From positions 310,001 through 374,000 of the forward strand of contig JANQAE010000004.1 in the NCBI GenBank assembly GCA_024707225.1: DNA of 64,000 bases. The letters run 5' to 3'. Made by a program: the position numbers and the translations under genes. Positions 1-64,000 of this stretch are shown piece after piece. Positions within the stretch are counted from its first letter, which is position 1; each line of letters starts with the position of its first letter. The notes beneath the pieces are model-generated. The model had not been told where the DNA came from. It worked only from the letters and a program-made list of their open reading frames with translations, and did no database searches. The DNA comes from Dokdonella sp. GTDB taxonomy: Bacteria; Pseudomonadota; Gammaproteobacteria; Xanthomonadales; Rhodanobacteraceae.

Positions 1-299
1 CGCTGTCGATCCGCGACGCGTCGACCGGCCGCATGATCAAGCCGACGATCGAGGACGCCGCCAAGTTCTACGCGCAGTTCGGCGTCAGCGCCGAGGACTT
101 CGTCGCGACCGCCAACTCGTTCGCGATCAACACCAGCATGAAACGGGCCGACGCCTGGATCAAGGCGACCGGCGTGGACTCCACCCCGACCATCGTCGTC
201 AACGGCAAGTATCGCGTCACCGGCCTGTCGGCCGGCAGCTGGGAGAACATCATCCCGGTCGTGCAGTACCTGGTGCAGAAGGAAACGACCGGCGGCTGA
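1..299 (+). CDS. DsbA-family thiol:disulfide oxidoreductase, C-terminal part (5' end outside window)
   Basis: The frame is open from the left edge, so the start and the CXXC active site lie upstream of the window. What remains is the end of the helical insertion and the last thioredoxin-fold strands. The motif DSTPTIVVNGKYRVTG carries the cis-proline loop (TP) that packs against the active-site cysteines in DsbA proteins. The family oxidises cysteine pairs in exported proteins in the periplasm. A second DsbA-like gene with a closely similar C-terminus follows after 49 bases in the same orientation, so the two probably form a tandem duplication and are likely co-transcribed. The family assignment is good; whether this copy is the main oxidase cannot be told from the fragment. 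Confidence 0.85.
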   Translation, partial: LSIRDASTGRMIKPTIEDAAKFYAQFGVSAEDFVATANSFAINTSMKRADAWIKATGVDSTPTIVVNGKYRVTGLSAGSWENIIPVVQYLVQKETTGG

Positions 300-348
300 C
301 CGGCCGCTGCGCACCCCCATTCCCCCGTCTCAACGAGGACACCACGAC

Positions 349-1023
349 ATGCTGCGCTCGATCTCCCTGCTGCTGACCGGCCTGCTGGCCGTGACCGCCT
401 GCCATGCCGACGACAAGACGCCGGCCAAGGCCGCCGCCGCGCCGACCCAATGGGTCGAAGGCACGCACTACTTCCCGGTCGACCCGCCGCAGCCGACCAG
501 CAGCGGCGACAAGATCGAAGTGCTCGAGGTGTTCAGCTACGCCTGCGTGCACTGCGCGCATTTCGAGCCGTATGCGCAGCAGCTCAAGAAGGAGCTGCCG
601 GGCTATGCGGCGTTCTCGGCGATGCCGGCGATCTTCAACCCGTCCTGGGAGCCGTTCGCGCGCGCCTACTACGCGGCGCAGTCGCTCGGCGTGCTCGACA
701 AGACCCATCAGGCGCTGTTCGACGCGCTGCATCGCGACCGCGAGCCGATCCGCGACATCAACGACCTGGCCCAGTTCTACGCGCGCCACGGCGTGGAGGC
801 CAACAAGTTCCTGTCGGCGGCCAGCTCGTTCGAGGTCGAGTCGAAGCTGGCGCGCTCGCGCCAGGCCGTGCCGCAGTACGGCGTCGACGGCACGCCGACG
901 ATCATCGTCGCCGGCAAGTACCGCATCACCGGCCAGTCGGCCGGCGGCTTCCCGCAGGTGGTCGAGCTGACACGCTACCTGGTCGAGCGCGAACACGCGG
1001 CCAAGGGCAAGGGCAAGGCCTGA
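349..1023 (+). CDS. DsbA-family thiol:disulfide interchange protein
   Basis: This 224-residue protein has an N-terminal export signal. Its hydrophobic stretch ends in LLAVTAC, which fits a lipobox, so it may be a lipoprotein; ordinary cleavage after CHA is the alternative. The active site is CVHC at residues 66-69 in FSYACVHCAHFEPY, followed by the helical domain and the cis-proline loop DGTPTIIVAGKYRITG. The length is close to that of E. coli DsbA with a longer N-terminal linker rich in Lys, Ala and Pro. Expected role: oxidation of cysteines in periplasmic proteins, with reoxidation by DsbB. A GAGGAC Shine-Dalgarno sequence precedes the ATG. It lies directly downstream of another DsbA homologue, which suggests division of labour between paralogues. 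Confidence 0.9.
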   Translation: MLRSISLLLTGLLAVTACHADDKTPAKAAAAPTQWVEGTHYFPVDPPQPTSSGDKIEVLEVFSYACVHCAHFEPYAQQLKKELPGYAAFSAMPAIFNPSWEPFARAYYAAQSLGVLDKTHQALFDALHRDREPIRDINDLAQFYARHGVEANKFLSAASSFEVESKLARSRQAVPQYGVDGTPTIIVAGKYRITGQSAGGFPQVVELTRYLVEREHAAKGKGKA

Positions 1024-1111
1024 ACGACACGCCACGGCCGGGCCGGCGCGCACGCGATCGTGTGACCGGCTCGGCTTGCGCGCGGCGGCACGGAACCCTA
1101 CGTTGTCGTCC

Positions 1112-1947
1112 GTGAATCCGCCGACGGCCGCCGCACCGCCCGCTCCGACGCAGCTGCGTCTGCTGAGCTGCAACATCCTCGCCGGCGGCAGCATGCGCCG
1201 CTACCGCGACTACGTGACGCGCGGGCTCCATCACGTGCTGCCGGCCGCCGGCAAGCGCGCCAATCTCGACGGTCTGGCGCGTGTCTGCGCCGACTTCGAC
1301 GTGGTCGCGCTGCAGGAGGCCGATCCGGGCAGCCTGCGCTCGGGCTTCCTGAATCAGACCCAGTATCTGGCCGAGGCGGCCGGTTTCCCGTTCTGGAGCC
1401 ACCAGCCGAACCGGCGCGTCTCGCGCATCGCCTCCTCGAGCAACGGCCTGCTCGCGCGCCGCCAGCCCGACGAGGTGCTGTCCTACCCGCTGCCGGGGCG
1501 CATTCCGGGCGCGGCGCGTTATGGGTGCGGTTCGGCCAGGGCGACCAGGAACTGGTCGTCGTGATCGCGCATCTGTCGCTGGGCCAGCAGGCGCGCATGC
1601 GTCAGCTCGATTTCCTGGCCGAGCTGATCAGCACGCATCCGCACGCGGTGCTGATGGGCGATCTGAACACGACCGCGCAGAGCCCGGAGCTGCGCCGCTT
1701 CTGCGAGCGCACCACGCTGGCGCTGCCCGGCGACCCGCCGCTGACGTTTCCGAGCTGGCGGCCGAACCGCGCGATCGACCACATCCTGGTCTCGCGCGGT
1801 CTGATCGTCGACGACCTCTGGGCGGTGCCGCATCCGGTGTCCGACCACCTGCCGATCGCCGCGACGATCCGCCTGCCCGAGCCGCTGAGCGCACTCGGAT
1901 CGCCGCCGCGCGTGGCCGTGCCGGCGGCGGCGGACGGCAGCGTCTGA
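1112..1947 (+). CDS. Endonuclease/exonuclease/phosphatase family protein, frameshifted
   Basis: Two overlapping reading frames together make one protein of about 278 residues. The first frame gives LLSCNILAGG and VVALQEAD, with the catalytic glutamate. The second gives HLSLGQQARMRQLDFL, the MGDLNT metal-binding motif and VSDHLPI with the catalytic Asp-His. These are the diagnostic motifs of the Mg-dependent EEP superfamily (DNase I, exonuclease III, sphingomyelinase-like phosphodiesterases). The frame changes near 1508-1520, within GGGCGCGGCGCG; adding one C restores the expected IPGRGALWVRFG. I infer a one-base deletion, possibly a sequencing error. There is no obvious signal peptide. The start is uncertain: GTG 1112 is chosen, with TTG 1103 and ATG 1076 possible. 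The substrate cannot be deduced. Confidence 0.75.
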
Positions 1948-2015
1948 ACCGCGGCCCCGGCGGCGCGCCGCGCCGGCCCTGCCAGCGGCGCCGCGCTACA
2001 CTGGCCGCTTCGTCC

Positions 2016-4060
2016 ATGCCCGACACCATGCGCAGATTCCGGTTCCTGATCCGACTCCTCGGCGTTCTCGCCGTCGGCCTGGCGGCCGCGCCGACCGGCG
2101 CCGCTGCGTCCGACCTCGCCGCGCAACGCGCGCAGTTTCCGGCGGTCCTCGCGCTGGCCGAGCGCGGGCCGGCTGACAGCTGGAAGCGGCTGGCCGCCGG
2201 GCTCGAGGACTACCCGCTGTTTCCGTACCTGGAATACACGGCGCTGCGGCGCGGCAAGGCCCCGCTGCAGCGCGAGGCGGTCGACGCCTATCTCGCGCGG
2301 TTCCCGGATACGCTGCCGGCGCGCGACCTGCGCAACGCGTATCTGCGCCAGCTCGCGGCGGACGGCGACTGGGCCGGCTTTCGCGGCCACTGGCAGGACA
2401 CGCCCGATCGCGATCTGCGCTGCGCCTGGCAGCGCGCGCGCATCGCCGCCGGCGAGAAGCCGGTCTATGCCGGCCAGATCGAGCCGCTGTGGATGCAGCC
2501 GCGCGCGACGCCGGGCACCTGCGACCCGCTGTTCGAATGGGCGCGCAGCAACGGCGTGATCGACGACGCCGCGGTCTGGCAGCGCCTGCTCGCCGCGGCC
2601 GAGGCCGGCAATCCCGAGACGGCGCGGCGATCGCCGCGTATCTGCCGCCGGCGCAGCGCAGCGAAGGCCAGCGCATCGCCTCGGCGGTGCGCGATCCGGG
2701 CACCGTGCTGGCCAAGGCCAATACCTGGCCCGACCAGCCGCGCAACCGCGACGCGATCGCCTACGGCCTGGCGCGTCACGCCCGCCGCAACAGTGCCGGC
2801 GCCGAGACGCTGTGGGCCGGTCTGGCCGACCGCTTCCGCTGGGACGCCGAACAGAAGAACCGCGTGCTCAACGCGCTGGCGGTGTTCCGCTCGACCAGCT
2901 ATTCGCCCGATGCGCTGACGCGCCTGAAGGCGCTGCCGATCGAAGCCGGCGACGACGCCTCGCGCGAGTGGCACGTGCGCGTCGCGCTGGCCGGCGGCGA
3001 CTGGACCGAGACGCTCGCCGCGCTCGACCGGCTGTCGGATACGCAGCAGGCCGATGCGCGCTGGCGCTATCTGCGCGCGCGCGCCCTGGTCAAGCTCGAC
3101 CGCGAGCGCGATGCGCGGCCGCTGTTCGCGGCGCTCGCGAACGAGGCCAATTTCCACGGCTTCCTCGCCGCCGACTGGCTCGGCGCGCCGTACGCGATCT
3201 GCCCGCTGAGCCTGGAGGCGACGCCGGCGCAGCAGCAGGCGATCGCCGCGCAACCCGACCTGGCGCGCGCGTTCGAGTTTCACGCGCTCGGCAAGCTGAC
3301 CGAGGCGCGGCGCGAGTGGGACTACGCCTTGACGCGGATCGAGCCGGCCGAGCGCGCGATCGCGGCCGAGCGCGCATACCGGGAAGGCTGGTACGACCGC
3401 GCGGTGTTCGCGCTGTCGGCCTCGCCCGAGACGCTGCGGCTGTACGAGCAGCGCTTTCCGCTGGCGCAGGAATCGCGCGTGCTGCGCGAGGCACGCGATG
3501 CCCAGATCGAGCCGGCCTGGGCCTACGCGATCATCCGCGCCGAGAGCGCCTGGATGCCCGATGCACGCTCGCATGCCGACGCCTACGGCCTGATGCAGCT
3601 GCTGCCGGGCGTCGCCAAGCAGGTCGCGCAGACCCATAAGCTGCCGTACGGCGGCGCCGGCGACCTGTTCGATCCGGGCCTCAACATCCAGCTCGGCACA
3701 CGCTTCCTCGCGCAGATGGCGCGCCAGTACTCGGGCAGTCCGTGGCTGGCGAGCGCGGCCTACAACGCCGGCGGCGCGCCGGTCGGGCGCTGGATCGGCG
3801 CGCGCGGCACGCTGGAGCCGGACTTCTTCATCGAGACGATCCCGTACAAGGAGACGCGCGAATACGTCGCGCGCGTGATGGCGTTCGCCGTGATCTACGA
3901 CTGGCGCCTCAACGGACGCGTGGTCCCATTGAGCGCACGCCTGCCGCGGATCGGCGAGACCTATCGGCCGCCGGCCGAGGACGGCGCGCGCAAGGCGGTC
4001 GTCTGCCCGGCCCCGGCCGGCACGCCGGCCGCCGCGCCGCCCTCGACCGGCGGCGACTGA
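2016..4060 (+). CDS. slt: Soluble lytic murein transglycosylase, frameshifted
   Basis: The gene encodes a periplasmic enzyme that cleaves the MurNAc-GlcNAc bond of peptidoglycan to give 1,6-anhydro ends. A signal peptide (FLIRLLGVLAVGLAAAPTGAAAS) leads into the long alpha-superhelical U and L domains typical of Slt70, then the C-terminal goose-lysozyme-like catalytic domain. This has the catalytic glutamate in AIIRAESAW, then AYGLMQLLPGVAKQ and AYNAGGAPVGRW. The total of about 681 residues is usual for Slt70. The frame breaks near 2622-2630 in GCGCGGCGATCGCC; one added G restores ARAIAAYLPPAQR, so a one-base deletion is inferred. The start may be ATG 2016 or ATG 2028; both keep the signal peptide. 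Confidence 0.85.
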
Positions 4061-4120
4061 GCGCGATCGCGCAGTGGTCAGCGCCGGCGCGGCGAAGCGC
4101 GCCCGCGGCGACATGCGCGC

Positions 4121-4981
4121 TCAGGCGGCCCGGCCGGCCCGGCCCGCAGCTCCGCATCGCGCGCCGGCCGGCTCGTCGAGCCGCAGCGTCAGGCACTTGG
4201 CCGAACCGCCGGCCTTGATGAACTCCCCGAGCGGCGTCTCGATCACCGTGTAGCCTGCAGCCGCGAGCCGCGCGCGCAGATCGGCATCGGCGCGATGGAC
4301 GACGATGCGATCGCCGAGGTCGACCGCATTGCACGCGAACGCGGCAGCCTGGTCGGCGCTGACCGCGATGCGCCGCTCGGCGCCGACACGCGCCTCGATC
4401 GCCGCGCGGCCGGCCGCGTCGAACGCACCCGGGTAGTAGAGCAGCCAGCCGTCGCGCAGCGGGCACAGACAGGTGTCCAGATGGTAGTAGCGCGGATCGG
4501 CCAGCCGCAGCGGCACCGTTTCGACGCCGATCAGCGCCTCGACCGCCGCCGCGGCCGCGAGGTCGGAACGATGACCATGGCCGAACCAGAGCCGATCGGC
4601 CGCACGGTCGAACAAGGCATCGCCGGCGCCTTCGAACGCGAGTCCGTCCGGCAGCGGCCGCAGCGCGTGACCTTACGCGGCGAACCAGGCCGAGAACAGC
4701 GCTTCCTCGCCGCGCCGTTCGGCATGGCGGAAGCGGCTCGGCACGAAACGGTCGCCGTGGACCAGGCCGGCGTTGGCCGTGAACGGCATGTCCGGCAGAC
4801 CTGCGCCCGGCGCGACGGTCTGCACGGTCGCGCACGACGCCAGCCGCTCGCGCAGTGCCTCCCATTGCGCCTGCGCGCGCGCAGCGTCGACCCGGCCGAC
4901 CTGGCCGGCCATCCACGGGTTGATGACGTAGTCGACGCCGAAATGGGTCGGCGGACACAGCAGCAGCCGGGGCTGGGACAT
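4121..4981 (-). pseudogene. DDAH/amidinotransferase-like hydrolase interrupted by an in-frame TAA
   Basis: The frame encodes an arginine-modifying-enzyme fold protein of about 286 residues. Features in order: GVDYVINPWM, FTANAGLVHGDRFVPSRF, YYHLDTCLCPL with the probable catalytic His, and GGSAKCLTLRL with the catalytic Cys near the C-terminus. The family includes dimethylarginine dimethylaminohydrolases and related guanidine hydrolases; the substrate is not predictable here. A TAA at 4673-4675 interrupts it in frame after WFAA, and homologous sequence resumes immediately (GHALRPLPDG) without a frame change. One substitution (for example CAA to TAA, Gln to stop) explains this. It may be a real nonsense mutation or a base-calling error. 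The ATG at 4981 is the natural start. Confidence 0.7.
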
Positions 4982-5155
4982 CGTGCGCTTTCCTCGATCG
5001 TGAACGCGATCGGGCGGCGGCCCGGCCCGGCGCGCCACCCTGCCTGGCGCGCGCTCGGGCGGACCGATCCGGACCGCGTGCGGCGGCCGTGGCCGGTGGC
5101 CGGCACGCCGCGCTTGGATCGACGATAATCGAACGTCCATGTCAGGCGTTTTGCA

Positions 5156-6064
5156 ATGAAACCACTGACGCTGATCGTCCTCGGCGGTACCGGCTTCGTC
5201 GGCTCGTGCCTGGTGCCGCGCCTGCATGCCGACGGGCATCGCATCGTGCTGCTGTCGCGCAACCGCGAGCGGCACCGCGAGCTGGCCGTGCTGCCGCGCG
5301 TGCGCATCGAAACCGCCGACGTGCACGATCGCGACGTGCTGACCGGCCACCTGCGCGGCGCCGACGCCGCGATCAACCTGGTCGGCATCCTCAACGAGCG
5401 CGGCGACGACGGCAGCGGCTTCGAACGCGCGCATGTGGCGCTGACGCAGTCGCTGATCGAGGCCTGCACGGCCGCCGGCGTGGCGCGCCTGCTGCAGATG
5501 AGCGCGTTACGTGCCGGCGAGGGCAGCAGCCACTATCTGCGCACGCGCGGCGAGGCCGAGGCGCGCGTGCACGCCGCGCCGCTGGCGGCGACGATCTTCC
5601 GGCCGTCGGTGATCTTCGGGCCCGGCGACGGCCTGTTCCACCGCTTCGCCGATCTGCTCGCACTGACGCCGGTGCTGCCGCTGGCGCGCCCGCATGCGCA
5701 GTTCGCGCCGGTCTACGTGCGCGACGTCGCCGAGGCGTTCGCGCGGGCGCTGCAGCGGCCCTCGAGCATCGGCCGCACCTATCCGCTGGTCGGACCCGAC
5801 CGCATCGCGCTGATCGACCTGGTGCGCTGGACCGCGCGCATGACCGGCCGGCGCCGGCTGATCGTGCCGCTGCCCGACGCGCTCGGCCGCTGGCAGGCGA
5901 GGATCGGCGAGTGGCTGCCCGGCAAGCCGATCTCGCGCGACAACTTCCGCTCGCTGCTGCTCGACTCGGTCAGCGACGAGGACGGCCTGGCCGAGCTCGG
6001 CATCCGCGCGATGCCGATGACGGCGGTGATGCCACGGCTGCTGGCGGCCGAACGGCGGCGCTGA
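5156..6064 (+). CDS. NAD(P)-dependent epimerase/dehydratase, complex I NDUFA9-like family
   Basis: This 302-residue protein is a short-chain dehydrogenase-type Rossmann protein. The N-terminal LIVLGGTGFVGSCLVPRL is the dinucleotide-binding GxxGxxG motif, followed by a conserved AINLVGIL strand and an ATIFRPSVIFGPGDGLF segment typical of atypical SDRs of the NDUFA9 group. The usual catalytic YxxxK is not evident; the related region reads HYLRTRGEAEARV, which fits atypical members. Bacterial homologues are annotated as complex I NDUFA9 subunit family proteins, but bacteria lack that accessory subunit, so the real role is unknown. It stands alone, divergent from the DDAH-like gene, with about 170 bases between them for promoters. 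Confidence 0.8.
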   Translation: MKPLTLIVLGGTGFVGSCLVPRLHADGHRIVLLSRNRERHRELAVLPRVRIETADVHDRDVLTGHLRGADAAINLVGILNERGDDGSGFERAHVALTQSLIEACTAAGVARLLQMSALRAGEGSSHYLRTRGEAEARVHAAPLAATIFRPSVIFGPGDGLFHRFADLLALTPVLPLARPHAQFAPVYVRDVAEAFARALQRPSSIGRTYPLVGPDRIALIDLVRWTARMTGRRRLIVPLPDALGRWQARIGEWLPGKPISRDNFRSLLLDSVSDEDGLAELGIRAMPMTAVMPRLLAAERRR

Positions 6065-6269
6065 CCGCGCGCGGCGCGGACGAGGAACACCGTGCGCGCA
6101 TCGAGCCGCGACGACGGCCGGGCCACCGGCAGGTGGCGATCGTCGAGCTGTCGCACCGATCGCGGCTTGACACGACGACGCAGCGACGCGCGAGCGCAAC
6201 GCCCGCCGCGTCCGCGCGTGTCGTCGCCGATCAGGTCCCGCCGAGCGCGGCGCGCGCCCGGTCGGTCCG

Positions 6270-7679
6270 CTACGGCGTAGCCGCCGGCGCCGGCTGCTCC
6301 AGATCGAGCTGGTACGGCGGCGCGAACCAGAACGTGATGCGGTGCTCTTCGTGCTTGCCTTCGCGGTGCGCGGCGCTCGGCAGGTGTTCGGGATTCCAGG
6401 TCACGCGCAGCTCGTGCCGGCCCGGCGCCAGGCCGCTCAGCGGGACATAGCCTTGCAGGCCGCGCATGCCGAGGTCGCGGCGCTCGGCGGCCAGGAAGTC
6501 GGCGATCGCGACGGGCCGGCCGTCGAGGCTGACCTGCCACAGCCGCGCCAGACAGCCCGGATCGCCCTCGCGCGGCGGCGTCTCGGGCGGGCAGGCCGCG
6601 GTGCGCAGCGGCGGGTTGTCACGGCGTGGCAGGTACGGCAGGAACAGGCGCAGCTGCGAATCGGCCGTGGTGTCGGCCGGTATCAACGGCAGGCGCAGCA
6701 GCCTGTCGTGCTCGCCGCGCAGGTTCTCGTAGTAGGCGCTGCGCAGGCCGACCTGCTCCTCGGGCAGATAGTCGTAGCTGGCGAACGGCGCGAACTGCCG
6801 GGCCAGCGTCAACGGAACCACACTGACCGCGGTCGTGATCGTCACCATCGTCGAGAACCCGAAGAAGAACGCGCGTCCGGACAGATTGGTCTGCAGCGAC
6901 AACTGCACCGGCAGGATCAGCCGCTGCGGCGCGAACAGTCCGAGCACGCGCACCAGGCGCTCGACCAGCGCGGTGCGCCAGGCGGCCGGCGGCCTGGCCG
7001 GCGCCGTGCGGCGGCGCAGGCGCTCGGGCAGCAGGTCGAACAGCGCGATCAGGCCGCCGAGTGCGATCAGCGTGCCCATGTAGGTGTAGAACACCGCGTT
7101 GGCGACCCATTCCGGCAGCCTGAAGACCTCGCTCAGCAGGATCGTCACGCCGAACAGCAGCGCCATCGTGACCGCGACCCAGATCACCGACAGCACGACC
7201 AGGCTGACCAGCGCGAAGATCACCGAGGCGACCCGGTCGGCCGCGTCGATCGCGTTGTCGAGGTCGACGACGGTGCGCCGGTAGTAGTCGCGCGCGATCG
7301 GGCCGCTGTTGCGCAGATGGCTCCAGCGGATGCCGCCCGGGAACGTCGCCTTCAGGCCGATCAGGCCGACCCAGTAGGCGCGTACGGCCAGGTGCAGCAG
7401 GAACGCCGAGGCCATCGCGTAGCTCAGACCCGACGCGAACTGGTAGGTCACCGTCAGCACGACGGCGCGCGTTCCCTCGTAGTGCAGCTCGGCGTAGATC
7501 CAGCGATCGAACAGCCAGCCCGGCAGCGCGATCAGGCTCAGCAGGCTGATACCGGAGATCAGCAGCTCGAGCTCGTCGGTGCGTTCGCGCAGGCGCTCGA
7601 ACGCGACGCGCCGCTGCTGGGCGATCTCGCTGGCGCGGTCGGCGGCGGCCTGCGCCGAAGCCGGGTCGTTCGGGGTCAT
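6270..7679 (-). CDS. Multi-pass membrane protein of unknown function
   Basis: I do not recognise this 469-residue protein. It begins with a soluble, charged helix of about 40 residues (AQQRRVAFERLRERTDELEL). About six hydrophobic segments follow, including SGISLLSLIALPGWLFD, YAMASAFLLHLAVRAYWVGL, IFALVSLVVLSVIWVAVTMAL, VFYTYMGTLIALGGLIALF and MVTITTAVSVVPLTL. It ends in a roughly 150-residue hydrophilic domain that contains LPRRDNPPLRTA and a beta-rich C-terminus (GRHELRVTWNPEH). The frame stays open upstream to 7985, but the ATG at 7679 is chosen because sequence before it is low-complexity and overlaps the probable promoter of the divergent peptidase gene. There is no operon partner. Confidence 0.75.
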   Translation of the reverse strand: MTPNDPASAQAAADRASEIAQQRRVAFERLRERTDELELLISGISLLSLIALPGWLFDRWIYAELHYEGTRAVVLTVTYQFASGLSYAMASAFLLHLAVRAYWVGLIGLKATFPGGIRWSHLRNSGPIARDYYRRTVVDLDNAIDAADRVASVIFALVSLVVLSVIWVAVTMALLFGVTILLSEVFRLPEWVANAVFYTYMGTLIALGGLIALFDLLPERLRRRTAPARPPAAWRTALVERLVRVLGLFAPQRLILPVQLSLQTNLSGRAFFFGFSTMVTITTAVSVVPLTLARQFAPFASYDYLPEEQVGLRSAYYENLRGEHDRLLRLPLIPADTTADSQLRLFLPYLPRRDNPPLRTAACPPETPPREGDPGCLARLWQVSLDGRPVAIADFLAAERRDLGMRGLQGYVPLSGLAPGRHELRVTWNPEHLPSAAHREGKHEEHRITFWFAPPYQLDLEQPAPAATP

Positions 7680-7827
7680 CGGAAATTCCGCGCCGGCGGA
7701 TGAGCGAGCCGGCCAAGCGCGCAGTATCGCATCGGCCGCCGGCCGATCGCTGCCCCTCTGACTTCCGAGGGATGGCCCGGCCGGCATGCCCGGGTATGCT
7801 GGCGGTTTTCGCCGCCGGAGACCCGTG

Positions 7828-10284
7828 ATGCGCTGGAGTCCGAATCCGATCGCCTTGATCGCCCTGCTCGCCTTGTCGTGTCTGGCTTGCGGCCCGTCTG
7901 GAGCGGTGACGCTCGAACAGGCGATGGCCGACCCGGACTGGATCGGACCACCGGTCGAGCGCCCGTACTGGAGCGTCGACGGCATCGCGGTCTACTACCA
8001 GCTCAAACGCGAAGGTTCGGGCATCCGCGATCTGCGCCGCGTGACGCTGGCCGACGGAACCGACGTCCTGGTCGAGCCGCAGGCGATGGCGGCCGCCGAC
8101 GGCCCCGAGCCGGTCTTCGACGCGACGCGCAGCTGGGCCGCGTTCGTCCGCAACGGCGACCTGTTCCTGCGCCGCACCGACGGCGGACGGCTGGTCCAGG
8201 TCACGCGCACGAGCGCCCGCGAGGCCGCGCCGCAGTTCTCGGCCGACGGCCGCCAGCTGCAGTTCCGCGTCGACGACGACTGGTACAGCTACGACATCGC
8301 GACCGGCGTGACCGCGCAGGCCGCGGTGCTCAAGACCGGCAAGGACCCGGCGCAGAAGAAGCCCGACGACCTCGGCGAGCTGCAGCTGCGCCTGTTCTCG
8401 ACGCTGCGCAAGGTCAAGGACGACCGCGACGCGCGCCGCGAACACGCCGAGCGCTTCCAGGCCGAAGACCCGACGCGCGCGCCGCTGCCGGTGTTCCTCG
8501 GCGAGGAGGCCGAGATCGTCACGACCGCGCTGGCGCCCGACGCGCGCTGGCTGCTGGTCGCCACGCGCGCCAAGGGCTACGACGCCGGCCGCGTCGCCAA
8601 GATGCAGACCTGGGTCACCGAGTCGGGCTACGAGGAAGGCGAGGACGAGCGCGTGCGCGTGGGCCGCAATGCGCCGGCGCCGCAGACGCTGTGGCTGGTC
8701 GACCTCGGCGCGCGCAGCGTACGCAAGCTCGGCTACGCCGACCTGCCCGGCATCGGCGACGATCCGCTGGCGGCCGTACGCGAGGAGAACGCCAAGGCCA
8801 ATACCGACGCGGCCGGCAAGGACGAGGCGGACGCGACCGACAAGAGCGGCGGCGACAGGAAGAACGGCAAGGGCAAGGACGGCAAGAGCGAGAAGGAAGC
8901 GCCGGCCGAACGTGCGCTGGAGGTCTCGGGCCTGGCCTGGTCGCGCGACGGCCGCCATGCCGCGGTGCAGCTGCGCAGCATCGACAACAAGGACCGCTGG
9001 ATCGCCAGCGTCGACCTCGGCGGCGGGCGTCTGGTCGCCGAGCACCGCCTGACCGATCCGGCCTGGATCAACTGGAACTTCAACGAGTTCGGCTGGACCG
9101 ACGACAGCCGCCAGCTGTGGTATTTGTCCGAGGAGAGCGGGTATTCGCAGCTCTACGTCAAGGCGCCCGGTACCCGGCCCAAGGCGCTGACCGAGGGCCG
9201 CTTCGAAGTCTCCTCGCCGCGCCTGTCGCCGGACGGCCGCTACTTCTACGTGCGCGCCAACGTCGAGGCGCCGTACGCCTACGACGTCTACCGCGTCGCG
9301 ACCGGCGGCGGCCCGCTCGAGCGGATCAGCCGCTACGGCGGGCTCGACGACTTCACATTGTCGGCCGACGGCCGCCAGCTGGCCGTGCTGCATTCCTCGG
9401 CCTACGTGCCGCAGCAGCTGGCCGTGCTGCCGGCCGACGGCAGCGGCGCGGCGCGCGAGCTGACCGATACGCGCAAGCCCGACTATCGCGCGCTCGGCTT
9501 CGCGCCGATGCGCATCGTCGGCGTGCCCTCGTCCAAGAGCGGCCGGCCGATCTGGTCCAAGCTCTACGTGCCGGCCGACTTCGATCCGTCCAAGCGCTAT
9601 CCGGCCGTGCTGTTCGTGCACGGCGCCGGCTATCTGCAGAACACCCATCAGGGCTACCCGAACTACTTCCGCGAGCAGCTGTTCCACAACCTGCTGGTCG
9701 AGCGCGGCTACGTCGTGCTCGACATGGACTACCGCGCCTCGGAAGGCTACGGCCGCGACTGGCGCACCGCGATCTACCGGCAGATGGGCACGCCCGAGCT
9801 CGAGGATCTGATCGACGGCGTCAACTGGCTGGTCGCCGAGCAGGCGGTCGATCCGCAGCGCGTCGGTCTCTACGGCGGCTCCTACGGCGGCTTCATGACG
9901 CTGATGGCGATGTTCCGCGCGCCGGAGGTGTTCCATGCCGGCGCGGCCTTGCGGCCGGTCACCGACTGGACCAGCTACAACCACGGCTACACGTCCAACA
10001 TCCTCAACACGCCGCAGGTCGACCCGCTGGCGTACCGTCGCTCCTCGCCGATCGAGTTCGCCGAGGGCCTGCGCGGCCCGCTGCTGATCGCGCACGGCAT
10101 GATCGACGACAACGTGCTGTTCCAGGACTCGGTGCGGCTGTACCAGCGCCTGATCGAACTGCGCAAGGACGACTTCGAACTGGCCGGCTATCCGATGGAA
10201 CGCCACGGCTTCGTCCACGCCGACGCCTGGTACGACGAGTACAAGCGCATCCTCAAGCTGTTCGAGACGAACCTGCGCCGCTGA
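7828..10284 (+). CDS. S9 family prolyl oligopeptidase-type serine peptidase (DPP IV-like)
   Basis: This exported serine peptidase has about 818 residues. A hydrophobic signal (LIALIALLALSCLACG) is followed by a beta-propeller of WD/TolB-like blades with repeated DGRQL and SPDGRY signatures. A lysine- and aspartate-rich insertion (about residues 330-365) follows, then the C-terminal alpha/beta-hydrolase domain. Catalytic residues: Ser in LYGGSYGGF, Asp in HGMIDDNVLF and His in MERHGF. Enzymes of this S9B type remove dipeptides after proline or alanine and serve in peptide scavenging in the periplasm of Xanthomonadales. The ATG at 7828 is preferred because the signal peptide starts there; an upstream ATG (7786) would add 14 polar residues. 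It is convergent with another S9 peptidase gene. Confidence 0.92.
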   Translation: MRWSPNPIALIALLALSCLACGPSGAVTLEQAMADPDWIGPPVERPYWSVDGIAVYYQLKREGSGIRDLRRVTLADGTDVLVEPQAMAAADGPEPVFDATRSWAAFVRNGDLFLRRTDGGRLVQVTRTSAREAAPQFSADGRQLQFRVDDDWYSYDIATGVTAQAAVLKTGKDPAQKKPDDLGELQLRLFSTLRKVKDDRDARREHAERFQAEDPTRAPLPVFLGEEAEIVTTALAPDARWLLVATRAKGYDAGRVAKMQTWVTESGYEEGEDERVRVGRNAPAPQTLWLVDLGARSVRKLGYADLPGIGDDPLAAVREENAKANTDAAGKDEADATDKSGGDRKNGKGKDGKSEKEAPAERALEVSGLAWSRDGRHAAVQLRSIDNKDRWIASVDLGGGRLVAEHRLTDPAWINWNFNEFGWTDDSRQLWYLSEESGYSQLYVKAPGTRPKALTEGRFEVSSPRLSPDGRYFYVRANVEAPYAYDVYRVATGGGPLERISRYGGLDDFTLSADGRQLAVLHSSAYVPQQLAVLPADGSGAARELTDTRKPDYRALGFAPMRIVGVPSSKSGRPIWSKLYVPADFDPSKRYPAVLFVHGAGYLQNTHQGYPNYFREQLFHNLLVERGYVVLDMDYRASEGYGRDWRTAIYRQMGTPELEDLIDGVNWLVAEQAVDPQRVGLYGGSYGGFMTLMAMFRAPEVFHAGAALRPVTDWTSYNHGYTSNILNTPQVDPLAYRRSSPIEFAEGLRGPLLIAHGMIDDNVLFQDSVRLYQRLIELRKDDFELAGYPMERHGFVHADAWYDEYKRILKLFETNLRR

Positions 10285-10290
10285 GCGGCC

Positions 10291-10326
10291 ACGGCGCGCG
10301 CCCGGCCTTCGCCGGTCGCGCGCCGT
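10291..10326. terminator. GC-rich hairpin between convergent peptidase genes
   Basis: A 10-bp perfect outer stem (ACGGCGCGCG at 10291-10300 with 10317-10326) extends through a one-mismatch inner stem to a CTTC tetraloop. It lies 7 bases after the stop of the upstream gene and 12 before that of the facing gene, so it could serve both. There is no T-tract, so efficiency as an intrinsic terminator is uncertain. Confidence 0.5.
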
Positions 10327-10338
10327 CGGACGCTGTGG

Positions 10339-12372
10339 TCAGCGCGGACCGGGCGGCGCGTAATGCGTCACCCAGCGCCGCACCTCCTCGTACCAGCGCA
10401 GCGAGTTGGCCGGCTTGAGCACCCAGTGGTTCTCGTCCGGAAAATAGACCAGCCGGCTCTCGACGCCGCGGTTCTGCAGCGTGTTGAACAGCTCGATGCC
10501 GTGATTGACCGGCACGCGGAAATCCTGCTCGCCGTGGATCACCAGCGTCGGCGTCGCGAAGTGCCCCGCGCCGAAATGCGGCGAGCTGCCGCGATACAGC
10601 TCCGGGTCGTTCCAGAACTCGGTCGCGTCACGGCGCTTGCTGGCGCCGTAGTCGGCCGCCCATTGCGTGAACCAGTTGTAGGTGGCCGCGTGTGCGACCA
10701 GCGCCTTGAACGGGTGCTCGCGACCGAGCAGGATCGTCGTCAGATAGCCGCCGTAGCTGCCGCCGCCGGCGACCATACGCTGATCGTCGATGTAGGGCTG
10801 GCCGGCCATCCAGCGCGTCGCGGCGATGACGTCCTCGTACGGCAGGACGTCCTGGGCCGGATTGATCGAGTCGGCGAAGGCCTGGCCGAAACCGCTGGAC
10901 CCGTGGAAGTTCGGCCACGCCGTCACGTAGCCCCAGGCACTGAAGACCTGCGCGTTCCAGCGCCACGAGAACGCATCGGTGATCGCATTGTGCGGACCGC
11001 CGTGGATCAGCACGAACAACGGATAGCGCTTGGTGCGGTCGAAGCCGGGCGGATAGTTGATCCACATCTGGATCGGCTCGCCGCGCGCACCGGTCACGCT
11101 GACGCTTTCGTAGCGGCCCCAGTCGATCGCGGCCAGCGCCGCGTCGTTGAGGCGGTCGATCGCCTGCAGCCGTCCGTCGCGCCGGTCGACGCGAACCAGG
11201 CGCGGCGGCGACGTGAAACGCTGGTTCAACGCGACCAGCACGCCGTTGCGCGACAGCGCAGGCGCGCCGACGTCGGTCGCGCCGGTGATCGCACGCGGCG
11301 CGCCGCGTTCGACCGGAATCTCGTACAGGCGTGAAGTGCCGGCATCGTCGATCGCGCCGATCAGCGCGCGGCCGTCGGGCGTCCAGCTCGACACGGTCGC
11401 CGACCGGTCCCAGTCGGCGGCGACCGCGCGCTGCGTTTCGCGGCCCAGATCGTGCACGAACAGCTTGCGCGTATCGGCATAGAAGCCCTTGATCGTCTGC
11501 CGCACGAATGCCAGGCGGCGTCCGTCCGGACTGAACAGCGGCGCGGCGTCGTTGCCGGGATTGTCGGCGGTCAGGTTGCGCGCCTCGGTCGCGCCGATCG
11601 TCAGCAGCCAGACGTCCGGATTGCCGTCCACGCCGCTGCGCGCGGTATCGGAGACGAAGGCGATGCTGCGGCCGTCCGGCGCGAGATCGTAGTCGGCCGC
11701 GCTGACCTCGGTGTCGATCAGCGGCCGCCCGGCCGGCAGCGTCAGCGCGGACGGTTCGCCGCCGTCGATGCCGATCGCGTAGACGTGCACCTGCCGGTCG
11801 TCGAGCCAGCGGTCCCAGTAGCGGATCGGCGCCTTGTCCCAACTGCGCGCCGAGACCTTGCTGTCCTTGCGCAGCTTCAGTTCCTCGGCCACCGCCTTCC
11901 AGTCCTTGTCGGGCCAGACCCGGCTGGTGAACGCGATGCGCCGCGAGTCGGCGAACCACTTGATCGCAGCGGCCCCGGTCGGCACGTCGGTCAGCCGGCG
12001 TGCTTCGCCGCCGTCGCGGATCGGCAGCAGATAGACCTGCGGGGCCTCGTCGCCGTCACGCTTGGCCGTGAAGGCCAGCCAGCGTCCGTCGGGGCTGTAG
12101 GCCGGTGACGAGGCATCGGCGGTCTCGGCGGTCAATGGGCGGGCCGCAGCGCCGTCCAGCGGAAACAGCCACAGCGTCGTGCGCGAGGTGCTCTTGTCCA
12201 GATCGTAGCTGCCGACCGGCGCGACCGCCGCGGCGCCGTCGGGCGCGATCGCCGGTGCGCCGATGCGCTTGAGCCGCCACATCGATTCGGCCCCGAGCGG
12301 CGCCCTGACCGGTTCGCTCGCGGCCGTGGCCGCGCCCGTCCACATGATCGCCAGCATCATCCACGCACGCAT
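10339..12372 (-). CDS. S9 family prolyl oligopeptidase-type serine peptidase
   Basis: A second exported S9 peptidase, 677 residues. The signal peptide is MRAWMMLAIMWTGAATA. The beta-propeller has several SPDGRWLAF, APDGRSIAF and SPDGRRLAF blades, and the hydrolase domain has catalytic Ser in GGGSYGGYLTT, Asp in HGEQDFRVP and His in ENHWVLKP. This arrangement matches acylaminoacyl-peptidase/DPP-like members (S9C). The frame is open further upstream, but the ATG at 12372 begins a clean signal peptide. Sequence identity to the facing S9 gene appears low outside the catalytic motifs, so they are distant paralogues rather than a recent duplication. Likely role: periplasmic degradation of peptides. 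Confidence 0.9.
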   Translation of the reverse strand: MRAWMMLAIMWTGAATAASEPVRAPLGAESMWRLKRIGAPAIAPDGAAAVAPVGSYDLDKSTSRTTLWLFPLDGAAARPLTAETADASSPAYSPDGRWLAFTAKRDGDEAPQVYLLPIRDGGEARRLTDVPTGAAAIKWFADSRRIAFTSRVWPDKDWKAVAEELKLRKDSKVSARSWDKAPIRYWDRWLDDRQVHVYAIGIDGGEPSALTLPAGRPLIDTEVSAADYDLAPDGRSIAFVSDTARSGVDGNPDVWLLTIGATEARNLTADNPGNDAAPLFSPDGRRLAFVRQTIKGFYADTRKLFVHDLGRETQRAVAADWDRSATVSSWTPDGRALIGAIDDAGTSRLYEIPVERGAPRAITGATDVGAPALSRNGVLVALNQRFTSPPRLVRVDRRDGRLQAIDRLNDAALAAIDWGRYESVSVTGARGEPIQMWINYPPGFDRTKRYPLFVLIHGGPHNAITDAFSWRWNAQVFSAWGYVTAWPNFHGSSGFGQAFADSINPAQDVLPYEDVIAATRWMAGQPYIDDQRMVAGGGSYGGYLTTILLGREHPFKALVAHAATYNWFTQWAADYGASKRRDATEFWNDPELYRGSSPHFGAGHFATPTLVIHGEQDFRVPVNHGIELFNTLQNRGVESRLVYFPDENHWVLKPANSLRWYEEVRRWVTHYAPPGPR

Positions 12373-12489
12373 GCCGCCCCCTTCTGGTCGTGGCGTCCGG
12401 ACGACGCCGAAGGCAGCGAGTATGCAGGGCCGGTCGCCGGATGCGACCGCGGATGCGCCGGACCGAGCGCGCGGCGGGCGGAAACGAAC

Positions 12490-12514
12490 GGGCCGGCATC
12501 GGAGATGCCGGCCC
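12490..12514 (-). terminator. Hairpin downstream of rho
   Basis: A perfect 11-bp stem (GGGCCGGCATC with GATGCCGGCCC) and a 3-base loop lie 16 bases beyond the rho stop codon. No run of T follows on the transcribed strand (GTTCGTTTCC). It is the obvious candidate end of the trxA-rho transcription unit. Confidence 0.6.
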
Positions 12515-12530
12515 GCGGGTGTCACCTGGG

Positions 12531-14204
12531 TCAGCGCTTCATCGCGCCGAAGAACTCGTCGTTGGTCTTGGTGTTCTTCATCTTGTCGAGCATGAACTCG
12601 ATCGCGGCAAGCTCGTCCATCGGATGCAGCAGCTTGCGCAGGATCCAGATCTTCTGCAGCAGGTCCGGGTCGATCAGCAGCTCCTCGCGGCGGGTGCCGG
12701 AGCGGTTGATGTCGATCGCCGGATACACGCGCTTCTCGGCGATGCGGCGGTTGAGGTGCACTTCCATGTTGCCGGTGCCCTTGAACTCCTCGTAGATGAC
12801 CTCGTCCATCTTCGAGCCGGTGTCGATCAGCGCGGTCGCGATGATCGTCAGCGAGCCGCCTTCCTCGACGTTGCGCGCGGCGCCGAAGAAGCGCTTCGGG
12901 CGCTGCAGCGCGTTGGCGTCGACGCCGCCGGTCAGCACCTTGCCCGAGCTCGGCACGACGGTGTTGTAGGCGCGCGCCAGACGCGTGATCGAGTCGAGCA
13001 GGATCACCACGTCCTTCTTGTGCTCGACCAGGCGCTTGGCGCGCTCGATCACCATCTCGGCGACCTGAACGTGGCGCACCGCCGGCTCGTCGAACGTCGA
13101 GGAGATGATCTCCGCGCGCACGCTGCGCTGCATCTCGGTGACTTCTTCCGGACGCTCGTCGATCAGCAGCATGATCAGGTGCGCATCCGGATGGTTGTGC
13201 ACGATCGCCTGCGCGATGTTCTGCAGCATCATCGTCTTGCCGGCCTTGGGCTGCGAGACGATCAGGCCGCGCTGACCTCGACCGATCGGCGCGACCAGGT
13301 CGAGGATGCGGCCGGTGATGTCCTCGCTCGATCCGTTGCCGCGCTCCAGATGGAACGCCTTGCGCGGGAACAGCGCGGTCAGGTTCTCGAACAGGATCTT
13401 GTTCTTCGACGCTTCCGGCGGCTCGCCGTTGATCGTGTCGACCTTGAGCAGCGCAAAGTAGCGCTCGCCTTCCTTCGGCGGCCGCACGCGGCCGGTGACG
13501 TAGTCGCCGGTGCGCAGGTTGAAGCGGCGAATCTGCGACGGCGAGACGTAGATGTCGTCGGGACCGGCCAGGTACGAGGCTTCGAATCCGCGCAGGAAGC
13601 CGAAGCCGTCCTGCAGGATCTCCAGCACGCCCTCGTCGTAGATGCCGCCACCGGCACGCGCATGCGCCTTGAGGATCAGGAAGATGATGTCCTGCTTGCG
13701 CGCGCGCGCGACGCCTTCCTGGATGCCGAGCGTCTCGGCCAGCGCGAGCAGTTCGGCCGGCTTCTTGACCTTCAGTTCGTTCAGCGCGATCAGCGGGCCG
13801 TTGCCGCCGCCGTTGCGCGACTCGTCGTATTCCTCGTCGAACATCTGCGGATCGCGGTCGCCGCGATTGCGGTTGTGACGGTTGCGGCGATCGCGACGGC
13901 CGCCCTGGCGGTCACGCGGGTCGCGATTCTGGCCTTGGCCGGAGCCGCCCGGCTGACCGTTGCCGTTGCCGTTGCCATTGCCGTTTCCATTGCCATGCGA
14001 CTGGGAGGCGTCCTGGCCGCCGCCGTCGGATGGTGCCTGGGACGCGCCCGGCGCGTCGTCGGAGGATGGCGCGGACGGCGCCGGATCGACGATCAATGTC
14101 GGCTGGGCCGGATCGACGTTGCGCGGCGCACGCTGGCGCGGCGCGGCGGAACGCGGCTTGTCGGCGGCCTTTTCGCCACCTTCTGGGATATCGTTTTCGG
14201 ACAC
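12531..14204 (-). CDS. rho: Transcription termination factor Rho with a long Gly/Asn-rich N-terminal insertion
   Basis: Rho is the hexameric RNA-dependent ATPase that ends transcription. The conserved part (from about residue 135) is complete: Rho-N helices ([21 protein letters not shown]), the cold-shock-like primary RNA-binding fold ([22 protein letters not shown]), Walker A in [10 protein letters not shown], Walker B in [17 protein letters not shown], and the Q- and R-loop regions. Before it lies about 130 residues of low-complexity sequence rich in Pro, Gly, Asn, Asp and Arg. This includes an alternating Gly-Asn tract encoded by a six-base repeat near 13955-13995, and an [18 protein letters not shown] basic patch. 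E. coli Rho (419 residues) lacks this. GTG 14204 is the likely start. It is co-oriented with trxA 240 bases upstream. Confidence 0.95.
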
Positions 14205-14444
14205 GGGCAAACCTCGCTGGGCGCCGTAGCTGGGAAGCAAATCGGAGGGAAGAAACGCGGGGGTGTCGCTGGGGGGAGCGCGATAGCTCCGCACGTGCAG
14301 GGACTACGTTAGCACCGGCCTCGGCGGTCGTCCAGCGCCGCCGAATCGCGGTTCAGCGTTTGCGCCGGTTGCGTGCACGACGCGCCGGAAACGCTTGAGC
14401 ACCCGCCGCGACCGGCGCTGCCGGCCGCGCGCGGGCGCGTCGAT

Positions 14445-14771
14445 TCAGATCGTCTTGTCGATCAGCTGGGCCAGCTGGCTCTTGCTGACGGCGCCGATCT
14501 GCGTGGCCTGGACCTTGCCGTCCTTGAAGATCATCAGCGTCGGAATGCCGCGCACGTTGTAGTTGCGCGGGGTCTTCTGGTTCTCGTCGATATTGATCTT
14601 GGCGATCTTGAGCCGGCCTTCGTAATTGGCGGCCAGGTCGTCGAGAATCGGCGCGATCATCTTGCACGGACCGCACCATTCCGCCCAGAAATCAACGAGG
14701 ACCGGCTCGGAGGACTGCAAGACCTGGCTGTCGAATTGCTCGTCGCTGACGTGGGCAATCAGTTCGCTCAC
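14445..14771 (-). CDS. trxA: Thioredoxin 1
   Basis: This classic 108-residue thioredoxin is a cytoplasmic disulfide reductase for ribonucleotide reductase and other targets, and is kept reduced by thioredoxin reductase. The active site is WCGPCK (Cys33, Cys36). The buried Asp (VLVDFWAEW), the cis-Pro loop (RGIPTLMIFKDG) and the C-terminal helix are all present. Translation starts at a GTG (14771), preceded by TGGAGAAAACCC with a good Shine-Dalgarno sequence. The trxA-rho order, with rhlB divergent, is the same as in E. coli and many gammaproteobacteria. Confidence 0.97.
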   Translation of the reverse strand: MSELIAHVSDEQFDSQVLQSSEPVLVDFWAEWCGPCKMIAPILDDLAANYEGRLKIAKINIDENQKTPRNYNVRGIPTLMIFKDGKVQATQIGAVSKSQLAQLIDKTI

Positions 14772-15112
14772 GGGTTTTCTCCAGATAATCGAGGGGGCGC
14801 TGCGCGCCGGAGGCCGGGTTCGGCTAAACTTGCGCGCCGGGGCGGCGGACTGACGAGACGCGGGTGCGGATGCACGCCGTCATTTCAGCCCAAACCACCC
14901 GCCTCACGCAAGAGCGGTCAGGACGCCGGTAGCGGCGCTGCGCCGCCCGGCGATCGAGGGCCGGAATGCCCCGAAGGCAAGCCCCTGCCCCGACCGCGAC
15001 CGCCTCGCGCACCCGGCCAAACCGGGTCAGCACGATCCGCATCACATGAGGGGCGTACGCTCCGTTTGCAAGGGCTCCGAAGCCCGCGCGACGCCCACGG
15101 ACCGACACTGGA
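14772..15112. other. Divergent trxA/rhlB intergenic region (341 bases)
   Basis: No supported gene is seen here. The region must hold the promoters of the trxA-rho unit and of rhlB, but I cannot assign -10/-35 pairs with confidence. A CGGCTAAACT segment near 14821-14830 is the most AT-rich stretch. Confidence 0.5.
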
Positions 15113-16843
15113 ATGCCAGACCAACATCAGCAGCCTCTCACCGACGTCTTCTTCGACAGCTTCGATCTTCATCCAAGCCTGTTGTCCAGCCTGCACGCCG
15201 CAGGCTTCACCCGCTGCACGCCGATCCAGGCGCTGACGCTGCCGGTCGCCCTGACCGGGCGCGACGTCGCCGGCCAGGCGCAGACCGGCACCGGCAAGAC
15301 CGGCGCCTTCCTGGTCGCCGTGATGAACCGCCTGCTGACGCGCGCGGCCGTCGCCGAGCGCAAGGACGGCGAACCGCGCGCGGTGATCCTCGCGCCGACG
15401 CGCGAGTTGGCGATCCAGATCGACAAGGACTTCCGCAACATCGGCCGCAACACCGGTCTGCGCTCGGCGCTGATCTACGGCGGCGTCGACTACGACAAGC
15501 AGCGCGAGCTGCTCAAGGCCGGCTGCGACATCGTGATCGCCACGCCCGGCCGCCTGATCGACTACCTCAAGCAGCACGTGGTGTCGTTCCGCTCGGTCGA
15601 GGCCGTCGTGATCGACGAGGCCGACCGCATGTTCGACCTCGGCTTCATCAAGGACATCCGCTTCCTGCTGCGACGCATGCCGCCGCGCGAGGAGCGCCAG
15701 GGCATGCTGTTCTCGGCGACGCTGAGCTACCGCGTGCTCGAGCTGGCCTACGAGCACATGAACAGCCCCGAGAAGCTCGCGGCCGAGACCGAGTCGGTCA
15801 CCGCCTCGCGGGTGCGCCAGGTCGTCTACTTCCCGGCGACCGAGGAGAAGATGCCGCTGCTGCTGAACCTGCTCGGCAAGCTCGAGGAGCATCGCAGCAT
15901 CGTCTTCATCAACACCAAGGCGATGGCCGAGCGCGTGACGCGGGCGCTGGAGCGTCACGGCCACCGCGTCGCGACGCTGTCGGGCGACGTGCCGCAGGCC
16001 AAGCGCGAGCGCCTGCTCGGACGGTTCCAGAAGGGCGAGATCGAGCTGCTGGTCGCGACCGACGTCGCCGCGCGCGGCCTGCACATCCCGGCGGTCTCGC
16101 ACGTGTTCAACTACGACCTGCCGCAGGATGCCGAGGACTACGTCCACCGCATCGGCCGCACCGCGCGCCTCGGCGCCGAAGGCGATGCGATCAGCTTCGC
16201 CTGCGATCTGTATGCGATGGGCCTGCCCGACATCGAGGCCTACATCGACCAGAAGATTCCGACCGCCGCGGTCGAGCCGGCGCTGCTGGTCGTGCCGCCG
16301 CCCAAGCCGCGTGCGCCGGGTGCCGTCACGGCCGACGAGGACGATGCCGACGACGACGCACGCAACACCGCCGGGCCGCCGCCGAAGAGCGCCGGCGACA
16401 GCCGGCGCGGCGGGCGCAGCGGCGAACGTCCGCGCAGCCGCAGCGGCAGCAGTGGCGGCGGTGGCGAGCGGCGCGGCGAGAGCCGGCCGCCGCGCGCACC
16501 GCGTCCGCCGCGCGAGACGGTCGAGCAGCCGGCAGCGGCGGCCGTACCGGTCGCCGCCGCACCGGAACCGGCACCGTCGACCGATGCCGCCGCGCCCGCG
16601 AAGAAGCGCCGCCGCCGCGGCGGTCGCGGACGTACTCGCCGCGAGAACGGCGAGGCCGCCACGCTGCCGAACGCCGCCGCCGAGACGCGCCCGGACAGCG
16701 CGCCGCGCCGCGAACGCGGGCCGCGTCCGACCGAGCCGGCCGCGACGCCGGGCCTGGCCACGGCCGCACCGGCCAGCGCGCCGGCAGCGGCGAAGAAGCC
16801 GGGTTTCTTCCGCAGTCTCGCCAAGCTGTTCGGCCGCCACTGA
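15113..16843 (+). CDS. rhlB: DEAD-box ATP-dependent RNA helicase RhlB
   Basis: The first roughly 385 residues form the two RecA-like domains of a DEAD-box helicase. They carry the Q motif ([13 protein letters not shown]), motif I AQTGTGKT, motif [15 protein letters not shown], motif III SAT, motif [14 protein letters not shown] and motif [12 protein letters not shown]. RhlB unwinds structured RNA and partners RNase E in the degradosome. A C-terminal tail of about 190 residues follows, rich in Arg, Gly, Pro and Ala with RGGRGRTRR and KKRRRRGG clusters, much longer than in E. coli RhlB (421 residues). It ends in the hydrophobic-basic [14 protein letters not shown]. Position divergent from trxA-rho supports the rhlB name. 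The tail probably provides extra RNA or partner binding. Confidence 0.93.
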
Positions 16844-16871
16844 CGGCGGCCGGCCGCGCCACGATCCGCTC

Positions 16872-16893
16872 GCGCGCCGTCGCAACGGCGCGC
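16872..16893. terminator. Hairpin between convergent rhlB and OmpA-family gene
   Basis: A perfect 9-bp stem (GCGCGCCGT with ACGGCGCGC) closes a CGCA tetraloop, 29 bases after the rhlB stop. No T-run follows. I see no gene in the remaining 213 bases before 17107. Confidence 0.45.
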
Positions 16894-17106
16894 ATCGGGG
16901 TGACGAAGGCGCGCAACGCACGCGCCGGCACCTCCCGCGGGCAGCGGCCGCGGTCCGCTTCGCGATCCGCGCCGGCCGCCGAAGCGCGCGAGCCGCGCTG
17001 CGTCGACGTGCAGTCCCATCAAGAGCCGGGCCGGTCGCGGGGTGCCCGGCGCACCAGCGCGATCTGCTGCCGGCCCGCCGTACGATCGCGGGCTCGCCGA
17101 TGGCCG

Positions 17107-18105
17107 CTACGGGCGCCGGATCAGCTCGACGCGCCGGTTCCTGGCGCGGCCATCCTCGTCGGCGTTCGACGCGACCGGCTGGTCAGCCCCGGCGCCGCGC
17201 GCCTCGAGCCGGGCCGCCGCGACGCCCTGTCCGACCAGCCAGGCGCTCACGCGTTCGGCGCGCCGCCGCGACAGATCGCGGTTGTAGGCCGCGCCGCCTT
17301 GCGCATCGGTGTGGCCGACGATGGTCAGGCGCAGACCAGGGTCGCCGTGCAGCAGCCGCACGATCTCCTGCAGCGTCGGCTGCGAATCGTCGCGCAGGCT
17401 GTCCTGGTCGAAGTCGAACTGGATTCCGTACAGACTCACGCGTCCGCTGTCGGCGATGCTGCGCCGCATCGCATCGGCGTCGACGAAGGCGATCTTGTCG
17501 CTCTGCATGGCGCGCGTCTCGACGACGCGTGCGAACAGGTGGTTGCCGCGCGCGTGCTCGGCGATCGTCAGGCTGACGTATACCGCGCCTTCGGGTCCAT
17601 CGCGCCGCGCCAGCAGATGGCGCGCCTGCGTGCCGAAGTAGTTGCGGATGAAGTCGCCGTCGAGCCGCGGCAGCTCCGGATTGGCGTCGAACGCGAGCGC
17701 GAAATCGTACGGCGCAGTACCGGTCGTGCGGCCGGGCCGCACCCGGTAGCACGAGCCGTTGCCGGTCGCGCAGGTGAACAGCGTGCGGAAGCCGCCGCGC
17801 TCGAGACTGCCCTGGTAGTTGCGCAGCACCTCCAGCGACGAGCGGCCGGCCGGCAGGCGGTAGTACAGCAGCGTGCTCGCGCCCTCCAGGTGCAGCCAGC
17901 CCGGTGCATCGGCGCCGCGCCTGCCGTCGATCGGGCCGTCGATCAGCTCGACCTCGTCGAACTCGGTGACGTGGCGGCCGACCTGCTCGGCGCCCTCGTA
18001 GCGGCCGAGCAGCGGATGGTCGCCGCCGTCCGCGGCCGCGGCGATCCCCACCGCCAGGGCCATCAAGGCGGCCAGCCAGCGGCCGCTGTCGCGCAATGCC
18101 TTCAT
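17107..18105 (-). CDS. OmpA-family protein with DUF4892-like N-terminal domain
   Basis: This 332-residue exported protein has a signal peptide (MKALRDSGRWLAALMALAVGIAAAA). The central domain has DHPLLGRYEGAEQVGRHVTEFDEVEL and a GSCYRVRPG segment, which resembles the DUF4892 proteins that precede OmpA domains. The C-terminal OmpA-like peptidoglycan-binding domain has the signature FDFDQDSLRDDSQPTLQEI, VGHTDAQGGAAYNRDLSRRRAERV and RNRRVEL, so it should bind diaminopimelate in the cell wall. Such proteins are anchored near the outer membrane, but no beta-barrel is visible. It is convergent with rhlB and follows the kinase gene on the same strand after 130 bases. The specific function is unknown. 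Confidence 0.8.
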   Translation of the reverse strand: MKALRDSGRWLAALMALAVGIAAAADGGDHPLLGRYEGAEQVGRHVTEFDEVELIDGPIDGRRGADAPGWLHLEGASTLLYYRLPAGRSSLEVLRNYQGSLERGGFRTLFTCATGNGSCYRVRPGRTTGTAPYDFALAFDANPELPRLDGDFIRNYFGTQARHLLARRDGPEGAVYVSLTIAEHARGNHLFARVVETRAMQSDKIAFVDADAMRRSIADSGRVSLYGIQFDFDQDSLRDDSQPTLQEIVRLLHGDPGLRLTIVGHTDAQGGAAYNRDLSRRRAERVSAWLVGQGVAAARLEARGAGADQPVASNADEDGRARNRRVELIRRP

Positions 18106-18235
18106 GTCGTGTCCTCGTCGAATGCGCCCGCAGGCGATGCGGCGACGCAGGCGTCGCCGTCCGATCAGGCATACGAGTTGCGGCACGCGCTGCGGACATC
18201 GCAGGATGCGGCTGCGGCCCTGCGTCGGGCGGTCT

Positions 18236-21112
18236 TCAGGAAAAGCTGTTGATGCCGACGTAGCGCGGCACCGGGTCGCGCTGGCTGATGCGCTCGAGCC
18301 CCTCCTCGGCCCGGCGTCGGCGCGCCGGATCGATCGGCGCCGCGCCGGCGCGGCGCGCAAGTTCGTCGAGCATCAGATCGAGCTGCCAGACCACCGGCTT
18401 GTCCTCGGTGCCGAGCGCCGTCACCAGCAGCGGCCGCAACGCGGCCATGCGCTCGAACGCGGCGGCATCGCCGCCGGCGAGCGCGTCGACCCAGGCGCGG
18501 TGGATGCGGCTGCGGATGCTGCGCCGATGATCGGCACCGAGCACCTCGCCGAACGTCGCGACGGCGCGGTCCAGGTGTTCGCGCGCGCCGGCATAATCGC
18601 CGCGCAGCAGGCGGCAGCGGCCGAGGCTGTCCTCGGCCTCGGCGACGCTCGGGTTGGCGGCGTCGCCGGTGCTGGTCGCCTGCGCGTCGGCGCGCGCGGC
18701 CTCGAGCATCGGCTCGGCCGCGTCGCAATCGCCGGCCTGCAGCCAGAACTCGCCGACCACCCACTGCAGACGGCCGCGCGCGAACGAGGGCTCGCGCATC
18801 GCCTCGGCGATGTAGGCGCGCGCCTGCAGCACCAGCGGCCGCGCGACCTCCAGCCGCAGCGCGTAGGTCGCCAGCTTGGCCTTGACCAGGCCGATCTCGA
18901 CGCGGTCGCGCGGATCCTGCACGCCGCTGTCGGCCACCGCGCGCAGGTTCGCGTCGATCGCGTCGAGTGCCTCGACGTAGCGTCCGTCGGCCGCATAGGC
19001 CTGGGCGAGCTTGCTGCGCGCGGTCATCGTATGGCCGGAGCTCACGCCGAGCAGCGCTTCGTACTGGCCGATCAGCGGCTCGAGCACCGCGACCGCCTGC
19101 GCCGAATCGCCGGTGCGTATGTAGACGGTGCCGATGTTGAGCCGGCTGCTCAGCTGCTGCAGCCGGGTGCTGCCGGGCGCGCTGCGCAGGATCGTCTCGG
19201 CGCTGCGGAACGCGTCGAGCGCGCCGTCGAGATCGCCGCCGTCGAGCAGCGTGTAGCCGAGATCGGTGTACATCTCGCCGTAGCCGCCGCTGGCGACCAC
19301 GCCGCTGCGCTGGTACAGCGCGATCGCCTCGCGCAGGCCGGCCTCGGCATCCTGCATGCGGCCGAGCCGGTTCAGCGCGGCCGAGCGCATCGCCAGCAGC
19401 CGGCCGTAGAACGGCTCGCCGCCGATCTCGACGCCGCGCGCGCTCTCCAGGTCGCGGTCGACCAGGGCCAGCGCGTCGTCGAAGCGATAGGTCTCGTAGT
19501 AGGCGTTGGCGAGCGCCAGCACGCGGGTCAGATAGACCGGATCGCTGCGGTCGCCGCGCTCGCGCAGCAGCGCGACCGCGCGCTCGTGGAACGGCACGGC
19601 GCGCTCGTGCAGGGTCAGGCTGCTGTAGACGTCGCCGAGCTGGCCGGACAGCTCGGCCTGCGCCGGCGGATCGTCCGGGAAGTACTCGCCGATGCGCTCG
19701 CCGGCGCGATCGAGCAGCTGCATCGCGGTCAGCTTCTCGCCGTCGGTGTTCTCGGGCGTGTTCGCGTCGAAGATGTCGCGCATGAAGCTCAGCGTCGTCT
19801 CGGCGCGCACGCGCTGGCGATATTCGCGCTCGGCGCGATGGATCGCATAGGCGCTGCTGAGCGCGAGGCCGGCCGCGAGCACGACCGTGATCGCGACCGC
19901 GGCGCGGTTGCGCCCGACGAACTTGCCGAGCCGGTAGCCGAGGCGGTTGCCGGACACGCGCACCGGATCGCCGGCGCGCCAGCGCCGCAGGTCCTCGGCG
20001 AAGGCTTCGACGGTCGCGTAGCGGCGCTCGGGCTCCTTGGCCAGGGCGGTCTCGACGATGCGGCCCAGATCGCCGCGCACGTCGGCGCGGTACGCACGCA
20101 GCGTGGTGTCGCGCGCGGCCAGCCGCCCGGCCGGATCGAGCTCGCCGCGTGCGGCGTCGGCCGGACGGACGATCGCCGCCGCCAGCGCCTGCGGCGGCGT
20201 CTCGCGCACGATGCGCTCGCTCGCGACCAGATCGCCGCGATCGAGCGCGTACGGCAGCACGCCGGCGACGAGCTGGTACAGCAGCACGCCGAGCGCATAG
20301 ATGTCGGTCGCCACGCCGGCGGTCTCGCCGCCGAACTGCTCCGGCGCTGCGTATTCGGGCGTCAGCGCGTAGCGCAGGCCGATCGTGGTAGGCGCAGCCG
20401 GATCGCCGTCGTCGCCGGCGAGCAGCCGCGCGATGCCGAAATCGAGCAGGCGCACCTGGCCGCCGTCGTCGACCAGCACGTTGGCCGGCTTCAGATCGCG
20501 ATGCACGACCAGCTGCGCGTGCGCATGCTGCACGGCCGCGCAGACGTCGAGGAACAGCCGTACGCGCGCGCGGATGCCGAGCCGCTGGCGGTCGCACCAG
20601 GCGGTGATCGACTCGCCGCGGACGAACTCCAGCGCGAACCACGGCCGGCCGTCCGGCGCCACGCCGCCGTCGATGAAGCGCGCCAGGTTCGGATGCGAAA
20701 GCCGCGCCAGGATGCGCCGTTCGCGCAGGAAGCGGGCGGCGACGTCGTCGAAGTCGAAGCCGCGCCGGATCAGCTTGATCGCAACGGTCTGAGCGAAGTC
20801 GGCGTTCTCGCGCTCGCCGCGATAGACCACGCCCATGCCGCCACGGCCGATCCGCGCCGAGACCAAGAACGGACCGAGCCGCGTGCCGACCAGCGCGTCG
20901 GCGCGATCGTCGCCGTTCCCGTCGGCCGGCGGCGCGGCCGGATCGGACAGCGCCGCATCGAAACTGTCGGCCTCGCGCAGCAGCGCCTCGACGCGCACGC
21001 GCAGCGTGAGGTCATCGCCGCAGCGCTCGGCGACGAACGCATCGCGCCGGTCCGGCTCGGCGTCGAGCGCATCGCGCAGGATGCGCATCGCCAGGCGATC
21101 GCGCTCGTTCAT
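18236..21112 (-). CDS. Membrane-anchored Ser/Thr protein kinase with C-terminal TPR-like repeats
   Basis: This 958-residue kinase has a Hanks-type N-terminal domain: glycine loop GRGGMGVVYRGE, lysine in VAIKLIRRG, catalytic HRDLKPANVL, DFG in RLLDFGIARLL and a TPEYAAPEQF activation segment. All key residues are present, so it should be active. About 20 hydrophobic residues (VAITVVLAAGLALSSAYAI) follow near residue 430 and form one transmembrane helix. The rest, about 500 residues, consists of helical TPR-like repeats predicted on the outer side (ERAVPFHERAVALLRERG, ALDAFRSAETIL, REHLDRAVATFGEVLGADHRR). It begins 34 bases after the stop of an ECF sigma factor gene, so the two form an operon. 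This pairing suggests kinase control of the sigma factor. Confidence 0.9.
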   Translation of the reverse strand: MNERDRLAMRILRDALDAEPDRRDAFVAERCGDDLTLRVRVEALLREADSFDAALSDPAAPPADGNGDDRADALVGTRLGPFLVSARIGRGGMGVVYRGERENADFAQTVAIKLIRRGFDFDDVAARFLRERRILARLSHPNLARFIDGGVAPDGRPWFALEFVRGESITAWCDRQRLGIRARVRLFLDVCAAVQHAHAQLVVHRDLKPANVLVDDGGQVRLLDFGIARLLAGDDGDPAAPTTIGLRYALTPEYAAPEQFGGETAGVATDIYALGVLLYQLVAGVLPYALDRGDLVASERIVRETPPQALAAAIVRPADAARGELDPAGRLAARDTTLRAYRADVRGDLGRIVETALAKEPERRYATVEAFAEDLRRWRAGDPVRVSGNRLGYRLGKFVGRNRAAVAITVVLAAGLALSSAYAIHRAEREYRQRVRAETTLSFMRDIFDANTPENTDGEKLTAMQLLDRAGERIGEYFPDDPPAQAELSGQLGDVYSSLTLHERAVPFHERAVALLRERGDRSDPVYLTRVLALANAYYETYRFDDALALVDRDLESARGVEIGGEPFYGRLLAMRSAALNRLGRMQDAEAGLREAIALYQRSGVVASGGYGEMYTDLGYTLLDGGDLDGALDAFRSAETILRSAPGSTRLQQLSSRLNIGTVYIRTGDSAQAVAVLEPLIGQYEALLGVSSGHTMTARSKLAQAYAADGRYVEALDAIDANLRAVADSGVQDPRDRVEIGLVKAKLATYALRLEVARPLVLQARAYIAEAMREPSFARGRLQWVVGEFWLQAGDCDAAEPMLEAARADAQATSTGDAANPSVAEAEDSLGRCRLLRGDYAGAREHLDRAVATFGEVLGADHRRSIRSRIHRAWVDALAGGDAAAFERMAALRPLLVTALGTEDKPVVWQLDLMLDELARRAGAAPIDPARRRRAEEGLERISQRDPVPRYVGINSFS

Positions 21113-21146
21113 GGCGCCGCGCGCTCCGGCATGCGCGGCCGGCCGC

Positions 21147-21711
21147 TCATGGTTCCAGCCGTTCCTTGAGCCAGGCGCGAGCGGCGATCCAGTCGCGCTG
21201 CGCGGTGCGCTCGGCGACACCGAGCGTCGCGGCGACCTCGGCCACGCCCAGGCCGATGAAGTAGCGCAGCTCGACGACCTTGGCCATGCGCTCGTCGAAC
21301 GCGGCCAGCTCGTCGAGCGCGCTGTCGAGATTGGCCAGATCGGTGCCGTCGGGAATCGGCAGCTCGAGGGCGGCGGTGAAATCGTCGCGCAGCCAGCCGC
21401 CGCCGTGCTTGTCGGTGCGCGCCGCGCGCCCGGTCGACCAGGTTCTGGCGCATCATCCGCGCCGCCGCATTGAGCAGGTGCGCGGTGCTCTGGAAGTCGG
21501 CCGCGGGCCGGTCGAGCAGGCGCAGCAGCACGTCGTGCACGAGCGCGGTGGTCTGCAGCGTCGTGTGGCCGCTCTGGCCGCGCAGCTGACTGGCCGCGAT
21601 CCGCCGCAGGTCCGCATAGACCAGCGGCAGCAAGCGATCGAGGGCCGCCTTGTCGCCTTCGCGCCATCGAACCAGCCATCGGGTGACGCTGTCGCCGGTC
21701 GCCTCGCTCAT
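21147..21711 (-). CDS. ECF-type sigma factor (Sigma70_ECF family), frameshifted
   Basis: The protein is about 188 residues. The N-terminal frame gives sigma region 2 (LVYADLRRIAASQLR, TTLQTTALVHDVLLRLLDR, LLNAAARMMRQNLVDRAR). The other frame gives region 4 (LDSALDELAAFDERMAKVVELRYFIGLGVAEVAATLGV and ERTAQRDWIAARAWL) with its helix-turn-helix. This matches the TIGR02999-like ECF group often paired with Ser/Thr kinases. The frame shifts near 21418-21440 in a GCGCGCGGCGCGC run: one base extra, or two missing, relative to an intact gene. No anti-sigma factor gene is nearby; instead a kinase follows 34 bases downstream. Confidence 0.8.
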
Positions 21712-21829
21712 GCGCCGAAGGTAGCGTTTCGGGCCGGCCGCTGCCAAGCCGGGGCGCACGCCCCGGCTTGGCCGGCGCCGGCCCGACCGCGCCGGGGCCC
21801 GAACGACGTCGCCGATCGGGCATGCAGGC

Positions 21830-23418
21830 CTACTCGTGTCCGTAGCGGAAGATGATGTCGTTGGAAAGCCCTTCCGGCAGCGCCTGCGACGTGAAGTACA
21901 TGCGTTGCCAGGTACCCACGGTTTCGTCCTTGGCCCAGCCGGCCATCGTGAAGCCGCCGCTCGGCCCGGCGACGACATCGGCGAAGATCGAGTCGCCGTA
22001 GGAGATGCCCATCGTGCGGAACGACAGGAAGCTGCCGTTGGTCGCGTTGATGACCGCCAGCTGCGGATCGTCCACCAGATTCGGGTCCCAGTAGCCGACC
22101 ACCGCGAGATTGGCGCCGTTGCGGGCCATCGCGCGCGGCACCGTCGGGCCGAGGTTGACCGTGCAGCCGGTGCCGCAGCCGCCGAAGACGACCCTGCCGC
22201 CGTTGCCGAACTCGCTGTTGAGGCCACCGCTGCTGTTCAGGCGCATCACGCCGACGCCGGCGCTGAAATCGCGCGCGACACTGGCCGTGACGTAGATGTC
22301 CTCCACCGTGCTGATGCCGCCGCCACCGATGACCGTGTGGTAGTCGGTGTGGAGCGCGACGGCGCGGTCCTCGCGGTTGCCGCCGTTGTCGAACGCCACG
22401 CAGGCGACGCCACCGTTGAACGCGCTGTCCAGACTGCCGTTGCCGTTGAACCGCGCGACGCACGGATCGTGGTCGCCGCTGTTGTCGTACTTCTTCGTGA
22501 AGGCGACGTAGAACTTCGGCGCGAGCGGCACGGTCAGGCCCTTGGCGTGATCGAGCGCGATGCCGGTGATCGGGCAGAGGCCGCCGATCTGGGCGTCGAG
22601 CAGCCGCCCGCGCTGGCCGACAGCGTGAACACCGAAACGCCGTTGCCGCCGAAGCTCGCATCGTGGCTCAGGGTGCCGTCGGCATTGATCGCGAAGCGGG
22701 CGGTCCAGAACTTGGTCCACCAGCCGCCGGCCGAGTTGCCGCCGAGCAGGGTCAGCTTGTTGCCGATGATCGCCATGTCGCGGGCGTTGTTGTAGACGTC
22801 GTTGTCCGGATGGATGAACCACCAGCCGACGAAGCGGCCGGTGTCGGCGAAGACGACGACCGCCGGCCGGTACTTGTCCAGGCCATCCGGGTACATGTCG
22901 TCGACCAGCACGTAGATGTAGCCGCTGCGCTGGGCGATCGCGGCCACGTTGGTCACCCGCGGGCTGTTGGCGGCACCGTTCGGATACAGGATGTACTGGC
23001 TGGCGTTATGGCCGAACGGCGCGCTGATGGCCGGCCAGGTCACGCGCCGGCCCGACGGGCTGTAGCGGACGATGCCCAACTGCTGCGCACCGGCTCCCGC
23101 CGGGACCAGGCCGGCCACGACGACGTCGCCGCCGGGCAGCCGGACCAGCTTCTGGCCCTCGTAGCTGGCATTGGAGGTGCCCGCAAAACGGTCCACGGAA
23201 ATGCCGCCGACGGCGAAGAAGCGGTCGTAGACGAAGTCGTTGGCTCCGTTCGGCAGCTCCGGTTCGGCGGCCGGGACGGTCAGCGGCCCGGTCGGCTTGG
23301 GCTGGGCACCGACGGCACCCATCGCGAGCGCGAGCGCCCAGCCGGCGAGCACGAGGATCCGGCGGCGACGCCGACCGGTGAGCGCCCGGGAACGCGTCGA
23401 ATCTGATGCGATGTTCAT
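21830..23418 (-). CDS. Secreted delta-60-repeat protein, frameshifted
   Basis: The protein is about 530 residues with a long, arginine-rich signal peptide (RRRRRILVLAGWALALAMGAVGA). It contains several copies of the delta-60 type repeat: SHDASFGGNGVSVF, GSLDSAFNGGVACVAF and GGLNSEFGNGGRVVF, each followed by a G-rich beta hairpin. Such repeats build propeller-like extracellular proteins of unknown role. The start is set by AGGAGCCAAGCAG before ATG 23418. The frame shifts near 22606 in a GCGGGCGGC run; one added base joins SAS(G)GRLLDAQIGGL. It lies upstream of the ECF sigma gene on the same strand (118-base gap); co-transcription is possible but unproved. Confidence 0.75.
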
Positions 23419-23625
23419 CTGCTTGGCTCCTGCACATCCGAATGAGCCGTCGCAGTCGCCCATCGTGGCGGTTGCGGCGGCGCTGGCCCCCTTCGCCCTC
23501 GGATACGCGAAACTCCGCCGCGATCAGACACGACGCCCCGGCGCGAGGCACAGCGATCGCGCCGCGGCTTTGCTACGCTTGGGCGTCTTTGTCGCCGGGG
23601 CGGGTTTCAGGGGATGGTCGGACCG

Positions 23626-24510
23626 ATGTCCAGCGTCGATCGCGAGCGCTATGCCGGGCTCGGCGCCGCCGCAGCCTGCCTGGTGCTGGCGGCGCTCGCG
23701 CTGTGGCTGCTGGCACGCCTGGTCTGGCTGCTGCTGGCCGGTCCGCCGCCGGCGCCCCCCGCACCGGCCGCTGGCGCCGCGACGGTGCCGGCCGCACCGG
23801 TTTCGATCGCGCAATGGCACGTCTTCGGCACGCACGACCGCGTGCGGCCGGACGGCCGCATCGCACCGGCGACGACGCTGGCGCTGACATTGCGCGGCAC
23901 GCTCGCCGACGCCGATCCGCAGGCCGGCGTCGCGGTCATCGGTGACGGCCAGGGCGGCGAACGCGCCTGGCGCGCCGGCAGCGAGATCGCACCGGGCGTG
24001 CGCCTGCAGGCGGTCCATGCCGATTACGTGATCCTGCTGCACGACGGCGCCGAGGAAACGCTGCGGCTGCCGCGCGAGACGTCGCTGGCGCCGGCCGACA
24101 TCGTCAAACCGACGCCGACCACCGTGCGCAGCGGCGAACGGCGGCCCGCCTTCCCGGCCGATCCGCCGGCCGCCGCGGCCGCCTTCACGCCGCCGCAGAT
24201 GGCACACGGCGCGGTCGACTGGCAGCAGGCGATGACCCAGCTCAAGGGCGGTGCCGACCTCGCCGGTCATCTGCAGCCGGTCCGCGAGAACGGCCGCGTC
24301 GTCGGTGTGCAGATCGCCGGCCTCGATCCGGCGCTGCTGGCGCGCTACGGGCTGCAGCCGGGCGACGTCGTCACCGCGATCAACGGCGTGGCGGTCGGCT
24401 CGGCGACGCCGAGCCCGCAGCTGCTCGCCAGTCTCCAGAGCGGCGGCAGCGTCCGCGCCCGCGTGCTGCGCAACGGCCAGCCGGTCGAACTCAACCTGAG
24501 CCTGCAATGA
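23626..24510 (+). CDS. gspC: Type II secretion system inner-membrane protein GspC
   Basis: GspC connects the inner-membrane platform to the secretin GspD. It has a short cytoplasmic tail, one transmembrane helix (GAAAACLVLAALALWLLARLVWLLL), a Pro/Ala linker, the homology-region domain (ISIAQWHVFG-like segment through TLRLPRE) and a C-terminal PDZ domain (LQPGDVVTAINGVAVGSATPSPQLL). The gene is followed 22 bases later by gspD, as in standard gsp operons. ATG 23626 is preferred because the AGGGG motif at 23609-23613 directly abuts the alternative ATG 23614, leaving no spacing for it. Confidence 0.9.
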   Translation: MSSVDRERYAGLGAAAACLVLAALALWLLARLVWLLLAGPPPAPPAPAAGAATVPAAPVSIAQWHVFGTHDRVRPDGRIAPATTLALTLRGTLADADPQAGVAVIGDGQGGERAWRAGSEIAPGVRLQAVHADYVILLHDGAEETLRLPRETSLAPADIVKPTPTTVRSGERRPAFPADPPAAAAAFTPPQMAHGAVDWQQAMTQLKGGADLAGHLQPVRENGRVVGVQIAGLDPALLARYGLQPGDVVTAINGVAVGSATPSPQLLASLQSGGSVRARVLRNGQPVELNLSLQ

Positions 24511-24532
24511 TCCCGACCATGAGCCTTCCGCG

Positions 24533-26599
24533 ATGATCCGCGCCGCGCGCCTTCGTCCGCTTCTCCTCGCCGCCGCCGCGATCGCCGCCGGCGCCGGCGC
24601 ACAGCCCCCGCCGGCCGCGCCGGCGGCCGCCGCGCCGCCGCCGGGCCACACGGTCACGGCCGACGGCCGGCACACGCTGAACCTGCGCGACGCCGACATC
24701 CAGGCACTGATCGCGACGGTGTCGGAGATCACCGGCAAGAACTTCATCATCGGTCCCAACGTGCAGGGCAAGGTCAACGTCGTCTCGGCCCAGCCGATGC
24801 GGCCCGACGAGATTTACGACGTGTTCCTGTCGGTGCTGCGCGTGCACGGCTACGCGGCGCTGCCGGCCGGCAGCATGGTCAAGATCCTGCCCGAGGCGAT
24901 GGCGCAGCAGGACGCCACGCCGGCCGCGACGCGCAGCGGCAGCGCCGACGAGCTGGTCACCCAGGTGGTGCCGGTCCGCCACGTCTCGGCCAACGAGCTC
25001 AGCGGCGTACTCAAGCCGCTGATGTCGCCGGGCGCGCAGGTGATCCCGCACGCCTCGTCCAACGCGCTGGTGGTGTCCGACCGCGCCGGCAACGTGCAGC
25101 GGCTGGTCGCGCTGGTGCAGCGCATCGACACCGTCTCCGACGCCGAGGTCGAGGTCATCCCGCTCGGTCACGCCAACGCCTCGGAGCTCGCGCGCACGCT
25201 GACCCTGCTCGCCGACGACAAGAACGCGCAGGCCAACGGCGAGGCCGCGCGCGTATTCGCCGACACGCGCACCAACTCGGTGCTGCTGTCCGGCGCCAAG
25301 AGCACGCGGCTGCGCCTGCGCGCGCTGATCGCGCACCTGGATACGCCGATCGAAAGCGGCGGCGACACCCAGGTGGTCTACCTGCGCTATGCGACTGCCA
25401 AGGACCTGGTGCCGATCCTCGAGAAGGTCGCCGCGACGCTGAGCGGCGTCGCGCCGCCGCAGCCGCGCGAAGGCGAGGCCGGTGCTTTCGGTGCCGGCGC
25501 GGCGCCGGCGACGATCCAGGCACACGACCAGACCAACGCGCTGGTGATCAGCGCGCCGCCGGCGATCTTCCGCTCGCTGGCCTCGGTCGTGCGCCAGCTC
25601 GACGTGCGCCGCGCACAGGTGCTGATCGAGGCGGTCATCGCCGAGGTCGCCGACTCGACCGCCAGCGAGATTGGCGTGCAGTGGTTCACCGCGCCGCAGC
25701 GCGAGGACGGCTCGATCGGCCAGGGCGTCATCGGCGGCACCAACTTCGGCGGACCCAACGGCACCTCGAGCCTGATCGGGCTGGCGACCAATCCGCTCGG
25801 CCTCGCCGGCGCCGGCGGCCTCTCGCTCGGTTATGTCGACGGTACGATCAGCCTCGGCGGCGAGGAGATCCTCAACCTCGGCGCGCTGGTGCGCGCGCTG
25901 CGCGGCGACGGCAAGAACAACATCCTGTCGACGCCGTCGATCCTGACGCTCGACAACGAGGAGGCCGAGATCAAGGTCGCGCAGGAGGTGCCGTTCCTGA
26001 CCGGCCAGTACACCAATACCTCGACCACCGGCGGCGCCAACCTGCCGACCAATCCGTTCCAGACGATCGAGCGCAAGGACGTCGGCATCGTCCTCAAGGT
26101 GACGCCGCAGATCAACGAAGGCAATTCGGTGCGCCTGAGCATCCACCAGGAGGTCTCCTCGCTCGCGCAGCCGGTCTCCGGCGCGGTCGACCTGATCACC
26201 AACAAGCGCGAGCTGACCACGACCGCGCTGATCGAGGACCGCTCGATGCTGGTGCTCGGCGGCCTGATCGACAACAACGTCACCGACTCGACCTCGAAGG
26301 TGCCGGCGCTCGGCGACATCCCGCTGATCGGCAACCTGTTCCGCTACCGCTCCAACCGCAGCGACAAGCGCGATCTGATGGTGTTCCTGCGCCCGCAGAT
26401 CCTGCGCGACGCCGCGGTCGAGGCCTCGGTATCGAGCGAGAAGTACAACTACATGCGCACCGAGCAGCTGCAGATGCGCAGCGACCGGCAGGCGCTGACG
26501 CCGCGCGAGCGCCGCCCGCTGCTGCCGGAGGTGCACGACTTCCTGCAGACGCCGTCGCTGGAGCCGGCCCCGCCGCCGCGGCGCGGAGAGCGCCGGTGA
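24533..26599 (+). CDS. gspD: Type II secretion system secretin GspD
   Basis: This 688-residue outer-membrane secretin has a signal peptide ([18 protein letters not shown]) and a Pro/Ala spacer. The N0 domain follows ([39 protein letters not shown]), then N1-N3 repeats with conserved [17 protein letters not shown] and DTRTNSVLL. The secretin core has [33 protein letters not shown] and [16 protein letters not shown] glycine-rich loop ([16 protein letters not shown]) marks the pore region. It multimerises to form the gated channel through which folded exoproteins leave the periplasm. Its stop codon overlaps the GTG start of gspE (GTGA), which indicates translational coupling. Confidence 0.96.
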
Positions 26600-28074
26600 A
26601 CCAGGCGCCGCCGGCGCGGCCGGGCTTCGGCTATGCGCGCCGCCACGGCGCGACGCTGACCGGCTGGAACGAAGGCGCCGCCGAGATCGCGTGCCGCCCC
26701 GGCGTGCGCGCCGAGGTGCTCGCCGAGCTGCGCCGGCATCTGGGCGCGCCGCTGAAGCTGACGACGCACGCACCCGACGCGTTCGAGCGGCTGCTGCGCA
26801 CGCTCTACGAACAGGGCGACGATGCGCGCACGATGGTCTCGGACCTCGACGACACGGCCGACCTCAAGGCCCTGGCCGACGACCTGCCCGAGCCGGAGGA
26901 CCTGCTCGAGAGCGACGACGATGCGCCGATCATCCGCCTGATCAACGCGCTGCTGACCGAGGCGGTCAAGGAAGGCGCCTCGGACATCCACATCGAGCCG
27001 TACGAGAACCGCCTCGTCGTGCGCTTCCGCATCGACGGCGTGCTGCGCGAGGTGCTGGCGCCGCAGAAGGCGATCGCCGCCGCCGTGGTCAGCCGCATCA
27101 AGGTCATGGCGCGCCTGGACATCGCCGAGAAGCGCCTGCCGCAGGACGGCCGCATCGGCCTGCGCATCGCCGGTCGCCCGGTCGACGTGCGCGTGTCGAC
27201 GATCCCGGCCGGTCGCGGCGAGCGCGTCGTGCTGCGCCTGCTCGACAAGCAGGCCGGCAAGCTCGACCTGGCCCAGCTCGGCATGGACGAGGCCGGCCGC
27301 CGCAAACTGGAGGACCTGATCGCGCGGCCGCACGGCATCGTGCTGGTGACCGGCCCGACCGGCTCGGGCAAGACCACGACGCTGTACGGCGCGCTGCTCA
27401 AGCTCAACGACAGCTCGCGCAACATCATGACGGTCGAAGACCCGATCGAGTACTACATCGACGGCGTCGGCCAGACCCAGGTCAACACGCGCGTCGACAT
27501 GACCTTCGCGCGCGGACTGCGCGCGATCCTGCGCCAGGATCCGGACGTCGTCATGGTCGGCGAGATCCGCGACCTGGAGACCGCCGAGATCGCCGTGCAG
27601 GCCTCGCTGACCGGCCATCTGGTGCTGTCGACGCTGCATACCAATTCGGCGGTCGGCGCGATCGCGCGACTGCGCGACATGGGCGTGGAGCCGTTCCTGC
27701 TCGCATCGAGCCTGGTCGCGGTGATCGCGCAGCGGCTCGTGCGCACGCTCGACCCGGCCGAGCGCGAGCCGTATCAGGCCACGCCGGCGGAGCTGGCCGC
27801 GTTCGGCCAGCCGGCCGACCACGTGGTCACGCTGTACCGGCCGCGCGCCGGACTCGACAGCCGCCATGCCGGCTACAAGGGCCGCACCAGCATCTACGAG
27901 CTGGTACCGGTCGACGACACGCTGCGCCGGCTGATCCACGAAGGCGCGTCGGAAGCCGAGATCGAACGCCATGCGCGCAGCCGCAGCGCGTCGATCCTCG
28001 AGGATGGCTGGCGCAAGTGCGTGGCCGGCGTGACCTCGACCGAGGAAGTGCTGCGCGTGACGCGCGAGGATTAG
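26596..28074 (+). CDS. gspE: Type II secretion ATPase GspE lacking the tetracysteine motif
   Basis: This 492-residue assembly ATPase has an N2 domain and then the hexameric ATPase domain: [26 protein letters not shown], Walker [10 protein letters not shown], Asp box [19 protein letters not shown], Walker [22 protein letters not shown] and the His box [14 protein letters not shown]. It powers pseudopilus extension from the cytoplasmic face. The four cysteines that normally form a zinc-binding insertion after QRLVR are absent; the two CxxC positions read DPAE and DSRH. The GTG start overlaps the gspD stop by four bases. No gspF-N genes follow; the operon ends here and the next gene is on the other strand. 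Confidence 0.93.
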
Positions 28075-28290
28075 CGAGCGCGCGCAGCGCGCCGCTGCCG
28101 CTGCGTCACGCACCGATCGCGATGACCGCATGCCGGTGCAGCGAACCGACGCCGTCGGTTGATGGCTCGCCCATGCTTGGCGCGTCGAAGCACGCCGCCG
28201 GATGCACCGATCGGCTCTGTGGGCACGTCGAGAAGCGGCTTTTCTCGCGGAGCCGCCTTTCGTGAAAAACGCCGCAGCGCCATCGGCAGC

Positions 28291-28322
28291 ACGCCAAGGC
28301 CGGCGGCTGCCGGCCTTGGCGT
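28291..28322. terminator. Perfect 14-bp hairpin, probable bidirectional terminator
   Basis: ACGCCAAGGCCGGC at 28291-28304 pairs perfectly with 28309-28322 around a GGCT loop. No T-tract follows on either strand. Its place between convergent genes supports a termination or mRNA 3'-end protection role. Confidence 0.55.
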
Positions 28323-28340
28323 GGCGTGGCGCAGCGGAAC

Positions 28341-28364
28341 GCTCGTCGACCGCCGTCGACGAGC
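28341..28364. terminator. Second perfect hairpin between convergent genes
   Basis: GCTCGTCGAC at 28341-28350 pairs with GTCGACGAGC at 28355-28364 around a CGCC loop, 43 bases from the end of the minus-strand gene. It is probably that gene's terminator, although no T-run follows. Confidence 0.5.
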
Positions 28365-28407
28365 AGCCTCGAAGGCCGGCGGGCGATACGCGACCGCCCG
28401 CCGCTGC

Positions 28408-30067
28408 TCAGCCGCCGAAGCCGTCGCGGAAGATGAACTCCTGCACGGTGCCTTCGCGCTCGAACGCACCGACGTCGCAGCGCGCCAGGCCGTCGCCATC
28501 GCCGTCCTGCGGACGCAGCACCCGGCGGATGTCGGTGCCGACGTTCGGACCATCCGGCAGCACGCGGCAATCGCTGGCGGTGTCGATCGCCGCACTGCCG
28601 GCCGCCAGCACGACATACGGCGGCGCGGCGCCGGTATCGATCGCGATGCCGACGTCCGGCACCACGCGCGCGAACGCGCAGGCGCCCGAGTCGCTGAGTC
28701 CGCCCACCACCGCCTGTACGGCCGTCGCGCAGTTGTCGCCGCGATCGGGGCTGTCGGTGGTATTGGCCGCGACCAGGGCGTGGTTGACGAGGATCGAGCC
28801 GAGGAAGCCCAGACCGCCGCCGGCCGCATAGGCGTCGGGCGGAGAAGCCGGCACGGTCGGGCCCTTCAGCACGCGGTTGCCGGCCACGGTCACGAAGCTC
28901 AGCAGACCGATCGGTCCGGTCTCGGCCGCGCCGATCGCGCCGCCGAACGCGTAGCCCGCGGCCGGATGGGTGCCGGCAGTGCCGGCCAGACCGGCCGGGC
29001 CCGGCTCGCCGTGCTGCCCGCCGACGCCGCCGCGGCCGCCCTCGCCGCCTGCCGCGCCGGCGCCCGGGACGCCGCCGAGATTGCCGCGCGCCTCGTTGCC
29101 GGTCCATTCGCTGCTGACCGCATAGATCGATCCGGTGCCGGAGACGAACACGCCGCCGCCGTGGACCGAGCCGCCGGCGCCGCCGCCGCCGCCGTGACCA
29201 CCCTGGCCGCCCGAGCCGCCGTTGCCGCCGGTGCCGGAGCCGCCGCCCGGTCCGCCGTTGCCGCCGTCACCGCCACGGCCACCGCCGGCGCCGTTGCCGC
29301 CGGCGCCGCCGATCGCGAGATTGCCGGCGATGCTGGTATTGAACAGGTACAGCGCGCCATCGCTGAAGATGCCGGCGCCGTAGGCGGTGCCGCCATGGCC
29401 GCCGCGGCCGCCGCGCTGGCCGTCTCCACCGGGCCGGCCGTCCTGCTGCAGGCCGCCAGCGGTACCGGCCGTGCCGGCACGGCCGGCCGCGCCGTCGCCG
29501 CCGCGCGGCCGGCATAGGCCTGGCAGTTGCGCACGATCGCGTCCTCGAGGGTCAGAAGCGAGCCCGCGCCGACGTAGACGCAGCCGCCGATCGCGTCGGT
29601 GCCCGGCGCACCGGCCTGGCCCGGCGTCGCGCCGTCGCTGCCGCGCGCAGCGTGGACGCGTCCCTCGACCAGGGCCAGGCCGCGGATCAGCAGGCGGCCG
29701 CCGTCGACGACGCGCAGCACGCGCGAGCTCGCCACGCCGCCCGGTGCGGGACGCGCATCGAGCGTGACCTGGCGCGGCTCGGATGGCGGATCGACAGTTC
29801 CTTGCCGGCGACGACCAGCGGCTGGGTCAGATGAATCGTCAGCGGATAGGCGAGTGCCGGCGAGAAATCGATCGTGTCGGCGTTCTCGGCGCGCGCGATC
29901 GCCGCACGCAGGCTGCAGCGCGCGACGTCGCAGAGCGCGCCGTCGTCGTCTTCGGCCGTGGTGACCGTCCAGGTCGCGGCCTGTGCGCCGGGCAGCGTCG
30001 AGGCGAGCGCGCAGCCGAGCACGAGCGCCGCTCGCCGCCGGCCGGTCGATGAAGGGAATCGGTACAT
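28408..30067 (-). CDS. Secreted glycine-rich CSLREXD-type repeat protein, frameshifted
   Basis: The protein is about 553 residues and exported: signal peptide RRAALVLGCALASTLPGAQA, then ATWTVTTAEDDDGALCDVARCSLRAAIARAENADTIDF, the CSLREXD-type motif found before beta-helix regions. A long Gly-rich central region (about 29000-29500) is built of GGxGG units such as GGNGAGGGRGGDGGNGG. A DUF-like beta-helix end follows, with AIDTASDCRVLPDGPNVGTDIRRV and the C-terminal EFIFRDGFGG, a terminal motif common in Xanthomonadales secreted proteins. Three reading frames are needed, with shifts near 29785 and 29505, both in GC-rich runs. The function is unknown; surface exposure or adhesion is plausible but unproved. 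Confidence 0.7.
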
Positions 30068-30476
30068 GTCGTCTGGCTCCTTGGCGCGATAGGGGATGTC
30101 GCACGAGGGAGGACGGGACGCGCCCGCGATTGCGATCAGACGCGCAGCGATTGCACCGGTCGCGGCACGCGCCTCGCGTCGATCGCGGTTGCGCGATCGC
30201 GCAGCGGCCGCTCATCGCGGCGCACACGGTGCAGGCACGCGCAAGCGGCAGGTGGCGATCGTCGCGACATCGCTGCGGAGCGGTGCCGCGCCGTCGATCC
30301 TGGCGCGTGCCCGACGGGGCGAAGTGCGCGTCGCGCCTTCGGCACGCGCCGCGAACGACCCGCGGCGCGGTGGCCTCGGCCTGGCGGCGCGTCGTCGAGG
30401 TCGCGCTCCGATCGCGGCAGTGGGAAGCGCGCCGGCGCCGGCGCCGGCACGATCGCGCATGCCGGACATCACCGCT
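30068..30476. other. Upstream region between divergent secreted-protein gene and the aroG leader
   Basis: This stretch of about 410 bases is very GC-rich, with open but compositionally biased frames in several phases. I see no gene I can support. It should contain the promoter of the minus-strand secreted protein near its 30067 end. Confidence 0.4.
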
Positions 30477-30504
30477 TTGCAGCCGGCCGCGGGCGTGGTA
30501 TCAA
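30477..30504 (+). promoter_or_regulatory. Candidate sigma-70 promoter of the aroG leader
   Basis: TTGCAG (30477-30482) and TATCAA (30499-30504) are separated by 16 bases. This would start transcription around 30511, almost at the leader-peptide ATG (30513), so the leader would be nearly leaderless, or the real promoter is further upstream. The match is moderate only. Confidence 0.35.
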
Positions 30505-30512
30505 TGGCCGCC

Positions 30513-30596
30513 ATGCAGACGCGCAACGCCATCGCCTTCTTTTGGTATTACGCCTTTCCGATGCCACCGGCGGAGGAAGGAGCGCGTTCGACCTGA
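30513..30596 (+). CDS. Aromatic-amino-acid-rich leader peptide of the DAHP synthase gene
   Basis: This 27-residue ORF, also open from an ATG at 30504 (three more residues), carries the run FFWYYAF at residues 9-15. It therefore has three Phe, one Trp and two Tyr codons in a seven-codon stretch, the amino acids made from the pathway that the next gene opens. Its TGA is 24 bases before a strong intrinsic terminator, and aroG begins 36 bases beyond that. This is the standard layout of ribosome-mediated attenuation, as in the pheA and trp leaders. When charged aromatic tRNAs are scarce the ribosome would stall in the run and prevent terminator formation. There is no clear Shine-Dalgarno sequence before either ATG, which is the weakest point. 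Confidence 0.8.
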   Translation: MQTRNAIAFFWYYAFPMPPAEEGARST

Positions 30597-30620
30597 GGAT
30601 TTCCCCAGAACGCATCCCGA

Positions 30621-30649
30621 AAGCCGCCAGCGAACCTGGCGGCTTTTTT
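30621..30649 (+). terminator. Attenuator terminator before aroG
   Basis: AAGCCGCCAG (30621-30630) pairs perfectly with CTGGCGGCTT (30636-30645) around CGAAC. A run of six T (30644-30649) overlaps the stem end and continues past it. It is the best canonical intrinsic terminator on the plus strand of the window, and it lies upstream of a gene, not after one. A GGCGG segment inside the leader-peptide region (about 30568-30573) could pair with the CCGCC of the terminator's left arm as an antiterminator. The pairing model is inference. Confidence 0.85.
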
Positions 30650-30685
30650 GTTGCCCGCTTTTCCGCCGCTCCCCGAGAGATCCCG

Positions 30686-31756
30686 ATGGCACCGCAGACC
30701 GACGACCTCCGCATTCAATCGATACGACCGCTGCTGACACCGGCGACGCTGCTGGACGAGCTGCCGTGCGACGCCGCCGCATCGGCCACCGTGACCGGCG
30801 GACGCGCCGCGCTGCACGCGATCCTCGGCGGCCGCGACGATCGGCTCGCCGTCGTGATCGGTCCGTGCTCGATCCACGACCCCGATGCCGCCCTCGACTA
30901 CGCGAGCCGGCTGCGGCCGCTGCGCGAGACGCTCGGCGACGCGCTGGAGATCGTCATGCGTGTCTACTTCGAGAAGCCGCGCACCACGATCGGCTGGAAG
31001 GGCCTGATCAACGATCCGGATCTGGACGGCCGTTTCGACATCAACAAGGGCCTGCGCATCGCGCGCGGCCTGCTGCGCGAGATCAACCGGATCGGCCTGC
31101 CGACCGGCGTGGAGTTTCTCGACGTGATCTCGCCGCAGTACCTGGCCGATCTGGTCGCCTGGGGCGCGATCGGCGCGCGCACGACCGAGAGCCAGGTCCA
31201 TCGCGAGCTCGCCTCGGGCCTGTCTTGCCCGGTCGGCTTCAAGAACGGCACCGACGGCGACGTCAAGATCGCGGTCGATGCGGTCAGCGCGGCCGCGCAT
31301 CCGCATCATTTCCTGTCGGTCACCAAGCAGGGCCGCAGCGCGATCGTCACGACGCACGGCAACCGCGACTGCCACGTGATCCTGCGCGGCGGCCGCACGC
31401 CGAACTACGATGCGGCCAGCGTCGAGGCTGCGGCCGGCCTGCTGCAGCGTGCCGGCCTGCCGGCTCGGCTGATGATCGATGCCAGCCACGCCAACAGCGG
31501 CAAGGACCCGGACCGGCAGCCGGTCGTGATCGACGAGGTCGCGCGGCAGATCGAGACGGGCCAGACGCGCATCGTCGGCGCGATGATCGAGAGCCACCTG
31601 GTCGGCGGCCGCGAGGATCTCGTCGCCGGCCGCAAGCCGACCTACGGCAGAAGCATCACCGACGGCTGCCTCGGCTGGGCTGCATCGGTGCGCGTGCTCG
31701 AGCGGCTGGCCGCCGCGGTGCGCGAACGGCGCGCGGTGCGCACCCGGGCGGCCTGA
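30686..31756 (+). CDS. aroG: 3-deoxy-7-phosphoheptulonate synthase (DAHP synthase, AroG/F/H type)
   Basis: This is the first enzyme of the shikimate pathway, condensing phosphoenolpyruvate with erythrose 4-phosphate. At 356 residues it is the usual length of class I-alpha enzymes. Motifs: VVIGPCSIHDPDAALDYA, VMRVYFEKPRTTIGWKGLINDPDLDG, GARTTESQVHRELASGLSCPVGFKNGTDG, a metal-binding Cys in IGPCS, His in SHANSGKDP and GAMIESHLVGGRED. AroG, AroF and AroH paralogues differ by feedback inhibitor, which cannot be read off here; the leader with Phe, Trp and Tyr codons suggests response to more than one aromatic amino acid. ATG 30686 follows a GAGAGA Shine-Dalgarno-like sequence. Confidence 0.95.
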   Translation: MAPQTDDLRIQSIRPLLTPATLLDELPCDAAASATVTGGRAALHAILGGRDDRLAVVIGPCSIHDPDAALDYASRLRPLRETLGDALEIVMRVYFEKPRTTIGWKGLINDPDLDGRFDINKGLRIARGLLREINRIGLPTGVEFLDVISPQYLADLVAWGAIGARTTESQVHRELASGLSCPVGFKNGTDGDVKIAVDAVSAAAHPHHFLSVTKQGRSAIVTTHGNRDCHVILRGGRTPNYDAASVEAAAGLLQRAGLPARLMIDASHANSGKDPDRQPVVIDEVARQIETGQTRIVGAMIESHLVGGREDLVAGRKPTYGRSITDGCLGWAASVRVLERLAAAVRERRAVRTRAA

Positions 31757-31767
31757 GCAAGCCCGGC

Positions 31768-32775
31768 TCAGTCGCCGCGTGCGCCCGACGTCGGCCAGGC
31801 GCGGATCTGGGCCAGATCCGGCAATGCGCGCGCCCACAGCGTCTCGAAGCCACCGGCGAGCTGGCCGGCCAGGCTCTGGTCGTGCACCAGCAGCGAGGCC
31901 AGACGCCCGTCGCCGGCGAACGGATGATCGACCGCGAGCACGACCTGTTCCTCGTCGATCAGATGGAACGGATGGCCGATCTCGGCGCAGTAGCGCAGCG
32001 AAGCCGGCTCCGGCAGCACGTCGGCGAACAGCTGCAGGAAGCGGCGCACCGCGGCGCCGTCGCGGCGGCCGAAGCCGATCATCACGCGATGCTCGAACCC
32101 GCTGCGGCGGCGGCTCCCGGCGATCAGGCGCAGCACGTCGAAGCCGGTCTCGCGGACCTGCTCGAGCGCACGCAGATCGCCCGGCTCCAGGTACGACAGC
32201 ACGCGCCGGCGCGCCGCGGCGAGACGGCTGACATGGCGCTTGACGTGGCTCTCGCTGCCGAGCGCCATGTCGGCGCGGCGCTCGCCGCCGGCGAGCCGGT
32301 GCGGCAGGCGCGCCAGTGCGTCGCGCAGCCCGTCGATGCGCTGCACCGCCTGCTCGGCGCGCTCGCGGACCTGGGCGGCCAGCCGGTCGACCAGCAGATC
32401 GGCCGGCAGCGCCTGATACAGGCGCGGACGCGAACGGCGGATGTCGACCAGGCCGTCGCGGCCGAGCGACTCCATCGCCGCGTAGATCTTCGAGGTCGGG
32501 ATGTCGCCGTCGCGGCACAGCGTGGCCGCATCGGCGACGCCGTGCACGGCCAGCGTGACCAATGCGCGCTTCTCGTAGCTGCCCAGACCGGCGTCCTCGA
32601 GCAGCGCGAAGTCGGACCAGACGACGCCGGCCGCGCCGCGAGCGGTACCGCGGCCCGGCACAGGCGCTGCATGTCCGGTCGGCGGTACGGCTCCGGCCCG
32701 CAGGCCACCGCCGTCCGGGGACCGCGGGCTGACGGCAGCCCCGCGCATATCACGCCTCTCGCGCCTGACCGGCAC
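31768..32775 (-). CDS. TrmB-family transcriptional regulator
   Basis: After a poorly conserved N-terminal extension of about 50 residues, the protein has a winged helix-turn-helix of the TrmB type: LGSYEKRALVTLAVHGVADAATLCRDGDIPTSKIYAAMESLGRDGLVDI. A coiled-coil helix (LVDRLAAQVRERAEQAVQRIDGLRDAL) and a C-terminal effector-like domain follow. TrmB regulators are best known from archaea as sugar sensors, but bacterial members exist and the ligand here is unknown. The N-terminus is doubtful: ATG 32775 and ATG 32748 are both possible and the extension may not be translated. The gene is divergent from a VOC-family gene with two palindromes between, so local control and autoregulation are likely. 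Confidence 0.75.
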   Translation of the reverse strand: MPVRRERRDMRGAAVSPRSPDGGGLRAGAVPPTGHAAPVPGRGTARGAAGVVWSDFALLEDAGLGSYEKRALVTLAVHGVADAATLCRDGDIPTSKIYAAMESLGRDGLVDIRRSRPRLYQALPADLLVDRLAAQVRERAEQAVQRIDGLRDALARLPHRLAGGERRADMALGSESHVKRHVSRLAAARRRVLSYLEPGDLRALEQVRETGFDVLRLIAGSRRRSGFEHRVMIGFGRRDGAAVRRFLQLFADVLPEPASLRYCAEIGHPFHLIDEEQVVLAVDHPFAGDGRLASLLVHDQSLAGQLAGGFETLWARALPDLAQIRAWPTSGARGD

Positions 32776-32778
32776 CTT

Positions 32779-32796
32779 TCTACTCCTGAAAGTAGA
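32779..32796. promoter_or_regulatory. Inverted repeat TCTACT-N6-AGTAGA, candidate operator
   Basis: Six-base arms at 32779-32784 and 32791-32796 surround CCTGAA, immediately upstream of the proposed ATG of the TrmB-family gene. Its core, TACT-N6-AGTA, resembles the TACT/AGTA half-sites reported for a haloarchaeal TrmB protein; whether this bacterial protein uses similar sites is inference. Confidence 0.45.
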
Positions 32797-32808
32797 TGAA
32801 ACCGTGCG

Positions 32809-32826
32809 CAGTATCGGCCGATACTG
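32809..32826. promoter_or_regulatory. Perfect 18-bp palindrome, candidate operator
   Basis: CAGTATCGGCCGATACTG is identical on both strands and lies midway between the divergent TrmB-family and VOC genes, 29 bases before the VOC start. A perfect 18-mer palindrome here is what a dimeric helix-turn-helix regulator would bind. Confidence 0.55.
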
Positions 32827-32855
32827 GCCGTCCCGACAACGCCAGGAGTACCTCT

Positions 32856-33266
32856 GTGTCCGATCCGCGCCCCCGTTCCGTGATGCCGCTGCGCTACGTC
32901 GAGTCGGTCGACGCCACGCGCCTGTTCTACCTCGAGGCGCTCGGCTTCGAGTCGCTGATGGGCGTCGTCGGCAAGGACGGCGCGCTCGACTTCGCGATCG
33001 TGCAGCGCGAGGGCGCGATGCTGATGCTGTCGCGTCCCGAGGACGCCGGCACCACGCAGGGTCCGCTGGCGATCTACGTGGAGGTCGGCGACGTCGACGC
33101 CTACCACGCCGAACTCGTCGCGCGCGGCGTCGCGGTCGCCGAAGCGCCGATGACGCAATGGTGGGGCGACCGCACGTTCTCGGTGATCGACCCGGCCGGC
33201 GACACGCTGTGGTTCTGGCAGACGGTCGGCCCGATCGAGCCGCCGCCCGGCGTGACGGTGATCTGA
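32856..33266 (+). CDS. VOC-superfamily (glyoxalase/bleomycin-resistance-like) protein
   Basis: A single-module VOC protein of 136 residues with two beta-alpha-beta-beta-beta units: MPLRYVESVDATRLFYLEALGFESL, then AMLMLSRPEDAGTT, AIYVEVGDVDAYHAELVARGV and FSVIDPAGDTLWFWQ. Family members bind a metal and act as lyases, dioxygenases or drug-binding proteins; no specific function can be given. The usual N-terminal metal-binding His appears replaced (YVESV), which argues for a binding rather than a metalloenzyme role. The GTG at 32856 is supported by AGGAG 8 bases upstream. It probably belongs to the regulon of the divergent TrmB-type regulator. Confidence 0.8.
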   Translation: MSDPRPRSVMPLRYVESVDATRLFYLEALGFESLMGVVGKDGALDFAIVQREGAMLMLSRPEDAGTTQGPLAIYVEVGDVDAYHAELVARGVAVAEAPMTQWWGDRTFSVIDPAGDTLWFWQTVGPIEPPPGVTVI

Positions 33267-33279
33267 AGCGCGCGGTGCG

Positions 33280-34659
33280 TCAGACCGGCTTCTTGCCCGG
33301 CCGCTTCCAGCCCGGCACGGTGGTCTGGCGCGCGCGCGCGATCGTCAGCGTGCCGGCAGGCGCTTCCTTGCCGATGACCGAGCCGGCGCCGATCGTCGCG
33401 TCCTTGCCGACCGTGACCGGCGCGACCAGGGCGGTGTTCGAACCGATGAAGGCGCCGTCCTCGATCCGCGTCGTCGACTTGTTGACGCCGTCGTAGTTGC
33501 AGGTGATCGTGCCGGCGCCGATGTTGACGCCGGCGCCGATCTCGGCGTCGCCGAGATAGGTCAGGTGATTGGCCTTGGAGCCGGCGCCGATGCGCGCCTT
33601 CTTGGTCTCGACGAAGTTGCCGACGTGGGCGCCCTCGGCCAGCTCGGTGCCGGGGCGCAGCCGCGCGAACGGACCGATCGTGCAGGGCCCGAGCGTGACC
33701 ACGCCGTCGAGATCGCAATGCGCGCGCACCTCGGTGCCGGCTGCCAGATGCGAGTCCTTGATGCGGCAGAACGGACCGATGCGCACGCCGTCGTCGAGCT
33801 CGACCTGGCCTTCGAGGATCACGTCGATGTCGATCTCGACGTCGCGGCCGACGCGCACGTCGCCGCGCACGTCAAAGCGCACCGGATCGGCGAAGCGCAC
33901 GCCGCGCGCGGCCAGGTCGGTCGCGCGCAGCCGCTGATAAAGCCGCTCCAGCGCGGCCAGCTGCCACGGATCGTTGGCGCCGAACACTTCCTGCGGGTTG
34001 AGGCACAGGCTCGCTTCGGCCGGCTGTCCCTCGTCGTTGGCCTGCGCGTAGACGTCGGTCAGGTAGTACTCGCGCTGCGCATTGGCGTCGGTCAGGTTGT
34101 TGATCCACACGCGCAGCCGGCGTGCGTCGGCGGCGAGAATGCCGCTGTTGACCCAGGTGATCGCGCGCTGCTCGGGCGTGCAGTCCTTCTCCTCGATGAT
34201 CGCGCGGACGCGGCCGATGCCGTCGCGCACGACGCGGCCGTAGCCGTACGGGTTGTCGAGCTGGGTCACCAGCGCCGCCAGCGGCGCCCGGATCGCCAGC
34301 AGCTTGCGCAGCGTGTCGACGCCGATCAGCGGCACGTCGCCGTACAGCACCAGCACGCGCGCGTCCTCGGGCACGCCCGGCATCGCCAGCTGCACCGCAT
34401 GGCCGGTGCCGCGCTGCTCGGCCTGCTGGACCCAGGTCAGGTCGCCGAGGTCGGTCGTGTGCGCGCGCACCTGGTCGCCGAGATGGCCGTAGACGATGTG
34501 GATGCGCGCCGGCTGCAGCGCACGCGCCGAATCGAGCACGTGCGCGAGCATCGAACGGCCGGCCAGCGGCATCAGCACCTTGGCGCGCGCGGATTTCATG
34601 CGCTTGCCCTCGCCGGCGGCGAGGATCACGACGTGCAGCGGGGCTTCGTTCTCGGACAT
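33280..34659 (-). CDS. glmU: Bifunctional UDP-GlcNAc pyrophosphorylase/glucosamine-1-P acetyltransferase
   Basis: GlmU makes UDP-GlcNAc, the common precursor of peptidoglycan and lipopolysaccharide. The 459 residues match the family. The N-terminal uridyltransferase has [29 protein letters not shown] and LYGDVPLI. The C-terminal left-handed beta-helix acetyltransferase has hexapeptide repeats ([41 protein letters not shown]) and the catalytic His region [11 protein letters not shown]. The ATG at 34659 is the natural start, although the frame is open further. In many gammaproteobacteria glmU lies just downstream of atpC, as it nearly does here, with one small gene between. Confidence 0.97.
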
Positions 34660-34729
34660 GGCGGGCCTTTGCTGGAATCCTTCGGGGACGGAAGCGCCGG
34701 GCGGGCACCGGCGCGCGCGATCGGCGACG

Positions 34730-35288
34730 TTACCGCAAATCGGGGGCCGCCACTGCCGGCGGCGTGGACGGGGCTGCGGTGGCATCCGCGGCGGCGCCGG
34801 CGTCGACGACCGCACGGCCGTCGATCTGGCGAAAAGCGAACCGGTAGTCGAGATGGAACGGCAGCGGACGCGACTGCGGCAGGTACTCGATCTCGACGTC
34901 GCCATCGGGCAGGCGCCGCCGCTGCTCGACCGTGCGCGTCTCGGTCAGCGGACTGAAGCGCCAGCCCGCGCAGGCGGCGCGTACGGCAGCCAGGAAGGCA
35001 TCGCCGGGCGCCTCCGGATCGAGCGATCGGACTTCGGCGACCCGGCCCTGCGCATCGACGATCAGCCGGACGCGCACGATGCGCGGCGCGAGCCGCTGCG
35101 CGAGCAGATCGGACGGATAGACCGGCAGCGCGTTGCCGGGCGAGGGCCTGCGGCTGCGCATAGGTGGCGCCTTCGGCGACTTCGTAGCGGTCGGCCGACG
35201 CGGCCACGATCGGCTGCGCGTCGACCTCGCCGGACGGCGGCGGCGGCGCCTGCGTCGGGACGCTGCGGCACGCCGCCAGCGACAACAT
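34730..35288 (-). CDS. TonB C-terminal-domain lipoprotein, frameshifted, start unclear
   Basis: The N-terminal frame reads [29 protein letters not shown], with a clear LAAC lipobox. The other frame gives a TonB-C-like domain: [62 protein letters not shown]. The frames join near 35145 in a CCCTCGCCCGGC run. The protein would be about 185-200 residues. The only ATG in the lipoprotein frame (35288) leaves just six residues before the lipobox Cys; sequence before it ([16 protein letters not shown]) looks like the real signal peptide, so another indel or an unusual start is likely. Proteins with this fold and a lipid anchor are not true TonB transducers. The function is unknown. Confidence 0.6.
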
Positions 35289-35336
35289 CAGCGCGAAGCC
35301 CGCGATCCGACGGCGGCCGCTGCCGGCGCCGCGAAT

Positions 35337-35369
35337 ACGACAACGCCGGCACGAGGCCGGCGTTGTCGT
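35337..35369 (-). terminator. Terminator of the atp operon
   Basis: A perfect 14-bp stem (ACGACAACGCCGGC with GCCGGCGTTGTCGT) and 5-base loop lie 41 bases beyond the atpC stop. Only a short TATT follows, so it is a strong hairpin with a weak tail. Confidence 0.7.
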
Positions 35370-35409
35370 TTGCCACCCTGTGGTCGCAGGGAACATCGTC
35401 GGTGATCGA

Positions 35410-35832
35410 TCAGTGCCTGAGGCTGCGCCGCAGCTGCTCGAGCGCCTGCAGCTGGGCCACCGCCTGGGCGAGCTGAGCCTGCGCCTCGGCGATCTCCATC
35501 GCGCCGTTGCGGTCGGCCAGTGCACGCTCGGCCTCTTCCTTGGCCTTGCGCGCGGCCGCCTCGTCGAGGTCGGCGGCGCGGGCGGCCGTGTCGGCCAGGA
35601 TCGTCACCAGTTCCGGCTGCACCTCGAGGATGCCGCCGGATACGTAAAAGAACTGCTCCTCGCCGTTCTCGCGCTGCACCCGGACCTGGCCCGGACGCAG
35701 ACGCGTGATCAACGGCGCGTGCCGCGGCGCGATGCCGAGCTCGCCCATCTCACCGGACGCCACGACCAGGGTCGCGTCGCCGGCGAAGATCTCGCTCTCG
35801 GCACTGACGATTTCGCAGCGAATCGTGCTCAT
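35410..35832 (-). CDS. atpC: F1Fo ATP synthase epsilon subunit
   Basis: The epsilon subunit of 140 residues is part of the central rotor stalk and can inhibit ATP hydrolysis. It has the N-terminal beta-sandwich ([42 protein letters not shown]) and the C-terminal helical hairpin ([39 protein letters not shown]). It is the last gene of the atp operon, 14 bases after atpD. Confidence 0.96.
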
Positions 35833-35846
35833 GTCGCCTCCCCGCC

Positions 35847-37489
<1,643 letters not shown>

Positions 37490-37491
37490 CC

Positions 37492-38355
37492 TTATACCGC
37501 CGCCGCGCCGCCGACGATCTCCGAGATTTCCTGGGTGATCGCGGCCTGGCGCGCCTTGTTGTAGACCAGCGTCAGCGATCCGATCGCCTTGGTCGCGTTG
37601 TCCGAGGCGCTCTTCATCGCGACCATGCGCGCGGCGTGCTCGCTGGCGAGGTTCTCGAGCACCGCCTGATAGACCAGCGACTCGACGTAGCGGACCATGA
37701 CGTGGTCGAGCACGGTCGGCGCGTCCGGCTCGTAGATGTAGTCCCACTGGTGCTTGGCCGACAGATCGTCCGACGGCGGCAGCGGCAGCAGCTGATCGAT
37801 CACCGCGCGCTGCGTCATCGTGTTGACGAAGTTGCTGTAGACCAGGTTGAGGCGGTCGATGCGGCCCTCGGTGTAGGCGTCGAGCATGACCTTGATCACG
37901 CCGATCAGGTCGGCGATCTGCGGCTTCTCGCCCAGATGCGTCACGCTGCCGACCATGTTGACCCTGAGACGGCGGAAGAACGCCAGCGCCTTGTTGCCGA
38001 TGCACACCACGTCGACCGCGACGCCCTTGCTCTCCCAGTCGCGCAGGTCCGCCAGCACGCGGCGGAACATGTTCGAGTTGAGGCCGCCGGCCAGGCCGCG
38101 GTCGCTCGAGACGATGATGTAGCCGACCCGCTTGATCTCGCCGCGCTCGACCATGAACGGGTGGCGATAGTCGACGTTGGCCTGGGCGATGTGGCCGACC
38201 AGGGTCCGCATCAGTCGCGCGTACGGGCGCGAGGCCTTCATCAGATCCTGCGCCTTGCGGATCTTCGAGGCCGAGACCATCTCCAGCGCACGCGTCACCT
38301 TGCGGGTGTTCTGCACGCTCTTGATCTTGGTTTTGATTTCGCGTCCGCCGGCCAC
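37492..38355 (-). CDS. atpG: F1Fo ATP synthase gamma subunit
   Basis: This 287-residue rotor shaft has the conserved N-terminal coiled-coil helix ([33 protein letters not shown]) and the C-terminal helix ([40 protein letters not shown]), which together form the coiled coil inside the alpha3beta3 ring. The stop is followed directly by the hairpin repeats. Confidence 0.97.
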
Positions 38356-38411
38356 GTCTACCTCTCAGAACGTTCGATGTGCGTTGGATCGATGCGCGCG
38401 CGAGCGCGCGA

Positions 38412-39959
<1,548 letters not shown>

Positions 39960-40005
39960 GGTCGTTTCCGTATGGGGCGGTCGTGTCGTCCGCCTGCAAG
40001 TTCGA

Positions 40006-40539
40006 TTAGTGGGTCAGTGCCTGCTCGAGGCGGGCGAGACGTCCGCGCACGGAACCGTCGATCACCACGTCGCCGGCATCGATCACCGCGCCGCCGAGGA
40101 TCGCCGGGTCGATCGCCTGTTCGAGCTCGATGTCGCGCCCGAAGCGGCGCTTGAGCGCATCCTTGAGCTTGTCGGCCTCGCCCGCGGCGATCGGCGCCGC
40201 GGCGCGCACGCGCACCTTGAGCACGCGCTCGGCCTCGTGCTTGAGCGCCTCGAACAGCGCACCGATCTCCGGCAGCACGGCCAGGCGGCCGTTCTCGACC
40301 AGCAGCCGCAGCAAGCGCGCGAACGCCGAATCGGCCGGCTCGCCTTCGGGCAGGAACAGCGCGACGAAGTCGTCCTGGCCGATGCGCGGATCGCCGAGCA
40401 GGGCCGCGACGCGCGGATCGGCGGCCACCTGCGCGGCGAAGCCCAGGCGCCGGGCCCAGTCGCCGAGGGTGCCGCCGTCGCGCGCCAGCTCGAATGCTGC
40501 GCGCGCGTAGGGCCGGGCCAGGGTCAGTGCACTGGACAT
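40006..40539 (-). CDS. atpH: F1Fo ATP synthase delta subunit
   Basis: This 177-residue stator protein has an N-terminal helical bundle ([42 protein letters not shown]) and a C-terminal domain ending in [18 protein letters not shown], the conserved delta/OSCP signature. It links F1 to the b-subunit stalk. The gene starts 4 bases after the atpF stop. Confidence 0.95.
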
Positions 40540-40543
40540 GGGA

Positions 40544-41014
40544 TCAGATCTCGGCGACGAGCTCGTCGATCAGCGCCTTGTGGGCGCCGGCATCGATTTC
40601 GCGGTGGAGAATCTTCTCGGCGCCGGCGATCGCCAGCGACGCGACCTTGCCGCGCAGCTCCTCGCGGGCCTTGTGCGCCATCGACTCGATCTCGGCCGCG
40701 GCGACCGCCTTCTGCTTGGTCGCCTCGACGATCGCATCCTGCTTGGCCTTCTCGACGATCGCCGTGGCCTGCTGATGGGCACGTTCGATGATCGAGCCGG
40801 CCTCGACGCGCGCGGTCTTGATCTCCTCGGCGACGCGGGCGTCGGCGTCGGCGAGTTCCTTGCGCGCGCGATCGGCCGCGGCCAGGCCTTCGGCGATCTT
40901 CTTCTGGCGTTCTTCGAGCGCCGCGTTGAGCGGTGGCCAGATGAACTTCATCGTGAACCAGACGAGGATCGCGAATGAAAGGATCTGACCGAAGAATGTC
41001 ATGTTGAGATTCAT
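40544..41014 (-). CDS. atpF: F1Fo ATP synthase b subunit
   Basis: This 156-residue protein has one N-terminal membrane helix ([23 protein letters not shown]) followed by a long charged helix ([41 protein letters not shown]) that dimerises as the peripheral stalk. It has the typical length and charge pattern. Confidence 0.96.
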
Positions 41015-41038
41015 GACGGGTCCTCGACGTAGATGTGA

Positions 41039-41064
41039 CGCCGGCCCTCGCGGGAGGACCGGCG
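41039..41064 (-). other. Intercistronic hairpin between atpE and atpF
   Basis: CGCCGG and CCGGCG arms with an inner 4-bp stem, one mismatch and a GCGG loop. The 88-base atpE-atpF gap is longer than most in the operon. Because c subunits are needed in about tenfold excess over b, structures here can affect relative expression; that role is inference. Confidence 0.35.
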
Positions 41065-41102
41065 ACCGGCTGGCCGCGCCCGCAGGCGCAGCCAGGATCG
41101 AC

Positions 41103-42758
<1,656 letters not shown>

Positions 42759-42766
42759 CCGCGAGC

Positions 42767-42785
42767 GCCGTCCCGGATGGACGGC
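42767..42785. repeat. Single CGGAT-loop hairpin upstream of the atp promoter
   Basis: GCCGTCC-CGGAT-GGACGGC has a perfect 7-bp stem and the same CGGA-type loop as the six hairpins between atpG and atpD. It may be a lone member of the same element family, or the terminator of the upstream minus-strand gene. Confidence 0.5.
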
Positions 42786-42890
42786 CGGAGGGTCTAGCGC
42801 GGCGTGGACCGGCCCCGGCACGGCCGATCGGCGCCGGCAGCGGGCATCAGGCCGCCGGCTGCGCGCAAATGCCGCACCCCGAACGCCCGC

Positions 42891-43505
42891 TCAGTGCAGC
42901 GAATCGGACGCCGGCGCGCGCGGTACCAGCGGATCGGCCGGGTTGCCGGCGACCTGCCAGAGCGCTTCGAGATAGCCGCTGCCGAAGCCGATCGAGCCGA
43001 TCGCCTCGAACTCGTAGGCGCCGGTGTCGGGATACCAGCTGGCGTTCGGGTCGATCTCGCGCAGCACCAGCGCATCGGACTCGACGTCGACGAGCTGGCC
43101 GACGTAGCTGATCTCGCCCTCGTCGTCCTCGACCATGTTGATCGACAGCAGCGGTGCGCAGGCGGCCGCGGATCGCGCGATGCCGACCCAGTCGTCGAGC
43201 TTGAAGCCGTCCGGCACGCTCAGCTGCTCGCCGCGCAGCGCGAGCGCCTTGAGCACGAACTCGGCCGCCGGGTCGCTCTCGACGAGGCTGAGGTCGGTGA
43301 TCGCGACGGCCAGATAGCCGTCGAAACGCAGTGCGTCGCCGATCTCGGCGATCAGGCAGAACTCGCGCGACAGGCCGATCACGAAGCCGTGGATCACGCC
43401 GGGATGGATGCGCTCGCGCTGGAAGCGCATCGGAATGCGGTTCTCCAGCCCTTCGCGCAGCGCCGCGCGGATGCCGCGGGCTTTGAAGGGAACGACGGTA
43501 CTCAT
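42891..43505 (-). CDS. Hypothetical protein, 204 residues
   Basis: I do not recognise the family. The sequence is soluble, acidic and mostly beta with no signal peptide or membrane helix. Notable stretches are VIHGFVIGLSREFCLIAEIGDALRFDGYLAVAITDLSLVE, VPDGFKLDDWVGIARSAAACAPLLSINMVEDDEGEISYVGQLVDVESDALVLREIDPNASW and FEAIGSIGFGSGYLEALWQVAG. The repeated strand-turn-strand pattern (GQLVDVESDALVLREI) suggests an SH3- or PilZ-like barrel, but no PilZ RxxxR motif is visible. It lies between the atp operon and a response regulator gene on the same strand and has its own spacing on both sides (about 70 bases or more), so no partner is implied. Confidence 0.75.
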   Translation of the reverse strand: MSTVVPFKARGIRAALREGLENRIPMRFQRERIHPGVIHGFVIGLSREFCLIAEIGDALRFDGYLAVAITDLSLVESDPAAEFVLKALALRGEQLSVPDGFKLDDWVGIARSAAACAPLLSINMVEDDEGEISYVGQLVDVESDALVLREIDPNASWYPDTGAYEFEAIGSIGFGSGYLEALWQVAGNPADPLVPRAPASDSLH

Positions 43506-43577
43506 GCGGCTATGGTGGGACCTGCGGCGCCCCGGTGCAAGCCGCGGACCGCCGCGACATGGGCCGTGGCGGCGGCC

Positions 43578-44330
43578 TCAGGTGCGCTCGAGCCGGTAGC
43601 CGTGCTGGTAGATCGCGGTCAGCCGCCAGCCGTGCTCGCCGCCGAGCTCGAGCTTCTTGCGCAGGCGGCTGACGTGCGTGTCAACGGTGCGCGTGGAGAC
43701 CTGCGCGCTCATGTTCCAGACGTTCTCGAGCAGGGCGTCGCGGCTGACGATGCGGCCGAGCCGGCGGAACAGGAACGCCGCCAGGTCGAACTCGCGCTGG
43801 GTCAGATCGATGTCGCGCCCGTCCAGACAGGCCTTGCGGCGCTTCAGATCGATCAGATAAGGCGGATTGTCGATTCGCTCGGCCGCATCGGCCTCGGAAC
43901 CGACCCCGCCGCGGCGCAGCGCCGCGGCGACCCGTGCCAGCAGCTCCAGCCGCTTCGGCGGCTTGATCACGTAGTCGTCGCCGCCGCTCGCGAAGCCCTT
44001 GACGAGATCCTCTTCGGCGGCCCGGGCCGTCAGGAAGATCACCGGCAGCTCGGCGTGGATCGAGACGCGCAGCCATTCGACGACGTCGATGCCGGTCGCG
44101 TCCGGCAGCATCCAGTCCAGCAGCAGCAGGTCGATCCCGGCCGAGCCGTGCTTGCGCCGGTACTCGGTCGCACTGCCGAACAGCCGCACCGCATAGCCGG
44201 CTTCCTGCAGCCAGTGGGCGACCAGCGCGGCCTGGTCCGGGTCGTCCTCGAGCACGCCGACGACGATGTCGCGCTTGATCGACGGAGCACCGCCCGTCGA
44301 GGGGCGCAGGCTGCGAGTGGGATCGGTCAT
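43578..44330 (-). CDS. OmpR/PhoB-family response regulator
   Basis: A two-domain transcriptional regulator of 250 residues. The receiver domain has the acidic pocket (LEDDPDQA, about residues 28-30), the phospho-acceptor Asp72 in LLLLDWMLPD, Thr101 (FLTAR) and Lys123 (VIKPPK). The C-terminal winged helix has RRKACLDGRDIDLTQREFDLAAFLFRRLGRIVSRDALLENVW, RTVDTHVSRLRKKL and YQHGYRLE. All phosphorylation residues are present. No histidine kinase gene is adjacent, so the signal is unknown. ATG 44330 is chosen; the frame opens further upstream to 44360. Confidence 0.93.
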   Translation of the reverse strand: MTDPTRSLRPSTGGAPSIKRDIVVGVLEDDPDQAALVAHWLQEAGYAVRLFGSATEYRRKHGSAGIDLLLLDWMLPDATGIDVVEWLRVSIHAELPVIFLTARAAEEDLVKGFASGGDDYVIKPPKRLELLARVAAALRRGGVGSEADAAERIDNPPYLIDLKRRKACLDGRDIDLTQREFDLAAFLFRRLGRIVSRDALLENVWNMSAQVSTRTVDTHVSRLRKKLELGGEHGWRLTAIYQHGYRLERT

Positions 44331-44481
44331 TCGTTGAGGACGTCCGTCGCTCCGAGGCATGCCACTCGACCATGCCGGAAGGCGCCAGTCAATCCCGGCG
44401 TCGGCACCGGCCGGGCGCTGCCGGCAGGCCGGCCGCCGATGCGATCGACACCGGTGCCGTGGCTGTGCCCGGACACCCCGG

Positions 44482-44991
44482 TTACGCGGCGGCGGCGGCC
44501 GGCGCCGGACCGCGCGGACGCGGCATGTAGCGCAGCCAGACCAGGAACACGACCAGCGCGTCGAGCACGATCAGCGCCTGCCACAGGTACAGATGGAACC
44601 ACTCGAACCACAACTGGCTCCACTGGCCGAGGTAGAACAGGCTGATGATGCGGACCAGGTTGACCGCCTGGATCGCCAGAAAGCCCAGCCCGATGCCGAG
44701 CAGCCGGTAACGCCAGGTCGCCGGAAACGCGATGATCGCCGAGACCAGGATGATGACCGCCTCCAGCCCGTTGCAGCCGCGCTCGATGCTGATCGCAAAT
44801 CCGTTGGACGCGCTGCGGATGATGTTGCCGGTCGCGGTGGCGTCGGCGTCGAACAGCTGGATCAGCCAGACGCTGATATCGGCCAGCAGCGCGGTGAACG
44901 GCACGATCACGTGGCGCTCGACCGGCTCGATCAGGTCGAGCGGAAACAGGATGCCGACGCAGAGCAGGAAGACGAGAATGAATCGGGTCAT
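44482..44991 (-). CDS. xrtH: Exosortase H (PEP-CTERM-like/IPTLxxWG sorting transpeptidase)
   Basis: This 169-residue multi-pass membrane protein has the exosortase catalytic triad: Cys73 in [13 protein letters not shown], Arg114 in [14 protein letters not shown] and His133 in [11 protein letters not shown]. The short length and the sequence around these residues fit the XrtH subfamily, which processes proteins ending in an IPTLxxWG-CTERM tail. Exosortases recognise that C-terminal tripartite signal in the inner membrane and are thought to cut and transfer the protein. No protein with such a tail is visible in the window, and no other exosortase-locus genes are next to it, so its substrates lie elsewhere. 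Confidence 0.88.
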
Positions 44992-45113
44992 CTGCCAAGT
45001 CTAGAGCCTGTCGCGCCGCTTTGCGTGCCGCCTCCACGCCGAAGTGCGTGCGATCCGCGCCATTGCGCCGCGGCCGCATCCGCGCGGCGGTTCGTGCGGT
45101 AGCATCGACGCTC

Positions 45114-45664
45114 ATGAATCCCGCACCCAACCTGTTCCTGGTCGGCCCGATGGGGGCCGGCAAGTCGACGATCGGCCGCGCGCTCGCGGCCGCGCTCGAG
45201 CTGCCGTTCGTCGACCTCGATCACGAGATCGAGCAGCGCACCGGCGCGGCGATATCGCTGATCTTCGATCTCGAAGGCGAGGCCGGCTTCCGCATGCGCG
45301 AAACCACGCTGCTGCGCGAGCAGGCCGCCGCCGCGGCATCGTGCTCGCGACCGGCGGCGGCGCGGTGCTGAGTCCCGAGAACCGGCAGCTGCTGCGCGAG
45401 CGCGGCTTCGTCGTCTGGCTCGGTGCCGACGTCGACACGCAGCTCTCGCGGCTGGCCCACGATCGCAAGCGGCCGCTGCTGGCGACGCCGGACCGGCGCG
45501 GCACGCTGCTGGAGCTGGCGCGCCAGCGCGATCCGCTGTATGCCGAGGTCGCCGATCTGCACCTGTCCTCGACCGGCCGCGGCTACGGCGCGCAACTGAT
45601 CGCCGACCTGGTCGAGCGTGTGCAGGCGGTCTGGCTGCGCACGCCGCAGGCGGCCACCGCATGA
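45114..45664 (+). CDS. aroK: Shikimate kinase, frameshifted
   Basis: It phosphorylates shikimate with ATP in the fifth step of the shikimate pathway. It has Walker A ([11 protein letters not shown]), the shikimate-binding [11 protein letters not shown] and [10 protein letters not shown], then, in another frame, [17 protein letters not shown], the lid Arg in [15 protein letters not shown] and the C-terminal helix. The frame breaks at about 45334-45338 in GCCGCCGCGGC; one added C restores [13 protein letters not shown]. Intact length would be about 183 residues. The aroB gene overlaps its stop (ATGA), as in the common aroKB operon. Because the enzyme is needed for aromatic amino-acid synthesis, the break is probably a sequencing error. 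Confidence 0.88.
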
Positions 45665-46746
45665 GCGCGCCGCTGGAAGTGCAGGTCGCGCTCGGCGAGC
45701 GCGGCTACCCGATCCGGATCGGCCGCGGCCTGCTCGGTGAGTCCTCGCACTGGCGCGCCGCGCTGCGCGGCAGGCAGGCGCTGATCGTCACCGACGACAT
45801 CGTCGGCGCGCATTACCTCGACCGCGTCGCCGCCGGACTCGACGGGCTCGAGCACGCCGCCGTCACGATTCCTTCCGGCGAGCGCCACAAGACGCTCGAA
45901 CAGGTCGAGCGCGTGTTCGACGCCCTCGCCGCGATGCGCGCCAATCGCGACGTCACGCTGATCGCGCTCGGCGGCGGCGTGATCGGCGACCTCGCCGGCT
46001 TCGCCGCAGCCTGCTGGATGCGCGGCGTCGGCTTCGTGCAGATGCCGACCACGCTGCTGGCGATGGTCGACTCCTCGGTCGGCGGCAAGACCGGCGTGAA
46101 CCTGCCGGCCGGCAAAAATCTGGTCGGCGCGTTCCACCAGCCGCGCTGCGTGATCGCCGATACCGACACGCTCGGCACCCTGCCGCCACGCGAGTACCGC
46201 TCCGGCCTCGCCGAGGTCGTCAAGTACGGCGCGATCGGCGACCGGGCGTTCTTCGAGTGGCTCGAGGCGCGAGCCGATGCGCTGCTCGCGCGCGAGCCGG
46301 CCGTGCTGGCCGAGGCGATCGCGGCCAGCTGCCGCAACAAGGCCGCGATCGTCGAGCGCGACGAACGCGAGGACGGCGAGCGCGCCCTGCTGAACTTCGG
46401 ACACACCTTCGGCCACGCACTGGAGACCGAGGCCGGCTACGGCCGCCTGCTGCACGGCGAAGCGGTCGCGATCGGCATGGTCATGGCGGCGCGTCTGGCG
46501 GCGCGTATCGCCGACGCACCCCAGACCGACGCCGAGCGGCTCGCGGCGCTGCTCGAGAAGCTCGATCTCCCGACCCGCCTGCCCGAGGCGATCGAGCCCG
46601 GCCGCCTGCTCGATCCGATGCGCCTGGACAAGAAGAACCTCGACGGCCGTCTGCGTCTGATCCTCTGGGATCGTCTCGGGGCGGCACACGCCCGCTTCGT
46701 CGACACCGATCGCGTCGCGGCGTTCCTGTCCTCACCGACTGGCTGA
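45661..46746 (+). CDS. aroB: 3-dehydroquinate synthase
   Basis: This 361-residue enzyme is of the usual length. It turns DAHP into 3-dehydroquinate, the second step of the shikimate pathway, with NAD and a divalent metal. Motifs: NAD-binding LIALGGGVIGDLAGFAAACWMRG, SSVGGKTGVNLP, metal and catalytic residues in NFGHTFGHALE and LHGEAVAIGM, and LDKKNLDGRLRLIL. It starts at an ATGA overlap with aroK, which indicates translational coupling. Confidence 0.97.
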   Translation: MSAPLEVQVALGERGYPIRIGRGLLGESSHWRAALRGRQALIVTDDIVGAHYLDRVAAGLDGLEHAAVTIPSGERHKTLEQVERVFDALAAMRANRDVTLIALGGGVIGDLAGFAAACWMRGVGFVQMPTTLLAMVDSSVGGKTGVNLPAGKNLVGAFHQPRCVIADTDTLGTLPPREYRSGLAEVVKYGAIGDRAFFEWLEARADALLAREPAVLAEAIAASCRNKAAIVERDEREDGERALLNFGHTFGHALETEAGYGRLLHGEAVAIGMVMAARLAARIADAPQTDAERLAALLEKLDLPTRLPEAIEPGRLLDPMRLDKKNLDGRLRLILWDRLGAAHARFVDTDRVAAFLSSPTG

Positions 46747-46770
46747 GCATTCGTAACGCAGGAGGCCTGA

Positions 46771-46789
46771 TCGGCCGCGTTGCGGCCGA
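46771..46789 (+). terminator. Weak hairpin after aroB
   Basis: TCGGCCGC and GCGGCCGA form an 8-bp stem with a GTT loop, 24 bases after the aroB stop. There is no T-run, so termination by it is uncertain. Confidence 0.35.
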
Positions 46790-46906
46790 CGCCCGTCCAC
46801 CTGCGGCGTGGCAACCGATCGCGCAGCACCATCGACCAATCCGGACAGGCTCCGTGTCCCGGGCCGATCGCCGCGTATGCACACCGCAGACCCGGACCGA
46901 GCGGAC

Positions 46907-46935
46907 AAAAAAAGACGGCCCCTTTCGGGGCCGTC
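46907..46935 (-). terminator. Intrinsic terminator of the TonB-dependent receptor gene
   Basis: On the minus strand, GACGGCCCC and GGGGCCGTC form a perfect 9-bp stem around GAAA, followed by seven T. It lies 27 bases past the receptor stop codon. This is the clearest factor-independent terminator in the window. Confidence 0.92.
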
Positions 46936-46962
46936 CAAGATTGCAGCGTACAGAGCTTCTTA

Positions 46963-49905
46963 TCAGAAGCGCTGCTGGTACTTCAGGTAGTAGAAGCGAC
47001 CGATGTCGAAGCCGCCGTAGTACGAGAACTGGCTGTTCGGGTTCGAGTACATGAACGGACCGCGATGATCGAACGCGTTGTTCGCACCGACCGAGACCGT
47101 ACCGTTCCACGGGGCCGTCCAGCGGAACTGGAGGTCGTGGAAGGTGTTCGAGCCCGTGCGGTTGACCGGCGACGGCGTGAACACCACCTGGCCGGTCAGA
47201 TCGTTGTACGACGGGTAGCCGTAGTTCGGATCGTTACACTCCGGACCACCGCTGGCCGCGTCATACACGCAGCTTTCCTTCATGCCCGAGTAGTAGCGCA
47301 TGCCCCAGCTCGCGCCGAAGTCGCCCAGGCTCCAGTCCAGCGTCAGGTTCGACTTGGTGCGGAACTGACTGCCCCAGCCGGTGCCGTTGAACGGGATTTC
47401 CGGGGTGCCCGGCTCGGTCTTGCTCTTCCAGTAGGAAACGTACGACGTCTCCCAGGTGACCATGAAGCGACCGAACGAGAACTCCGGCAGGCGGTAACGA
47501 ACGCCGAAGTCGTAGCCTTCGGTTTCGATCCAGCCGAGGTTGCGCGTACCGAAGATCAGGTAGTTGACCGCGCCGGTGACCGGGTCACGCGTGAAGTTCT
47601 GGCAACGGCTGGCGATACCACGCTCGTAGCAGTCCGAGAGGATCGCGCCCGGGCTGTCGCTGCTGACCAGGTTGTCGATCTTGATGCGGTACCAGTCCAG
47701 CGTGATGTCCAGGCCCTGGATGTAGCTCGGGCTGTAGACCGCACCCAGCGTCTTGCTGACCGAGGTCTCCGGCAGCAGGAACGGGTTCGCACCGCCGAGG
47801 AACGGGAAGTTGGTCTGGCACGGGAAGCTCGTGCAGTCCGCACCACCCTGACCCGGCTGGATGAAGCCCGACGGGAGCGCCGGCTGACCGCCGAAGCCGC
47901 CGTAGCAGCGGGTCGCCGTGGCGCCTTCCGGCGGACGGCCACCGACGACCGAGCACGGATCGGTGTAGTAGGCGTAGGTCGAGCTCAGATCGCCGTACAG
48001 GTCACCGATGGTCGGCGCACGGAAGCCTTCCGCGTAGGTACCGCGGATCAGCAGGTCGTCGATCGGCTTCCACTTCAGGCCGAACTTGCCGTTGGTCGTC
48101 TTGCCGAACGTGTTGAAGTCCGAACGACGGCCAGCGACGTTGAACGACAGCTCGCGGAACGCCGGAATGTCCTTGAGCACCGGCACATCGAGCTCGAGGT
48201 AGTATTCCTTGACGTTGTAACCGCCGCCCCGGCCGCCGATGGCGAGCTCGGTGGTCAGGCCGGCCGCGGTCATGCGATCCGGATTGAAGTCGCCTTCCTC
48301 GCGACGGTATTCGTAACCGGCCGCGAACGACAGGTCACCGGCCGGCAGCGTGAACAGAGCGCCGGTCAGGTTGGCCGTGTAGTTGATGGTCTTGGAACCA
48401 CCGGTCGAGGTCGTCGGCGCGATCAGGAAGTCCTGGACGGCCTGGTCACCGAGCGAGTTCTCGAGACCGCTGCCGTACGGTGCCAGCGGGTTCCACGGCA
48501 CGCACTCGTCGAGCGGGATCGGGTTGGTCGCGCTGCCGCACTGGATGATGCCGTCGGCGTTGCGGAACGACGGACCGACCGCAGCCTGCAGATTGGCGAT
48601 GTTGTAGTTGCCGGTGCCGGTACGGACGAAGTCGTTCTTGTTGTAGAAGTAGCCGACGTCCCAGTTCCACGAGTGGTCGCCCACGTCGAACCAGCCTTCG
48701 AAACCGCCGGTGAAGCGGTAGGTGCTGAGCTCGCTCCAGGTCGCACGCGGGACTTCCCAGCCGCGACGCGTCCAGTTGACGCTCTGCGGCGTGGCATAGC
48801 CGTGGTGGCTGCCGAACGGGTTGAAGTAGCTGTCGGCCGACATCGGCGCGGCGACGGCGGCGCTCTGCAGCGGGTAGCCGGCGACGGTGTTCTCGGTCTC
48901 ACGCTTGTTGTACAGCACGTCCGAACGGAACGTGATGTTGTCGGTCAGGTTGAACGTGCCGGCGACGAACACCGAGGTACGCTCCATGCCCGACAGCAGG
49001 TTCATCTGCTGGTTCGAGTTGGCGTAATCGGAATCCCAGCCATCGGTCGTCGGCGTGCGGACGCGACGGAAGTTGGAGAAGTCGTACGGGTCGCCGCTGA
49101 AGCCCGGACCCAGGGTCCAGTTGCCGCCGCCCGGAATGCCGAGCAGGGTGCCCCACTGGCTGACCGGGCTCCAGCCCGCGCCGGGATGACGCGGCTGCGG
49201 CGTCTCGGAGAACCAGCGGTCCTTCGCCCAGACCGGATCTTCCTTCGCGTACGACACGCTCATCGTGACCGAGCTGCGCTCGCCGGTCGAACCGATCGTG
49301 AAGTCGTACTGCTGACGCTCACCGTCGTCCTCGTCGTACTGACCGAGATAGACGTTCATCTCGGCGCCTTCGAAGCGCGAACGCGTGATGATGTTGATGA
49401 CGCCGGCGATGGCGTCCGAACCGTAGACCGACGAGGCGCCATCCTTCAGGATGTCGATGCGCTCGATGATGCCGACCGGGATCGTGGCGATGTCCTGGTA
49501 GCCCTCGGAGTTCGCGCCGAGACGCTTGCCGTTGACGAGGACGAGGGTGCGCTCCGGACCGAGGTCACGCAGGTCGATGTACGAACCGCCCGCGCTCTCG
49601 TTCGCGGCCAGAGCCTGCGAACGGCTGAACGCCGGCGAGCCAGCGGACGTCACGTTCAACAGGATGTCGGCGACCGAGCTGAAGCCCTGCTTCTCGATCT
49701 GGGCGCGGTCGATCGTCAGAACCGGCTGAGCGGTCTCGACGTCGGCCTTGCGGATGCGCGAACCGGTGACGACGATCGTCTCCAGCTTGTCTGCACCGGC
49801 GTCCTGCGCGAACACAGGGCTTCCGGTCAGACCGACCGCAGTCGCCGCACCCGCATACAGTGCGAAGCGAACGGCCTTGAAAAGCTCGTTGCTGTTCAAT
49901 CTCAT
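46963..49905 (-). CDS. TonB-dependent receptor
   Basis: This 980-residue outer-membrane transporter has a signal peptide (MRLNSNELFKAVRFALYAGAATAVGLTGSPVFAQ) and then ETIVVTGSRIRKADVETAQPVL, near the TonB box. The plug domain follows (IEKQGFSSVADILLN, PERTLVLVNGKRLG, IERIDILKDGASSVYGSDAIAGVINIITRS), then a 22-strand barrel ending in aromatic FYYLKYQQRF. Four or more Cys pairs occur in extracellular loops (IQCGSATNPIPLDEC, DCTSFPCQTN). This is the GSRI-type of Xanthomonadales/Lysobacter receptors; the substrate (peptide, sugar or other) cannot be predicted. The ATG at 49905 is preceded by GGAGAGTGACAAA. It is monocistronic, with its own promoter and terminator. Confidence 0.95.
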   Translation of the reverse strand: MRLNSNELFKAVRFALYAGAATAVGLTGSPVFAQDAGADKLETIVVTGSRIRKADVETAQPVLTIDRAQIEKQGFSSVADILLNVTSAGSPAFSRSQALAANESAGGSYIDLRDLGPERTLVLVNGKRLGANSEGYQDIATIPVGIIERIDILKDGASSVYGSDAIAGVINIITRSRFEGAEMNVYLGQYDEDDGERQQYDFTIGSTGERSSVTMSVSYAKEDPVWAKDRWFSETPQPRHPGAGWSPVSQWGTLLGIPGGGNWTLGPGFSGDPYDFSNFRRVRTPTTDGWDSDYANSNQQMNLLSGMERTSVFVAGTFNLTDNITFRSDVLYNKRETENTVAGYPLQSAAVAAPMSADSYFNPFGSHHGYATPQSVNWTRRGWEVPRATWSELSTYRFTGGFEGWFDVGDHSWNWDVGYFYNKNDFVRTGTGNYNIANLQAAVGPSFRNADGIIQCGSATNPIPLDECVPWNPLAPYGSGLENSLGDQAVQDFLIAPTTSTGGSKTINYTANLTGALFTLPAGDLSFAAGYEYRREEGDFNPDRMTAAGLTTELAIGGRGGGYNVKEYYLELDVPVLKDIPAFRELSFNVAGRRSDFNTFGKTTNGKFGLKWKPIDDLLIRGTYAEGFRAPTIGDLYGDLSSTYAYYTDPCSVVGGRPPEGATATRCYGGFGGQPALPSGFIQPGQGGADCTSFPCQTNFPFLGGANPFLLPETSVSKTLGAVYSPSYIQGLDITLDWYRIKIDNLVSSDSPGAILSDCYERGIASRCQNFTRDPVTGAVNYLIFGTRNLGWIETEGYDFGVRYRLPEFSFGRFMVTWETSYVSYWKSKTEPGTPEIPFNGTGWGSQFRTKSNLTLDWSLGDFGASWGMRYYSGMKESCVYDAASGGPECNDPNYGYPSYNDLTGQVVFTPSPVNRTGSNTFHDLQFRWTAPWNGTVSVGANNAFDHRGPFMYSNPNSQFSYYGGFDIGRFYYLKYQQRF

Positions 49906-50281
49906 TTTGTCACTCTCCAACGTCAGAGTTTTGTTGCCACGGTTCGGGGGCTGTTCAGGCCCCTGCCATCCAAAAAGCTCACGAGGCCCGCCTGAGCCTT
50001 CGGTGGTAGGCGATGCTAACAACAATTTTACGGCAAGGGAACCCCTGGACAACCTTTGCAGACGCCGTGAGGCAAACGTATTTATTGATTTGTTTTCAGT
50101 CACTTATCGAGCGACCTATGTTTTCGATGGCGGTCGAAAGCATGATGCGGTGCATCGAAACGGCCATGCGATCTGAACATCCGCTGATGGGTTTCCCGGT
50201 CGTCGGCGATCAGCCTCGTTCAGCTACGGCGTGATCGTGCGCACACTTGGCGATCAGGTCGGCGAGCACCGATCATGCGGC
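49906..50281. other. AT-richer divergent intergenic region
   Basis: These 376 bases lie between the divergent receptor gene and coaE. About 50015-50120 is strikingly AT-rich against the rest of the window (AACAATTTTACGG, ACGTATTTATTGATTTG). It probably holds the receptor promoter and upstream elements. I see no supported ORF. Confidence 0.6.
50025..50052 (-). promoter_or_regulatory. Candidate promoter of the TonB-dependent receptor gene
   Basis: TTGTCC (50052-50047) and TAAAAT (50030-50025) on the minus strand are spaced by 16 bases, within an AT-rich patch upstream of a gene with a long 5' untranslated region (about 110 bases). An alternative, TTGCCG with TAGCAT, lies a little downstream. 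Confidence 0.45.
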
Positions 50282-50911
50282 ATGGCCGCTTCCTCTTCTG
50301 ATCCTTTCCTCGTCGCGCTGACCGGCGGCATCGCATCGGGCAAGTCGACCGTCGCCGACCGCTTCGCGGCGCTCGGCGTGCCGATCCTCGACGCCGACGC
50401 CGTCGCGCGCGAGCTGGTCGAGCCGCCGAGCGCGGCGCTCGAGGCGATCGTCGCCCGCTTCGGCGCGCAGCTGATCCAGGCCGACGGGCGCCTGGACCGG
50501 CGCGGGCTGCGCGAACGGATCTTCGCCGATCCGGCCGATCGCCTCGCGCTGGAGGCGATCCTGCATCCGGCGATCCGCCGCACGCTGCGTGATCGCGCGA
50601 TGGTGCTGCCGCACGCCTACGGCCTGATCGCGATTCCGCTGCTGAGCGAATCGAGCGGCTATGACTGGATCGATCGCGTGCTGGTCGTCGACGCACCGCC
50701 TGGCGTACAGCTCGAGCGCCTGCTGCGCCGGGACGGACTGTCGCCGGATCTGGCCGAGTCGATGCTCGCCGCGCAGGCCAGCCGTGAACGCCGTCTCGCG
50801 CTGGCCGACGACGTCATCGACAACGGCGGAACGCCGGCGGAGCTCGACGCGCAGGTGCGTCGCCTGCACGCGCTTTACCTCGAGCTGGCCACCGGCGCAC
50901 GGCGCGCCTGA
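50282..50911 (+). CDS. coaE: Dephospho-CoA kinase
   Basis: This 209-residue P-loop kinase catalyses the last step of coenzyme A synthesis, phosphorylating the 3'-hydroxyl of dephospho-CoA. Features: P-loop LTGGIASGKSTVADRF, the CoA-binding VPILDADAVAREL, IFADPADRLALEAILHPAIRR, and VVDAPPGVQLERLLRRDGLSPDLAESMLAAQASRERRLALADDVIDN. The ATG at 50282 is preferred over an upstream one (50231). In many relatives coaE follows the prepilin peptidase gene; here it does not. It is convergent with the Nudix gene. Confidence 0.95.
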   Translation: MAASSSDPFLVALTGGIASGKSTVADRFAALGVPILDADAVARELVEPPSAALEAIVARFGAQLIQADGRLDRRGLRERIFADPADRLALEAILHPAIRRTLRDRAMVLPHAYGLIAIPLLSESSGYDWIDRVLVVDAPPGVQLERLLRRDGLSPDLAESMLAAQASRERRLALADDVIDNGGTPAELDAQVRRLHALYLELATGARRA

Positions 50912-51045
50912 TCGCGGACCGGCGCCCACGGGCGTCGAGGCGCGGTGCGGCTGCGACATGCAACCAGGTCCACGAGACCAGGATCGATCGCGCGGGACAT
51001 GCGTGCGAGGTCACTCCGCGGCGTGCGGGCGACGACGGCAAACCG

Positions 51046-52008
51046 TCACTCGAGGCGCGGCTGGATCAGCGGGCCGCGGATCGCCGCGACGCCCTGCCCG
51101 CCGGCCGCGCGCGCGGCCTCGACGTCGCCGGCATCGAGCCCGCCGAGCGCGTAGATCGGCAGCGCGAACTCCTGCGCGAGCGTCGCGAAGCGCTGCCAGC
51201 CGAGCGGCACGGCGGAGGGATGGCTGGCGGTCTCGCGCACCGGCGAGAGCGTCGCGAAGTCGGCGCCGATGCGTTCGGCGTGTGCCAGTTCGTCGGCGCG
51301 ATGACACGACACGGCCACCCACTTGTCGGCCGGCAGCGGCCGACGCTCGAGCCTGGCCGCGATCCGCGCCGGCAGATGGACGCCGTCCAGACCGAGCACC
51401 GTCGCCAGCTGCCAGTCCGCGTGCAGCAGCAGGCGCGCGCCGGCGGCGCGACAGTGATCGCGCAACGTGCGCGCGATCGCGGCGAGCCGGTCGCGCGTCC
51501 ACTCGGGCAGGCGCAGCTGGATCAGGCGAATGCCGTTCTCGAGCGCGCGGCGCACGCTGCCGACGACGACGTCGGCCTGGTCGACCGGAAGCGCCGGCGT
51601 GATCAGATAGCGTTCCGGCAGACGCAGGGCCGCGATGACCGGACGATCGGCCTCGGGCATCGGCAGATTCGGCAATGCCGCGGGCGTGATCCACGCCAGC
51701 GACTGGCCTTCGCAGGCCTGCGGCCGTCCGCTGTGGCGGACCACGTCCCAGACGTCGAGCACGATGCGCTTTTCAGGATAGCGGTGCGGCACCGTGATCA
51801 GCGGATGGGCCGCCTCGACGACGATGCCGATCTCCTCGCGCAATTCGCGCCGCAGCGCGTCCAGACGCGCCTCGCCGGATTCGAGCTTGCCGCCCGGAAA
51901 TTCCCACAGTCCGGCCAGATGCGTGCCGGGCCGGCGCTGGGCGACCAGGATCCGCCCGTGCCGGCTGCGCACGACGCCGGCGACGACGTGGACGAACGGA
52001 CTGCTCAT
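51046..52008 (-). CDS. Nudix (MutT-like) hydrolase fused to a thiamine-phosphate-synthase-like domain
   Basis: This 320-residue fusion has an N-terminal Nudix domain with a full Nudix box (GGKLESGEARLDALRRELREEIGI), as in MutT, which removes 8-oxo-dGTP from the nucleotide pool. A linker leads to a TIM-barrel domain similar to ThiE (ALPVDQADVVVGSVRRALENGIRLIQLRLPEW, LLLHADWQLATVLGLDGVHLP, VSCHRADELAHAERIGADFATLSPV, YALGGLDAGDVEAARAAGGQGVAAI). The fusion is known in gammaproteobacteria and is often annotated MutT or Nudix family hydrolase. The role of the ThiE-like part is unclear. A nearby secA, as in E. coli where mutT lies next to secA, supports the mutT relation. Confidence 0.9.
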   Translation of the reverse strand: MSSPFVHVVAGVVRSRHGRILVAQRRPGTHLAGLWEFPGGKLESGEARLDALRRELREEIGIVVEAAHPLITVPHRYPEKRIVLDVWDVVRHSGRPQACEGQSLAWITPAALPNLPMPEADRPVIAALRLPERYLITPALPVDQADVVVGSVRRALENGIRLIQLRLPEWTRDRLAAIARTLRDHCRAAGARLLLHADWQLATVLGLDGVHLPARIAARLERRPLPADKWVAVSCHRADELAHAERIGADFATLSPVRETASHPSAVPLGWQRFATLAQEFALPIYALGGLDAGDVEAARAAGGQGVAAIRGPLIQPRLE

Positions 52009-52047
52009 CGCCGATCCGTCAGTCGCGCCGCCGCGGCGTGCCGCGCG

Positions 52048-54786
<2,739 letters not shown>

Positions 54787-54991
54787 CGTCGTCTTCGAGT
54801 GGGAGCGGGAAAGCCGCCGGACGGGCGGGGCGGGCAAGCCGTCCATGATAAGGCGGCCTGCGGCGGATGACCAAATCGGGGGTGGGGATCGGCCGCAGCC
54901 GTTTCAAGCGCGGCGCCGGGCGCGCGCAGGGCGCGCTTTCCGATACGCCGGCGTGCGGATCGACCGTGGCGCCGCGCCGGGCGCGGCCGCG

Positions 54992-55933
54992 TCAGACGCG
55001 GCTGGCGCGGGTCGAGCGCACGTAGACGCTCGGATTGACCGGCCGGCCGTTCAGCCAGACCTCGAAGTGGCAGTGCGGGCCGGTCGAACGCCCGGTCGAG
55101 CCGACCTTGGCGACGATGTCGCCGATGTGCACGCGCGTGCCGGCCTCGACCAGGTTGCGCGAATTGTGCGCATAGCGCGTCATGTAGCCGTTGCCGTGGT
55201 CGATCTCCACGACGTTGCCGTAGCCGCTGCGCTGGCCCGAATAGGTCACCACGCCCTCGGCCACCGCCATGATGTCCGAGCCGTACGGCACGTCGAAATC
55301 GATGCCCAGATGGCTGCTGCGATGACCGGTGATCGGATCGGCGCGCGTGCCGAAGCCGGACACGATGTAGCCGCTGGCGACGGGCCAGCCGGTCGGCAGC
55401 AGCGCGTTGTCGATCTTCCGGTCGAGCAGCATGTTCTCGATCATGCCCAGCTGCGCCTCCTGGCGCTCGAACTCGGCCTTCAGCGTCTCGATGCCGGCGT
55501 TGATCGGCGAGGCCGCGGTCACCAGCAGCGGCGCCTCCTCCGGTCCGCCGAGGGCCGGCGCGGCCGCGAAGTCGAACTCGCCGTCGTCGAGCTTGCCGAC
55601 CTGGGTCAGGCGCTCGCCGAGCGCGTTGAGGCGCGTCGCCTGCGCCTGCAGCTGGCCCAGCTGCAGCGCCAGCGCGTCGAGGTCGCGGCCCGAATCGCGC
55701 GCGACCTCCTCGAGGGCTTCGCGCTGCGAGGCGATGATCTGGCGCATCTGGCGAACCTCGCCGAGCGCCTGTCCGCCGGCGTCGACGCTGACCCGACCGA
55801 GCGCGAAGCCGCATCCCAGGAAGAGCACGACGCAGGCGACCGCCAGCGCGACGCAGACGCTGCGTCCGCGCCGGGTCGACAGATCGATGTTGCGGGAAGT
55901 CGCGCCGGCCTTGCCGAGGATTATGATGTTCAT
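54992..55933 (-). CDS. M23-family metallopeptidase (LytM-type), membrane-anchored
   Basis: This 313-residue protein has one N-terminal transmembrane helix (GRSVCVALAVACVVLFLGCGFALG), a coiled coil (ALGEVRQMRQIIASQREALEEVARDSGRDLDALALQLGQLQAQA), and a C-terminal LytM domain with zinc ligands in SSHLGIDFD and HCHFEVW. All metal ligands are present (His, Asp and the HxH), so it should be an active peptidoglycan endopeptidase in the periplasm. Homologues occur in the same place between secA and lpxC in Pseudomonas and Xanthomonas. It is divergent from dciA, 27 bases away. Confidence 0.92.
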   Translation of the reverse strand: MNIIILGKAGATSRNIDLSTRRGRSVCVALAVACVVLFLGCGFALGRVSVDAGGQALGEVRQMRQIIASQREALEEVARDSGRDLDALALQLGQLQAQATRLNALGERLTQVGKLDDGEFDFAAAPALGGPEEAPLLVTAASPINAGIETLKAEFERQEAQLGMIENMLLDRKIDNALLPTGWPVASGYIVSGFGTRADPITGHRSSHLGIDFDVPYGSDIMAVAEGVVTYSGQRSGYGNVVEIDHGNGYMTRYAHNSRNLVEAGTRVHIGDIVAKVGSTGRSTGPHCHFEVWLNGRPVNPSVYVRSTRASRV

Positions 55934-55960
55934 GAAAACCCGTGCCGAATTGGTCTCGCC

Positions 55961-56416
55961 ATGCAACCGCCCCATCGCCGCCGCCACGCCACGACCGACG
56001 GTTTCTCGTCGGCGGCGGACTGCGTCGATCTCGGCACGCTGGCGCAGAAAGCGCGCGCGCTCGAGATCCTCGACGGGCGGCTGCGCCGCCTGTTGCCCGA
56101 AGCGCTCGCCCGCGAATGTCGGCTCGCGGACATCCGCAACGGACGCCTCGTCTTTCTGGCGAACAGTCCGACCTGGGCCGGCCGGCTGCGACTGCACGAG
56201 GCAGCCCTGCTGGCCGAAGCCCGCTCCGCCTGCGAAGGCCGGATCGAACGTTTCGCCGTGAAAGTGGCACACCGGCCGCCCGTTCCCCCGGAACCGGCCT
56301 GGCAGAAACCGCTTTCGACTGGTACCGCAAGACATCTGCGGGCAGCTGCGCAATCCATCGCGGACCCCGAATTGAAGGCCCTTTACCTCCGCCTTGCATC
56401 GCTTGCCGGCGATTGA
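55961..56416 (+). CDS. dciA: DciA-family replicative helicase loader (DUF721)
   Basis: This 151-residue protein begins with a basic, disordered arm and then has the KH-like DUF721 domain (LQRRLRRLLPEALARECRLADIRNGRLVFLANSPTWAGRLRLHEAALLAEARSAC). DciA loads the replicative helicase DnaB in bacteria lacking DnaC. Its C-terminal part (HLRAAAQSIADPELKALYLRLASLAGD) forms a helical tail. The position between lpxC and the M23 gene and near secA matches the Pseudomonas aeruginosa locus, which supports the assignment. The exact function was not tested here. Confidence 0.85.
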   Translation: MQPPHRRRHATTDGFSSAADCVDLGTLAQKARALEILDGRLRRLLPEALARECRLADIRNGRLVFLANSPTWAGRLRLHEAALLAEARSACEGRIERFAVKVAHRPPVPPEPAWQKPLSTGTARHLRAAAQSIADPELKALYLRLASLAGD

Positions 56417-56506
56417 ATCCCCTTGGCGTCATCCGGCCGGGGCGGCCGTTCGACGCTCGCGGCGAGCGCCTGCTTCGGGCGCCCGCTCACCGCACCTCCA
56501 GCTCCC

Positions 56507-57418
56507 TCAGATCGCCTGCGCCGGATGCGCGTAGGAAATCGGAGCCTTGCTGTCGTCCTTGAACGTGACCTCTTCCCACGCGGTCGCATCCGCGACCAGC
56601 GCACGCAGCAGCTTGTTGTTGAGCTCGTGGCCCGATTTGTGGCCGTAGAACGCGCCGATCAGGCTGTGGCCGAGCAGATACAGATCGCCGATCGCGTCGA
56701 GGATCTTGTGCTTGACGAACTCGTCCTCGTAGCGCAGGCCGTCCTCGTTGAGGACGCGGTAGTCGTCGAGCACGATCGCGTTGTCCATCGAGCCGCCGAG
56801 CGCCAGATTGCGCTCGCGCAGATACTCGATGTCGCGCATGAAGCCGAACGTACGCGCGCGGCTGACTTCCTTGACGAACGAGGTCGTCGAGAAGTCGATC
56901 TCGCTGGTCGAGCTGCGGCGCGTGAACATCGGATGGTCGAAATCGATCGAGAAGCCGACCTTGAAGCCGTCGAACGGCTCGAAGCGCGCCCACTTGTCGC
57001 CGCTCTCGACCTTGATCGGCTTCTTGATGCGGATGAAGCGCTTCGGTGCGGCCTGTTCCTCGATGCCCGCCGACTGCAGCAGGAACACGAACGGACCGGC
57101 GCTGCCGTCCATGATCGGCACTTCCGGTGCCGACAGGTCGACGTAGGCGTTGTCGATGCCGAGGCCGGCCATCGCTGAGAGCAGATGCTCGATCGTGGCG
57201 ATGCGGACCTCGCCCTGGATCAGGGTACTGGAAAGCCGGGTGTCGCCGACGTTCTCCGGGCACGAGCGGATATCCACCGGCGGACTGAGGTCGACCCGGC
57301 GGAACACGATACCCGTGTCCACGGCGGCCGGCCGCAAGGTCATGTAGACCTTTTCACCCGTGTGAAGACCCACGCCCGTTGCTTTGATGACATTCTTGAG
57401 CGTGCGCTGTCTGATCAT
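56507..57418 (-). CDS. lpxC: UDP-3-O-acyl-N-acetylglucosamine deacetylase
   Basis: This is the first committed enzyme of lipid A synthesis, a zinc deacetylase. The 303 residues match the family. Zinc-binding and catalytic motifs: [23 protein letters not shown] (first His), [16 protein letters not shown] (second His and Asp) and [16 protein letters not shown] (catalytic His). It starts with [24 protein letters not shown], typical for LpxC. It lies 223 bases after ftsZ and has its own promoter, which fits the conserved ftsZ-lpxC order in gammaproteobacteria. Confidence 0.98.
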
Positions 57419-57463
57419 TTTTATACTGTGACCCCTGGGGCAGGAGCTACAAAAACGCGGGGG

Positions 57464-57493
57464 ATGCTAACACAGCATTTTTTGATCGGACAA
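57464..57493 (-). promoter_or_regulatory. Candidate sigma-70 promoter of lpxC
   Basis: On the minus strand TTGTCC (57493-57488) and TAGCAT (57469-57464) are spaced by 18 bases, in the most AT-rich part of the ftsZ-lpxC gap. Transcription would start about 40 bases before the ATG. Confidence 0.5.
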
Positions 57494-57606
57494 GCAAAAT
57501 GACGCGCGAACCCGACAAGGTGTCGCTATTACGCAACACCTGGTCGGATTCTGCGGAGACGCGCGCCCGTGCGGACCCGGGAACGGAGTCCGCGCGGGAG
57601 GCCCGC

Positions 57607-57628
57607 CCGCCGCGACGCCACGCGGCGG
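57607..57628 (-). terminator. Hairpin after ftsZ
   Basis: CCGCCGCG and CGCGGCGG form a perfect 8-bp stem with loop ACGCCA, 14 bases past the ftsZ stop. No T-tract. It probably ends or attenuates the division operon before lpxC. Confidence 0.5.
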
Positions 57629-57641
57629 CGGCCGTCGGGCT

Positions 57642-58820
57642 TCAGTCGGCCTGACGACGCAGGAACGCGGGGATGTCGAGATAGTCGCTCGGCACGTCGG
57701 CCACGGCAGCCGCGGCGGCGATCGCCGGTGCGGCGGCGACCGCCACGCTGGCACGCTGCGGGATGCCGAGATAGTCGACCTCGCCGGTGGTCGCGTTGCG
57801 CACGACCTTCATCGGTGCACGCATGACCTCGCGCTCGCGCACCGGTACCGGCTGGCGGGCGACCGCCTGGTTGAGTCCGGTCGCGACCACGGTGACGCGG
57901 ATCTCGTCCTGCAGCTCCGGATCGAGCGCGGTGCCGATGACGACGGTGGCGTCCTCGCTCGCGAACTCGTGGATGACCTGGCCGATGTCGTCGAACTCGC
58001 GCATCGTCATGTTGGCGCCGGCCGTGACGTTGACCAGGATGCCGCAGGCGCCGGCCAGGTTGACGTCCTCGAGCAGCGGGTTGTTGATCGCCGCCAGCGC
58101 GGCCGCCTGGGCGCGATCGTCGCCGCGCGCCGAGCCCGAGCCCATCATCGCCATGCCCATCTCGGACATCACGGTGCGCACGTCGGCGAAGTCGACGTTG
58201 ATCAGGCCGGGCCGCGTGATCAGGTCGGCGATGCCCTGCACCGCGCCGAGCAGCACGTCGTTGGCGCTCTTGAACGCCGACAGCAGCGTGACGTCGCGGC
58301 CGAGCACGGTCAGCAGCTTCTCGTTGGGCACCGTGATCAGCGAATCGACGTACTGGCTGAGCTCCTCGATGCCCTTGTGCGCGACCTGCATGCGCCGGCG
58401 GCCCTCGAACGGGAACGGCTTGGTGACGACCGCGACGGTCAGCACGCCCATCTCCTTGGCGAGCTGGGCCACGACCGGCGCCGCGCCGGTGCCGGTGCCG
58501 CCGCCCATGCCGGCGGTGATGAAGACCATGTCGGCGCCCTGCAGCAGTTCGCAGATCCGCTCGCGGTCCTCGAGCGCGGCCTGACGGCCGACTTCGGGAT
58601 TGGCGCCGGCGCCCAGGCCCTTGGTGACGTTCGCGCCGAGCTGCAGCGTGTACTTCGCGCCGCTGTTCTTGAGCGCCTGCGCGTCGGTGTTGGCGCAGAC
58701 GAAGTCCACGCCCTCGACCTGGCCGTGCACCATGTGGCTGACCGCGTTGCCGCCGCCGCCGCCGACGCCGATCACCTTGATCACCGCATTCGGTGCCATC
58801 TTCTCGATCATCTCAAACAT
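57642..58820 (-). CDS. ftsZ: Cell division protein FtsZ
   Basis: This 392-residue tubulin-like GTPase forms the Z-ring. It has IKVIGVGGGGGNAVSHM, the tubulin signature GMGGGTGTGAAPVVA, the T7 loop NVDFADVRTVM and a disordered linker rich in Ala and Val. The C-terminal conserved peptide SDYLDIPAFLRRQAD binds FtsA and ZipA. Start ATG 58820 gives MFEMIEKM; the frame extends upstream but that sequence is unlike FtsZ. It lies 168 bases after ftsA. Confidence 0.98.
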   Translation of the reverse strand: MFEMIEKMAPNAVIKVIGVGGGGGNAVSHMVHGQVEGVDFVCANTDAQALKNSGAKYTLQLGANVTKGLGAGANPEVGRQAALEDRERICELLQGADMVFITAGMGGGTGTGAAPVVAQLAKEMGVLTVAVVTKPFPFEGRRRMQVAHKGIEELSQYVDSLITVPNEKLLTVLGRDVTLLSAFKSANDVLLGAVQGIADLITRPGLINVDFADVRTVMSEMGMAMMGSGSARGDDRAQAAALAAINNPLLEDVNLAGACGILVNVTAGANMTMREFDDIGQVIHEFASEDATVVIGTALDPELQDEIRVTVVATGLNQAVARQPVPVREREVMRAPMKVVRNATTGEVDYLGIPQRASVAVAAAPAIAAAAAVADVPSDYLDIPAFLRRQAD

Positions 58821-58988
58821 GTTCCCAACCTCCGCTGCTGTATTTCGTTTCAAGGGTTGCTCACCGGAGCCGTGACCGTCCCGGTCCGGTCCGTCCTCGC
58901 CGGCTGGCGTGCCGGCGGCTGCGGTCGTTTCGACCGCCACGCGGCGCCTCCTTGGCCGCGGTCTTGCGTTGGGTGTCGGGCGTGCGCG

Positions 58989-60224
58989 CTAGAACTCGCC
59001 CTTGAACCAGGTGCTGAGCCGGCTCCACAGGCCGCCGACCGACGAGACGCCGCCGTTGCCGGCGCGCGCGCCGGCGTCCTGGCGGGCGCCGTGCACGAGC
59101 AGGCCCACGCCGGTGGCGTGGATCGGATTGGCGACGACGTCGACCAGGCCGCCGACGTGCTGTGGCAGGCCCAGCCGTACCGGCATGTGGAACAGCTCCT
59201 CGGCGAGCTCGAGCGCGCCTTCCATCCGCGCCGCGCCGCCGGTCAGGACGACGCCGGCGCGCACCAGCTCCTCGCGGCCGCTGCGGCGCAGATCGGCCTG
59301 CACCATCTCGAAGATTTCCTCGTAGCGCGGCTGCACCGCCTCGGCGAGGTTCTGTCGCGCCAGCCGGCGCGGCGGCCGGTCGCCGACGCTCGGTACCTGG
59401 ATGGTCTCCTCGGCGTGCGCGAGCTGCGCCAGCGCGCAGGCGTAGCGCACTTTGAGTTCTTCGGCATGGGCGGTCGGCGTGCGCATCAGATGCGCGATGT
59501 CGCTGGTGACCTGATCGCCGCCGATCGCCAGCGAGGTGGTGTGGCGCAGCGCACCGCCGGTGTAGATCGCGATGTCGGTGGTGCCGGCGCCGAGGTCGAC
59601 CAGGCACACGCCGAGCTCCTTCTCGTCGTCGGTCAGCACGGCGCCGCTCGACGCGACCGCCGCCGGGATCAACCGGTCGACCTGCAGGCCGCAGCGGTTG
59701 ATGCACTTGGTCAGGTTCTGCACCGCGCTGGCGGCGCCGCTGACCAGGTGCACGTTGGCCTCCAGACGCACGCCGGACATGCCGACCGGATGGCGGATGC
59801 CCTCCTGGCCGTCGACCAGATATTCCTGCGCCTCGGTGTAGAGCACGCTGCGGTCGGCCGGGATCGCGATCGCGCAGGCGGAGTTGCGTACCGCGTCGAG
59901 ATCGGCCTGGGTCACCTCCTTGTCGCGGATCGGCGCGGTGCCGTGCGAGTTCTCGTCCTTGATGTGGCTGCCGGAGATGCTCGCGTAGACCGAGCGGATC
60001 TGGCAGCCGGCCATCAGCTCGGCCTCCTCGATCGCGCGCTGGATCGAGTGCACGGTCGACTCGATGTCGACGACGACGCCGCGCTTGAGGCCGTGCGCCG
60101 GATGCGAGCCGATGCCGATGATCTCGATCGGCTCGCCGCCGCCGTACTCGCCGACGATCGCGACGACCTTGGAGGTGCCGATGTCCAGGCCGACGATCAG
60201 ATTGCGTTCGCTCTTGCGGTTCAT
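58989..60224 (-). CDS. ftsA: Cell division protein FtsA
   Basis: This 411-residue actin-like protein tethers FtsZ to the membrane. It has the ATP-binding phosphate-1 motif LIVGLDIGTSKVVAIV, the 1C domain, phosphate-2 VCLVDLGAGTTDIAIY, the adenosine-binding VLTGGAARMEGALELAEELF and the C-terminal amphipathic helix WSRLSTWFKGEF. It starts 2 bases after the stop of ftsQ. Confidence 0.97.
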   Translation of the reverse strand: MNRKSERNLIVGLDIGTSKVVAIVGEYGGGEPIEIIGIGSHPAHGLKRGVVVDIESTVHSIQRAIEEAELMAGCQIRSVYASISGSHIKDENSHGTAPIRDKEVTQADLDAVRNSACAIAIPADRSVLYTEAQEYLVDGQEGIRHPVGMSGVRLEANVHLVSGAASAVQNLTKCINRCGLQVDRLIPAAVASSGAVLTDDEKELGVCLVDLGAGTTDIAIYTGGALRHTTSLAIGGDQVTSDIAHLMRTPTAHAEELKVRYACALAQLAHAEETIQVPSVGDRPPRRLARQNLAEAVQPRYEEIFEMVQADLRRSGREELVRAGVVLTGGAARMEGALELAEELFHMPVRLGLPQHVGGLVDVVANPIHATGVGLLVHGARQDAGARAGNGGVSSVGGLWSRLSTWFKGEF

Positions 60225-60226
60225 CG

Positions 60227-60976
60227 TCAGGTCCCGGATGGCGGTTGGGGGACGGCGCCCGGCGCCGTTCCGGCAGCGGCCGCCCAGCGCACGGCGAAGC
60301 CGTTCTCGTAACGCAGATCGACGCTGGCCGGCACGCCGTTGTTGCCCGAGGCCAGGCGCGGCCAGACGTCGAGGAAGCGGTCCAGCCGCTGCTCGGCGGC
60401 CTCGCGGCCGAGCTCGACCGTGGTGCCGCTGGCCAGCGTCAGCCGCCAGGCACCGCGCGCCGACAGCGCGATTTCGCTGACCGCCAGGCCGCTGCCGGAG
60501 AACTGGCGCAGGCAGCGGCTGTGGAACGCGACGACCTCGGCGAGCTGATCGTCCGGACCGGACAGCTGCGGCAGGCCCTGCAGCTGGTCCGCGCCGGCAA
60601 CCTTGAACAGCGTACCGGCCCGGCTGATCAGCTGGTCCTCGCCCCAGCGCGCATACGGCAGCTGCTCGTAGACGGTCAGCTCCAGCGTGTCGGGCCAGCG
60701 CTTGCGCGCGTCGACGCGCGCGACCCACGGCAGGCCGATCACGGCCGCGCGCACGTCGTCCAGGTCGACCGCGAAGAAGCCGGCGTCGAGCTGCGGCGCG
60801 ACCGCCGCACGGATCTGCTCGGCGCTGACGTAGGTGTACTCGGCGTTGACCTGCAGTTGCCGGATCGGCCAGCTGTGCGCGGCGAAGCGCCCGCTCAGCA
60901 CGCCGACCACCGGCAGCCCGACCAGGGTCAATGCGATGCCCCAGGCCAGGAGCTTGAGCACGATGCCGCTCCTCAC
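60227..60976 (-). CDS. ftsQ: Cell division protein FtsQ
   Basis: This 249-residue bitopic protein has a short cytoplasmic N-terminus, one membrane helix ([23 protein letters not shown]), the POTRA domain ([78 protein letters not shown]) and a beta domain. It recruits FtsB-FtsL to the division site. It starts at a GTG whose TGA overlap with ddl is GTGA. Confidence 0.94.
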
Positions 60977-61907
60977 GGCAGCTCCCGGACCAGGCTGGTC
61001 TCGAGAATCCGCCAGCACAGCGTGCGGAAGTCGATGCCGACCTGCGCGGCGGCCTTGGGCACCAGCGAGTGGCTGGTCATGCCGGGCGTCGTGTTGACCT
61101 CGAGCAGATGGCACCGGCCGGCGCGATCGCGCATGACGTCGACCCGGCCCCAGCCGCTGCAGCCGATCGCGTCGAAAGCGGCCATCGCCAGTGCACGCAC
61201 GGCGCGCTCGTCCGCACCGTCCAGGCCCGGGCACAGGTACTGCGTGTCCTCGGCCACGTACTTGGCGTGATAGTCGTAGAACGCGCCCTTGGGCACGATG
61301 CGGATCGACGGCAGTGCTGCGCCGTCGAGGATGCCGACCGTGAGCTCGTCGCCCTCGATCAGCTGCTCGATCATCAGCTCGCCGTCGTAGCGCGCGGCCA
61401 GCTCGATCGCCGCGGACAGGTCGGTCTCGCCGAACACGCGCGTGATGCCGACGCTGGAGCCTTCGTGCGACGGCTTGACGATCGCCGGAAAGCCCAGCTC
61501 GCGCAGTGCGTCGGCGATGTCGTCGCCGCGTGCGAACGCGACGTAGCGCGGCGTCGGCAGGCCGCGTGCCTGCCACACCTGCTTGGTGCGGATCTTGTCC
61601 ATCGCCAGTGCCGAGCCGAGCACGCCCGAGCCGGTGTACGGCACGCGCAGCGAGTCGAGCGCGCCCTGCAGCACGCCGTCCTCGCCGCCGCGGCCGTGCA
61701 GGATGTTGAACACGCGTGCGTAGTGGCCGGCGCGCAGCGCGTCGAGCAGCGCCGGAATGCCGTCGACCGGATGCGCGTCGACGCCGGAGGCACGCAGCGC
61801 CTCGAGCACGTTGCGCCCGGAATCGAGCGACACCTCGCGCTCGGCCGAACTGCCGCCGAGCGCGACGGCGACGCGACCGAAGCGACGTGGATCCTCGACC
61901 CGCATGT

Positions 61908-61911
<4 letters not shown>
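60973..61911 (-). CDS. ddlB: D-alanine--D-alanine ligase
   Basis: An ATP-grasp enzyme of 312 residues. It joins two D-alanines for the peptidoglycan stem peptide. Motifs: [85 protein letters not shown] and the catalytic [31 protein letters not shown]. It overlaps the murC stop (ATGA), and its own stop overlaps ftsQ (GTGA), a tightly coupled operon. No murB lies between murC and ddl. Confidence 0.97.
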
Positions 61912-63339
<1,428 letters not shown>

Positions 63340-63343
<4 letters not shown>

Positions 63344-64000
63344 GCCGCGACCTCCAGGCAGATGTCGGCGATGCGCCGCGCGGCGTCGGTCCGCGCCAGC
63401 GTGCGCGCCGCCGCGGCCATTGCCGCGACGCGCCCACGCGCGTGGACCAGTCCGTCGAGTGCGCGCTCCAGGCGTCCGGTGAAATCCTCGCCCTCGGCGA
63501 CGCGTTCGGCCGCGCCGACCGCGACCATCGCCTCGGCGTTGCGGGTCTGGTGATCGTCGACCGCGTGCGGGAACGGCACCAGGATCGCCGGCACGCCGGC
63601 CGCGCAGAGCTCGGCGACGGTCAGCGCGCCGGAGCGGCAGACCGCCAGATCGGCCCAGGCGTAGGCCGCGGCCATGTCCTCGATGAACGGCTCGACGCGC
63701 GCCGGCACGCCGCTCGCGGCGTAGGCCGCCCGCGTCGCCTCGACGTGCGCGGCGCCGCACTGGTGGAGCACGTCGAGCGCGCTGCCGTAGCGGCCGAACA
63801 CGGCCGGCAGATGGCCGTTGAGGCTCTGCGCGCCCTGGCTGCCGCCGAGCACGAGTATGCGCATCGGACCGGCGCGGCCGGCCAGGCGCACCGCGGGCTC
63901 CGGCAGCGCGGCGATCGCCTCGCGCACCGGGTTGCCGACCCATTCGGCGCGTGGGTCCGCGAACGCATCGGCGAATCCGCTGAGCAACCGCGTCGCATGG
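63340..64000 (-). CDS. murG: UDP-GlcNAc:undecaprenyl-PP-MurNAc-pentapeptide transferase, C-terminal part
   Basis: The frame runs off the right edge of the window. About 220 C-terminal residues are seen: [25 protein letters not shown], the [18 protein letters not shown] glycosyltransferase-B motif, the UDP-GlcNAc site [56 protein letters not shown]. MurG makes lipid II at the inner face of the membrane. It overlaps murC by four bases (ATGA). Confidence 0.97.

Follow-up and report, generated by a model that had tools for sequence, protein, structure and literature searches.

In the 64,000-nucleotide stretch of Dokdonella sp. DNA analyzed here (hereafter the window), the gene for class I DAHP synthase, aroG, is preceded by a short leader that, judging from its sequence, is very probably a ribosome-mediated attenuator setting aroG expression according to the supply of aromatic amino acids. 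The original prediction placed a small open reading frame (ORF) encoding the run FFWYYAF, together with a terminator, just 5′ of aroG, and direct reading of the sequence bears this out: the ORF ends with a TGA at 30594-30596, and 23 nt separate this stop codon from the terminator stem. The features of the region are the following.

30499 to 30504, forward strand: −10-like hexamer TATCAA (within TGGTATCAAT), 8 nt upstream of the leader ATG, identified from sequence
30513 to 30596, forward strand: leader peptide ORF MQTRNAIAFFWYYAFPMPPAEEGARST, 27 aa, stop TGA, start chosen by alignment with relatives
30537 to 30557, forward strand: aromatic control codons TTC TTT TGG TAT TAC GCC TTT (F F W Y Y A F)
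30552 to 30583, forward strand: 1:2 (protector) hairpin GCCUUUCC...GGAAGGAGC, from minimum-energy folds of the window's leader
30569 to 30573, forward strand: segment 2, the 5′ strand of the antiterminator, GGCGG, within the ORF
30624 to 30628, forward strand: segment 3, CCGCC, common to the antiterminator (with 30569-30573) and the terminator (with 30638-30642)
30620 to 30649, forward strand: intrinsic terminator, stem AAAGCCGCCAG/CTGGCGGCTTT, loop CGAAC, T tract up to 30649
30686 to 31756, forward strand: aroG, class I DAHP synthase, 356 aa, ATG at 30686 (TIGR00034, PF00793)

The product of the downstream gene scores 510.4 bits against TIGR00034 (cut-off 173.2) and is also matched by PF00793, and its best solved relative is the Phe-regulated DAHP synthase 1gg1. 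A class II DAHP synthase (G000:C1:19017-20321) is encoded in the same genome beside this class I enzyme; the class II enzyme was found in all 60 genomes searched, and the class I enzyme corresponding to this aroG in 20 of the 60. For trpE of the same genome, the approximately 550 nt before the best TIGR00564 match contain neither an ORF with at least two Trp residues nor a terminator.

The terminator hairpin (30620-30646) consists of an 8 bp GC-rich core extended by three A-T pairs that draw on the T tract, and its tail holds six T residues (30644-30649). A consensus scanner listed neither terminators nor promoters between 29500 and 32500, and for the terminator we read this as a consequence of the scanner's rule assigning the T's to the stem. 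The rule by which we called leaders throughout this work, an aromatic ORF plus a terminator upstream of aroG, uses a terminator search of its own that does find the hairpin. Of the 11 terminator-like hairpins that our script recognized in the window, counting both strands, the one before aroG is alone in having an upstream ORF with at least five aromatic residues in a stretch of eight. A small protein gene that happened to lie beside aroG with its own ordinary terminator would have the same look, a short ORF followed by a hairpin; the constant position before aroG across many families, together with the spacing and complementarity described below, makes such a coincidence scarcely credible.

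Under the attenuation mechanism that we propose, the sensed signals would be the supplies of charged tRNA-Phe, tRNA-Tyr and tRNA-Trp. Transcription would begin at or just before the leader ATG, with the ribosome trailing the polymerase. If one of these tRNAs were short, the ribosome would stall within F-F-W-Y-Y-A-F and cover the 5′ side of the protector hairpin, leaving GGCGG (30569-30573) free to pair with CCGCC (30624-30628), so that the terminator would be blocked and aroG read. With all three tRNAs plentiful, the ribosome would continue across GGCGG in the direction of the stop codon and thereby block the antiterminator, and transcription would end at the T tract. Stalling, antitermination and the sufficiency of each amino acid alone (an OR gate) are what we infer from the parts, complementarity, spacing and conservation of the leader, which are themselves observed and are detailed below.

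The sequence GGCGG within the ORF repeats the 3′ arm of the terminator and is complementary to its 5′ arm, CCGCC. These exact core words were present in 69 of 77 leaders, and the eight lacking them were dropped from what follows. Before segment 2, aromatic residues occupy 443 of the 988 codons of these 69 leaders; after it they occupy 16 of 692 (423 of 946 and 16 of 663 when only the 66 distinct sequences are counted). The spacing between GGCGG and the last aromatic codon ahead of it is 14 nt in 34 leaders, 17 nt in 17, 20 nt in 10 and some other value in 8, such that 61 of the 69 (58 of the 66 distinct) show one of these three spacings. The distance between control codons and segment 2 resembles that of E. 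coli trpL. The original prediction that this is the architecture of ribosome-mediated attenuation is thus upheld by spacing and folding, which locate the antiterminator where stalling would free segment 2. The region contains an aromatic-rich leader ORF, an intrinsic terminator between this ORF and aroG, and an antiterminator that excludes the terminator and whose 5′ strand lies just past the control codons.

When the window's leader was folded to minimum energy with no ribosome present, the protector hairpin at 30552-30583 formed and sequestered segment 2; placing a ribosome at the last Phe codon led 30569-30573 to pair with 30624-30628. A simulated ribosome on the last aromatic codon led segment 3 to pair with the leader in 67 of the 69 leaders, and at the last codon evaluated in none of them. 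This count is register-free; in one fixed register the antiterminator formed at the last aromatic codon in 53 of 69. The folding result is only moderately specific, since shuffled downstream sequences also gave pairing with P>0.5 in 58% of trials. Moreover, segment 3 of the free RNA was mostly unpaired with the leader in just 32 of the 69 leaders, which indicates that the protector hairpin is not uniform. The check suggested with the original prediction, folding the leader for a terminator and antiterminator pair, thus gave a largely favorable result with some exceptions: a mutually exclusive pair is present.

Moving the ribosome along the window's leader gave pairing of 0.7-1.0 from the second Phe to the last Phe at edges 13-17, and of ≤0.2 within two codons past the block. 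At edge 13, codons 1-4 past the ATG gave values of about 0, the Ala and Ile codons that follow gave 0.7, and the subsequent Ala and first Phe gave 0.2. The six codons that begin with the second Phe and end with the last Phe then gave 0.7, 0.9, 1.0, 1.0, 1.0 and 1.0; the codon following the last Phe gave 0.7, and values of ≤0.2 ensued. The first Phe gave only 0.1-0.2 at edges 10-15, as did the second Phe at edges 10-12. In this model, the rise at Ala-Ile and the low value at the first Phe do not fit the clean picture.

Substitution patterns among 26 relatives were also examined for the two competing helices. The terminator helix covaries, with 10 cells changed on both sides and none of 500 shuffles scoring as high. 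The five core pairs of the antiterminator are kept in 24 to 26 of the 26 relatives; beyond this 5-bp core no antiterminator covariation was found in the same relatives, 80.3% of the cells being paired, no better than in shuffles. Two related loci (L138 and L151) carry AGCGG as segment 2 and CCGCT as segment 3, a compensating change. A segment swap test was uninformative, as each leader's own segments 2 and 3 paired little better than swapped ones (1733 of 3180 comparisons), which is attributable to a motif that is nearly identical everywhere. Inspection by eye shows further hairpins recurring between segments 2 and 3, at the stop codon of the leader. Such a hairpin nested inside the antiterminator (30574-30623 in the window, and its counterparts in relatives) was considered as an additional element and set aside as too weak against shuffled controls, the mean z over 93 leaders being −0.79 with 8 below −2.

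As to where the leader ORF begins, an ATG at 30504 was rejected in favor of that at 30513, since it overlaps the −10-like TATCAA and relatives favor the downstream codon. With TATCAA 8 nt before this ATG, the predicted transcription start falls at or very near it. Start sites were compared using 84 of 112 leaders, those outside four groups being left out. Shine-Dalgarno-like 4-mers were found in 0 of 28, 1 of 25, 0 of 17 and 0 of 14 leaders of the four groups. Among the 28 Xanthomonadales-type leaders, 18 have their best −10-like match ending 6-9 nt before the ATG (elsewhere in 3, and none by rule in 7), and the best box lies at the same 6-9 nt in 22 of the 25 rhizobial leaders. The Burkholderia-type leaders have it farther away, 35-39 nt before the ATG in 15 of 17 and within the narrower span of 36-38 nt in 13 of them, and among the 14 Oxalobacter-type leaders it is scattered over 3-39 nt. 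The suggestion of a leaderless start is thus favored by the scarcity of Shine-Dalgarno-like words and by the −10-to-ATG spacing of two groups, but not by the spacing in the other two. For the window's own leader ORF, the combination of a −10-like box near the ATG and no Shine-Dalgarno-like word makes a leaderless start likely.

Turning to conservation, the expectation that an aromatic run would recur upstream of aroG in related genomes, and the opposite outcome that would have spoken against the leader, can be judged from several samples, and the run is conserved. Among the best 80 of 591 confirmed aroG-like stretches, 58 have a leader by the rule, in genera including Bradyrhizobium, Mesorhizobium, Xanthomonas and Burkholderia. 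No leader was called by the rule at the Enterovibrio and Photobacterium loci (L039, L069 and L080), and one locus (L074) had too little upstream DNA for a call. In a Bordetella locus (L006), an ORF and a hairpin that the rule missed are seen by eye. In Candidatus Burkholderia humilis (L024), the frame is shifted within the block and the ORF continues past the terminator, such that this may perhaps be a decaying leader. The 60 nearest genomes, a set that contains the window's own, comprise 20 aroG loci, and all 20 have a leader, 19 by the rule and one (L093) by eye.

An even sample of the phylum gave an aroG match at E 1e-80 in 224 of 398 genomes. The 86 loci inspected comprise 26 given as loci and 60 hand-picked down the ranking, and since several loci starting at contig ends and some others were skipped, this sample leans towards close relatives. 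A leader was called by the rule at 35 of the 86, mostly on an all-or-none basis per family: 10 of 10, 9 of 9, 6 of 6 and 3 of 3 in leader-positive families, with one at 2 of 3. The three largest leader-negative families gave 0 of 21, 0 of 9 and 0 of 7 aroG loci by the rule, from which it follows that the rule seldom calls a leader by chance.

A covariance model built from 26 leaders, the window's among them, had 51 matches in 49 of the 398 phylum genomes, and 45 of these adjoin aroG when compared by eye with the aroG positions. The remaining six (E 1.2e-4 to 9.0e-4) lie away from aroG and have no leader by the rule. Seven matches at aroG belong to one gammaproteobacterial family, in which three leaders were called by the rule and four were recognized on reading, for example FYFYFWFSSPAEER. 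As these four are visible on reading alone, the rule undercounts; true leaders that it missed include these together with L006 and L093. Within the window, the model also matched 46909-47052 on the reverse strand (19.3 bits), which we regard as a false positive, as it comprises the aromatic end of a longer ORF, receptor-like by eye, followed by a terminator. Overall, the run, the antiterminator core and the terminator recur in Xanthomonas-like, Rhodanobacter/Dyella-like and rhizobial bacteria, in Burkholderiales and in this one gammaproteobacterial family.

Gene and leader may also share a history. The window's AroG and leader are both 0.78 identical to those of a Xanthomonas locus (L001), and the two congeneric genomes that have the gene show an AroG identity of 0.68 and leader identities to the window's of 0.58 and 0.56. 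Leader and protein identities correlate over 26 loci (r 0.68, with none of 999 permutations as high). This correlation and the closeness to the Xanthomonas locus fit the view that gene and leader travel together. As a separate observation, 25 contigs of a viral collection (L232-L256) encode DAHP synthase relatives with 41-79% identity over the best segment, and these are perhaps carried metabolic genes or host DNA.

Outside the Proteobacteria, a close aroG was found in 5 of 120 genomes of the Chloroflexota class to which an Anaerolineae record (L050) belongs. At all four loci of this class with upstream DNA (L260, L261, L262 and L264), aroG is preceded by a Phe-Tyr-Trp leader; the hairpin after it differs from that of the window, and in L260 it is without a clear T tract. 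By eye, AGCTTACC (L262) or AGCTTGCC (L264) in the leader can pair with GGTAAGCT or GGCAAGCT in the hairpin, a possible compensating change.

The composition of the aromatic block bears directly on what the leader would sense. The rule yielded 112 pooled leaders, of which 106 are distinct, and the densest 12 residues contain both Phe and Tyr in all 106 and Trp as well in 84; one Trp codon is present in 78, two in 6 and none in 22. The statement that all three aromatic amino acids stand in one block is thus correct for the window and for these 84 leaders, and fails for the 22 without Trp. An alignment of 26 Xanthomonadales-type leaders, a group inferred from named relatives and excluding L084, L088 and L093, shows the Trp codon kept in all 26, the following column as Phe or Tyr in 25 of 25, and a later column as Tyr or Phe in 23 of 26. 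In addition, the Ala codon above segment 2 is GCG in all 26. Phe codons were compared at 86 loci with GC3 >0.75, omitting those without enough aroG; the ratio of TTT to TTC is 191:47 in the leaders and 33:457 in the downstream aroG genes. Slow decoding of the codon and an open RNA are candidate reasons for this inverted preference. Devosia and a Massilia locus (L035) have similar RNA words in a shifted frame. Together, the F/Y swaps, the fixed GCG, the TTT bias and the shifted-frame words suggest that selection keeps the aromatic class of the block and the RNA downstream of it.

These observations can be set against the reading in which the leader does attenuate but effectively senses a single one of the aromatic amino acids (Phe or Tyr being the likeliest), as reported for Corynebacterium aroR, with the other codons providing U-rich openness. 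Phe and Tyr are the residues found in every distinct leader, Trp is absent from the block in 22 of them, and the TTT bias could serve RNA openness, all of which speaks for such a leader. A single sensor would, however, less readily account for the invariant TGG of the Xanthomonadales-type alignment, or for neighboring columns that exchange F and Y as interchangeable sensors would; furthermore, a ribosome at the window's Trp codon gives pairing of 0.7-1.0 at edges 10-17. We regard a single effective signal as possible, though doubtful. We instead lean, with modest conviction, towards one leader acting as an OR gate on three charged tRNAs and governing entry to the shikimate pathway across much of the Proteobacteria.

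The same data weigh on two further explanations. Because block length varies, F and Y are swapped, and no residue of the block is fixed save one Trp, arrest of the ribosome by the nascent peptide with a bound ligand in the manner of TnaC, rather than by a starved codon, appears very unlikely; an aromatic-rich nascent chain could in principle contact the exit tunnel, but ligand-arrest peptides depend on specific residues. A function in trans for the peptide or for the terminated short RNA, besides attenuation or replacing it, also seems unlikely, if less so. Its precedent is S. meliloti, where the RNA and the peptide of a leaderless attenuator (rnTrpL and peTrpL) have trans roles, according to the portion of the report available (PMC7298713), and the C-terminal part of the peptide is indeed partly conserved in the 26 aligned leaders (P in 23, P in 24, A in 26, E in 20, R in 25 and S in 21). 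Yet similar RNA words occur in shifted frames in Devosia and Massilia, and an Ala codon fixed at its third base suggests that it is the RNA that is conserved. Codon-dependent attenuation remains our preferred reading.

With respect to known RNA families, Rfam 15 returned no family at its gathering score in the window. The Phe_leader model (RF01859) reached 21.3 bits (E 0.22) against a gathering score of 55, and Glutamine-II gave a weak match near the leader (16.6 bits versus 33). Trp_leader (RF00513) had no match at gathering score and, with the limit set at E 10, was absent from the 11 matches in 30440-30720. Four leader peptides that were scanned had no NCBIfam or Pfam match. The attenuators of pheA (Phe_leader) and trpE (Trp_leader) have, as here, control codons, 1:2, 2:3 and 3:4 segments and a terminator before the gene; unlike the window's leader, they each respond to one amino acid and precede other genes.

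The closest printed leader peptide that we found, in sources consulted in part, is that of Corynebacterium glutamicum aroR, which likewise combines a short aromatic leader peptide, a DAHP synthase gene (aroF) and transcription attenuation (PMC4046766, PMC11802643). The arrangement in the window is the same, in that a DAHP synthase gene follows a leader ORF containing codons for Phe and Tyr. Compared by description, aroR differs in that it has Phe-Tyr-Phe without Trp and belongs to an actinobacterium, and the accessible part of a review states that it responds to Phe and not to Tyr (PMC4046766, PMC11802643). Predicted attenuators of DAHP synthase genes, like that of the window, are on record for Shewanella aroF and aroH and for Vibrio aroAI-tyrA; in the tables available, Shewanella aroF is entered as 'Attenuator sensing tyr-tRNA' (PMC2659441), and attenuators stand ahead of Vibrio aroAI-tyrA (PMC1173090). 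In contrast to the window, no three-aromatic leader peptide is given for these in the parts of the two papers that we consulted (PMC2659441, PMC1173090).

Leaders that read three related amino acids have a precedent in S. lividans ilvL, where, from the available excerpt, Ile, Val and Leu codons share one leaderless leader (PMC8079986), although branched-chain ilv leaders concern other amino acids and other genes. Similarly, Sinorhizobium meliloti trpL, in an alphaproteobacterium, is described in the extracts at hand as a leaderless attenuator ORF starting at its AUG (PMC10117765, PMC7298713); it differs from the window's leader in sensing Trp only, in preceding trpE(G) and in its reported trans functions. 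The earlier statement that known leaders (pheA, trpE) sense one or two amino acids leaves out ilvL with its codons for three, and with three-amino-acid branched-chain leaders already in print, the novelty lies in the set being aromatic, in the gene that follows and in how widely the arrangement occurs. No three-aromatic leader before a proteobacterial DAHP synthase was found in the open-licence literature as sampled, and an earlier mention elsewhere is possible. As far as that literature shows, the kind of device is known, and the three-aromatic set, its breadth and its gap in the RNA catalogue are new.

In E. coli, as summarized in the part of the source available, the three DAHP synthase isoenzymes are each inhibited by one end product and stand under TyrR and TrpR (PMC5343134). 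Given the recurrence in Chloroflexota, attenuation of DAHP synthase by a three-aromatic leader may be ancient or have evolved repeatedly, as an alternative to control by TyrR and TrpR. The first aromatic step feeds three end products, and one leader that reads all of them would, if the proposal is true, be a compact answer to this situation. Such a leader would also be well suited to studying how several starvation signals are combined by a single ribosome.
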